Origin: a virus
DNA: 35,945 nucleotides
IMG/VR virus record: IMGVR_UViG_3300042486_001174
Coordinates: 1 to 35,945 of that record
Strand: one strand, 5' to 3'
The position numbers were made by a program, and so were the translations under genes. Positions 1-35,945 of this stretch are shown here, piece after piece. Position 1 is the first letter of the stretch; every line of letters begins with the position of its first letter. The notes under the pieces are model-generated. The model was not told the DNA's origin. It worked only from the letters and a program-made list of their open reading frames with translations, and did no database searches.

Positions 1-248
1 ATCGTGAAGACGGTCCTGCAATTGAATATGCCAGTGGAGGTAAATCTTGGTTCGTCAATGGAAAACGCCATCGTGAAGATGGTCCTGCAGTTGAACTTGC
101 CGGTGGACATAAAGAATGGTACGTCGATGGAGTTTCACTAAGTGAACAAGAATTCCTCAAGCGAACTGCTAAAGAAATCGTCTTGACAATGGACGAGATT
201 GCATCTAAGTTTGGGATTGAAGTGAGCAAGCTAAAGATCACTAAGTAA
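1..248 (+). CDS. HREDGPA (MORN-variant) repeat protein, 5'-truncated by window edge
   Basis: The reading frame is open from the first complete codon at position 3 to a TAA at 246-248. It shows two 23-residue units (the first lacks its leading H because of the edge) and then the 36-residue tail shared by all members of the array. The tail here reads EFLKRTAKE and ends KITK, as in the gene at 781-1311 and unlike the EFLLKTAKE/KIQK form of the gene at 279-740. The start and total unit number lie outside the window. Function is unknown; the repeats suggest a binding surface rather than an enzyme. Confidence 0.9.
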   Translation, partial: REDGPAIEYASGGKSWFVNGKRHREDGPAVELAGGHKEWYVDGVSLSEQEFLKRTAKEIVLTMDEIASKFGIEVSKLKITK

Positions 249-278
249 GGAACCCAAAACGAACACGAAACGAACATT

Positions 279-740
279 ATGACTCCAGTATACATTATCA
301 TCGGCAAATACGGAAACAAGCATTACTACAAGGACAAAGCAATGACGATACTTCATCGTGAAGATGGTCCTGCGGCTGAACATGCCAATGGATGTAAAGA
401 ATGGTACTCTAATGGAAAACATCATCGTGAAGACGGTCCTGCGGTTGAATATGCCAATGGACATAAAGCTTGGTTCATCGATGGAAAACTTCATCGTGAA
501 GATGGTCCTGCAGTTGAACTTGCCGGTGGACATAAAGAATGGTACGTCAATGGAAAACGCCATCGTGAAGACGGTCCTGCGGTTGAATATGCCGATGGAC
601 ATAAAGCTTGGTTCATCGATGGAGTTTCACTAAGTGAACAAGAATTCCTTCTTAAAACCGCTAAAGAAATCGTCTTGACGATGGACGAGATTGCATCTAA
701 GTTTGGGATTGAAGTGAGCAAGCTGAAGATCCAGAAGTAA
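279..740 (+). CDS. HREDGPA-repeat protein, 4 units (153 aa)
   Basis: Residues 1-25 form the constant head (MTPVYIIIGKYGNKHYYKD and a few more), residues 26-117 are four 23-residue units, and residues 118-153 are the constant tail ending KIQK. There is no signal peptide or membrane segment. The units match the G-K-x-H-R-E-D-G-P-A pattern of MORN_2-like repeats found in phage and giant-virus proteins. The start is ATG, preceded by the array's GAAACGAACATT leader with no Shine-Dalgarno. The tail segment TMDEIASKFGIEVSKL looks weakly like a helix-turn-helix; that is inference only. Its biological role is not known. Confidence 0.9.
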   Translation: MTPVYIIIGKYGNKHYYKDKAMTILHREDGPAAEHANGCKEWYSNGKHHREDGPAVEYANGHKAWFIDGKLHREDGPAVELAGGHKEWYVNGKRHREDGPAVEYADGHKAWFIDGVSLSEQEFLLKTAKEIVLTMDEIASKFGIEVSKLKIQK

Positions 741-780
741 CGAACACGAAACGAACACGAAACGAACACTAAAACACATT

Positions 781-1311
781 ATGACTCCAGTATACATTAA
801 CATCGGCAAATATGGCGACAAGCATTACTACAAGGACAAAGCAATGACGATACGCCATCGTGAAGACGGTCCTGCTATTGAACTTGCCGATGGAGGTAAA
901 TCTTGGTTCGTCAATGGAAAACGCCATCGTGAAGACGGTCCTGCGGCTGAAGATGCCGATGGACATAAAGAATGGTTCATCGATGGAAAACATCATCGTG
1001 AAGACGGTCCTGCAATTGAATATGCCGGTGGAGGTAAAGCTTGGTACTCCAATGGAAAACTTCATCGTGAAGACGGTCCTGCAATTGAATATGCCGATGG
1101 GAGTAAATTTTGGTTCGTCAATGGAAAACTTCATCGTGAAGACGGTCCTGCAGTTGAACATTCCGATGGAGGTAAAGAATGGTACGTCAATGGAGTGGAA
1201 CACGGTGAACGAGAATTCCTCAAGCGAACTGCTAAAGAAATCGTCTTGACGATGGACGAGATTGCATCTAAGTTTGGCATTGAAGTGAGCAAGCTAAAGA
1301 TCACTAAGTAA
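781..1311 (+). CDS. HREDGPA-repeat protein, 5 units (176 aa)
   Basis: This is the longest complete member: the 25-residue head (VYINIGKYGDKHYY variant), five 23-residue units (residues 26-140) and the 36-residue tail with the EFLKRTAKE/KITK form. It is exactly one 69-nt unit longer than the genes at 279 and 1699. The unit changes lie at the same variable positions (8, 10-12, 14, 16, 18-20), including the only E-D at unit positions 9-10 and an H-S pair at 10-11. The leader before the ATG (CTAAAACACATT) matches that of the gene at 1699, not its immediate neighbours. Function is unknown. Confidence 0.9.
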   Translation: MTPVYINIGKYGDKHYYKDKAMTIRHREDGPAIELADGGKSWFVNGKRHREDGPAAEDADGHKEWFIDGKHHREDGPAIEYAGGGKAWYSNGKLHREDGPAIEYADGSKFWFVNGKLHREDGPAVEHSDGGKEWYVNGVEHGEREFLKRTAKEIVLTMDEIASKFGIEVSKLKITK

Positions 1312-1345
1312 GTAAGGAACCCAAAACGAACACGAAACGAACATT

Positions 1346-1669
1346 ATGACTCCAGTATACATTATCATCAACGAATACGGAAACAAGCATTACTACAAGG
1401 ACAAAGCAATGACGATACGCCATCGTGAAGACGGTCCTGCGGTTGAACTTGCCGATGGGAGTAAAGCTTGGTACTCTAATGGAAAACGCCATCGTGAAGA
1501 TGGTCCTGCGGTTGAATACCCCGATGGACATAAAGTTTGGTATCTCGACGGAGTGAAACACGGTGAACAAGAATTCCTTCTTAAAACCGCTAAAGAAATC
1601 GTCTTGACGATGGACGAGATTGCATCTAAGTTTGGGATTGAAGTGAGCAAGCTCAAGATCCAGAAGTAA
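1346..1669 (+). CDS. HREDGPA-repeat protein, 2 units (107 aa)
   Basis: This is the shortest complete member: the constant head (VYIIINEYGNKHYY variant), two 23-residue units (residues 26-71) and the 36-residue tail of the EFLLKTAKE/KIQK type. It is exactly two 69-nt units shorter than the 4-unit paralogues, as expected if unit number changes by recombination or slippage between units. The leader is the GAACATT type, as for the gene at 279. The second unit carries the only proline at unit position 11 (EYPDG). No function can be assigned. Confidence 0.9.
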   Translation: MTPVYIIINEYGNKHYYKDKAMTIRHREDGPAVELADGSKAWYSNGKRHREDGPAVEYPDGHKVWYLDGVKHGEQEFLLKTAKEIVLTMDEIASKFGIEVSKLKIQK

Positions 1670-1698
1670 CGAACCCGAAACAAACACTAAAACACATT

Positions 1699-2160
1699 AT
1701 GACTCCAGTATACATTATCATCGGCAAATACGGAAACAAGCATTACTACAAGGACAAAGCAATGACGATACTTCATCGTGAAGATGGTCCTGCAGTTGAA
1801 CTTGCCGGTGGACATAAAGAATGGTACGTCAATGGAAAACGCCATCGTGAAGACGGTCCTGCGGTTGAATATGCCGATGGAGGTAAAGCTTGGTTCATCG
1901 ATGGAAAACGCCATCGTGAAGACGGTCCTGCGGTTGAACTTGCCAGTGGAGGTAAAGAATGGTACGTCAATGGAAAACGCCATCGTGAAGACGGTCCTGC
2001 GGTTGAACTTGCCGATGGATGTAAAGCTTGGTTCATCGATGGAGTTTCACTAAGTGAACAAGAATTCCTTCTTAAAACCGCTAAAGAAATCGTCTTGACG
2101 ATGGACGAAATTGCATCTAAGTTTGGGATTGATGTAAGCAAGCTAAAGATCTCTAAGTAA
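1699..2160 (+). CDS. HREDGPA-repeat protein, 4 units (153 aa), last of array
   Basis: The head is identical to that of the gene at 279 (including the MTIL junction), followed by four 23-residue units and the 36-residue tail, here ending KISK with IDVSK instead of IEVSK. Near-identical DNA over the head and tail of all copies points to recent duplication or gene conversion. This is the last copy: the following leader (AAGGAACTCTGATAAAATA) differs from the array's, and the next gene is unrelated. Function is unknown. Confidence 0.9.
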   Translation: MTPVYIIIGKYGNKHYYKDKAMTILHREDGPAVELAGGHKEWYVNGKRHREDGPAVEYADGGKAWFIDGKRHREDGPAVELASGGKEWYVNGKRHREDGPAVELADGCKAWFIDGVSLSEQEFLLKTAKEIVLTMDEIASKFGIDVSKLKISK

Positions 2161-2182
2161 GGAACTCTGATAAAATAAAAAT

Positions 2183-2530
2183 ATGAATCGTACAAGTAAA
2201 CTATCTAGGCTTTTTAAATTCTTCTGGATGTCTCAAGCTGAACCTGATGAGACATGGGATAAACTATTGAATCTCCTGATTGATAAAGGAACTGTTACAA
2301 AAGTAGATAACTTCACAATTACATTCGACAACGCCTTTACTGTTTGGACCTCCAATCACCCATACGCTAGTGGAATCCTTTATGTGTACAAAGGTAAGTA
2401 CACTGACGAGAGACTACACTGCTCTAAGGCAACTAAAATTCGACTAGAGGATTTTTATTACAAATATCTAGAAGATACAAAAGCTCAAAGTTATGTAGAG
2501 AAAGAACTAAAGATCTATAAGAACAAGTAA
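2183..2530 (+). CDS. Hypothetical protein (115 aa)
   Basis: A small soluble, lysine-rich protein that I do not recognise. The N-terminus is basic (MNRTSKLSRLFKFFW), followed by an acidic/aliphatic segment and a lysine-rich end (KELKIYKNK). There is no signal peptide, membrane helix or known motif. It starts 22 nt after the last repeat gene, behind an A-rich leader without a clear SD, and is followed by the lipoprotein genes. It could be co-transcribed with either neighbour. Confidence 0.7.
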   Translation: MNRTSKLSRLFKFFWMSQAEPDETWDKLLNLLIDKGTVTKVDNFTITFDNAFTVWTSNHPYASGILYVYKGKYTDERLHCSKATKIRLEDFYYKYLEDTKAQSYVEKELKIYKNK

Positions 2531-2561
2531 GAACCAAAGGAACACCAATATAATAAACAAG

Positions 2562-3113
2562 ATGAAACTAATGAAACTAATGACAATCGTTGTGGCTGCT
2601 CTTATGCTGCCTTCGTGTATTGAAGAAACCCAGCCAAGTAATGCCAGCGGCAGTGTCTCAAAGAAGACTGTTGAGGTATCAACTGATGCTGATGGTTGGA
2701 CTGTAGAACAGAAGAATATTGCTGAACGACTCAAGCGTGATAATGTCGCTGGAGCAATCAAGCATCTGTATGTGATTAGTCCTTATAGTGGTCAGGTGAT
2801 TCTGTATTCCACCGTGAAAGGTAAGGTCACTTCATCTGGTAAGCGACTAACTCCTACAAGTGTATCAGCGGGTGCTTGGGAGTATGTCAACAGTCCTCAT
2901 AGTGGTATGGGTGTCAATATTAACGGGCAGACAAAATACACATCAGAAGTGCTACAAGATGATGGCTCTTATGGCAGTTCATGTGAATACATTTATTGGT
3001 TCAGCTCTAAGGGAACTTTCCATAGTCACTTCTTCACTGGTGGACAAATCATCCATGTTTCTGATCAACCAATTGCTGTAAAGAACATCACTCTTAACCT
3101 CGAAGACCGCTAA
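2562..3113 (+). CDS. Predicted lipoprotein (183 aa)
   Basis: The protein has a short lipoprotein signal: a lysine-containing n-region (MKLMKLM), a hydrophobic core and the lipobox L-P-S-C with the cysteine at residue 19. It would be lipidated and exported, most simply into the periplasm-facing envelope of a Gram-negative host. The mature part is polar, rich in Gly/Ser/Tyr, probably beta-rich, with no recognised catalytic motif. Only 1 nt separates it from the next gene, another predicted lipoprotein, so the pair is an operon. Superinfection exclusion or lysis functions are conceivable for phage lipoproteins, but nothing in the sequence decides. Confidence 0.82.
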   Translation: MKLMKLMTIVVAALMLPSCIEETQPSNASGSVSKKTVEVSTDADGWTVEQKNIAERLKRDNVAGAIKHLYVISPYSGQVILYSTVKGKVTSSGKRLTPTSVSAGAWEYVNSPHSGMGVNINGQTKYTSEVLQDDGSYGSSCEYIYWFSSKGTFHSHFFTGGQIIHVSDQPIAVKNITLNLEDR

Positions 3114-3114
3114 T

Positions 3115-3579
3115 ATGAAAACCGTTGTATATATTTTTCTCTCTCTGGTAGCATGTACTGTCATCATTGGATGTAGTATCCTGAGTAAAGGATGTTCTTA
3201 TGTTGGCAAGGCAACTGCTGTCGTTGAACAACAACTAGATCCGGCTCTTCTCTTGAAGAAGTATGAATGGTTCAAAAATGTAGCAGCAGAATGTGATAAG
3301 AAACTTGCTGATGTTCAGGTTTATAAGTCCCGTCTCACTAGTATGGAGAAGTCCTATGAAGGCACCTCTCGTAAGGATTGGGATCGAACTGATAAAGAAC
3401 AGTTTAATCTATGGGAGCAAGAAGTTGCGGGTGTCGTTGCCAGTTATAACAGCCTAGCTGCTGAATATAATGCAGCCATGTCCAAGATCAACTATGCCTT
3501 TACCAATATCGGATCTCTCCCAAAGGGAGCAGCTGAACCATTGCCGCGAGAGGTGCGATCATATACTCTTTCCTTTTAA
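3115..3579 (+). CDS. Predicted lipoprotein with helical ectodomain (154 aa)
   Basis: An N-terminal hydrophobic segment (residues 4-20) ends in the lipobox-like I-I-G-C with the cysteine at residue 20; a second cysteine follows in SKGCSYVG. The mature region is mostly helical and charged (LLKKYEWFKNVAAECDKKLADVQ and onward), consistent with a coiled-coil-like ectodomain. The gene starts with TAATATG immediately after the first lipoprotein and ends shortly before a strong terminator. A lipoprotein with a helical body resembles an outer-membrane spanin in outline, but there is no partner inner-membrane spanin beside it, so I leave it as unknown. Confidence 0.8.
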   Translation: MKTVVYIFLSLVACTVIIGCSILSKGCSYVGKATAVVEQQLDPALLLKKYEWFKNVAAECDKKLADVQVYKSRLTSMEKSYEGTSRKDWDRTDKEQFNLWEQEVAGVVASYNSLAAEYNAAMSKINYAFTNIGSLPKGAAEPLPREVRSYTLSF

Positions 3580-3605
3580 AAGAACTCTTAAGAGCTAAAT
3601 CATCG

Positions 3606-3634
3606 AGGCGTATCCCCTCCGATACGCCTTTTTT
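3606..3634 (+). terminator. Rho-independent terminator after the lipoprotein operon
   Basis: A perfect 9-bp stem (AGGCGTATC at 3606-3614 with GATACGCCT at 3621-3629) closes a 6-nt CCCTCC loop and is followed by a run of T (3630-3634). It lies about 25 nt after the second lipoprotein gene and ends the repeat-array/lipoprotein unit before the first TTTACA/TATAAT promoter. Confidence 0.93.
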
Positions 3635-3688
3635 GTCTGAAAATTTTGGAAAAAAATGAACTTTTTTTGGATTTTATGCATTTTCTTG

Positions 3689-3717
3689 TTTACATTCGTC
3701 TAAAAACCTGTTAAAAT
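3689..3717 (+). promoter_or_regulatory. Sigma70-type promoter P1
   Basis: TTTACA (3689-3694), a 17-nt spacer and TAAAAT (3712-3717). The expected +1 is G3724, giving a 16-nt leader that starts GTAAGG and ends at the ATG at 3740. The upstream text (TGCATTTTCTTG) and the leader (GTAAGGAAACCAC) are nearly the same as at the promoters at 12611, 14495 and 17262. Confidence 0.88.
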
Positions 3718-3739
3718 AATTCTGTAAGGAAACCACCAC

Positions 3740-3916
3740 ATGTCGAACCTCGATTCCCTGCTTCCCGATTCTCTCGAACTTCTTGCAATGTTTGAAACCG
3801 CCGCTGCAATCGCAGCAGCAGCTTATGCCGAAGAAGAGGATTCGCTCGAACTCGCTTTTCAAAAAGCTGCGAGTTCCGCAACGGTTGATTACATTATCTC
3901 TAACAAGAATCGCTAA
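3740..3916 (+). CDS. Small alanine-rich acidic protein (58 aa)
   Basis: The first gene of the P1 operon: ATG 16 nt after the predicted transcript start, stop TAA at 3914-3916. The protein is leucine-rich at the N-terminus (SLLPDSLELL), then alanine-rich (TAAAIAAAAYA) and acidic, probably two helices. The position of promoter and leader supports it as a real gene despite its size. I do not recognise the family. Confidence 0.75.
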   Translation: MSNLDSLLPDSLELLAMFETAAAIAAAAYAEEEDSLELAFQKAASSATVDYIISNKNR

Positions 3917-3920
3917 TACC

Positions 3921-4133
3921 ATGACTGACCAACCACAATTTGATCGTGAACGCCACGGCGGACTATTTGACCGAGGCAGCGCTGATGCTTATTACCGCCG
4001 CGCTTTTTCCCCTCACTGGTATCCACAAGGCACTGGTCGCGGTGAAGCCGTCATCAATCTGACAAGTGAGGAAATTGAAGAATACCGCAAAGGCTTCCAA
4101 TACCAAGAATCAACCGGAGAATTTAAGTACTGA
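3921..4133 (+). CDS. Conserved small phage protein, RERHGG...RGSADAYY type (70 aa)
   Basis: The ATG at 3921 is preferred over an upstream in-frame ATG at 3783, because the region before it is the coding sequence of the 58-aa gene. The protein shows the pattern D-R-E-R-H-G-G, D-R-G-S-A-D-A-Y-Y, and a C-terminal L-T-S-E-E-I-E-E-Y-R. I have seen this arrangement in short uncharacterised proteins of many phages. Its function is unknown. The stop overlaps the next start (TGATG), indicating translational coupling. Confidence 0.82.
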   Translation: MTDQPQFDRERHGGLFDRGSADAYYRRAFSPHWYPQGTGRGEAVINLTSEEIEEYRKGFQYQESTGEFKY

Positions 4134-4450
4134 TGAAAATCAAATTCACAAGCGTCGATGTTACTCCGCAGCCGTCATTGCCCAAAAGAAAGTGGCTTGA
4201 GTATCGCGTGAACGGTGTTACGATTGGATGTGCAATGACATTCATGTGTAACGGACGTTTCAATGCAGGTCGCCTTGGCCGAACATTTGATTGGAATCAT
4301 ACAGGTCTCGAGAAACTTCTGGGAACCGAAAAGTACAATGCAAACCGTGATCGTTTCATATCTCCACGCGCAGACTTGGTTTATGGGACTGGTGCCACAA
4401 TTCCTCTGAAGCGTGTAAAGGAAATCTTTACCGCTGTCGCAACTGCTTAA
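4133..4450 (+). CDS. Hypothetical protein (105 aa)
   Basis: A basic soluble protein starting inside the preceding stop codon (TGATG). It has a VTIGCAMTFMCNGRFNAGRLG segment split by two cysteines and an N-terminal proline-rich strand region. No recognised family. It belongs to the P1 operon between the RERHGG protein and the receiver-like gene. Confidence 0.75.
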   Translation: MKIKFTSVDVTPQPSLPKRKWLEYRVNGVTIGCAMTFMCNGRFNAGRLGRTFDWNHTGLEKLLGTEKYNANRDRFISPRADLVYGTGATIPLKRVKEIFTAVATA

Positions 4451-4454
4451 TAAG

Positions 4455-4760
4455 ATGAAAGTTTTTCTCGATGACGAAAGAGTCACTCCGCAAGGATGGT
4501 TCCGAACATACAATCCCGACGACACGATTGATTTGCTGCACGCTGGTCTGGTGACTGAGCTTAGCCTCGATCATGACCTTGGTGATGACGACGAAATCGG
4601 AACTGGATATGACGTGGTTCTTTGGATTGAGGAAGCCGTTGCTTTGCGAGGCTTTGTTCCTCCAATCATTCACGTTCACTCCGCAAACTCTTCGGCCGCC
4701 GCAAAGATGCGTGCTGGAATCGAAACAATCCAAAGACTACACAATGCACTCTCCGTATAA
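4455..4760 (+). CDS. Cyclic-phosphate-processing receiver (cREC)-like protein (101 aa)
   Basis: The N-terminal M-K-V-F-L-D-D-E-R, the central S-L-D-H-D-L-G followed by G-T-G-Y-D-V and W-I-E, and the late H-V-H-S-A-N match the small receiver-like family known as cyclic-phosphate processing receiver (cREC) domains. The acidic pair near the N-terminus and the D-H-D are the expected active-site residues. The family is predicted from genome context to act on 2',3'-cyclic phosphates or similar RNA ends; that role is inference. It sits just upstream of rtcB, which uses such ends. It overlaps a possible small gene at its 3' end. Confidence 0.75.
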   Translation: MKVFLDDERVTPQGWFRTYNPDDTIDLLHAGLVTELSLDHDLGDDDEIGTGYDVVLWIEEAVALRGFVPPIIHVHSANSSAAAKMRAGIETIQRLHNALSV

Positions 4761-4911
4761 TCATAACAAAAGAATCTGTGAAAAGCGTAGTCGCGCATTT
4801 TCTAATGCAATGCGTCATCCAGTGCGCTCACGTAAATGGAATAAGTGGATGAATCGGTGGGTTAAACTTGCGACTCAACTCGTCGACTCGAAACTATCTG
4901 AACTCTCGTAA
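4744..4911 (+). CDS. Possible small basic protein (55 aa)
   Basis: The ATG at 4744 lies inside the 3' end of the cREC-like gene (17-nt overlap) and opens a frame to a TAA at 4909-4911. The product is short, strongly basic and rich in Arg/Lys/Trp (RSRKWNKWMNRWVK). The gap it fills would otherwise be 150-200 nt of empty sequence in a dense genome. No family is recognised and there is no SD. Confidence 0.5.
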   Translation: MHSPYNHNKRICEKRSRAFSNAMRHPVRSRKWNKWMNRWVKLATQLVDSKLSELS

Positions 4912-4953
4912 ATCTTTAAATAATCCATAGTGATATTGCCTGTGGAAATTATT

Positions 4954-4961
4954 TATAAAAA
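4954..4961 (+). promoter_or_regulatory. Possible late-type promoter before rtcB
   Basis: TATAAAAA, one mismatch from the T4 late box TATAAATA, lies 10 nt before the preferred rtcB ATG at 4972. On the opposite strand the overlapping bases 4950-4957 read a perfect TATAAATA pointing left. The same TATTTATAAAA text recurs at 6998-7008 on the other side of the rtcB/endonuclease block. Confidence 0.4.
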
Positions 4962-4971
4962 TGACAATCTT

Positions 4972-6165
4972 ATGAAACTATTAGGTTCAAACAACAATAT
5001 TCCGGTTTTCGGCGATCCTCTCCAGAATGCCGTTGATCAGATGTCGAACTGTCTCGTCAAGGGTGGCTACAAGGCTGCACTTATGGCTGACCATCACCTT
5101 GGTTATGCTGTTCCTGTCGGCGGCGTAATTGCTTACAAGGACAAGATCTCGCCTTCAGGTGTAGGCTTCGACATCGGCTGCGGAAACAAGGCTGTGATGA
5201 CTGACCTGCACTATGGAGATATCGCGGGTGATATGAACCGTATCATGGACGAAGTGTTTGATCGCATCTCGTTTGGAATCGGCCGCAAGAACAAGACTGA
5301 TGTTGACCATGCGTTGTTTGACAACGATGCTTGGACTGACATCGCTATGCTCGGCGAGCTGAAGGACATGGCGCGCGGACAGCTTGGTACTGTCGGCAGC
5401 GGTAACCACTATGTCGATATCTTCTATGATCAAAAGGGTCGCGTTTGGATCGGAGTTCACTTTGGTTCACGTGGTCTTGGTCACAAGATTGCTTCGCATT
5501 ACATCAAGGCCGGCGGCGGTGTTGACGGTATTAACGTCGATCCTGCTATCTTGGATGTGAATACTGACCTTGGTCGCGAATACATCGCTGCTATGAACCT
5601 CGCTGGTGAATATGCGTATGCTGGTCGCGATTGGGTCTGTGAAGAAGTTGCTCGTATCCTTGGTGCGTCTATCCTTGACAGCGTTCACAACCACCATAAC
5701 TTCGCTTGGAATGAAACTCATGACGGTGAAGACCTTTGGGTTGTTCGCAAGGGTGCTACTCCTGCTTTCCCAGGTCAACGTGGTTTTGTCGGTGGAACTA
5801 TGGGTGAAAACTCAGTGATCCTCGAAGGCGTCGCGTCGGACCTTTCTTCCTCTACTCTGTATTCAACTGTTCACGGTGCAGGCCGAGTCATGTCGCGCAC
5901 CGAAGCTGCTGGTAAGTCCAAGTGGAAGGGTGGAAAGAAGATCAAGATTTCGGAAGGCAAGGTCTCGCAGGCCATGATGGACGAATGGGTTAACAAGGCA
6001 GGCGTTGTTCTTCGCGGAGCAGGCGTCGATGAATCTCCGCATGCTTACAAGCGTTTGGCTGATGTCCTTGAAGCTCAGGGCGACACTGTTCGTATTCTCG
6101 ACGTTCTTACTCCAATCGGAGTTGCGATGGCAGGTGCCGATGTATTTGATCCTTACGCCGATTGA
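4972..6165 (+). CDS. rtcB: RtcB-family RNA ligase (397 aa)
   Basis: RtcB joins RNA ends carrying a 2',3'-cyclic or 3'-phosphate to 5'-OH ends, using GTP and Mn2+. All main family signatures are visible: G-V-G-F-D-I-G-C-G with the metal ligands D67 and C70, G-S-G-N-H-Y-V-D, H-F-G-S-R-G-L-G-H, V-H-N-H-H-N-F-A, and S-T-V-H-G-A-G-R-V-M-S-R around the guanylated histidine. The length is typical. I chose ATG 4972 because a GTG at 4930 would add 14 unusual residues across the TATAAAAA box. The gene may repair tRNAs cut by host anticodon nucleases; the cREC, macro-domain and RNA-ligase genes in the same region support an RNA-repair role. Its 3' end overlaps the opposed endonuclease gene by 13 nt. Confidence 0.93.
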   Translation: MKLLGSNNNIPVFGDPLQNAVDQMSNCLVKGGYKAALMADHHLGYAVPVGGVIAYKDKISPSGVGFDIGCGNKAVMTDLHYGDIAGDMNRIMDEVFDRISFGIGRKNKTDVDHALFDNDAWTDIAMLGELKDMARGQLGTVGSGNHYVDIFYDQKGRVWIGVHFGSRGLGHKIASHYIKAGGGVDGINVDPAILDVNTDLGREYIAAMNLAGEYAYAGRDWVCEEVARILGASILDSVHNHHNFAWNETHDGEDLWVVRKGATPAFPGQRGFVGGTMGENSVILEGVASDLSSSTLYSTVHGAGRVMSRTEAAGKSKWKGGKKIKISEGKVSQAMMDEWVNKAGVVLRGAGVDESPHAYKRLADVLEAQGDTVRILDVLTPIGVAMAGADVFDPYAD

Positions 6166-6992
6166 ATGATACGTTTCCAATCAGATTCTTCACCATCTTT
6201 GATTCTGAAGAATCTGCATTGTAATTCTTCAATTATTCTATCCTGACGCAGCTTATCTTTAAGTTTTTGATCTGGTCTTTCGTGATAAGCTTCATCAAAC
6301 TCAATTACCACATTTTCAACCGGTTCATAATAATCAAGAAGATATCCAGCAACTCTAAATTCACCAACATTTTCAGCATGAACTCCGTTCCATCCAAGCT
6401 CTGAATTTATTTCCTCAAATAATCGACAAGCCTTTGCATTATAATTTGGACATGTCCAGCCTAAAGGATACTTTGAATCAATATCTCGTAAACGTCCATC
6501 TCTCTGTTTTTCTTTAGTCTCTGGTGTATGAATTTTTCCAGTAAATCCAGGCTTTCTCCCTTTAAGACTTTGAGATTTACGTTTTCTAGTTTCAGGACTT
6601 TCAGTAATGCCTAATCGTGACTTGTTGTATTCTTTTCCTTTATTTGCTTTACTGATTTTCTCTTTGGTTTCTTTAGTATGTGTTCGACTAAAAGCATGAC
6701 TTCGATCAGTACACTTATAACACGTGGTTGCCTTTAATGCTCGATAGTAACATCCAATTCCAGTATGAATGACAATTTCGCCGCATTGACACGTTCTAGT
6801 GTATTCTGTTAATTGAGCTAGTGGATCTTTATCATATGTTCTTTCAACTGCACATGAATCTCTTATTTCTTTGTCCATTAAAAACTTTACATTGTGTTTC
6901 TTCTTATACTCATTTGGAGAAAGACCGCAGCAATACTTAAGATGTAAATAACCAATACTTTTTAATTCTCTTTGACACTCTAAGCAAATCAT
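6153..6992 (-). CDS. Homing-endonuclease-like protein: zinc finger, NUMOD3 repeats, Vsr/EDxHD-like nuclease (279 aa)
   Basis: The N-terminus (C-L-E-C ... S-I-G-Y-L-H-L-K-Y-C-C-G-L-S-P-N-E-Y) resembles MucR/Ros-type finger modules found in phage homing endonucleases; a second C-x-C ... C-x2-C cluster follows near residues 68-95. Three NUMOD3-like DNA-binding segments (H-T-K-E-T-K-E-K-I-S-K-A-N-K-G-K; S-P-E-T-R-K-R-K-S; H-T-P-E-T-K-E-K) follow. The C-terminus (V-I-E-F-D-E-A-Y-H ... D-R-I-I-E ... F-F-R-I) matches a Vsr-like/EDxHD nuclease fold. It is the only leftward gene among rightward genes in this block and is visibly AT-richer than its neighbours, consistent with insertion. It is free-standing, not in an intron of a recognised gene. 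Confidence 0.85.
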   Translation of the reverse strand: MICLECQRELKSIGYLHLKYCCGLSPNEYKKKHNVKFLMDKEIRDSCAVERTYDKDPLAQLTEYTRTCQCGEIVIHTGIGCYYRALKATTCYKCTDRSHAFSRTHTKETKEKISKANKGKEYNKSRLGITESPETRKRKSQSLKGRKPGFTGKIHTPETKEKQRDGRLRDIDSKYPLGWTCPNYNAKACRLFEEINSELGWNGVHAENVGEFRVAGYLLDYYEPVENVVIEFDEAYHERPDQKLKDKLRQDRIIEELQCRFFRIKDGEESDWKRIIQSA

Positions 6993-6997
6993 AAATC

Positions 6998-7005
6998 TAT
7001 TTATA
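6998..7005 (-). promoter_or_regulatory. T4-type late box before the endonuclease gene
   Basis: A perfect TATAAATA on the minus strand. With the T4 late spacing (start six bases after the box) transcription would begin at the A of the ATG at 6992, giving a leaderless mRNA. Confidence 0.55.
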
Positions 7006-7007
7006 AA

Positions 7008-7030
7008 ATGTATGGGTTCAAAACATACAT
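7008..7030. repeat. Short hairpin between the divergent genes
   Basis: ATGTATG (7008-7014) and CATACAT (7024-7030) form a perfect 7-bp inverted repeat with a 9-nt loop. It lies between the leftward endonuclease gene and the rightward gene at 7043. There is no T-run, so it looks like a regulatory or leader structure rather than a terminator. Confidence 0.5.
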
Positions 7031-7042
7031 TATGCCATTAAA

Positions 7043-8026
7043 ATGAAATTCGGAAAAATTCCAAAGAAGCTTAAGTTCTATTGTAGACCTGAGACCAAGA
7101 TTCGATTCAGGTGGTCTGATGTTGAATTTGAAGATCCATCTGCCGCAGACGTATCGGCGATCCCAGTGTTTATCACTGACGCCGAAAATCTAAAGACCCA
7201 AAAGACTGCGGTTGATTGGGCAGGACGTGCACAATGGCATTGGGACCCTGTCACTGGAAAAAGAGTCGATGTCAGCAAGCCTTACACGATCGTTGAAGCT
7301 GATAACTTGCCAGTGAAGAGTGTGCGGATTATTGGTCTTGACATTCGAGGAAATGGTGGTCGTGCATACCAAGCATTGGTTGATGAAAAGTATCTTGTTG
7401 ATATGCGTGAAGACGTTATGCTTGATACGATGATCAATGTCGGCATGGGACTTAATGCAACATTACCAGGCGAATACATCTTTGCACAAATTGGAGCAGA
7501 AATGAAGCTGATTCGCGTAGGTAGCAAGCTGCATGAACTGATGATTGAGACAACTTCATTTGGTGAAAAGAAGGCAATCTCGAAGTTGATTCCAGGCCGC
7601 GTTTATGCTTCAAAGTCCAAGAAAGTATTGTACCTTGGTGAAGTATGGCATACGCCAATTGAACAAAACTACAATTATCGTAATGGCAAATATGATGTGG
7701 CCGTGGTTAAACCGAGTCGCAAGCGTCATCTATGTATCGGCATCAATACTACATCTTCGGACCTCAAAACCACTCTTGGTGAAGATACTACGTTTTTCAC
7801 GGTAAATGTTGAATTCACTGAAAAGCAAAGTAAAGCATATCGCGAAGAACTTGTGGAGATTGAAAACTTTGACATTGAAGAAGCATTGACTGAGATTCGT
7901 CGCAGAATCGAAGTATGCTATGATGAAGAGATGAGGGGATGGGATCTTGCATATTACTCCAGCATGAACATCTCTGCAACAACTCCTGGGTGGATTCACC
8001 CGAAAATTGCCGAAAGACTAAAATAA
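7043..8026 (+). CDS. Hypothetical protein (327 aa)
   Basis: A soluble protein of mixed alpha/beta character without a motif I recognise. The C-terminal third is helical and acidic (YREELVEIENFDIEEALTEI). An ATG at 7032 is followed by a stop after three codons, so ATG 7043 is the start. The stop overlaps the next ATG by one base (TAATG), so it is coupled to the ATP-grasp gene and may act with it. Confidence 0.8.
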   Translation: MKFGKIPKKLKFYCRPETKIRFRWSDVEFEDPSAADVSAIPVFITDAENLKTQKTAVDWAGRAQWHWDPVTGKRVDVSKPYTIVEADNLPVKSVRIIGLDIRGNGGRAYQALVDEKYLVDMREDVMLDTMINVGMGLNATLPGEYIFAQIGAEMKLIRVGSKLHELMIETTSFGEKKAISKLIPGRVYASKSKKVLYLGEVWHTPIEQNYNYRNGKYDVAVVKPSRKRHLCIGINTTSSDLKTTLGEDTTFFTVNVEFTEKQSKAYREELVEIENFDIEEALTEIRRRIEVCYDEEMRGWDLAYYSSMNISATTPGWIHPKIAERLK

Positions 8027-8853
8027 TGAAACCGCAATGGATCATAGAAAACTTCACAAAGGAAGAATCGTTTCTTGACCTTGAAAAAGAAGTCAGAGCC
8101 CAGGGCTATGACGTTCAAACTATCAAAGGTGACTTTCTTAAAGCTGATCTGGCTGATTATCGCGACACATGCGTAATCTTTAATGGCAGCATTGAGATGT
8201 GCAAGATTGCAAAAGAAGTACTCAGCGCTCAAGGATGCAGTCCAATCATCTATTGTGATTGGGAAAAGTATCTGTGCACCTCTTACTATCCGCATTTCTC
8301 AGAGCACGTCTTCAATGACAACTATGTCTTAGTGCCGATGATTGAGTTTCAGCGTAGGCTGTATCAATTCTATGGCATCTTTGGTAAGCAAGAGCTGATC
8401 TTTGTTCGACCAAACAACGGAGACAAAACCTTTAAAGCTGAACTGCTTGACATTCAAGATGCACCGAAGTTCTTTGAAGAATTAGACCAATACAAACATG
8501 ACTTGGTCCTGCTAAGTACTCCAAAGAACATTGTCGGAGAATGGCGTTTTGTATGTACGGCCGAAAAGGAAATCCTAGCAGTATCAAGCTATCGCTATCA
8601 AGGAGTACTTACGCGTATTCCGTCTGCTCCACTTGGCGCCACCGAAAAATGTAAAGAGCTTCTTGAGATCGGATATTACCCTGACAGCGTTTTTTGCATT
8701 GATATTGTGCAGGACTCTGACGGAAACTTCTGGATGATGGAACTCACCTCTTTTTCAAGCGCAGGTCTTTACTCCACTAGGAAAGAAAACATTGTCCGCC
8801 GCGTTTCTGAAATTGCTATGAAAGATTATGAAAAAAGTAATTTACAAAGCTGA
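8026..8853 (+). CDS. ATP-grasp (R2K-type) domain protein (275 aa)
   Basis: The second half shows the ATP-grasp layout: a strand-loop with R-P-N-N-G-D-K-T-F-K-A, then E-W-R-F-V-C-T with a following V-S-S-Y-R-Y-Q, and F-C-I-D-I-V-Q-D-S-D-G-N-F-W-M-M-E-L-T before the end. The last supplies the acidic metal ligands (D-I-V ... E-L). This arrangement matches the R2K (DUF4343) ATP-grasp clade seen in phages. These enzymes ligate a carboxylate to an amine through an acyl-phosphate; the substrate here is unknown. The start is the ATG overlapping the preceding TAA; an upstream in-frame ATG at 7939 would lie within the previous gene. The next promoter begins inside its 3' end. Confidence 0.72.
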   Translation: MKPQWIIENFTKEESFLDLEKEVRAQGYDVQTIKGDFLKADLADYRDTCVIFNGSIEMCKIAKEVLSAQGCSPIIYCDWEKYLCTSYYPHFSEHVFNDNYVLVPMIEFQRRLYQFYGIFGKQELIFVRPNNGDKTFKAELLDIQDAPKFFEELDQYKHDLVLLSTPKNIVGEWRFVCTAEKEILAVSSYRYQGVLTRIPSAPLGATEKCKELLEIGYYPDSVFCIDIVQDSDGNFWMMELTSFSSAGLYSTRKENIVRRVSEIAMKDYEKSNLQS

Positions 8854-8869
8854 CCAAACCGTTTATAAT
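8841..8869 (+). promoter_or_regulatory. Sigma70-type promoter for the SPFH gene
   Basis: TTTACA (8841-8846), 17-nt spacer, TATAAT (8864-8869) in the context CGTTTATAATAAT. The expected +1 is A8876, giving a 15-nt leader made only of A and C (ACAACAAACAACAAC) directly before ATG 8891. The -35 lies inside the end of the ATP-grasp gene. Confidence 0.85.
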
Positions 8870-8890
8870 AATCTCACAACAAACAACAAC

Positions 8891-10162
8891 ATGATTAAGA
8901 AAACACTACTACTGCTTGCGGTATTTGCCGGTTCCACTCTTGCATTCAATGCTTTTGACGGATCGGGCGCTTCAACATTGGTCGCAAATAAACTTGCGCT
9001 CGATACTGTGAATGGCGGAAACGCTGAGTTCATTGCTCAATATTCATATGGACATCTGCTATCTCTGAATGTATGGGCCGTTATGACTACACTTCTAACT
9101 GCATTGGTGATGTGGTCTCGTTCGGTAAACAAGGTCTCGGCTGCTGCTATGCTGCTTGCAGGTTTCTCGTTCCTGTCGCTGCCATCGTGTAAGCCGTATC
9201 AAAAGCCTATCTATAAGGAAATCAAAAGCAATGAAACTGCGTTTGTGATTCCCCTTGAAGGTGACACTGCATCGCAGGTAAAGTTCGACTCCAAGGCTGC
9301 ACTTGAAAAGCACAAGGTTGGCACAAAGCGAATTGAGATTCCGACGCGATGGAGTCAAACTGGTCGAGGTATGGGTTCCGGTGAATGGATTCCAACTGTG
9401 AATATCATCATTGTTGATCGTAGTCCAATTACTCGAAATTGGTCCGCAGGTGATCGAGGAACGTCTAAGGAAGATCAGGCTATCTGGGTTGAATCATCGG
9501 ACAGTGTCGGATTCTCTATGGGCTTTAACTGTACCGCTTTCATTAAAGAAGAAGATACTGCACAGTTCCTCTATTGGTACAGCAGCGGTAGCCTTGCATC
9601 CGTAATGGATAGTGAAATTCGAGGACGCGTCCAGCGTGTCGCTGCTGAAGAAAGCGCCAAGCTTCCGTTGGATGATCTACGTGATAAGAAGAATGAAATC
9701 GCGGCTGCAATCCAAAAGGATGTTATCCCATTCTTCTCTGAACGTGGAATCACGGTCACTACGGTTGGTATGTTTGGCGGTATGACTTATGAAAATCCAG
9801 AGATTCAGAAGTCAATTGACAATGTCTTTGTTGCACAACAGCAGAAGAATGTTGCACTCGCAAAATATGATGCGCAAAAGAAGGAGAACGAACGCGTGAT
9901 TCTTGAAGCACAAGGTGTCGCCGAACAAAAGACTATCACTGCTGAAGCTGATGCTAAGCAGCGTCAAATCCAAGCTGATGCCGAAGCACATGCCATCGCT
10001 ACGCTTACAAAGTCAATTGCTGATGGTGGAACTAACTACCTTAACTACAAGCAAATGGAAATCAATCTTAAGCAGGCTGAACGCTGGGATGGTTCGCTGC
10101 CAAAGATCACTGGTGGATCTGTTGTTCCAATGCTTAACGCTGAAACATTCCTTAATAAGTAA
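8891..10162 (+). CDS. SPFH/prohibitin-like membrane protein (423 aa)
   Basis: The start is ATG 8891, because an upstream in-frame ATG (8828) precedes the promoter. The N-terminus has three hydrophobic segments: residues 4-18, about 48-68 (V-W-A-V-M-T-T-L-L-T-A-L-V-M-W) and about 76-95, the last ending in a lipobox-like L-P-S-C. An SPFH-type beta domain follows, then a long helical region with the repeated V-I-L-E-A-Q-G-V-A-E-Q-K and A-E-A-D-A-K-Q-R-Q-I-Q-A-D-A-E-A typical of stomatin/prohibitin C-terminal coiled coils. Such proteins form oligomeric membrane rings. A role in guarding the infected cell's membrane (as proposed for T4 rII-like proteins) is inference. Its own promoter suggests a high or separate expression level. 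Confidence 0.8.
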   Translation: MIKKTLLLLAVFAGSTLAFNAFDGSGASTLVANKLALDTVNGGNAEFIAQYSYGHLLSLNVWAVMTTLLTALVMWSRSVNKVSAAAMLLAGFSFLSLPSCKPYQKPIYKEIKSNETAFVIPLEGDTASQVKFDSKAALEKHKVGTKRIEIPTRWSQTGRGMGSGEWIPTVNIIIVDRSPITRNWSAGDRGTSKEDQAIWVESSDSVGFSMGFNCTAFIKEEDTAQFLYWYSSGSLASVMDSEIRGRVQRVAAEESAKLPLDDLRDKKNEIAAAIQKDVIPFFSERGITVTTVGMFGGMTYENPEIQKSIDNVFVAQQQKNVALAKYDAQKKENERVILEAQGVAEQKTITAEADAKQRQIQADAEAHAIATLTKSIADGGTNYLNYKQMEINLKQAERWDGSLPKITGGSVVPMLNAETFLNK

Positions 10163-10167
10163 TACAC

Positions 10168-10437
10168 ATGGCTGCAGAAATTGTAACTACATATTACCTA
10201 GCTGGAATTATCAATCGTCCAATCGGTGGATCTGATGATGAACTAACGTCGAAATACACTAAGATTCCAAACACTCCTGACTTCACCACACAAGCTGCGG
10301 CCGAGACGTTTCGAGACGATGTAATTTTGGCGAACGATGAAAACAAGAAATTCTATCGTTGTGCTAGTGTTGGAGGCGCATTTAGTCCAAATCACATTAA
10401 GGTAATCACGCAAACCCGAACAGTAATTCTAGCATGA
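10168..10437 (+). CDS. Hypothetical protein (89 aa)
   Basis: A small soluble protein starting 5 nt after the SPFH stop, with an N-terminal M-A-A-E-I-V-T-T-Y-Y-L-A and a central A-A-A-E-T-F-R-D-D-V-I. No family is recognised. The end overlaps the start of the macro-domain gene by 4 nt (ATGA), so it is translated as part of the same operon. Confidence 0.75.
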   Translation: MAAEIVTTYYLAGIINRPIGGSDDELTSKYTKIPNTPDFTTQAAAETFRDDVILANDENKKFYRCASVGGAFSPNHIKVITQTRTVILA

Positions 10438-10904
10438 AAATAGTCAAAGGCGATCTTGTCAAAGCAATCCGTGAAGGCGCAGATGGAGGACCGCAGGTTA
10501 TGCTGCATGTCTGCAATAACAAAGGTGTCATGGGCAGCGGTATCGCGCTGCAAGTGAAGAATCAAATTCCTGACGCATATCGTGCATATAAGGACTTTGA
10601 GGCTGCAGTTGGTGGTATCCCATTGGGTACAATCAGTACTTGCCACAACGTGATTAACCTTCATGCGCAGAACGGATATGGACAAGGTTTTCGCCATCTT
10701 GACTATGAAGAATTGTACAAGTCGCTTGAGAAGGCAGCAGCATATCTTGAGCGTTCGGGTGTCGAGCGCGTCGGAGTTCCATACCGCATGGGCTCCGATC
10801 GCGCAGGCGGCGATTGGCGAATCGTAAGTGCAATGCTTGAAACAGTCTTTACATACGGCAACAATCCACACATCACTCTATACGTTTATGAACTTGAAAA
10901 CTAA
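10434..10904 (+). CDS. Macro-domain protein (156 aa)
   Basis: The N-terminal V-K-G-D-L, the H-V-C-N-N-K-G-V-M-G-S-G-I-A strand-loop and the late G-V-P-Y-R-M-G-S-D-R-A-G-G-D-W match the ADP-ribose-binding macro fold, closest in outline to the Poa1p/TARG1-like Appr-1''-phosphate-processing branch. The expected chemistry is removal of phosphate or ADP-ribose groups from ADP-ribose 1''-phosphate or ADP-ribosylated targets. It could clear the ADP-ribose 1''-phosphate by-product of RNA repair or reverse host ADP-ribosylation; the sequence does not decide. The last 21 nt form a direct repeat with the end of the next gene. Confidence 0.85.
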   Translation: MKIVKGDLVKAIREGADGGPQVMLHVCNNKGVMGSGIALQVKNQIPDAYRAYKDFEAAVGGIPLGTISTCHNVINLHAQNGYGQGFRHLDYEELYKSLEKAAAYLERSGVERVGVPYRMGSDRAGGDWRIVSAMLETVFTYGNNPHITLYVYELEN

Positions 10905-11094
10905 ATTGATTCGTATGCCTTGGCGTCGACCTAGTGATCTACATGCAAGCGGTTATGTGTCTGGAATCCTTTATAGGAAATGCTACCCTCATGAAAATGT
11001 GGATAAAATCATAGCTGATTTTCAAAAGCTTGCAATTAGTGAAGGTCACAATAGAGAAATCTTAGATATTGAAGTTTATGAACTTGAAAACTAA
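10884..11094 (+). repeat. 21-nt direct repeat flanking a small gene
   Basis: The 21-nt sequence at 10884-10904 recurs exactly at 11074-11094. Each copy holds both the end of one gene (codons for Y-E-L-E-N and stop) and the start of the next (ATG for M-N-L-K-T). The 190-nt period contains essentially one gene. Confidence 0.85.
10888..11094 (+). CDS. Hypothetical protein bounded by a direct repeat (68 aa)
   Basis: It starts at ATG 10888 inside the last codons of the macro-domain gene, in a different frame, with M-N-L-K-T-K-L-I-R-M-P-W-R-R-P. It ends in E-V-Y-E-L-E-N, the same last five codons as the macro-domain protein. The body is short and basic with one cysteine and no known motif. Because the two junctions are identical, deletion between the repeats would remove exactly this gene. 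Confidence 0.65.
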   Translation: MNLKTKLIRMPWRRPSDLHASGYVSGILYRKCYPHENVDKIIADFQKLAISEGHNREILDIEVYELEN

Positions 11095-11554
11095 TCCTGA
11101 ATTTCTTCGGCTTGAAGCTGAAATGGAAAAGATCCAAAAGCAACTGCTTGAAGCAATTTGCGCTGATGAAAAGCTGTCAAAGTTGGATCGTTTGATGCTG
11201 ATCGAAAACTATAAGCTGTTTGAGACGCATTCATGGATACAACATCCGTTGCGCGAAAAGTACATGGAACAACTGAAAGAAGCTGCAATCCGTGAAGGTG
11301 CAACATACTTCATTGATGACGATTGGCCATTCCTTGAAACCGATTATCGTAATCGCGGTGAATACATCTCGCTTCCAAACGAACTGCTATGCGCAGCCGA
11401 AAACATTGATGATGAAGACTATGCTGACGGGTTTACGGTTCTTAGAGATCGAGGAACAGGCGTTGAGATTAAGATCAGTTATGAACAGCTTGAAAGCGAT
11501 GTTTATGATTGGTGCTTAAAGAACAAGAAGATTGGATTTAACTTTGATTGGTAA
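11078..11554 (+). CDS. Hypothetical acidic helical protein (158 aa)
   Basis: The start is ATG 11078, inside the second copy of the 21-nt repeat; a TTG at 11069 is less likely. Residues 5-70 are helical and charged (L-R-L-E-A-E-M-E-K-I-Q-K-Q-L); the C-terminal half is acidic (N-I-D-D-E-D-Y-A-D-G). No family is recognised. The next gene follows after 2 nt. Confidence 0.75.
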   Translation: MNLKTNPEFLRLEAEMEKIQKQLLEAICADEKLSKLDRLMLIENYKLFETHSWIQHPLREKYMEQLKEAAIREGATYFIDDDWPFLETDYRNRGEYISLPNELLCAAENIDDEDYADGFTVLRDRGTGVEIKISYEQLESDVYDWCLKNKKIGFNFDW

Positions 11555-11556
11555 TT

Positions 11557-11922
11557 ATGAAGCGGTATAGTTATGTAACTGATTGTGGAGTAGTTGAAGA
11601 TCCAAATGGTGACTATGTTAAGTATGCCGATTATGAAGCTCTTTCAAAGTATGCTGACAGCCTGGTTGAGTTTTCGAAGATACCATGTCTTCCAGCTGAT
11701 CTTAAAAACCTGCGTGAAGCTAATGGTCATTTCGCGCAAGAGAACAGTATCTTACAGGGTAGGATTCGTGAACTTGAAGCAGAAATTCGGTCGCTGAAAG
11801 CATCTCAAAAGATTAATGAAAATGAAATTGTCGGCTGGAAAAACAAGTGGGACGCAGCAGTAACAATTGCTGCAATCGCAGAAAATAAAGTCGACGCAAT
11901 TAAACGACAAATCTTTCAATAA
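11557..11922 (+). CDS. Coiled-coil protein (121 aa)
   Basis: The ATG at 11557 is preferred over TTG 11548. Residues ~50-90 have a heptad-like pattern (L-R-E-A-N-G-H-F-A-Q-E-N-S-I-L-Q-G-R-I-R-E-L-E-A-E-I), pointing to a coiled coil, followed by a second helix. The N-terminus is beta-like and tyrosine-rich. This looks like a typical small phage helical protein of unknown role. Its TAA overlaps the next ATG by one base. Confidence 0.72.
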   Translation: MKRYSYVTDCGVVEDPNGDYVKYADYEALSKYADSLVEFSKIPCLPADLKNLREANGHFAQENSILQGRIRELEAEIRSLKASQKINENEIVGWKNKWDAAVTIAAIAENKVDAIKRQIFQ

Positions 11923-12533
11923 TGAGTAACACACAAACACAATATGACGGCTATAAGTACTGTTTCATTGACACCGAAACAACTGGTACCGATCGTCTAA
12001 GGAATCATATCTTTCAAATCAGCGGTCGTATCACGACTCCTGACCTTGAGGAACTAGAATCATTTAACTTAGTCTTCAGACCATACAGTCTTGAGCATGT
12101 TGAACAAGGCGCGCTTGAAAAGACGCGTATGACTGTCGAAGATTTGGCTTCATTCCCAATGTCTAGTTCGCAGGCTTACGCCGAATTTTCCGAAATCCTA
12201 GGAAGGCATGTTCAGAAGTTCAACAAGAAGGATAAGATGCACTTCGTTGCATACAATGCTGGATTTGATGTTGACTTTACGCGACAGTGGTTTACCGTAA
12301 ATGGAGACTCATATTTCGGTAGCTGGTTCTGGAACCCGCCGATTTGTTGCATGCAAGCTGCCGCATGGCTGACACAACGTGTTCGAGGTGCTCTCCCGGA
12401 CTTCAAACTGGGAACTGTCTGCCGAGCCGCAGAATTAGGATGGAATGAAGACTCTGCTCATAATGCCGATTATGACATTGAGAAAACGGTGCAGCTTTTC
12501 CGCTATTTGACGGAATATGCTCCGAAAATTTGA
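11922..12533 (+). CDS. DEDDh 3'-5' exonuclease, DnaQ-like (203 aa)
   Basis: ExoI motif F-I-D-T-E-T-T-G gives D17 and E19; ExoII is A-Y-N-A-G-F-D-V-D-F; ExoIII is H-N-A-D-Y-D with the DEDDh histidine five residues before its aspartate. The length fits a stand-alone exonuclease of the DnaQ/RNase T group. It may act on DNA ends, RNA ends or a proofreading substrate; the motifs do not separate these. It is the last gene of the operon: a long inverted repeat follows 35 nt later. Confidence 0.88.
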   Translation: MSNTQTQYDGYKYCFIDTETTGTDRLRNHIFQISGRITTPDLEELESFNLVFRPYSLEHVEQGALEKTRMTVEDLASFPMSSSQAYAEFSEILGRHVQKFNKKDKMHFVAYNAGFDVDFTRQWFTVNGDSYFGSWFWNPPICCMQAAAWLTQRVRGALPDFKLGTVCRAAELGWNEDSAHNADYDIEKTVQLFRYLTEYAPKI

Positions 12534-12567
12534 CTGAATACCCGTAACCTATTGAAATTCATAAATT

Positions 12568-12602
12568 TGCACAAAAGTGGGAACTTTTTTCACTTTTGTG
12601 CA
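12568..12602. terminator. 12-bp inverted repeat, probable (bidirectional) terminator
   Basis: TGCACAAAAGTG (12568-12579) and CACTTTTGTGCA (12591-12602) are perfect complements around an 11-nt loop that includes T6, followed on the plus strand by TTTTCTT. It ends the exonuclease operon. The stem abuts the -35 of the next promoter, so it could also be an operator. Confidence 0.7.
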
Positions 12603-12610
12603 TTTTCTTG

Positions 12611-12639
12611 TTTACATTCCGCGAGTTTCCGTTTATAAT
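12611..12639 (+). promoter_or_regulatory. Sigma70-type promoter P2
   Basis: TTTACA (12611-12616), 17-nt spacer, TATAAT (12634-12639). The expected +1 is G12646, giving a leader that begins GTAAGGCAACCACTAC, shared almost base for base with the promoter at 17262. Confidence 0.92.
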
Positions 12640-12666
12640 AATTCTGTAAGGCAACCACTACAAAAT

Positions 12667-12948
12667 ATGAATACCACTAAAACTTCCGCTTTCTCCGCCA
12701 CCACTCGCGCCGCTGACAAAGAATACATTGTCATTGGAATCAACAGTAAGGAACATTCCGTGTTGGCTCGCACTCCGTATGAAGCCCTTGGAATCTTCCT
12801 CAAGCGCGGCCGCCACGGTCTTGGCACCAATTGGAGACTGACTCGCCAACCAGACGGTTGGATCGTGGCTGTCAATACCACAGGCCGCAATCTTGAGCGC
12901 AAAATGCACAAACTCCGCGAGAAAAACTACACTCGCGGAATGCGCTAA
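12667..12948 (+). CDS. Hypothetical basic protein (93 aa)
   Basis: ATG 12667 lies 21 nt after the predicted transcript start, whereas an upstream in-frame ATG (12577) lies before the promoter. The product is basic, with a compact middle (E-Y-I-V-I-G-I-N-S-K-E-H-S-V-L-A-R-T-P-Y-E-A-L) that may be a beta-alpha unit, and an Arg/Lys-rich C-terminus. First gene of the P2 operon. No family recognised. Confidence 0.8.
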   Translation: MNTTKTSAFSATTRAADKEYIVIGINSKEHSVLARTPYEALGIFLKRGRHGLGTNWRLTRQPDGWIVAVNTTGRNLERKMHKLREKNYTRGMR

Positions 12949-12979
12949 TCGGCTCTGAAACTCAACAAGCGTCTCATCT

Positions 12980-13318
12980 ATGAAAAAGATTGTTACTAAA
13001 GATTCTCTACTGCAACTGCTTGACGGCTCTCCAGAGCGGAAAGCGCAAATCGTAGGTCGGGCGCTTGTTGTTCTTTTCAACCGCCAAGTCGAAGACGAAA
13101 AGACCAGCAACGATACTCGCCACCTCAATATGCGCGGGTTCGCTCCATGCGATGCTTACAGCGGAACTCTTACTGCTAAGTACTACCTTAAGCACCGCAG
13201 ACTACTCGATTGGCAACTTGAGCGATGGCTTGCTCCAACGACCAAAGGATACCCGCGTATTGCAAAATACACTCGTCAGCTCAACGAAGCCGCAAACGAA
13301 AAACTTCAAACGGTATGA
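12980..13318 (+). CDS. Hypothetical protein (112 aa)
   Basis: A soluble helical protein with R-A-L-V-V-L-F-N-R-Q near residues 26-35, a central R-G-F-A-P-C-D-A-Y-S-G-T-L-T-A-K-Y-Y-L-K, and L-L-D-W-Q-L-E-R-W. This kind of sequence occurs in uncharacterised proteins of several phage types, but I cannot assign a function. Its TGA overlaps the next ATG (ATGA). Confidence 0.78.
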   Translation: MKKIVTKDSLLQLLDGSPERKAQIVGRALVVLFNRQVEDEKTSNDTRHLNMRGFAPCDAYSGTLTAKYYLKHRRLLDWQLERWLAPTTKGYPRIAKYTRQLNEAANEKLQTV

Positions 13319-13509
13319 ATACACCAACAAACCACCATTCGTTGCGTCTATTGGATTTGGCGATTCGTTGGAACACTCAAGCTGAAATCTACGATGAGGA
13401 AGGCAATGCTGACTGCGGGACGGGATCGGACGTCCCTTACGCGATGGCTTCAATGCTACGCGAACACGCCGCCGAGATTGAAAAGCTGGCATACATGTCT
13501 AAAGAATAA
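13315..13509 (+). CDS. Hypothetical protein (64 aa)
   Basis: It starts at ATG 13315, overlapping the preceding stop by 4 nt. A small acidic helical protein (S-L-R-L-L-D-L-A-I-R-W-N ... M-L-R-E-H-A-A-E-I-E-K-L-A) with one cysteine. Helical content and coupling support it as real; the function is unknown. The RNA ligase gene follows 5 nt downstream. Confidence 0.72.
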   Translation: MNTPTNHHSLRLLDLAIRWNTQAEIYDEEGNADCGTGSDVPYAMASMLREHAAEIEKLAYMSKE

Positions 13510-13514
13510 GTAAA

Positions 13515-14141
13515 ATGAAACCACTTCGCTACAAATATCCTCGCACATTCCATCTTCCATGGAGCGAAGGCTGCACATCAGACGATAAGAAGCTGGCAGG
13601 CAGCGATCACTTCATTGGTCAGCAGGTTGTGATCACCGAAAAGATGGACGGTGAGAATACGACAATCTATCATGACCATGTTCACGCTCGTTCGATTGAC
13701 AGTTCGCATCATTGGTCGCGCTCACGCGTCAAAGAACTGCAGTCTCGCTTGTATGATCTGCCTGAAGATCTGCGAATCTGCGGTGAAAACCTTTATGCCA
13801 AGCATAGCATCAAGTACGATAACCTTGTGGATTACTTCCAGGTCTTCAGTATTTGGAGCCACGAACAATGCCTCTCTTGGAAGGATACTGTTGAGTGGGC
13901 TGAGATTCTTGGGCTGAAGACTGTTCCTGTTCTCTATAGCGGAGTCTATAGCTATCCGATCATCAAGGAGATTCAAAATAAAATGGACTTCTCACGCAGT
14001 GAAGGTTATGTAATTCGCCTAGCCGATTCATTCCGCATGAAGGACTTCTCGAAGAGCGTCGCTAAGTATGTCCGTACTAATCATGTCCAAACCGACGAGC
14101 ATTGGATGACTGCTGAACCTGAAACAAATACCTTAGTATGA
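13515..14141 (+). CDS. RNA ligase family protein (208 aa)
   Basis: Motif I is E-K-M-D-G-E-N with the expected adenylated lysine K43. Motif IIIa-like text follows (E-N-L-Y-A-K-H-S-I-K-Y), then V-F-S-I-W, motif IV E-G-Y-V-I-R-L and motif V K-S-V-A-K-Y-V-R. This is the nucleotidyltransferase core of ATP-dependent 5'-P/3'-OH RNA ligases; the length is short, like minimal Rnl-type enzymes, with little beyond the core. It complements RtcB, which seals 5'-OH ends. The stop overlaps a following micro-frame (ATGA). Confidence 0.85.
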   Translation: MKPLRYKYPRTFHLPWSEGCTSDDKKLAGSDHFIGQQVVITEKMDGENTTIYHDHVHARSIDSSHHWSRSRVKELQSRLYDLPEDLRICGENLYAKHSIKYDNLVDYFQVFSIWSHEQCLSWKDTVEWAEILGLKTVPVLYSGVYSYPIIKEIQNKMDFSRSEGYVIRLADSFRMKDFSKSVAKYVRTNHVQTDEHWMTAEPETNTLV

Positions 14142-14200
14142 AACGAGCAAACGAACTTTCCGATGAAGAACTGCAAACACAACTACTAAACACACTATGA
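14138..14200 (+). CDS. Possible micro-peptide linking two genes (20 aa)
   Basis: ATG 14138 overlaps the RNA ligase stop (ATGA), and its own TGA at 14198-14200 overlaps the next ATG at 14197. The peptide (MKRANELSDEELQTQLLNTL) is a single amphipathic helix at most. It may be a real short protein or only a coupling frame that carries ribosomes to the next gene. Confidence 0.35.
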   Translation: MKRANELSDEELQTQLLNTL

Positions 14201-14433
14201 TCTCTGCATCTGAATTAAACGACATTGCGACTGAGGCGAAGAATCGCCTCGATGAAGAAAGCGCAAAAGTTGAACTCGAAAAGCTTGACGTGCTTTTAAG
14301 AGTAAAGGCCGCGCAAGGATGGTTTGCCACAAGCGTTGATCATCTAAGCGAAATTGCTGTCCGAAGACTTCGTCAACTCGAATATGCGGTGGATTCACGT
14401 GATGACGACTATCTCATTTCTTGGATGAAATGA
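14197..14433 (+). CDS. Hypothetical helical protein (78 aa)
   Basis: A highly charged, helical small protein (T-E-A-K-N-R-L-D-E-E-S-A-K-V-E-L-E-K-L-D-V-L) with a basic C-terminal half. The start overlaps the micro-frame stop. It ends the P2 operon, and an AT-rich inverted repeat follows. No family recognised. Confidence 0.72.
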   Translation: MISASELNDIATEAKNRLDEESAKVELEKLDVLLRVKAAQGWFATSVDHLSEIAVRRLRQLEYAVDSRDDDYLISWMK

Positions 14434-14445
14434 TGCGGAAATCGT

Positions 14446-14470
14446 AATTTTCGGAATTTTGACGAAAATT
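14446..14470. repeat. AT-rich inverted repeat before promoter P3
   Basis: AATTTTCG (14446-14453) and CGAAAATT (14463-14470) form an 8-bp stem with a 9-nt loop, followed 4 nt later by T5. It may act as a weak terminator for the upstream operon or as an operator. A similar AT palindrome (AAATTTT-GTG-AAAATTT) precedes the promoter at 17262. Confidence 0.5.
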
Positions 14471-14494
14471 TATGCATTTTTGTGAAAAAAGTTA

Positions 14495-14523
14495 TTTACA
14501 TTCCGGGCGTTTCCGTTTATAAT
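14495..14523 (+). promoter_or_regulatory. Sigma70-type promoter P3
   Basis: TTTACA (14495-14500), 17-nt spacer, TATAAT (14518-14523) in the same CGTTTATAATAATTCTG context as P2. The expected +1 is G14530, giving a 16-nt leader GTAACGATACTACCAC before the ATG at 14546. Confidence 0.92.
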
Positions 14524-14545
14524 AATTCTGTAACGATACTACCAC

Positions 14546-14977
14546 ATGACTACCGAATCTGCCGCTCTACTCGCCCACATCCAAGCCGAAAACCGCAAAA
14601 CCCTTGAGTGGGTCTCCGCCGATCCACATCGTTTCGCTACGACGCACGTTGAGGATCTTGAGCACTGGAACACGTGCGAAGTGTTCACGGTTGAGGACTT
14701 CATCAAATACAACCTTGCATGCGAAATCTATGACGGCAATAAGGAGATATACGGATACCGGTTGGACTTCCTCGATCTGATGCAGTCGACCGTTGAGGAG
14801 CTGACCGCTGAGGTCAATAGCCTTCGCATTGAGTGCCGACGACAAGCTGAGCAAGAAGAAGCCGATCGCGTCTATGAAAAGGCCGAAGAAGAATACTCCA
14901 ACTGGATGAATTCGGCACATGAGGATCGCGCGATCCGGGATCGCTACGAAGACCTCGCCGAAGCAGCTGAATACTAA
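14546..14977 (+). CDS. Acidic coiled-coil protein (143 aa)
   Basis: First gene of the P3 operon. The N-terminal half is mixed; residues ~75-143 are strongly helical and acidic (V-E-E-L-T-A-E-V-N-S-L-R-I-E-C ... Q-E-E-A-D-R-V-Y-E-K-A-E-E-E-Y). No recognised domain. Confidence 0.78.
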   Translation: MTTESAALLAHIQAENRKTLEWVSADPHRFATTHVEDLEHWNTCEVFTVEDFIKYNLACEIYDGNKEIYGYRLDFLDLMQSTVEELTAEVNSLRIECRRQAEQEEADRVYEKAEEEYSNWMNSAHEDRAIRDRYEDLAEAAEY

Positions 14978-14978
14978 T

Positions 14979-15149
14979 ATGAAACGCGGGGATACTCTTA
15001 AAATCACCAAGACCTTTAATGACAAGCCCGTCACGCTATCTTACTTGGTACTTGCCGTAAAGGAAAACATTGTTACCGTAAGAACTCCTAAAAGATACAT
15101 TGCGCGTCTTAACATCAACAATTTTACACTCATCTCAAAACCACATTAA
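14979..15149 (+). CDS. Small SH3-like basic protein (56 aa)
   Basis: ATG 14979 follows the previous TAA by one base. The product is a short basic beta-type protein (M-K-R-G-D-T-L-K-I-T-K ... V-L-A-V-K-E-N-I-V-T-V) that could fold as a small SH3-like barrel; this is inference from the strand pattern. The DNA ligase gene follows after 1 nt. Confidence 0.65.
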   Translation: MKRGDTLKITKTFNDKPVTLSYLVLAVKENIVTVRTPKRYIARLNINNFTLISKPH

Positions 15150-15150
15150 T

Positions 15151-16500
15151 ATGAAAACATTTGAAAACGTACTATCCGCTCTGAACGAAATTGCTAGCGT
15201 TCCTGGTAAGAAGGACAAAGAAGCGCTCGTCAAGAAGCACCTTGAAAACACACCTGACTTTGAAAAGGTCGTTGTGCTGATGCTGAATCCGTTCAAGCGA
15301 TTCTACATCAAGAACTTCGAGCCAGCGACCGATGCTCCATCAACCTGGAATTCTGATGACGCTTACTTTATCTTTGATGAATTGGCGAAACGGAATGTAT
15401 CTGGAAACGAAGCGCGTTATGCTTGCGGTCGCTTGGTTGCTGCTGGATTTCCCGCTGACCTCATGATCCGTATTCTTAACAAGGATCCTAAGGCAGGCTT
15501 CGGTGAATCCACTGTCAATAAGGCAAAGAAAGGCATCATTCCTGACTTCCCTTATATGCGCTGTGCACTACCAAAGGATGCTAAGTTCTCTACTTGGGAT
15601 TGGAAGAAGGGTGTGATTTCGCAGGAAAAGGCTGACGGAATGTACTGCACAATCAACAAGTCCACTGGAGATATCGCAATGATGTCCCGCAGTGGTAAGC
15701 CGTTTGACACCGACTCCTTCCCAGGTATTGTTGAAGCCGCAAAGAAAATGCTCAACGATAACACGCAGACTCAAGGCGAGCTGCTTGTAATCAATGCTGC
15801 TGGCGAAGTTCAGCCGCGGGAAATTGGTAATGGTATGCTCAACAAGATTGCGCAAGGTGGAGTATGGCCTGACGGCTTTTCTCCGATTTACCATGCATGG
15901 GATCAGATTCCGCTGTCCGAAGTAAAGACCAAGGTTAAGTACAACGTTGGCTATCTTGCGCGTCTCACTGCGCTTGAGGCTCAACTTGGCGAACATAGTC
16001 AGGCAATCGCAGTCATCGACACTCGGGTTGTCCACAACATGGACGAAGCAAAAGCACACTATCGTGAAATGCTTGAAGCTGGCAAGGAAGGTACTATTCT
16101 GTCTGAGCCAAACGCTCCATGGGTTGACAGTACTTCCAAGTTTAAGATCAAGTTTAAGCTGACCGCTACATGTGAATTGGTTATCACTGGCTGGCGTCCT
16201 GGTAAGAACAAGAACAAGGACTTGTTTGGCTCGCTAATTTGTGAATCATCTGACGGTCTGCTTGAGGTCGCTGTCTCTGGTTTTACCGACAGTCATCGTA
16301 AGGAAATCTTCGAAAGCATCGACAGTTACATCGGTACGATTATGTCGGTTGACTCTAATATGATCATGGAACCTTCGCGCGGAGGTAAGAAGTGGAGCCT
16401 GTTCCTTCCACGATTTGCTGAATTCCGTAAGGACAAGACTGAAGCCGATTCGCTTGACAAGATCAAGGAACAATTTGAAGCTGCTATCCAACTCGCATGA
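15151..16500 (+). CDS. gp30: ATP-dependent DNA ligase, T4 gp30-like (449 aa)
   Basis: Seals nicks in duplex DNA using ATP, needed for lagging-strand synthesis and recombination. Motif I is Q-E-K-A-D-G with the adenylated lysine at residue 160, almost the same position as K159 of T4 ligase. Motif III-like G-E-L-L-V, motif IV E-G-T-I-L and motif V F-K-I-K-F-K-L follow, then a C-terminal OB-fold region. The N-terminal ~130 residues are helical, as in the T4 enzyme. The start is ATG 15151, one base after the preceding gene; an upstream in-frame ATG (15100) lies within that gene. The TGA overlaps the next start. Confidence 0.92.
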   Translation: MKTFENVLSALNEIASVPGKKDKEALVKKHLENTPDFEKVVVLMLNPFKRFYIKNFEPATDAPSTWNSDDAYFIFDELAKRNVSGNEARYACGRLVAAGFPADLMIRILNKDPKAGFGESTVNKAKKGIIPDFPYMRCALPKDAKFSTWDWKKGVISQEKADGMYCTINKSTGDIAMMSRSGKPFDTDSFPGIVEAAKKMLNDNTQTQGELLVINAAGEVQPREIGNGMLNKIAQGGVWPDGFSPIYHAWDQIPLSEVKTKVKYNVGYLARLTALEAQLGEHSQAIAVIDTRVVHNMDEAKAHYREMLEAGKEGTILSEPNAPWVDSTSKFKIKFKLTATCELVITGWRPGKNKNKDLFGSLICESSDGLLEVAVSGFTDSHRKEIFESIDSYIGTIMSVDSNMIMEPSRGGKKWSLFLPRFAEFRKDKTEADSLDKIKEQFEAAIQLA

Positions 16501-16880
16501 CAAACGAAGAATACAGTCAGTGGTATACTGACCATGAAAAGAGTAGTTATCGCCGCAGCCGAATCCTAAAAGGAACACGGGATGACATTCACATCATTGC
16601 TATTCCAACTGGACGCAAACTGGACCGATACATCGAAGGATTTGTAGTCCGTAGCGGAAATGAAAATGTATTCCCAGTTGGATACGTTTCACCCGCATGG
16701 ATTGCCGAATCATTTGAATTTGATGATTCCTTCAAAATAACACTATCACCTAAATCGCATAGCATTTCCATGCCTGGTTGGATGTGGCTGATTAGTGTCC
16801 CGATTGGTTTAGTCATTCTTGGAGCAATCATGTATGTGTTGGTCTTTGTCGGATTTGCACGTGCTTTCCGTCCATGGTGA
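16497..16880 (+). CDS. Small membrane protein (127 aa)
   Basis: Starts in the ligase stop (ATGA). Residues 1-90 are polar and basic; residues ~94-119 form one long transmembrane helix (W-M-W-L-I-S-V-P-I-G-L-V-I-L-G-A-I-M-Y-V-L-V-F-V-G), followed by a short basic end R-A-F-R-P-W. This predicts a single-pass tail-anchored protein with its main domain in the cytoplasm. Function is unknown. Confidence 0.75.
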   Translation: MTNEEYSQWYTDHEKSSYRRSRILKGTRDDIHIIAIPTGRKLDRYIEGFVVRSGNENVFPVGYVSPAWIAESFEFDDSFKITLSPKSHSISMPGWMWLISVPIGLVILGAIMYVLVFVGFARAFRPW

Positions 16881-16881
16881 T

Positions 16882-17220
16882 ATGTCTAAAATTTCTACAA
16901 CTAACGGAGAATTACCTTGTCTTCAAGCAAGAGTAATATCGGCGGAAAACAATAATGTTCTCATTCAAGTAAGATGTCCTGCGGGGTTATCAACGCTGAC
17001 TGGAGATGACGCACTAGAATTGGCCAACAACATCAAGCATCAGTTAACGCAAGTTGGATTTGAGTCTGCATCTGTCAGGGCATTCAAAGAAGAATTTGAC
17101 CGCATTTTAGCGTCAAAGACAGATAGTCGTACATATCTTCTCTGTAGTGCTCTAGAATCATCTCTTTATTCCGATCTGGGTAAATTACTGCCAGGAATGC
17201 CACGAGGCGTTCTAGAATGA
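16882..17220 (+). CDS. Hypothetical protein (112 aa)
   Basis: ATG 16882 is 1 nt after the membrane-protein stop; an upstream in-frame ATG (16819) would overlap that gene. A soluble protein with an N-terminal beta region and helical middle (G-D-D-A-L-E-L-A-N-N-I-K-H-Q-L). Unknown family. It ends the P3 operon 41 nt before the next promoter. Confidence 0.7.
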   Translation: MSKISTTNGELPCLQARVISAENNNVLIQVRCPAGLSTLTGDDALELANNIKHQLTQVGFESASVRAFKEEFDRILASKTDSRTYLLCSALESSLYSDLGKLLPGMPRGVLE

Positions 17221-17261
17221 CGAAAAATACGAAATTTTGTGAAAATTTACGAAAAAAGATA

Positions 17262-17290
17262 TTTACATCCGAGCATTTTCCGTTTATAAT
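17262..17290 (+). promoter_or_regulatory. Sigma70-type promoter P4
   Basis: TTTACA (17262-17267), 17-nt spacer, TATAAT (17285-17290). The expected +1 is G17297 with the same GTAAGGCAACCACTAC leader as P2, ending at ATG 17316. Upstream lies the palindrome AAATTTTGTGAAAATTT. Confidence 0.92.
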
Positions 17291-17315
17291 AATTCCGTAA
17301 GGCAACCACTACAAA

Positions 17316-17558
17316 ATGAATACCAATTACGATACTGCTGAACAAGCTGAAGATGCCGCTAAGGCGTATGCCGAAGCAAATGGCGGTGTTGATACTTTTG
17401 ACGGCATGAACTGCAACGATTACCTCGAGGAAGGTCAAGTTGAGTGCAGCGGCTGGGACGGCTTCGACCGTCGTTGTGACTGCGGCAATCGTCGAGTCTA
17501 TTGGGAGATCGAAAAAACCTCTGACGGAAAGTTTTACGCAGTCGCTCGCGCTTACTAA
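17316..17558 (+). CDS. Cysteine-containing small protein (80 aa)
   Basis: First gene of P4. The N-terminal half is alanine/acid-rich and helical; the second half has four cysteines in N-C-N-D, E-C-S-G-W-D-G and R-C-D-C-G, which could bind a metal (C-x-C arrangement). The end (V-Y-W-E-I-E-K-T-S-D-G-K-F-Y-A-V) is a beta hairpin. No known family. Confidence 0.75.
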   Translation: MNTNYDTAEQAEDAAKAYAEANGGVDTFDGMNCNDYLEEGQVECSGWDGFDRRCDCGNRRVYWEIEKTSDGKFYAVARAY

Positions 17559-17576
17559 TTCTAATCACTACATAAC

Positions 17577-17732
17577 ATGACAGACGCTCAAAAGAAACTC
17601 GAAAAATTCAAAAAGGATTTCTCTGCATTACTAAATAAGCACCCTGAGATTACTGTTTCTGGAGATATAAATGGAGATCCAGTTGCGTATATTTTTGATG
17701 GAATTAAAACGAAAACGATCAATCTTAAATAG
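17577..17732 (+). CDS. Hypothetical small protein (51 aa)
   Basis: ATG 17577 to TAG 17732, with an A/C-rich leader (CACTACATAAC) and no SD. A lysine-rich helix (T-D-A-Q-K-K-L-E-K-F-K-K-D-F) is followed by a short beta segment. A second small gene begins immediately after its stop. Supported by coding-like residue mix and tight spacing only. Confidence 0.6.
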   Translation: MTDAQKKLEKFKKDFSALLNKHPEITVSGDINGDPVAYIFDGIKTKTINLK

Positions 17733-17882
17733 ATGCAAGACGAATCAAAAGTCGATGATTACCTCGATGAACTTCGAGTGCTGATCCTCAAGTCAAAAAC
17801 CAACTTAACCTTCGCCGACCGAAAAAGATTCCGCATCGTCTGTAAGGAACTTAAAGCTCTCGGATACACACTTACTCTATAA
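17733..17882 (+). CDS. Hypothetical small protein (49 aa)
   Basis: ATG 17733 abuts the preceding TAG; the TAA ends at 17882, 1 nt before the next ATG. A helical, basic protein (Y-L-D-E-L-R-V-L-I-L-K-S-K ... D-R-K-R-F-R-I-V-C-K-E-L-K). The perfect packing between neighbours supports it. Function is unknown. Confidence 0.6.
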   Translation: MQDESKVDDYLDELRVLILKSKTNLTFADRKRFRIVCKELKALGYTLTL

Positions 17883-17883
17883 T

Positions 17884-18342
17884 ATGAACTTCACCGTTTC
17901 TGCTTTCACCCCGCCAAAAGGCACCACAGTTACTCGCCCTATGACCTACGCTGAGCGTAAGCTTGAAGGTCGTAAAGGTTACGCTCGTCACATCCTCAGT
18001 AAATTGCTAGAGTTGCGTCATTGGGCTGACGTGAATGACTTCAAATGCAAAGGTAACGGAACCAAAATTGTCCTTTCTTTCAAAGGCAATCGTGCAACTA
18101 TCAATTTTCAATATTCCAACGGCGCAACTAAGTTTAACCCAATCGTTTGCCCTTTGTATGACAAAGGAGACGGTACATACACACTTGATCAATGGCTGAC
18201 CGCTCAGGATCCATGCCTTGGTGCGCGTCTTCTCAAGAACGGACGTAAGCAGATTCTTGATCGTAAAAGTCGCGAAGGCGAAAAGAAAAAACAGACTTAC
18301 ACTGAGCCCCACTCTCCAATGGAAATTGATGAATTCATCTGA
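17884..18342 (+). CDS. Hypothetical basic protein (152 aa)
   Basis: A soluble, lysine/arginine-rich protein: a helical segment (Y-A-R-H-I-L-S-K-L-L-E-L-R-H-W) is followed by strands (T-K-I-V-L-S-F-K-G-N-R-A-T-I-N-F) and a very basic C-terminal stretch (D-R-K-S-R-E-G-E-K-K-K). It could bind nucleic acid, by composition only. The next gene starts 14 nt before its stop. Confidence 0.76.
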   Translation: MNFTVSAFTPPKGTTVTRPMTYAERKLEGRKGYARHILSKLLELRHWADVNDFKCKGNGTKIVLSFKGNRATINFQYSNGATKFNPIVCPLYDKGDGTYTLDQWLTAQDPCLGARLLKNGRKQILDRKSREGEKKKQTYTEPHSPMEIDEFI

Positions 18343-18535
18343 ACCACGTTATGAAATCCATGGCCAAAGCATCTTCTTCAAGAAAGTGCCGCTGGTCCTG
18401 CACATTTCATTTTCTCGCAAGTATTATGGACTGTCGATATCTGCCGCTCGTCGCAAGATGAAAGGATGGCATACTCGCGGCCAACAAGACGAAATCATTC
18501 ACTACCTTAAAACACAAAAATACATAACACAATGA
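18329..18535 (+). CDS. Hypothetical small basic protein (68 aa)
   Basis: The likely start is ATG 18329, overlapping the previous gene by 14 nt, rather than an upstream in-frame ATG at 18218 deep within it. Product is basic and beta-rich (Y-E-I-H-G-Q-S-I-F-F-K-K-V-P) with R-R-K-M-K-G-W in the middle. Its TGA overlaps the next start (ATGA). Confidence 0.65.
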   Translation: MNSSEPRYEIHGQSIFFKKVPLVLHISFSRKYYGLSISAARRKMKGWHTRGQQDEIIHYLKTQKYITQ

Positions 18536-19044
18536 AAGTAAAATACAAAGGAAGCGCGCAATCTATCAACAACAACGACACTTATACGGTGCTTGATCGT
18601 TGTGGATACACCGATCGTTACAAGATTCGCAATGATTCTGGTTGCGTTGAATGGTATGCGGCTAGGAAATTCGTTGAAGTCAATGAAAAGGTTGATACCT
18701 CGACGGCTATTAACAGCGATCTTGTGAATAAGATTCAGCGTGAACTTAAGGAGACCGAAGAACGTCTGGGCGTTCTCCGAAATGAACTTGAGAACGCAAA
18801 GAACCCGCCAAGCAAAAACATTTTGGAACGTGCTACTCGTAAGCTTGGTCGCAGTTGGATAAACGAAGTTGGAGGTGCTTTAGATAACCTCGCAGATGAT
18901 TTGGTGATTATCACCGGTGAATGGGTTCGCGGCCTTTCCATTGGCGTATCTATTGAAGGTGATGGGATCATGCTTGACCGTGATTATGACTGGAACATCA
19001 CGTATCGTAACGGACGTCCTATTCTTCTAATTCTTGACAAGTAA
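18532..19044 (+). CDS. Hypothetical protein with coiled coil (170 aa)
   Basis: Residues 1-50 are beta-like (Y-T-V-L-D-R-C-G-Y-T-D-R-Y-K-I), residues ~60-95 form a charged coiled coil (L-V-N-K-I-Q-R-E-L-K-E-T-E-E-R-L-G-V-L), and the remainder is mixed with G-E-W-V-R-G-L-S-I-G-V-S. The N-terminal part resembles small SH3-like phage proteins; function is unknown. Starts by ATGA overlap. Confidence 0.74.
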   Translation: MKVKYKGSAQSINNNDTYTVLDRCGYTDRYKIRNDSGCVEWYAARKFVEVNEKVDTSTAINSDLVNKIQRELKETEERLGVLRNELENAKNPPSKNILERATRKLGRSWINEVGGALDNLADDLVIITGEWVRGLSIGVSIEGDGIMLDRDYDWNITYRNGRPILLILDK

Positions 19045-19046
19045 TT

Positions 19047-19268
19047 ATGACAGGACAACTTCCAAGACCAGGTAGTGTTTGGCGCCAGACCGCTCTTAAT
19101 CGGCAAATGCGTGTAGTCTTCTCAAGCATGAAGGAGATCATCGCGCATGATGCTGAAATGAGTGATCGTCTTGAACACATAGTTTCATGGGTAGGTACCG
19201 CCGATGAGTTTAACAAACTCTTTGAACCAGGTGACCCATCTAAATTCCCTCAGACCGCAAAGGCATGA
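19047..19268 (+). CDS. Hypothetical protein (73 aa)
   Basis: Small helical protein (M-K-E-I-I-A-H-D-A-E-M-S-D-R-L-E-H-I) with a proline/glycine start. Two nt after the preceding stop; its TGA overlaps the next ATG. No family recognised. Confidence 0.7.
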   Translation: MTGQLPRPGSVWRQTALNRQMRVVFSSMKEIIAHDAEMSDRLEHIVSWVGTADEFNKLFEPGDPSKFPQTAKA

Positions 19269-19663
19269 TTGTTGAAATTCAAACAACGAAGGAAATCCAA
19301 TTGACGCATGTTTGGATTCAGGTGCCAGTGCGATATGAAGACCAAGACATTCCATACGATTTCCCTTTCAGAACAAAGAACGTATGGACGCCGGCAATTG
19401 AACTTGACACTGGACGTGTTGTCGATTGGCCAAAGGGCGTATCGGCAAATGTGTATCTAAAGGTATGCGATTCAGGTCGATATAATCTTATGGATAATGG
19501 GATGATCGTTGAGACAATTCATGATTATGTCCCAGCCTTTATTCCAAATGAATATGGCGATTACATCAATTTTGACATCAATGAGGATGGTGTCATTCTT
19601 AATTGGTATAATCCCGAAAGTATCAAAGATATGATCGAAGAATATCTAAACGAAAACTCATGA
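19265..19663 (+). CDS. Hypothetical beta-rich protein (132 aa)
   Basis: A soluble, acidic, beta-rich protein: V-W-I-Q-V-P-V-R-Y-E-D near the N-terminus, W-T-P-A-I-E-L-D-T-G-R-V-V-D-W-P in the middle, and an acidic helix (I-K-D-M-I-E-E-Y-L-N-E-N) at the end. The W-x-x-x-I-x-x-x-T-G-x-V-x-x-W-P pattern appears in uncharacterised phage and plasmid proteins. It overlaps both neighbours by 4 nt, so it is coupled to the phosphatase gene. Confidence 0.72.
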   Translation: MIVEIQTTKEIQLTHVWIQVPVRYEDQDIPYDFPFRTKNVWTPAIELDTGRVVDWPKGVSANVYLKVCDSGRYNLMDNGMIVETIHDYVPAFIPNEYGDYINFDINEDGVILNWYNPESIKDMIEEYLNENS

Positions 19664-20235
19664 AAAATCTGTATCTTATCCGACATGGCCAAAGCGTCGC
19701 GAATGTCGATCCTTCGCATTACTTCACTCAGCATGATCATCTGATTAGTCTTACTGACCTTGGGCGCGAACAGGCAAAGGAGGCGGGCAAGCGAGTATCT
19801 TACTTGGTGCAGAACCGTCCATTCACGATTGTTCATTCTCCATTTGTGCGTGCGTCTGAAACGGCGTCGATCATTGACAAGCAATGTATTCTTGACGGGA
19901 AGTATGCAGCGATCCATGAATCTCCTCTGTTGTATGAACGCAGCTGGGGTAACCTACGTGAAATTGTCGACAGCCCTGAATTGGATGCTAACATGCATTT
20001 CAATTTCTTCTATCGACCTGTAAGCGGCGAAAGCTTTGCAGATACGTATGTTCGCGTTGTGACCTTCTTGCAAGAAGTTCGTATTGGGCGATATCCGCAT
20101 GATGACATTGTGATTGTTGCTCATGGTGAATGGATTCGTTTAGCAATGATGTATTTGCGTAGTCAATCAGTAGATTACTTTAATCGCTATCATACAAATC
20201 CTGAAAATTGTAAGGTTATCCTAGAACAACTATGA
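19660..20235 (+). CDS. Histidine phosphatase superfamily protein (191 aa)
   Basis: The N-terminal R-H-G-Q-S motif (R8, H9, G10) carries the phospho-accepting histidine; the second catalytic histidine is in V-A-H-G-E-W, with the conserved arginine in S-P-F-V-R-A-S-E-T-A. This is the phosphoglycerate-mutase-like fold; members remove phosphate from sugars, nucleotides or proteins. The substrate cannot be told. It is the last gene of the P4 operon. The next gene is another phosphate-ester enzyme (HD hydrolase), so a role in nucleotide metabolism is possible. Confidence 0.88.
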   Translation: MKNLYLIRHGQSVANVDPSHYFTQHDHLISLTDLGREQAKEAGKRVSYLVQNRPFTIVHSPFVRASETASIIDKQCILDGKYAAIHESPLLYERSWGNLREIVDSPELDANMHFNFFYRPVSGESFADTYVRVVTFLQEVRIGRYPHDDIVIVAHGEWIRLAMMYLRSQSVDYFNRYHTNPENCKVILEQL

Positions 20236-20266
20236 TCATTTTGTCAAATTATTACAAATAATGTTG

Positions 20267-20295
20267 TTTACATTTTCCAGGAATCTGTTTATAAT
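20267..20295 (+). promoter_or_regulatory. Sigma70-type promoter P5, near-leaderless
   Basis: TTTACA (20267-20272), 17-nt spacer, TATAAT (20290-20295). The expected +1 (20302) is only 2 nt before the ATG at 20304. Confidence 0.88.
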
Positions 20296-20303
20296 ACTGT
20301 TGT

Positions 20304-20747
20304 ATGGATACCGATAAGATCATTAACTCTGACGTTTTGGAATTTTCCACTCGTGCGCATGCCGGACAAACCCGAAAGTTTACGGGCACGCCTTACATCA
20401 CGCATCCAATTGCGGTTGCATCAATTGCAAAGGATATTGTTGATAGTGATTGGATTGACAATTCACTGCTTGAGAAGGTTGCATTGCTTCACGATGTTCT
20501 TGAAGATACTGATGTTACATATGAAGAATTGCTTGAGGTATTTGGAGGAGAAGTCGCGGGCTGTGTTCGGATTTTGACTAAGATTCCAAGTGAAACTTAT
20601 CTGCAAGCAATCTTGCGTGCGAAAAAGAATCCAATCACTCGCATTGTAAAGTATGCAGACAATGTGCATAACAGCTCAGATCTTAAGCCGGGTTGTCTAA
20701 AGGACAAGTACGAGATGTCAATGTACATTCTTTCAGACGGACACTAA
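20304..20747 (+). CDS. HD-domain (p)ppGpp hydrolase-like protein (147 aa)
   Basis: The layout H-A-G-Q-T-R-K-F-T-G-T-P-Y-I-T-H-P (H34), L-L-H-D-V-L-E-D-T (H63-D64) and V-K-Y-A-D-N-V-H-N matches the N-terminal hydrolase domain of SpoT and the small MESH1-type alarmone hydrolases. No synthetase domain follows, so hydrolysis only is predicted. It could keep the host alarmone level low during infection; that is inference. Related HD phosphohydrolases act on other nucleotides, so the substrate is open. It has its own promoter, with almost no leader. Confidence 0.83.
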   Translation: MDTDKIINSDVLEFSTRAHAGQTRKFTGTPYITHPIAVASIAKDIVDSDWIDNSLLEKVALLHDVLEDTDVTYEELLEVFGGEVAGCVRILTKIPSETYLQAILRAKKNPITRIVKYADNVHNSSDLKPGCLKDKYEMSMYILSDGH

Positions 20748-20752
20748 TTTGA

Positions 20753-20781
20753 TTTACATACAACCATAATCCATTTATAAT
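20753..20781 (+). promoter_or_regulatory. Sigma70-type promoter P6, leaderless
   Basis: TTTACA (20753-20758), 17-nt spacer, TATAAT (20776-20781). Counting seven bases from the last base of the -10, the +1 falls on the A of the ATG at 20788. Confidence 0.85.
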
Positions 20782-20787
20782 AACAAT

Positions 20788-21054
20788 ATGAAAAACAATA
20801 TTGAACTTACGCGCGATTCACTCCTACAGTCTCTCGGACAAGATGTATGTGAAGTGATCTTTACTAAAAAGGATGGCGGTGAACGCCTTATGCGTTGCAC
20901 TCGCGATTTGAAACGAGCCATCAATGCTCCGATTCCGAAGAATGAAAACTTCGTTGATGACAATCCTGACGTGATTCGCGCATATGATCTTGAGGCTGAA
21001 GGATGGCGTTCATTCATCATCGCTAATGTTAAGAGCGCAACCGTATTTGCATAA
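20788..21054 (+). CDS. WYL_2 (DUF2693) Sm/SH3-like small protein (88 aa)
   Basis: V-I-F-T-K-K-D-G-G-E-R-L-M-R-C-T-R-D is the signature of the short WYL_2/DUF2693 Sm-like beta-barrel family, common in T4-like phages. The function is unproven; a nucleic-acid or ligand-binding regulator is the usual guess. The C-terminus (A-Y-D-L-E-A-E-G-W-R-S-F) continues the domain. First gene of the leaderless P6 transcript; its TAA overlaps the next ATG. Confidence 0.75.
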   Translation: MKNNIELTRDSLLQSLGQDVCEVIFTKKDGGERLMRCTRDLKRAINAPIPKNENFVDDNPDVIRAYDLEAEGWRSFIIANVKSATVFA

Positions 21055-21365
21055 TGGATCAGTGGAGTCAAAATTTTGCGCTTGCTCGTCTCGTCGGATT
21101 AAATCCTGATGAATTCACGGGTAAGTGGATTGGAATTGGGTCTAACTTCCATGGGTATGATGATAAAAAACGTCTTGTCATCATACATGACTTCTACAAT
21201 AGCCTTGATGAATTGCGATGGGTTGATGACGCATACGGCAATTCAGAAATCGCTCCATCCGATGTTTTTTCTCCAATTGAGATGACAGTTATGTTTCTTT
21301 CTTGTCGTCCTCATATGCGAACCGAGGCAATCCTAAAATCACTTGACCTTTGGGTAGAGAAGTAA
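21054..21365 (+). CDS. Hypothetical protein (103 aa)
   Basis: A soluble acidic protein (W-I-G-I-G-S-N-F-H-G-Y-D-D-K-K-R-L-V-I) starting in the preceding stop. Probable alpha/beta fold, with an aliphatic C-terminal helix. I do not recognise it. Confidence 0.72.
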   Translation: MDQWSQNFALARLVGLNPDEFTGKWIGIGSNFHGYDDKKRLVIIHDFYNSLDELRWVDDAYGNSEIAPSDVFSPIEMTVMFLSCRPHMRTEAILKSLDLWVEK

Positions 21366-21366
21366 T

Positions 21367-21618
21367 ATGATATCCGAAACAATTAACACTGAGATCAATA
21401 ATCACTGTGGTACAATTCAATTGGATTATTACCATAGTCTTGACGCGATGCACATGGCTGAGAAGACATTGTCACCGCGCGTGTGGCTAACATATATCGA
21501 CAATCTAAATGCAGTTGTTGGTGATTATGAAAGACCTAAAGGTGTTCAACATTCCGAATCATATCAAAAGGCACATGCATTCTACAAAACAATAACAGAA
21601 TATGGCAAATCTCTTTAA
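21367..21618 (+). CDS. Hypothetical protein (83 aa)
   Basis: One nt after the preceding stop; its end overlaps the next gene by 17 nt. Helical, with H-M-A-E-K-T-L-S-P-R-V-W-L-T-Y-I. Unknown function. Confidence 0.7.
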   Translation: MISETINTEINNHCGTIQLDYYHSLDAMHMAEKTLSPRVWLTYIDNLNAVVGDYERPKGVQHSESYQKAHAFYKTITEYGKSL

Positions 21619-22831
21619 CAAGTCAGGTAAGGTTCATGCACCTGACTTTAAGTACACCGGCGAAGAACCCGATTGGCACAATTGGGAAAAGTGGACAGTA
21701 GAAAAGTTCTACCAAGTTCAAAGCAAAGCTTTACGTTTTTACAATTACTATCTTGATAGCAATGCATTTAAGCCTATCGTTTTGTCATGGATGAAGAAGA
21801 ATGGATATACCAAAGATGAGATGTCTCTAATTAAAGATTCAGCTCCATGGTATCTTCCGACAACAGTAGGTAAGCTTATTCGTATGATGGACGTGGGTAT
21901 GCCAAGTATTCACCCGCAGGCTGAAGAATACTTTGAAGGTCTGTTGAGATATGACGAAGACGTACCGTTAAAGCCAAAGGATTCTATCGAAGCGGTAGAT
22001 AGTTATATACGAAAAGCTCTTAAGACGATTAACGCTGACACACAAACTCCAGCGGTCGCACTGATAAAACAGGACGAAAAAAAGAAGATCACGCCACTGG
22101 ATCGCATTCGTGAACGTGTTCAAAAAGATATTTTAATTTATTTAGATGAACTGAATGATAGCTGGACCGATACTTCAAAAGCGGTTGCATCTCTTAACTT
22201 AGGTAATATGTTAAGAGATCATAAGATCCCTGCGCAAGGTCTAGGCGACATCATCAAATGGATTGAGCGCAACCTCGAAGAATATCGAGGCGCATACGAA
22301 AAGACTGATCCCCAATTGGTTGAAGGATATTCATACATGTCTAAGCCAAACCTACGTAAGATCGTTTCGATATTAGAGACTTTTAAAGCTGACGTTGAAT
22401 CGCATGGCAAGATCAAAAATGCAATGCGTAAGCCGCGAACTAAGAAGCCTAAGGCTGCCGATAAGCAAGTGCAACGTCTTAAGTATCAGTCTAACTCCGC
22501 AGAATATGCACTTGAGAGTGTTTCACCGTCGCGTATCCCATACGCCCAACGTCTATACATATTCAATACCAAGACTCGACAAATTGGTGTTTACTATGCA
22601 AGCGGTAACAATGGATTTGAAGTTAAAGGTACATCACTTAAAGGATTTGATGATGCGCTTAGCTTCCATGCCACATTGCGCAAGCCAAAGGATATTCTTA
22701 CTGGTGTACTATCGTCGACTCTGAAGAAGCTTGATAAAATCTTTGATGGAGTTAAGATCACTAAGAAGAAAGCTAATGGCCGTCTAAACGAACACACTAT
22801 TATTCTCAAAGTACTTGAACATCGACCATGA
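21602..22831 (+). CDS. Hypothetical protein beside the late-transcription/replication block (409 aa)
   Basis: A large soluble protein: helical N-terminal half (K-F-Y-Q-V-Q-S-K-A-L-R-F-Y-N-Y-Y), a lysine-rich linker around residue 280 (R-K-P-R-T-K-K-P-K-A), then a beta-rich domain (P-Y-A-Q-R-L-Y-I-F-N-T-K-T-R-Q-I-G-V-Y-Y-A-S). The basic linker suggests nucleic-acid contact. No family I can name. It is coupled by ATGA to the gp33 gene, so a part in late transcription or replication is possible from context only. Confidence 0.8.
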   Translation: MANLFNKSGKVHAPDFKYTGEEPDWHNWEKWTVEKFYQVQSKALRFYNYYLDSNAFKPIVLSWMKKNGYTKDEMSLIKDSAPWYLPTTVGKLIRMMDVGMPSIHPQAEEYFEGLLRYDEDVPLKPKDSIEAVDSYIRKALKTINADTQTPAVALIKQDEKKKITPLDRIRERVQKDILIYLDELNDSWTDTSKAVASLNLGNMLRDHKIPAQGLGDIIKWIERNLEEYRGAYEKTDPQLVEGYSYMSKPNLRKIVSILETFKADVESHGKIKNAMRKPRTKKPKAADKQVQRLKYQSNSAEYALESVSPSRIPYAQRLYIFNTKTRQIGVYYASGNNGFEVKGTSLKGFDDALSFHATLRKPKDILTGVLSSTLKKLDKIFDGVKITKKKANGRLNEHTIILKVLEHRP

Positions 22832-23076
22832 CAGATATTACTCCTGAAACAATCATTCCTATCCTAACTAAAGCAGATCTAATTTCTCAGGCTGAGGCAT
22901 TAGTTCGTACTGAAAGTATGGGTTATGCTGAAGCAATCATTCACGTGTGTGATATGAAAGGTATTGACCCTGAGGACATCGCTAAGCTTGTTGGCGGAAG
23001 TCTTAAAGAAAAGCTTAAAGCTGAAGCACAACGAAACAACCTATTACCAAAACCAAATAGCCTGTTCGGTCTATGA
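22828..23076 (+). CDS. gp33: gp33-like late-promoter transcription co-activator (82 aa)
   Basis: gp33 connects RNA polymerase to the sliding clamp at T4 late promoters, with sigma-like gp55. This protein has the size and layout of the short gp33 versions of T4-like phages: Y-A-E-A-I-I-H-V-C-D, E-D-I-A-K-L-V, S-L-K-E-K-L-K-A-E-A. The position directly before 59 and 32 is the T4 order and supports the call. It overlaps both neighbours by 4 nt. TATAAATA boxes in the structural block are its expected targets. Confidence 0.8.
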   Translation: MTDITPETIIPILTKADLISQAEALVRTESMGYAEAIIHVCDMKGIDPEDIAKLVGGSLKEKLKAEAQRNNLLPKPNSLFGL

Positions 23077-23708
23077 TTAGTGTTTCAGATGAAACAACTA
23101 TAACCCCATTTGACGCTTGGAGTATATACACTGCGCTGTCATTGCATTTCCGTAAGGACAGCGGCTATGACGCATTTCGTTTTAACTTTAAAGGTCCGCG
23201 CTGCAAGCGTGAAACATTTATGGCGTATCGGCAGCGCTATGCATTTGAGAAAATAGCACGTGCATATCCGAATAAGAACTCTACAATCGAATACTTCCTT
23301 GCAAACCTGCTAGACGGGAATACTTGGATTGGTTCAATGAATGACGATTCTTATGCAGGATGGCAAGGCCGCGTTCAACGAATGGACTATGACTTCCGTT
23401 CTGCAATGTCAGACTTGTCTAACAATGCAAGTTCATTTGACTCTATCATCAAGCCGTCTTCACGTGAAGACATGCCGCCGATTTACCAGGCATACACTCG
23501 AGGAAAACTTCCAATCGAGACGTTAGTAATCCTCGACACATTGGTGAACTACACGTCGAGTATAAATAAGTTTGTGAGCGACCCGCTAGAGATTGTCTCT
23601 GACATTACCTACCGTGTCTCTCGCTACAAGCCCTTCTTAAGATCGAAAATTGATGTTTCGAAGGCAAAACAAAATGTACTAAATTCGTTTACATATGTAA
23701 ACAAATAG
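23073..23708 (+). CDS. gp59: gp59-like loader of the replicative helicase (211 aa)
   Basis: gp59 loads the gp41 helicase onto gp32-coated forked DNA. The N-terminus (T-P-F-D-A-W-S-I-Y-T-A-L-S-L-H-F-R-K-D-S-G-Y-D-A) matches the conserved opening of the family, and the helical body and length (~210 aa; T4 217 aa) fit. Gene order 33-59-32 is as in T4. The promoter for gp32 starts inside its last codons, and a TATAAATA at 23561-23568 also lies within it. Confidence 0.87.
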   Translation: MISVSDETTITPFDAWSIYTALSLHFRKDSGYDAFRFNFKGPRCKRETFMAYRQRYAFEKIARAYPNKNSTIEYFLANLLDGNTWIGSMNDDSYAGWQGRVQRMDYDFRSAMSDLSNNASSFDSIIKPSSREDMPPIYQAYTRGKLPIETLVILDTLVNYTSSINKFVSDPLEIVSDITYRVSRYKPFLRSKIDVSKAKQNVLNSFTYVNK

Positions 23709-23716
23709 TATATAAT
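23688..23716 (+). promoter_or_regulatory. Sigma70-type promoter for gp32
   Basis: TTTACA (23688-23693), 17-nt spacer, TATAAT (23711-23716), overlapping the end of gp59. The expected +1 is A23723; the 37-nt leader consists almost only of A and C with (CAA) repeats and contains no SD. The spacer has TTTACATATGTAAA, a palindrome over the -35 that could be an operator. Confidence 0.88.
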
Positions 23717-23759
23717 AACCATACAACGCAATACAACAACAACAACAATACAAAAACAT

Positions 23760-24701
23760 ATGTCGTTTGATAAACTGAAACAAAATCGTGCAGCCGCAAT
23801 CTCAAAACTCGTGAATGCTGCTGAAAAGACAGGCGGAACTAAAACCTATGGCGATGATCGTCTGTGGGCACCAACCGTCGATAAGACTGGTAACGGGTAT
23901 GCTATTATCCGTTTCCTCCCTGCTAAGGAAGGTGAAGATCTTCCATGGGTTCGCTATTGGGATCATGGATTCAAGGGACCAACTGGTCGTTGGTACATTG
24001 AGAACAGCTTGACCAGCATCGGTCAGACTGACCCAGTTTCTGAACTCAACTCTGTTCTTTGGAACAGCGGTAATGAAAAAGACAAGGAAGTTGCACGCGA
24101 TCGTAAGCGTCGTCTGCATTACGTTTCTAACATCCTGGTTGTTAGCGATCCTGCTAATCCAGCAAATGAAGGAAAGGTATTTATCTTCAAATATGGTAAG
24201 AAGATCTTTGACAAGATCAATGATCTGATGCAACCGCAATTCCAGGACGAGACGCCGGTCAATCCGTTCGACTTCTGGGGTGGCGCAAGCTTCCGCTTGA
24301 AGATTCGCAACTTCGAAGGATATCGTAACTATGATAAGAGCGAGTTTGATAAACCAACCGAACTCTTTGGCGGTGACGATGCACGTCTTGAGGAAATCTA
24401 TGGCCAGCTCCATAGCCTATCCGACTTCGTCGATCCGAAGAGCTACAAGTCCTACACTGAACTCAAGAAGAAGCTCATCGAGGTTCTTGGCGAAGAAGCA
24501 GTTAATGGATCAGCCTCAACTGCACATACTGCAGTTGCTGAAGTTAATGTTGGTCGTGCCGTTGAAGCACAAGCAGCACCAGCAGCTGGTAGCTCATATG
24601 ACGATGTCAATGATGACATTCCATTCACGTCTGACGGCGGTACATCATCCGAAGGAGACGATGATGACATCAGCTACTTTGCTAAGCTTGCACGTGGTTA
24701 A
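23760..24701 (+). CDS. gp32: gp32-like single-stranded DNA-binding protein (313 aa)
   Basis: Coats single-stranded DNA in replication, recombination and repair. The N-terminal basic segment, the core G-N-G-Y-A-I-I-R-F-L-P-A followed by W-V-R-Y-W-D-H-G-F-K-G and S-I-G-Q-T-D-P-V-S-E, and the acidic tail (D-D-I-P-F ... E-G-D-D-D-D-I-S-Y-F) match T4 gp32. T4's zinc ligands (H64, C77, C87, C90) are not kept: the protein has no cysteine at all. The acidic tail should bind gp59 and the polymerase. Own promoter and A/C-rich leader suggest autogenous control as in T4. Confidence 0.93.
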   Translation: MSFDKLKQNRAAAISKLVNAAEKTGGTKTYGDDRLWAPTVDKTGNGYAIIRFLPAKEGEDLPWVRYWDHGFKGPTGRWYIENSLTSIGQTDPVSELNSVLWNSGNEKDKEVARDRKRRLHYVSNILVVSDPANPANEGKVFIFKYGKKIFDKINDLMQPQFQDETPVNPFDFWGGASFRLKIRNFEGYRNYDKSEFDKPTELFGGDDARLEEIYGQLHSLSDFVDPKSYKSYTELKKKLIEVLGEEAVNGSASTAHTAVAEVNVGRAVEAQAAPAAGSSYDDVNDDIPFTSDGGTSSEGDDDDISYFAKLARG

Positions 24702-24713
24702 TACCGCATCTGC

Positions 24714-26864
24714 TTAGTAAGCATATAACCCCATGGCGCTGCCGGTCAGAATTGGACCAGCGGCGCCATTTAAGTTTTGATTGACGTTGCTGTTCGAGAC
24801 ATTGTGTACGTCTCCTCCACGGCTGACATTGTTGACAACCATCATTCCACCACCTGAATTACCTGGACTATTGATTGCTGATACGGTATCAGCTGGAGAT
24901 GGAGTTACTGTGCTGAGCCCGTTAGATGCGGCCGCAGCAGGCGAATTGGATGCAATGATTTGAATCGGAGTTTTGAAGTCCTTAAGTTCCTCAATCTTAT
25001 CCCAAGGGAAGCTACCAAATGAAGCCCAATCAGTATTCAAATCAGATATGTACTTCATTCCTTCGCCCATAGCCTTGATAGACTGACCAATACCAATTAG
25101 ATTATATCCTTCCTTTGACAGCTTCATCAGCTTTTCAAGCGGACTATCTGCTCCAAATGATAGAAGCTTGCCGATAAAATTACCTAAGCCAGCTGCTGCT
25201 TCACCAACACCAAACCCAGCAATTGCTGCTCCTATTGCAGCAATACCTCCGGCGATACCAAATAACATTCCCCCGTCAAGCTTAGAAATTCTTTCACTAA
25301 ATGAATCGAAGAATTCTCCAATTTTGTTATCATCTCCTATTGCTAATTTCAATAGAGTCAATCCAGCTGATAGAGGTAGCATCGCTGCGCCTGCCAGAGT
25401 CATTCCAGGAGCTGCCAGTAATAGGAGCAGCGATGCTTTAGCCAAAGATGCTGCTACACCGGTTAGACCTTCAAATGCTTTCATGTCAACCTTACTTAGA
25501 ACATTTAGTCCATAAGCCAAAGGTATCAATGCAGCACCAAGTGCAGCAATTGCAAGTACTCCTGCTGCAAACAATGCGGCTTGTGGTCCCATTAACAATG
25601 CGCCTAATCCAGCAGCGGCTAACGTTAGGCCAACTAATGCAACAGCAGCTATACCTAAAGATTTCCATGAGACATCTTTTAGAAGGTTAAGACCAAATGC
25701 TAATGGAATTAGCGAAGCTCCAAGTAATCCTATAGCCAATGCTCCTTTTGCGATCGTTGCCATTGACTTCCCTAAGAAAGTGCCAAGCAATGCTAGTCCG
25801 CCAAGTGCAACTGTCGCCTTACCTAAATCTTCCCACTTAACAGATTCAAATGTACGAAGCGCAATTGCAGTTACTGCCAAAGCTGCACCCATTGCAGCAA
25901 TTCCTAATGCACTCTTTAGCAATGACCCCTGTATTTTTGATAAACCGTATGTTGCTGCAACAATTCCACCAATCACAAGACCGGCCTTACCTAAATCTTC
26001 CCACTTAACTTCTGAGAATGTCTTAAGAGATTTTCCAAGAACAAACAGTCCACCGGCAAATAGGATAAAGCCTCCTCCTACTTTTAGAATAGTGTTACCA
26101 AGTTTTGTTAGAGATGATACATCAGCCTTACCAAGTTTAGTAACACCCTTTGAGATATTATCGGCGGATTTTACAAAATTACCAACTGTTGTATTATTGA
26201 TTGCATCGATGAAATCCGTTAGTGGCTTTCTTATGAAGATTAAAGCCAATCCAAATTTCAGCATTGGACCCGCCTCTACCTTATTGAAATCAGAAAATGC
26301 TTCAGCTAATGCAGACAGCTTTTTAACACTGGCATCACTCAATTTACTTAGAGTTTCAACAAAACTTTTTATGCTTCCCCCTAGTAGACGTGATGCTACT
26401 CCAGCTTTAATTACTCCGCTAACTCTGATCTTTGCAAATTCAGATATTGCCTTTGATGCTTCTGAGAATGTCTTTAGTTTTTCGAGTGATACATCATTGA
26501 TATCTGACAATTCCGTAATCAAATTGCGCATGCCCTTTGCATATGCCTTAACTACTTTTGGGAAAACGCCAAAAGTAATTGACTTAACAATATCACTAGC
26601 TGAAGGTATGATTGACTGACTGCTATTGCCACCACCAGGCGCCCCTCCTTTGTTTTTTGCCAGAGTGTCAATTCCTTTGACCATGATACCCATTAGTTTG
26701 GATATTTCCTCAAGGAAAAGCTCAGACATAATCGATGAGTCCCTTAAAGGAGTCAGCGTATTGCCTACTTCATATGTGACTAGCTCGACAGCTGCAGCAA
26801 TGTCAGTTTGATTACTGAACATTTGCTGCAGGATGTTGGTCATTTCCTGGGATGTTTCTGGCAT
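24714..26864 (-). CDS. Tail tape measure protein (716 aa)
   Basis: A long helical, Gly/Ala/Leu-rich protein with many short hydrophobic helices (residues ~260-560), typical of phage tape measure proteins. A unit of about 56 residues recurs: V-K-W-E-D-L-G-K-A at 286-294 and 342-350, V-S-W-K-S-L-G-I-A at 398-406 and V-D-M-K-A-F-E-G-L at 459-467. The C-terminus is Asn/Ser/Gly-rich (V-V-N-N-V-S-R-G-G-D-V-H-N). The position after the gp26/gp51-like pair fits the slot of T4 gene 29. The start is ATG 26864, 3 nt after the gp51-like stop. Confidence 0.83.
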   Translation of the reverse strand: MPETSQEMTNILQQMFSNQTDIAAAVELVTYEVGNTLTPLRDSSIMSELFLEEISKLMGIMVKGIDTLAKNKGGAPGGGNSSQSIIPSASDIVKSITFGVFPKVVKAYAKGMRNLITELSDINDVSLEKLKTFSEASKAISEFAKIRVSGVIKAGVASRLLGGSIKSFVETLSKLSDASVKKLSALAEAFSDFNKVEAGPMLKFGLALIFIRKPLTDFIDAINNTTVGNFVKSADNISKGVTKLGKADVSSLTKLGNTILKVGGGFILFAGGLFVLGKSLKTFSEVKWEDLGKAGLVIGGIVAATYGLSKIQGSLLKSALGIAAMGAALAVTAIALRTFESVKWEDLGKATVALGGLALLGTFLGKSMATIAKGALAIGLLGASLIPLAFGLNLLKDVSWKSLGIAAVALVGLTLAAAGLGALLMGPQAALFAAGVLAIAALGAALIPLAYGLNVLSKVDMKAFEGLTGVAASLAKASLLLLLAAPGMTLAGAAMLPLSAGLTLLKLAIGDDNKIGEFFDSFSERISKLDGGMLFGIAGGIAAIGAAIAGFGVGEAAAGLGNFIGKLLSFGADSPLEKLMKLSKEGYNLIGIGQSIKAMGEGMKYISDLNTDWASFGSFPWDKIEELKDFKTPIQIIASNSPAAAASNGLSTVTPSPADTVSAINSPGNSGGGMMVVNNVSRGGDVHNVSNSNVNQNLNGAAGPILTGSAMGLYAY
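24733..24769 (+). terminator. Terminator for gp32 inside the opposing tape measure gene
   Basis: A 15-bp GC-rich stem (24733-24747 with 24755-24769; one G-U pair and one mismatch) with a 7-nt loop, followed on the plus strand by TTAAGTTTT. It lies 32 nt after the gp32 stop and within the last codons of the leftward tape measure gene. The T-rich side is only on the plus strand, so it fits rightward termination. Confidence 0.6.
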
Positions 26865-26867
26865 ATA

Positions 26868-27035
26868 TTAAAGGTGGTTTTGTTTGTTATTTCGTTCTTG
26901 GTTTTCTTTCTTAATTTGGTCAGCTAATAACGAAATGTAAATTTCTCTCTCCCATGGTAGCATATCTTCAATTTCTGATATGCTATACTTATGATGATAC
27001 ATAAGTGCAAAGTTAGTCTTGTACAGATTAACCAA
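26868..27035 (-). CDS. gp51: gp51-like small baseplate-hub assembly protein (44-55 aa; or frameshift extension of gp26)
   Basis: A short frame reading L-Y-K-T-N-F-A-L-M-Y-H-H-K-Y-S then I-E-D-M-L-P-W-E-R-E-I-Y matches the small gp51-type protein of T4-like phages, where the Y-x-x-N-F-A-L part is also conserved. Only an ATG inside the conserved part (27002) exists; the fuller protein needs TTG 27035 or entry from the gp26 frame. It lies in the -1 frame of gp26, overlapping its end, and a TTTTTTC heptamer in gp26 would join them into a 297-aa fusion. It is the last gene before the tape measure gene, the classic place for a tail-assembly chaperone frameshift. Confidence 0.75.
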   Translation of the reverse strand: MVNLYKTNFALMYHHKYSISEIEDMLPWEREIYISLLADQIKKENQERNNKQNHL

Positions 27036-27052
27036 TGACTCATGGGAGAGAC

Positions 27053-27760
27053 TTATGAGAAAAAAGATCTTATGCCGCTAAGAGACTGTTCATTTTCACA
27101 TGAACATTTGCTGCATTTGAATTTGATTGTATGTTCAACCTTTGGAAGGTTAGTGATGAATGCCTCAATCTTTTGCATCTGTAAACGCGCTAGAGAATTA
27201 ACAAAGGTCTCCATATCAGATCGACTGTAACTTGTTTTTGGATAAACTTTGTTTTCATCATAGATGCTATCAATACATGCAATAACAGATTCAGTCATTT
27301 GATCAGCAGTTGACATGTCCTTCTTAGATGCAATTTTACTCATGTCCTTGACACTCATCGGTTTCATGTTTACTCCAACAGTATCGGTAAGTTGAACGCG
27401 ACCATCTGGAGCTGAACCCATAACTTTGATTTCATCAAGATTAATGTCAATCTCGTTTTGAGAATCACATTCTGTACATTTAAGTCCAACCGTTGAAATT
27501 TCACCAACACTCTTTGAGCGTAACTTAATGAAAAGGTATTCAAGATCATACGATGTAAGATTATCAACATCGACTTTATTGTATGTACACGCACGAATGA
27601 CATCTTTAATGGCATTCATAATTTGCCCTTGGTCTTGACTTTCTTGAGCAATAAGCAATACCTTTTCTTCTTTAACTAAGAATGGGCGATATTCGGCGGC
27701 TGTACCAGTTGAAGGAATTTCAATGGTGTACTTAGGAGATGCAATAATTGGTAAACTCAT
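27053..27760 (-). CDS. gp26: gp26-like baseplate hub / tail-assembly protein (235 aa)
   Basis: The opening P-S-T-G-T-A-A-E-Y-R-P-F-L-V-K-E-E-K and the later S-Y-D-L-E-Y-L-F-I-K-L-R-S-K-S-V-G-E are the hallmark of the T4 base-plate protein family (Pfam T4_baseplate, gp26-type). Two C-x2-C knuckles (C95/C98 and C216/C219) likely bind one zinc. T4 gp26 is needed to build the central hub. The last codons hold the slippery TTTTTTC, and the gp51-like frame follows in -1. The start is ATG 27760, 16 nt from the preceding gene. Confidence 0.87.
   Translation of the reverse strand: MSLPIIASPKYTIEIPSTGTAAEYRPFLVKEEKVLLIAQESQDQGQIMNAIKDVIRACTYNKVDVDNLTSYDLEYLFIKLRSKSVGEISTVGLKCTECDSQNEIDINLDEIKVMGSAPDGRVQLTDTVGVNMKPMSVKDMSKIASKKDMSTADQMTESVIACIDSIYDENKVYPKTSYSRSDMETFVNSLARLQMQKIEAFITNLPKVEHTIKFKCSKCSCENEQSLSGIRSFFS
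27059..27065 (-). other. Candidate -1 programmed frameshift site (T TTT TTC)
   Basis: On the minus strand the gp26 frame reads TCT TTT TTC TCA TAA. The heptamer T-TTT-TTC is in the required X-XXY-YYZ register, one codon before the stop. After a -1 slip the next codons continue through the gp51-like frame without a stop to 26868. Confidence 0.6.
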
Positions 27761-27775
27761 AAATCTATATATTCA

Positions 27776-28327
27776 TTAATTTGGAATTGGCTCAACTTGA
27801 AAGCGATTAAAGGTTAGAGTGCAACTGAAACGAGATATTGCTGATTCGGCACTGTTGTCTAAGAACAATCCTTTGGACGCAAGTGGATATGCTCCCAGCA
27901 GTTTTACTCCATACTTAATGTTGTCATTTTCATCAAGCTGCCAAATGATGATGTCTCTTTTATATGCTTCATCATATTCAGCTAGGTAACTGCTTTGGTT
28001 GATAATGATTGCAGACCATGCATCAATGATCTTCTTTGGCATGAAATCGTTTGTTAAGTTAAACACGATTTCGATATCATCTTCATCATAACCAATTGGA
28101 ACCTTAATTGAATGATTCCAAATTGCATACTCAAACGTATTGATGGCTCGGCCTGGAATACTGATGTTATCAACTAAGAAGTTTAAATCTTTAATTGTGC
28201 TTACGTCTAAACCTGGTATGGTCACAGGACCTGCTAGTAGTCCAGTGAAGTCGACTTTGAATCGGTTAGGCCGTGCTAATCCGCCGCGTTTACTAATTAC
28301 TCCTTTTATGTCGTTGATTGTTGCCAT
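27776..28327 (-). CDS. Tail tube / tube-initiator family protein, gp19/gp54-like (183 aa)
   Basis: The gp19-type layout is visible: R-P-N-R-F-K-V-D-F near residues 19-27, S-I-P-G-R-A-I-N-T-F-E-Y in the first third, and L-L-G-A-Y-P-L-A-S-K-G-L-F-L-D-N-S-A-E-S then S-R-F-S-C-T-L-T-F at the end. The tail tube protein and the tube initiator (gp54) share this fold. Its location among baseplate genes favours the initiator, but size is closer to the tube protein (T4 gp19, 163 aa). One nt separates it from the next upstream gene. Confidence 0.72.
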   Translation of the reverse strand: MATINDIKGVISKRGGLARPNRFKVDFTGLLAGPVTIPGLDVSTIKDLNFLVDNISIPGRAINTFEYAIWNHSIKVPIGYDEDDIEIVFNLTNDFMPKKIIDAWSAIIINQSSYLAEYDEAYKRDIIIWQLDENDNIKYGVKLLGAYPLASKGLFLDNSAESAISRFSCTLTFNRFQVEPIPN

Positions 28328-28328
28328 A

Positions 28329-28916
28329 TTATAATGCTAAATTTTTAGAAGTATTCCAAACGCTGCGATTCTTTGCACCAACAAAATCTTCAGTTGGCAT
28401 GAATAATGCAATCTCCCATTCGGATGGAGGAATCTCTACAGTATGACTTACCACATGTGAGTAGAGGTAGTGTTTAAAGCAAGGAGCAAAAGCTCGTAGC
28501 TTACTCACGCGTGATAGCGTACTATATGCTAAACGAAATCGAGTCGACTCGTCCATCTTGTCATTGTTGAGAAACGACTGCAGTTCATCAAAGAAAACTG
28601 CGCGTGCACGTGGCGAAAGGTAATGTAGGTTAAGTCCATAGAACCCATTTTCAGCTGGACCCACCATAAGGATTAAAGGAAAGCGGTCATAGTATGGTAA
28701 TGTATCCTTTCCTTTTGGATCATACAGGAACATAAACATGCGACCAATTAAAGGCTTCTTGCGACGTGTCAATCTATCATCTGTCAATACTCGTTGTGAG
28801 CCGACATTTGACATCTTACGTAGTCTCTGAGTAAACCACTTACGAGACTTTTCAGTGTATGGTACTATTCCAGCGCGCTCAGCACGATCTTGGATCTTAG
28901 CAAATATAGAAGCCAT
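28329..28916 (-). CDS. Structural protein, possible gp2-like DNA end protector (195 aa)
   Basis: A basic protein with the striking segment L-P-Y-Y-D-R-F-P-L-I-L followed by G-F-Y-G-L-N-L-H-Y-L-S-P-R-A-R-A, conserved in T4-like phages. Next to gp4 this would be the T4 gene 2 position (protein that protects packaged DNA ends from host RecBCD). T4 gp2 is longer (about 270 aa), so the assignment rests on the motif and position. A TATAAATA box stands 6 nt before its ATG. Confidence 0.6.
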   Translation of the reverse strand: MASIFAKIQDRAERAGIVPYTEKSRKWFTQRLRKMSNVGSQRVLTDDRLTRRKKPLIGRMFMFLYDPKGKDTLPYYDRFPLILMVGPAENGFYGLNLHYLSPRARAVFFDELQSFLNNDKMDESTRFRLAYSTLSRVSKLRAFAPCFKHYLYSHVVSHTVEIPPSEWEIALFMPTEDFVGAKNRSVWNTSKNLAL

Positions 28917-28922
28917 ATCTGC

Positions 28923-28930
28923 TATTTATA
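28923..28930 (-). promoter_or_regulatory. T4-type late box before the gp2-like gene
   Basis: A perfect minus-strand TATAAATA. With T4 late spacing the start is 28917, leaving a one-base leader before the ATG at 28916. The box lies in the 18-nt gap after gp4. Confidence 0.62.
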
Positions 28931-28934
28931 TGTG

Positions 28935-29378
28935 TCATGTCAACAGCTTAATTCCAAGCGACTTGATAGTCTTTTCGGTCCACACCTCGAAGATGCAGTT
29001 ACGATCCTTTGCATATTCAGTTGCAGCTTCCCACTTTGAGATATTCTTGACGTATGTCATAACCTCCTTTATGTAAGCTGGTGTTTTGCGACTACGTGGG
29101 CGAGGTTCTTTTGTTTCCTTTTCAGGTTTGATCTCAATGAAGTAGGTCTGCCCTGTCTTGAATGTAACCTTTAGATCAACAAAGTAACGATGGATTTTGT
29201 TATCTGTCTTGCAACGATAAGGTATGATTGTTTCTTCGCTGTTCCACTTTTTGACGTTATCATTCTCGTCTAGCCAACGGAACACTTGTCGTTCCCAAAG
29301 CGAGCGATAGGTAACCTTTGTATGATCGCCATCATACTTACCTGGGTTCTTGACTCGATATGTTCCGCGGTACGCCAT
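28935..29378 (-). CDS. gp4: gp4-like head completion protein (147 aa)
   Basis: T4 gp4 (gp50/4) finishes the head after packaging so that the tail can join. The pattern Y-R-G-T-Y-R-V-K-N-P-G-K-Y-D-G-D, Y-R-S-L-W-E-R-Q-V-F, L-D-E-N-D-N-V-K-K-W-N-S-E-E and the later F-I-E-I-K-P fit the family; T4 gp4 is 150 aa. The D/E-x-K strand resembles a TnsA/restriction-like nuclease fold. First gene of the leftward late unit, with its own TATAAATA box. Confidence 0.87.
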   Translation of the reverse strand: MAYRGTYRVKNPGKYDGDHTKVTYRSLWERQVFRWLDENDNVKKWNSEETIIPYRCKTDNKIHRYFVDLKVTFKTGQTYFIEIKPEKETKEPRPRSRKTPAYIKEVMTYVKNISKWEAATEYAKDRNCIFEVWTEKTIKSLGIKLLT

Positions 29379-29385
29379 ATAAATA
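29378..29385 (+). promoter_or_regulatory. T4-type late promoter for gp48 (rightward)
   Basis: A perfect TATAAATA on the plus strand; the predicted start is 29391, giving an 11-nt leader before ATG 29402. It mirrors the leftward box at 29395-29402. Confidence 0.75.
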
Positions 29386-29394
29386 GATTCATAG

Positions 29395-29402
29395 TATTTA
29401 TA
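29395..29402 (-). promoter_or_regulatory. T4-type late promoter for gp4 (leftward)
   Basis: A perfect minus-strand TATAAATA; the predicted start is 29389, an 11-nt leader before the gp4 ATG at 29378. The two boxes form an inverted repeat around a 9-nt centre, so each transcript starts within the other promoter. Confidence 0.75.
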
Positions 29403-30382
29403 TGGAACTTATCTATTCACCAGTAATTCCGTCGGCTGTGCCAATGAAAGAGTGGGGTGTTCCTGGCAACACGTTATTCTATCCGATTGACATGGGGTCT
29501 GATCCTTCGAAGACTCCAGACGCAATAAGCGTCAACCGACCAATCATTATGTTCACGTGCGCATCTCGAGTTGCAAATGGGGACTCACAATACATTGGTT
29601 TTCCAATTCCTCAGGGTATTGAGTTTTCGGATGGTGCAAGTTATGATGATGCTGCACTTGGATATGCTGGCGCAGCGACCGCAGCTGTTGTAAAAACTGG
29701 CATGGAAGCGAGTGATATTGCGTCTAAAGCAGCTGGAATTATTGGAGATATTGGAGATGGCGGAATTGATTCCCTAAAAAACAAATTTGGAAGTGCTGCA
29801 ATTGCCGCAATTTCTAACTCTAAGCTTGGAGATAATATCAAATCTGGTGTTGGCATTGCAATGAAGATGACGACAAACAAACACATTGTGACTGAATTTA
29901 CTGGAGTTTCTACTCGTTCATTTGGTTTCAAATTTAAGCTTGTTGGTTCATCGAAGAAAGAATCTGAAATCATTCGCAACATCGGTACTGCGTTTCGTAA
30001 TGGGCTATATCCAGAGGCAGACCGCCTAGCGCTGAAATATCCGCCTACATGGACAATTCGCTTTATGATGGGTAATAATGATATTAGTTACCTTCCTAAG
30101 ATTTGGGAATGCTACTTGACTGCTCTCAGTGTATCATACAACGGATCGGCTAATCTTTGGCATACTGACGGTGCTCCAATTGAATGTGAAATTAGCGTAT
30201 CGTTTAAAGAAACCCGAGCATTGCGTCATCAAGATATTCGCAACCTTGATACAAACGCATTTATCAATATTCCTCCAGGAAATCGAGATGGGTATAAAGT
30301 GTTGGGTGAAACTGAACCGTTGTTTGCAAATAGTGGAACAACCAATCTTTCAACAAAAACACCAGAAGAACAAACTAAATGA
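29402..30382 (+). CDS. gp48: gp48-like baseplate tail-tube cap (326 aa)
   Basis: gp48 caps the baseplate centre and seeds tube polymerisation. The core pattern is visible: F-G-F-K-F-K-L-V, a following S-E-I-I-R-N-I-G-T-A-F-R-N-G-L-Y-P, Y-P-P-T-W-T-I-R-F, W-E-C-Y-L-T-A-L-S-V-S-Y-N and H-T-D-G-A-P-I-E-C-E. The middle Gly/Ala-rich region may be an alpha-helical insertion. Length is close to T4 gp48 (364 aa). It is the first gene of the rightward late unit; its end overlaps the next gene by 4 nt. Confidence 0.84.
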   Translation: MELIYSPVIPSAVPMKEWGVPGNTLFYPIDMGSDPSKTPDAISVNRPIIMFTCASRVANGDSQYIGFPIPQGIEFSDGASYDDAALGYAGAATAAVVKTGMEASDIASKAAGIIGDIGDGGIDSLKNKFGSAAIAAISNSKLGDNIKSGVGIAMKMTTNKHIVTEFTGVSTRSFGFKFKLVGSSKKESEIIRNIGTAFRNGLYPEADRLALKYPPTWTIRFMMGNNDISYLPKIWECYLTALSVSYNGSANLWHTDGAPIECEISVSFKETRALRHQDIRNLDTNAFINIPPGNRDGYKVLGETEPLFANSGTTNLSTKTPEEQTK

Positions 30383-31362
30383 AATACTTCCGTAGCTTTC
30401 CAACAGTCCGATATGATACGTTAGGTGATGGTGTATCTTCACTGATGACTGACTTTACGCCTAACTTTAAAGTTAGAAACGCAAATCTAATTAAGAACAT
30501 ATCGTATATGAATTATACGATTGGTGATGGAGAAAGACCTGACATCACGTCGCATATGTTGTATGGAACGACAGCATACCACTGGACATTTTTTACAATT
30601 AATGATCATCTACGAAAAGGCATTTCCGAATGGCCTCTTTCTCAAAATGAACTTGACAATTACATATCATTGAAGTATGGAAAGTATGCATGTATAACGT
30701 TTGATCCAACCTCACCGTACACAAACCTTTCATATGTCCCATTCACAACTGAGTACATAGATTCTTTATACCTTGCAGCTGAGACTGAAAACGGAATTGC
30801 ATATCGTAAAATCATTAGTTACGATACTCTATCTTGTCAGATGATTGTTGAAAGAGCTAATCCAATTTTTAACTTTTACACTGAAGCAGAACGAAATGAA
30901 TATGATCCAGTTGACATAAGTATATCTGACTTCATAAAGCTTGATTCATATCGTATAGTTTCAATACAGTTTGTTAACCACCCAAATGATAGCAAAGATT
31001 ATGTCGATGGACCAAATGAGGCTTTTGCATTACAAGTTAACTCTGCATACCAATCAACCGATGATGAAGATGCTATGCAGTATTATTACAATGTAGCAGT
31101 TGACAGTTCTGGCAATGATCTTAATCATGAGCTAATGAAAAACGCAACATACCAGTTTTATACATACATCAATGAAGAACCAACTTCATTATCGACATAT
31201 GATGTTATTGCAGGTGATAACATATACACTAATGTTAATCGCATCACATATGAAGAGATGGAGGAAATTAAGAATACCCAAAAACGAAATATTTCGGTTA
31301 TTAATCCGGCTAACATTGCGAGATTTACTGAATCATACTTCACTGCGCTAAATAATGGATAA
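30379..31362 (+). CDS. gp53: gp53-like baseplate wedge protein (327 aa)
   Basis: Residues ~50-90 (I-G-D-G-E-R-P-D-I-T-S-H-M-L-Y-G-T-T-A-Y-H-W and onward) match the N-terminal part of T4 gp53, in which a short tail (LysM-like) region contacts the hub. gp53 joins wedges to the hub. The protein is longer than T4 gp53 (196 aa) because of an added C-terminal region that includes T-Y-I-N-E-E-P-T-S-L-S-T-Y-D-V-I. The stop overlaps the hub gene's start by 8 nt. Confidence 0.84.
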   Translation: MKYFRSFPTVRYDTLGDGVSSLMTDFTPNFKVRNANLIKNISYMNYTIGDGERPDITSHMLYGTTAYHWTFFTINDHLRKGISEWPLSQNELDNYISLKYGKYACITFDPTSPYTNLSYVPFTTEYIDSLYLAAETENGIAYRKIISYDTLSCQMIVERANPIFNFYTEAERNEYDPVDISISDFIKLDSYRIVSIQFVNHPNDSKDYVDGPNEAFALQVNSAYQSTDDEDAMQYYYNVAVDSSGNDLNHELMKNATYQFYTYINEEPTSLSTYDVIAGDNIYTNVNRITYEEMEEIKNTQKRNISVINPANIARFTESYFTALNNG

Positions 31363-32812
31363 TGAACAATATAACACGTATGATCTTAACTCGCAAAACA
31401 CACCTCGCGGGTTAAGCAATGATGCAGCGCAGATACCTTCTTCATATAAGGTTGAAAAATTCATCATCTCTAATCAACAAGGTAGAACGATGGATATTCG
31501 CGGTCTTGTTGTCGGTTTTACAATAACTGAAGAAATCTATTCTCCTATTGTTGTCTTTAACGCTCGCATACGTGATACGATCAATTTCTTTGAGGAATTT
31601 GCGTTAAGCGGTCAAGAAATTATTAAGTTAGTTTTAAGAAAAGTTGAAGGACCTGACAACGAAGAAATGCAATTACCTTCAAGTAAGTGGAGAGTTCCAA
31701 AAACGATTGATTTATATCTTACGGTTAAAGAGTACCCAAACTACGTTAAGTCAAATGAAACACTTGACGCTCAGGAATATAACTTGATCGCAATTTCTGA
31801 TTATGCTTATTTAAGCAATCTTCAAAGAATCTCTCATAGTGTACATGGTAATACGATAGATAACATTAGCAAGATCTTCAATGAAAGCTTAAATGTAAAG
31901 CCTGATAAGATTACGTTACCCAAGAGCCGATATGCATGTGTTACACAATTTGATGGTGTCGTGACAGTTCAAACACCTCTTAAGGCAATTGAGTGGCTTC
32001 GTCAAAAATCGTTTGATCCAAAAGGCGCTCCGTTTTATGTTTACACGACAATAAGTGAAAATAAGGTTGTGTATAAGTCTTGGTCAGCAATGATTGATAA
32101 TGACAATCGTTATCCTAACAATGATTTTACTTACAAATTAAAGCAATACGTTGAGTCGACTCCATTGACTCAAGATGCATATGCTGAAAACATGGCGCGT
32201 ATCTTAAGCGTCAATTCAAACATTAAGCTTGATAAGTTAGCACAGGCATCACGTGGTGGATTTGCTAACACGACGCAAATAACAGATTTTGGTACTAAGA
32301 CATTTGTTGATCGTATCTTTAATATCGACAAAGATGAACAGGTGCGAAAAAACCGTATGGCGCGAACGTTGTCGAATTACAAGTTTACGGAATGGGGCCA
32401 AGCGTTTGGGTTCTTAAGTGGCCTAAAGGAAATTAAAGCTCCTCTTGAACTAAACAGAGCTGTTGACGCAAACATCACCGAGGTTGCGGCTCAAGCTGGT
32501 AGTAATAATGCGTCGAGCGTTCTTGAACAGCAATCGTCTGCAGCCAAGTCATACCTTGCAAATATTGATTCACAATCACACGAAATTGTTGTATTTGGAG
32601 ACTTTGGGTTGAATCCCGGAAGAAAGATCAATATTGAAATTCCAAAGTCAGCAAACATTAAGAAATTTTACGAAAAGCAAAAAGGTACTCCAGACGAAAC
32701 TGATGATAAAGACTACTCGTTAAGTGGTAGTTACATTGTAGCGGTAGCAGTACACACTTTCGAAAACGGATATTACTTAACACGTGCTAAAATAATTAGA
32801 GATAACACATGA
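31355..32812 (+). CDS. gp27: gp27-like baseplate hub protein (485 aa)
   Basis: The N-terminal half shows the hub-type opening: S-S-Y-K-V-E-K-F-I-I-S-N, I-T-E-E-I-Y-S-P-I-V-V-F and F-A-L-S-G-Q-E-I-I-K-L, which correspond to the tube-like beta-barrels of gp27/gpD hubs. The order hub, OB-fold protein, spike is the standard one in contractile tails. It is longer than T4 gp27 (391 aa). It would form the trimeric hub carrying the gp5-like protein. Overlaps the next gene by 4 nt. Confidence 0.76.
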   Translation: MDNEQYNTYDLNSQNTPRGLSNDAAQIPSSYKVEKFIISNQQGRTMDIRGLVVGFTITEEIYSPIVVFNARIRDTINFFEEFALSGQEIIKLVLRKVEGPDNEEMQLPSSKWRVPKTIDLYLTVKEYPNYVKSNETLDAQEYNLIAISDYAYLSNLQRISHSVHGNTIDNISKIFNESLNVKPDKITLPKSRYACVTQFDGVVTVQTPLKAIEWLRQKSFDPKGAPFYVYTTISENKVVYKSWSAMIDNDNRYPNNDFTYKLKQYVESTPLTQDAYAENMARILSVNSNIKLDKLAQASRGGFANTTQITDFGTKTFVDRIFNIDKDEQVRKNRMARTLSNYKFTEWGQAFGFLSGLKEIKAPLELNRAVDANITEVAAQAGSNNASSVLEQQSSAAKSYLANIDSQSHEIVVFGDFGLNPGRKINIEIPKSANIKKFYEKQKGTPDETDDKDYSLSGSYIVAVAVHTFENGYYLTRAKIIRDNT

Positions 32813-33834
32813 GAATTAATGATTGGTATGTAGGAGTAGTTGAGGACATCAATGATCCTCAAGGCCAAGGTCGTGTACGTGTTCGCTGCCTTGGGTATCA
32901 TACGCCTGATCGTAATAAGCTGCCAACGCAGGACTTACCTCTTGCAACTGTTATGTTGCCGACAACGTCCGCAAGTGTTGCTGGTATCGGTTTAAGCGCG
33001 ACGGCGTTAATCCCTAACACATGGGTATTTGGTTTCTTCCGTGATGGTGCCGAGTTACAAGATCCAGTGATCATGGGAACAATTACGTCTGCAAGTGGGT
33101 ATGACGTTGGATATGACGTGACTGGAAACATTGGGTTTGGCGATCCACACGGAGTGCTTGATGGCTTTATAGGAAATGACATACCGCCTGAAGCTGGAAC
33201 CGCAACATCCTCGACAGCTGGAACCGTTGCTAATAGCTTTGGAGCCGCAAACGCAGTTAATGGATCATATATGAATTCTAATGGTTTATCGACTTCGTTT
33301 GATCAACCTCAAGCTCAGTTTGTCCCAAATGGCGGAATGATTAATGTTGTAAATGTTGCACGTAGTCAACTGCATGTTAGAGAACAGCCGCCAGGCTCCA
33401 ATAACGGAGCAGACATTAAAAAGTTTTGGAGTGCAACCGAATACCCAGGTGGATATGGTGGAGAAAAAGGAAAATGGTGTGCTGCATTTATAGCATGGTG
33501 TGTACAGCAAGCAGGCGTATTATCTGAGGCTGAAAGACCTAAATCGGCAGCGGTCTTTGAATGGGAGAAATGGGCTAAAGGCAAATCATATGCGCAACTT
33601 CGCGAAAACCCAAGGTACATTAAAGCTGGAGATATAGTCATCTTTTCATATAGTCATATTGGTATTGCATCAACCGACAGTGACGCTTCAGGATCTTTTA
33701 AAACTATAGATGGCAATACATCAGGTGGAGGGAAAGGAGTTGGATGGGGCGTCTTTGAAAAAAATCGAAATATTAGAACTAGTGTACAAAGCGCTATCAC
33801 TATATCCAAGAATGCTTCTATCATTGCAGCTTAA
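32809..33834 (+). CDS. gp5: gp5-like hub protein: OB fold plus CHAP peptidoglycan hydrolase (341 aa)
   Basis: Residues 1-~115 are a gp5-type OB fold (V-G-V-V-E-D-I-N-D-P-Q-G-Q-G-R-V-R-V-R then V-F-G-F-F-R-D-G-A-E-L-Q-D-P-V-I-M-G-T-I). A flexible linker follows; then residues ~175-330 are a CHAP domain with C224 in K-G-K-W-C-A-A-F-I-A-W-C and H283 in Y-S-H-I-G-I, followed by D-G-N-T. It should cut peptidoglycan during injection. T4 gp5 carries a lysozyme domain here instead, and its beta-helix is in the same chain; here the beta-helix is the next gene. A weak CTAAATA box follows the stop. Confidence 0.86.
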   Translation: MRINDWYVGVVEDINDPQGQGRVRVRCLGYHTPDRNKLPTQDLPLATVMLPTTSASVAGIGLSATALIPNTWVFGFFRDGAELQDPVIMGTITSASGYDVGYDVTGNIGFGDPHGVLDGFIGNDIPPEAGTATSSTAGTVANSFGAANAVNGSYMNSNGLSTSFDQPQAQFVPNGGMINVVNVARSQLHVREQPPGSNNGADIKKFWSATEYPGGYGGEKGKWCAAFIAWCVQQAGVLSEAERPKSAAVFEWEKWAKGKSYAQLRENPRYIKAGDIVIFSYSHIGIASTDSDASGSFKTIDGNTSGGGKGVGWGVFEKNRNIRTSVQSAITISKNASIIAA

Positions 33835-33849
33835 TCACTAAATACTATT

Positions 33850-34698
33850 ATGGCAGACATTCTTCCAATTTCATCTAATTCGTGGAGCCCGCCGTTACAA
33901 GGTGGTGAATCCATTTACCCGTTTAACTCAGTACAAAAGTCACGCAGCGGACACATTCATGAAGTAGACGATACTCTTGGAGCCGAACGAATTCATCGCC
34001 AACACAAGAGCGGAACATGTGATACTTACAGCGCAGACGGCGGACGTACTTTAACGATTGTCGGTAGTGATTGGGTCACCATCATTCAAGATGGACACAT
34101 CTTCATCGGCGGTAATGCATCTATCACTGTCATGGGTGATTGTGAAACAGTGGTTGAAGGTAATTACAATTTATATGTAAAGAAGGATGTCAACTTAAAA
34201 GTTGATGGTAAGATTAATACTAAGATTAATGGCGGCGGAATTGCGGCTGACATCGTCGGCGACATTGGAACAAACGTGTCAGGTAATGTCATTTCAACGG
34301 TACACGGAGCTCATCAGGAAAAGATTATGGGATCAAAGAGTTTAACAGTTGGTGAAAAAATGCAAACTGTTGTGTCCAGTGATTCCACTTCTACTGTCAT
34401 GGGCAATTATGTTAACTCAGTTAGCGGAAAATCAATCATGGCTGCAGGAGGAGACGCGACCGTTGCTAGCGGTGCAAACTTAAACTTAGCGTCTGGGGGA
34501 GGAGTTATTGTAAACGCTCCATCTGATATGCATCTTGAAGCAGGCGATCTTACAGTCGATGAAAATGTAAATGTAACAGGACAAGCTAGTGTAAAAGGAA
34601 CAGTGACATCTGATATAGATGTTATTGGCGCATCAATCTCTCTTGTTAATCACGTTCACGTTGAAACCAATTCGGTTACATTACCTCCAACTCCATAA
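33850..34698 (+). CDS. Beta-helix spike protein, gp5 C-terminal-like (282 aa)
   Basis: The N-terminus reads Q-K-S-R-S-G-H-I-H-E-V-D-D-T-L-G-A-E-R-I-H-R-Q-H, the pattern at the start of gp5/VgrG-type spike regions. It continues as many short V-x-G-x strands (I-V-G-D-I-G-T-N-V-S-G-N-V and similar) that should form a trimeric beta-helix. The end contains H-V-H-V-E-T-N, which may bind metal near the tip. It is the membrane-piercing needle made as a separate protein. Confidence 0.84.
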   Translation: MADILPISSNSWSPPLQGGESIYPFNSVQKSRSGHIHEVDDTLGAERIHRQHKSGTCDTYSADGGRTLTIVGSDWVTIIQDGHIFIGGNASITVMGDCETVVEGNYNLYVKKDVNLKVDGKINTKINGGGIAADIVGDIGTNVSGNVISTVHGAHQEKIMGSKSLTVGEKMQTVVSSDSTSTVMGNYVNSVSGKSIMAAGGDATVASGANLNLASGGGVIVNAPSDMHLEAGDLTVDENVNVTGQASVKGTVTSDIDVIGASISLVNHVHVETNSVTLPPTP

Positions 34699-34704
34699 TT
34701 TCAT

Positions 34705-35945
34705 ATGGCAAACACCCAACTATCTTCGCTGACAGAATCAGTTAAAAACACGTTTAATAAATCAAAGTTATCATCCGATCCAACGGGAATATCTTTAGTT
34801 GGCACGTTAGCAGATCCAGCAAACTTATTGAATGTTTCGAATGCTAATACAGCAATGACTGTTGACAGCATGACTAACATTAGTGCTGTCATGGTTAAAG
34901 CGAATTTAGCGCTTAACTTGGAGCCAGCCGCAAATTTGTTCGATTGTGTAATGAATCTTGAGGATCGCATTATGGCTAAAGCTCAAGAAAAGGCAATGGA
35001 ATTACTTACAAATAATTCAACTGCAAAAGATGTAGTTTCGAAACTCGGCCAAGTTCAAGCATATGCTAGCACATTACAAGAAGTCATTAATGTTGCCAAG
35101 CTCATTAAGGAAAGAGATCTTCTCACAGAAATAGCAATCGCAAAAGGTTTACAAGGATTAGCGAAGGTCAAAAAGGTTCAGGAAATTTTAACTAAATTTG
35201 GAGGGGCGGTGAATAATATAACAGATATGATTAACAATCTTGATGTTCTTGATATTTGTTCCGCGCCAAACTATACTGCAAATGGTGCGATTCTCAGCAA
35301 TGGGATATCTTCACCAGCAATTATCCCGATGGCGTCACCGCCAACACATCCGGGTGCAACCGTTAATACTCAAGTAATAACAGCTAAGAATGATTATGAT
35401 GGTTTAATGTTCGAAATCAAGAATTACACCGGCAAGGATACATCAAAGACAGGCGACTCTTCATATGTTTCAATGATAACATCGGTAAATACAATTGCTC
35501 TTGCATATCATGATAAGTTAATGAAGTCGAAGTCAAATGCCGATGATGCGCGATTTGCTTCTGAATTTAAGACGAGTGTTGGTATTGAATTGAATACTCA
35601 TAATCTTCAATGGAATGAAGAAATCAAAACCGATTATAATAACAGATGTAATAATATCGGAATATCGCTTGGCCGTTCAGGTGACATTGTTCGCGCGTAT
35701 GCAATGCGCAATCAAATCGGACCAGTGACAGGCTCAATGCTTTCAACTGGTGTAACGGTGTATGGCGGGCCAAATACTGACTACACGACATTCTTAGACA
35801 TTAAACCTTCACAGCGCCCGCCGGAATTAACAGCATATTGGCAATCCCGAGGCTATAAAATACCTTCTGGTAATACATATACAAATAGCAAAGGAAAGTC
35901 TTTCAGGATTGGCACTCTCGATTATGAAGATGCGTTTAAAGGACC
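34705..35945 (+). CDS. Unknown virion-associated protein, 3' end beyond window (413+ aa)
   Basis: The frame opens at ATG 34705, 6 nt after the spike stop, and stays open to the window end. The first ~200 residues are helical (M-T-N-I-S-A-V-M-V-K-A-N-L-A-L), followed by a low-complexity turn region with S-P-A-I-I-P-M-A-S-P-P-T-H-P-G, then a further domain containing R-P-P-E-L-T-A-Y-W-Q-S-R-G-Y. No motif lets me name it. Its position after the spike suggests a tail, baseplate or injected protein. Confidence 0.85.
   Translation, partial: MANTQLSSLTESVKNTFNKSKLSSDPTGISLVGTLADPANLLNVSNANTAMTVDSMTNISAVMVKANLALNLEPAANLFDCVMNLEDRIMAKAQEKAMELLTNNSTAKDVVSKLGQVQAYASTLQEVINVAKLIKERDLLTEIAIAKGLQGLAKVKKVQEILTKFGGAVNNITDMINNLDVLDICSAPNYTANGAILSNGISSPAIIPMASPPTHPGATVNTQVITAKNDYDGLMFEIKNYTGKDTSKTGDSSYVSMITSVNTIALAYHDKLMKSKSNADDARFASEFKTSVGIELNTHNLQWNEEIKTDYNNRCNNIGISLGRSGDIVRAYAMRNQIGPVTGSMLSTGVTVYGGPNTDYTTFLDIKPSQRPPELTAYWQSRGYKIPSGNTYTNSKGKSFRIGTLDYEDAFKG

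Follow-up and report, generated by a model that had tools for sequence, protein, structure and literature searches.

A 21-nt direct repeat brackets a 68-aa gene, S, in what appears to be an uncultured T4-like phage, and we consider this repeat to be probably the scar of a gene relocation, in which S was placed between its present neighbours, A and B. The genes lie in IMG/VR virus record IMGVR_UViG_3300042486_001174, analysed over a stretch of 35,945 nt that we call the window; its PHROG matches (single-strand DNA-binding protein, tail tube cap, baseplate wedge, hub/lysozyme, RtcB-like ligase and DNA ligase) suggest the T4-like assignment. The comparison is with a second, T4-like genome, IMGVR_UViG_3300012348_000173 (L001; 93,918 bases; the relative), which carries homologues of S, of B, of the following gene C and of an exonuclease; beyond about 3.7 kb of the window the two are for the most part syntenic, with local insertions and replacements. 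The gene order is A-S-B-C in the window and A-B-x-S-C in the reverse complement of the relative, where x is a 29-codon ORF with a GTG start; S is missing from the A/B slot of the relative and from the B/C slot of the window. It has changed slot in one lineage or the other.

Two identical copies at the A/S and S/B junctions

The repeat, GTTTATGAACTTGAAAACTAA, is an exact match over 21/21 nt between positions 10884-10904 and 11074-11094 on the plus strand; the two copies are spaced 190 nt apart, and the letters that flank them on the outside differ on both sides. Copy 1 holds the final codons of A and the ATG of S, and copy 2 the final codons of S and the ATG of B. The coding is identical in the two, the upstream gene ending ...VYELEN (this and the tails below are written up to the stop codon) and the downstream gene beginning MNLKT, and each copy sits in a 17-nt stop/start overlap. 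The initial annotation had described a direct repeat in which each copy joins the stop of one gene to the start of the next, and this is borne out letter for letter. S is also, as had been claimed, a precisely removable unit in the geometric sense: when the flanks are joined in silico with a single copy, A still ends ...VYELEN and B is unchanged at 158 aa, so that removal of S and one copy keeps both genes intact. In the window's own IMG/VR record the A-S-B arrangement is present once.

In 60 random sequences simulated with a first-order Markov model of the window, repeats reached at most 15 nt where the copies lay no more than 300 nt apart, and at most 19 nt without that limit. Matches were also counted among gene starts. 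Past base 2200 of the window, the 46 plus-strand ORFs that have an ATG start and measure 60 aa or more give 1035 pairs, in which the S and B starts share 21 nt and the runner-up 12 nt; among the 45 adjacent pairs the second-best match is 7 nt. The same count over the first 35 kb of the relative (1431 start pairs) returned one adjacent pair sharing 18 nt. An 18-nt repeat of this type lies inside the promoter-like repeat ahead of two similar genes, which the match would fit. Outside its repetitive first 2.2 kb, the window has five repeats of at least 21 nt; three of the other four pair up inside the promoter-like repeat, and the fourth lies within the gene at 24714-26864. The segment at 1-2200 is densely repetitive, its repeats measuring up to 112 nt and lying in genes that match DUF6745 weakly.

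These counts bear on the idea that shared selection produced the 21 nt twice, as a stop-start coupling signal. The placement of both copies in a stop/start overlap speaks for such a signal, but the other start pairs examined in the window share at most 12 nt, the other adjacent pairs at most 7 nt, and the stops and starts of S, B and C in the relative use different letters; we regard the idea as highly improbable. An assembly error might be suspected in a metagenome contig taken from an IMG/VR virus record, but the reading frames are intact across the repeat, S is also present in another contig, and 21 nt is shorter than common read lengths, and we give this explanation next to no weight.

Gene S, its neighbours and the relative

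Gene S (10888-11094, plus strand, 68 aa), whose homologue occupies another slot in the relative, had no match in family searches of Pfam, PHROG and NCBIfam. The two S proteins are 73% identical over 63 aa, and their dN of 0.15-0.17 and dS of 0.40-0.46 indicate that S is a constrained gene. The structure predicted for S from a two-sequence alignment (fairly confident, mean pLDDT 86.8) is strand-strand-helix-strand, with a short C-terminal strand (residues 62-65) that includes the repeat-encoded VYE. Foldseek of this model against the PDB and BFVD gave no match at E <= 0.001; in a second fold comparison the best Z was 5.9, with none of at least 8, which may mean only a common arrangement and leaves room for unlisted families. 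S runs into the next gene in both genomes, its stop codon lying inside C in the relative (an overlap of 14 nt) and inside B in the window (17 nt), and gene A likewise ends inside S.

The possibility that S is a partial copy of A was considered and rejected. By BLASTP, S aligns with A over 44 aa (E 0.005), up to the VYELEN end, and the likeness is that of the shared tail: without its six residues the best match is 3 aa (E 6.5), a score equalled in 259 of 1000 shuffles, and in a profile comparison only the last 10 columns align (probability 3). In the relative, where S and A have no common tail, the two match over 11 aa elsewhere (E 0.08). S and B show no match (E 36), and S is thus not supported as a tandem duplicate of A or B, no relationship beyond the repeat having been found. 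The initial annotation had read the repeat as the footprint either of a tandem duplication or of gain and loss. Gain or loss is supported, as the relative has A and B adjoining and S elsewhere, whereas tandem duplication of the gene is not; nor were the gene and its repeats found to be invariant, the only relative found being different. A duplication of the A/B junction, possibly within a larger tandem duplication, would fit the letters.

Gene A (10434-10904, plus strand, 156 aa) is a macro-domain protein that matches PHROG 335 ('phosphatase') at E 4.5e-33. Its Pfam Macro score of 16.8 bits is under the gathering score of 22, the NCBIfam DarG model gives E 8.1e-10 at 38.5 bits against a cut-off of 250, and four PDB sequences match at E 3e-6 to 1.7e-4, two of them named as macro/Appr-1-p domain. 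Gene B (11078-11554, plus strand, 158 aa), which adjoins A in the relative and is 73% identical to its counterpart there, has no family match in Pfam, PHROG or NCBIfam beyond one chance-level Pfam row (E 0.096), and its structural model is poor (mean pLDDT 45.7). A distant second copy of B, about 25% identical, lies at 14515-15036 of the reverse-complemented relative. The B/C junction (11555-11580, plus strand) is S-free in the window; in the relative it holds the 29-codon ORF and S, directly followed by gene C (11557-11922 in the window, plus strand, 121 aa). For C there are weak, sub-cut-off Pfam rows and a match to PHROG 23083 (unknown function) at E 2.9e-5 over 25 aa.

One region of the window holds a cyclic-phosphate-processing receiver domain (4455-4760), an RtcB-like ligase (4930-6165), the DarG-like macro gene (10434-10904) and an RNA-ligase-like gene (13515-14141), and these four genes possibly serve RNA repair and ADP-ribose removal against host defences.

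Scans of viral contigs for S, B and the exonuclease returned one contig only, that of the relative. B found no viral contig as a single-protein query and this same contig as an alignment query; genome contig scans with B and S found none. The exonuclease is present in one of the four records behind the loci searched, again the relative's contig. When phage genomes were searched, the window DNA at 8800-13500 had no match, S none at E 1 and B none at E 0.01, and the exonuclease matched three records at less than 60% identity. A search for macro homologues gave 34 loci, two of them from contigs already in the set. Among 50 loci with limited flanks, matches to S and B occurred only in the window itself (L007) and in the relative's contig.

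Proposed origin of the doubled junction

In the relative, S ends with GTTTATGAA, followed by the start of C, and starts with ATGAAGACTAA; these match 9/9 of the first and 9/11 of the last letters of the repeat, respectively, matches that are short and at chosen places, with the native S tail taken from one genome only. The first 9 nt of repeat copy 2 are those also found at the S/C junction of the relative. Its A/B joint, ATTTATCAACTATGACAACCAATCC, agrees with 7/9 letters of the first part of the repeat and 8/11 of the last part. When all 21 letters are compared without gaps, x/S scores 15, S/C 13 and this A/B joint only 12/21, the poorest match, to which a one-base gap contributes. In an alignment made by eye, both window copies are one base short with respect to the relative's A/B joint (CTTGA for CTATGA), and the codon aligned with the start codons of the relative's S and B is TTG in the window, where the ATG lies 6 nt upstream. 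The same one-base change in both copies would be expected if one junction had been duplicated.

S ends VYELEN in the window and VYEKI in the relative. Three macro homologues end TIYELENV (L044), KIYEL (L026) and IYKLEE (L036), the other homologues ending otherwise. Because these macro homologues end alike and the relative's S ends differently, the VYELEN tail looks native to A and borrowed by S, which, being otherwise unlike A, would here carry an A-type tail. As this tail matches A and not the relative's S, the letters suggest that, in the lineage of the window, S came to an A/B junction already in place and that this junction was duplicated. The duplication looks younger than the split of the two genomes, or else homogenised, because the copies are identical at 21/21 nt, in contrast to S and B, in which about 17-20% of the bases are not those of the relative.

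We propose that S reached the A/B site by recombination at short homologies around gene starts, and that the A/B junction sequence was copied onto both sides of S. The first 9 nt (GTTTATGAA) would stem from the end of A, with which the native end of S agrees, and the last 10-11 nt would be the start of B, resembling the native start of S (ATGAAGACTAA in the relative); with a crossover in each of these common stretches, both junctions would come to carry the 21 nt. If the B-x-S block had been duplicated in tandem and one B and one S then lost, both the swapped order and the doubled junction would result; a double template switch is an alternative route. Short-homology recombination is probably the route of junction duplication, and no function is needed for the repeat itself. 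Among the genomes found there is no intermediate with two copies of B or S. The repeat, both gene orders, both S-free junctions and the letters that the junctions have in common are observed. We infer from them that S arrived in the window's lineage, that a duplication was the route and that the recombination system of the phage itself was used; the direction can only be inferred, because there is one relative and no outgroup. Over the 30 nt before the start codon, the left flank of the relative's A/B joint matches the end of A at 17/30 and the end of S at 19/30, values that do not settle the direction of the move.

Were the window's order the older one, S with its repeat would have stood between A and B in the ancestor, and the relative would have lost S there and come to carry it later between B and C. 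Only two genomes are compared, both orders are open and intact, and a deletion between the copies would yield an intact A-B joint. The product expected from such a deletion is GTTTATGAACTTGAAAACTAATCC, however, while the relative has ATTTATCAACTATGACAACCAATCC. Because its joint is not the product of deletion between the two window copies, we read the relative's A/B junction (...CAACTATGACAACC...) as an S-free site in preference to a deletant. The tail of S in the window also matches A rather than the relative's S, and the copies are still identical, which suggests a young duplication; we therefore consider an ancestral window order to be unlikely.

Another explanation starts from gene A, which is unusually diverged from its counterpart (dS 2.08, compared with 0.48 for R2K, 0.40 for S, 0.65 for B, 1.16 for C and 0.68 for the exonuclease). 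Because of this high dS, A itself may be the product of an exchange, which could have left the footprint; an exchange of the A segment may also form one history with the move of S. A foreign block consisting of an SPFH gene, an 89-aa gene and A would then have replaced its counterpart and ended in the A/S/B junction, where a double crossover made the repeat and S was carried along or trapped. The 89-aa gene ahead of A has only 38% aa identity to the relative; both it and A exceed in divergence R2K on the upstream side and S and B on the downstream side. At the corresponding place, the relative lacks the SPFH gene of the window. Yet dS is uneven along the window: in the 37 genes compared it runs from 0.21 to beyond estimate, with C at 1.16, which makes the contrast suggestive only; and a block exchange alone gives no account of the absence of S from the window's B/C slot. 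We judge it quite improbable, and relocation of S with duplication of the A/B junction remains the reading that we prefer.

Start-to-start differences and known routes of gene movement

Besides S, seven genes between 4.1 and 19.7 kb of the window, or in the corresponding part of the relative, have been gained, lost or moved. The scoring covered nine junctions, including two for S itself; they were picked by hand, and places where several genes differ at once were left out. Clean start-codon-to-start-codon differences on both flanks occur at 5/9 junctions, those of genes of 105, 64, 132, 103 and 173 aa. The 105-aa gene (4133-4450, plus strand), a second displaced gene, lies between 3783-4133 and 4455-4760 in the window; its neighbours adjoin in the relative, where the gene is found about 0.45 kb downstream behind a promoter-like repeat, and its flanks match at 28/30 on the left and 30/30 on the right, compared with 17 and 18 for the controls. 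The 64-aa gene (13315-13509, plus strand) and the 132-aa gene (19265-19663, plus strand) are missing at the same places in the relative, with left and right flank matches of 26 and 27 (controls 19 and 19) and of 28 and 22 (controls 19 and 18). For the 103-aa and 173-aa genes, which belong to the relative, the values are 23 and 28 (controls 15 and 18) and 25 and 25 (controls 15 and 20). The 70-aa gene of the relative is above control on the left only (22 vs 16; right 21 vs 22). The S junction (left 17 vs 19, right 21 vs 16) and the x+S junction (19 vs 21, 25 vs 20) are above control on the right only, and the SPFH junction is above it on neither flank (16 vs 21, 17 vs 19).

This pattern does not show a start-codon mechanism, because selection for intact frames favours such joints and most genes start with ATGA (29/37 and 33/44 gene starts in the two genomes). 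Microhomology at the other gene differences was rejected as evidence, since ATGA sharing is the norm and matches of 5-7 nt are common among start pairs. It is a tentative and rather doubtful proposition that the lineage swaps accessory genes as start-to-start units, running from one ATGA to the next, with S as the extreme case, a gene that has no stop of its own in either genome, ends within the gene that follows and could thus be read before different genes. If this were true, the ATGA overlaps that are habitual in phage genomes would serve gene shuffling as a substrate, and if the pattern holds in more pairs of genomes it would link the common ATGA overlap to gene gain and loss. In the reverse-complemented relative, a 26-nt direct repeat beginning with ATG occurs at 70741 and 71077 (MKESYESED twice, 336 nt apart); its copies flank an in-frame segment located at, or close to, the beginning of a long ORF, and it is a possible second start-region duplication.

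The hallmarks of a transposon, IS or MITE were not found at S, where there is no transposase match and there are no terminal inverted repeats at the repeat ends; inverted pairs near S are imperfect (10939-10950/11028-11039, 83%; 10868-10876/10952-10960, 89%), and none was returned at the default setting. A check of S as a homing endonuclease gave no family match and no fold match at E <= 0.001, and the NUMOD3 gene of the window lies elsewhere. This NUMOD3-motif gene (6153-6992, minus strand) is likely to be homing-endonuclease related, and no ORF of the relative matches it at E 1e-5.

Deletion and duplication between short direct repeats occur in phage T4 and in bacteria, and repeats of this length are known substrates. 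The S site has, in its 21 nt, a repeat of suitable length; neither a deletant nor a duplicant of this genome was seen. The model of tandem duplication and random loss predicts a swap of neighbours in which the old junction is kept on both sides, and we found no application of it to phage gene order in the open-licence literature.

Gene shuffling in T4-type phages has been described for PeSL (promoter-early-stem-loop) cassettes (Arbiol 2010 and Comeau 2014, as cited in PMC4503421). The window shares with these the setting of a T4-like phage and a dispersed promoter-like repeat, one copy of which stands directly ahead of the 105-aa gene in the relative. In contrast, the junctions of S carry neither a copy of this repeat nor a terminator-like stem-loop: terminator-like sites number 0 in 10400-11700, and the four promoter-like sites found there, vs 2.9 expected, are at chance level. 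The promoter-like repeat, which consists of TTTACA, 17 nt, TATAAT and a leader mostly with AAGG, shortly before an ATG, is found in the window at 3704-3739, 12626-12661, 14510-14545 and 17277-17312, with none near S. Its variant TAATAATTC occurs in 4/4 window copies and TAATGATTC in 5/6 of the closest copies of the relative; the copies are alike within a genome and differ between genomes, as if homogenised within each. A spontaneous 9.5-kb deletion has been recorded in cyanophage S-PM2, ascribed by its authors to mispackaging in the account that we draw on (PMC4503421).

The closest parallel lies in the T4-related phages, which are mosaics whose genes are gained, lost and translocated by illegitimate or short-homology recombination, at junctions that typically lack the marks of known mobile elements, and for which phage recombination enzymes are discussed as a possible agent (PMC2993671, in the passages used here). 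There, as in the window, accessory genes come, go and move around a conserved core (PMC2993671, same passages). We make no claim of priority for a footprint of this kind, the literature covered being open-licence text; the case of S looks like a well-preserved footprint of known phage mosaicism and not a new system. It differs in that the joint is visible base by base, in the 21-nt repeat, and in that the relative shows both S-free junctions. It offers a base-by-base view of the relocation of small genes of unknown function in T4-like phages, where such joints are often blurred before being seen.
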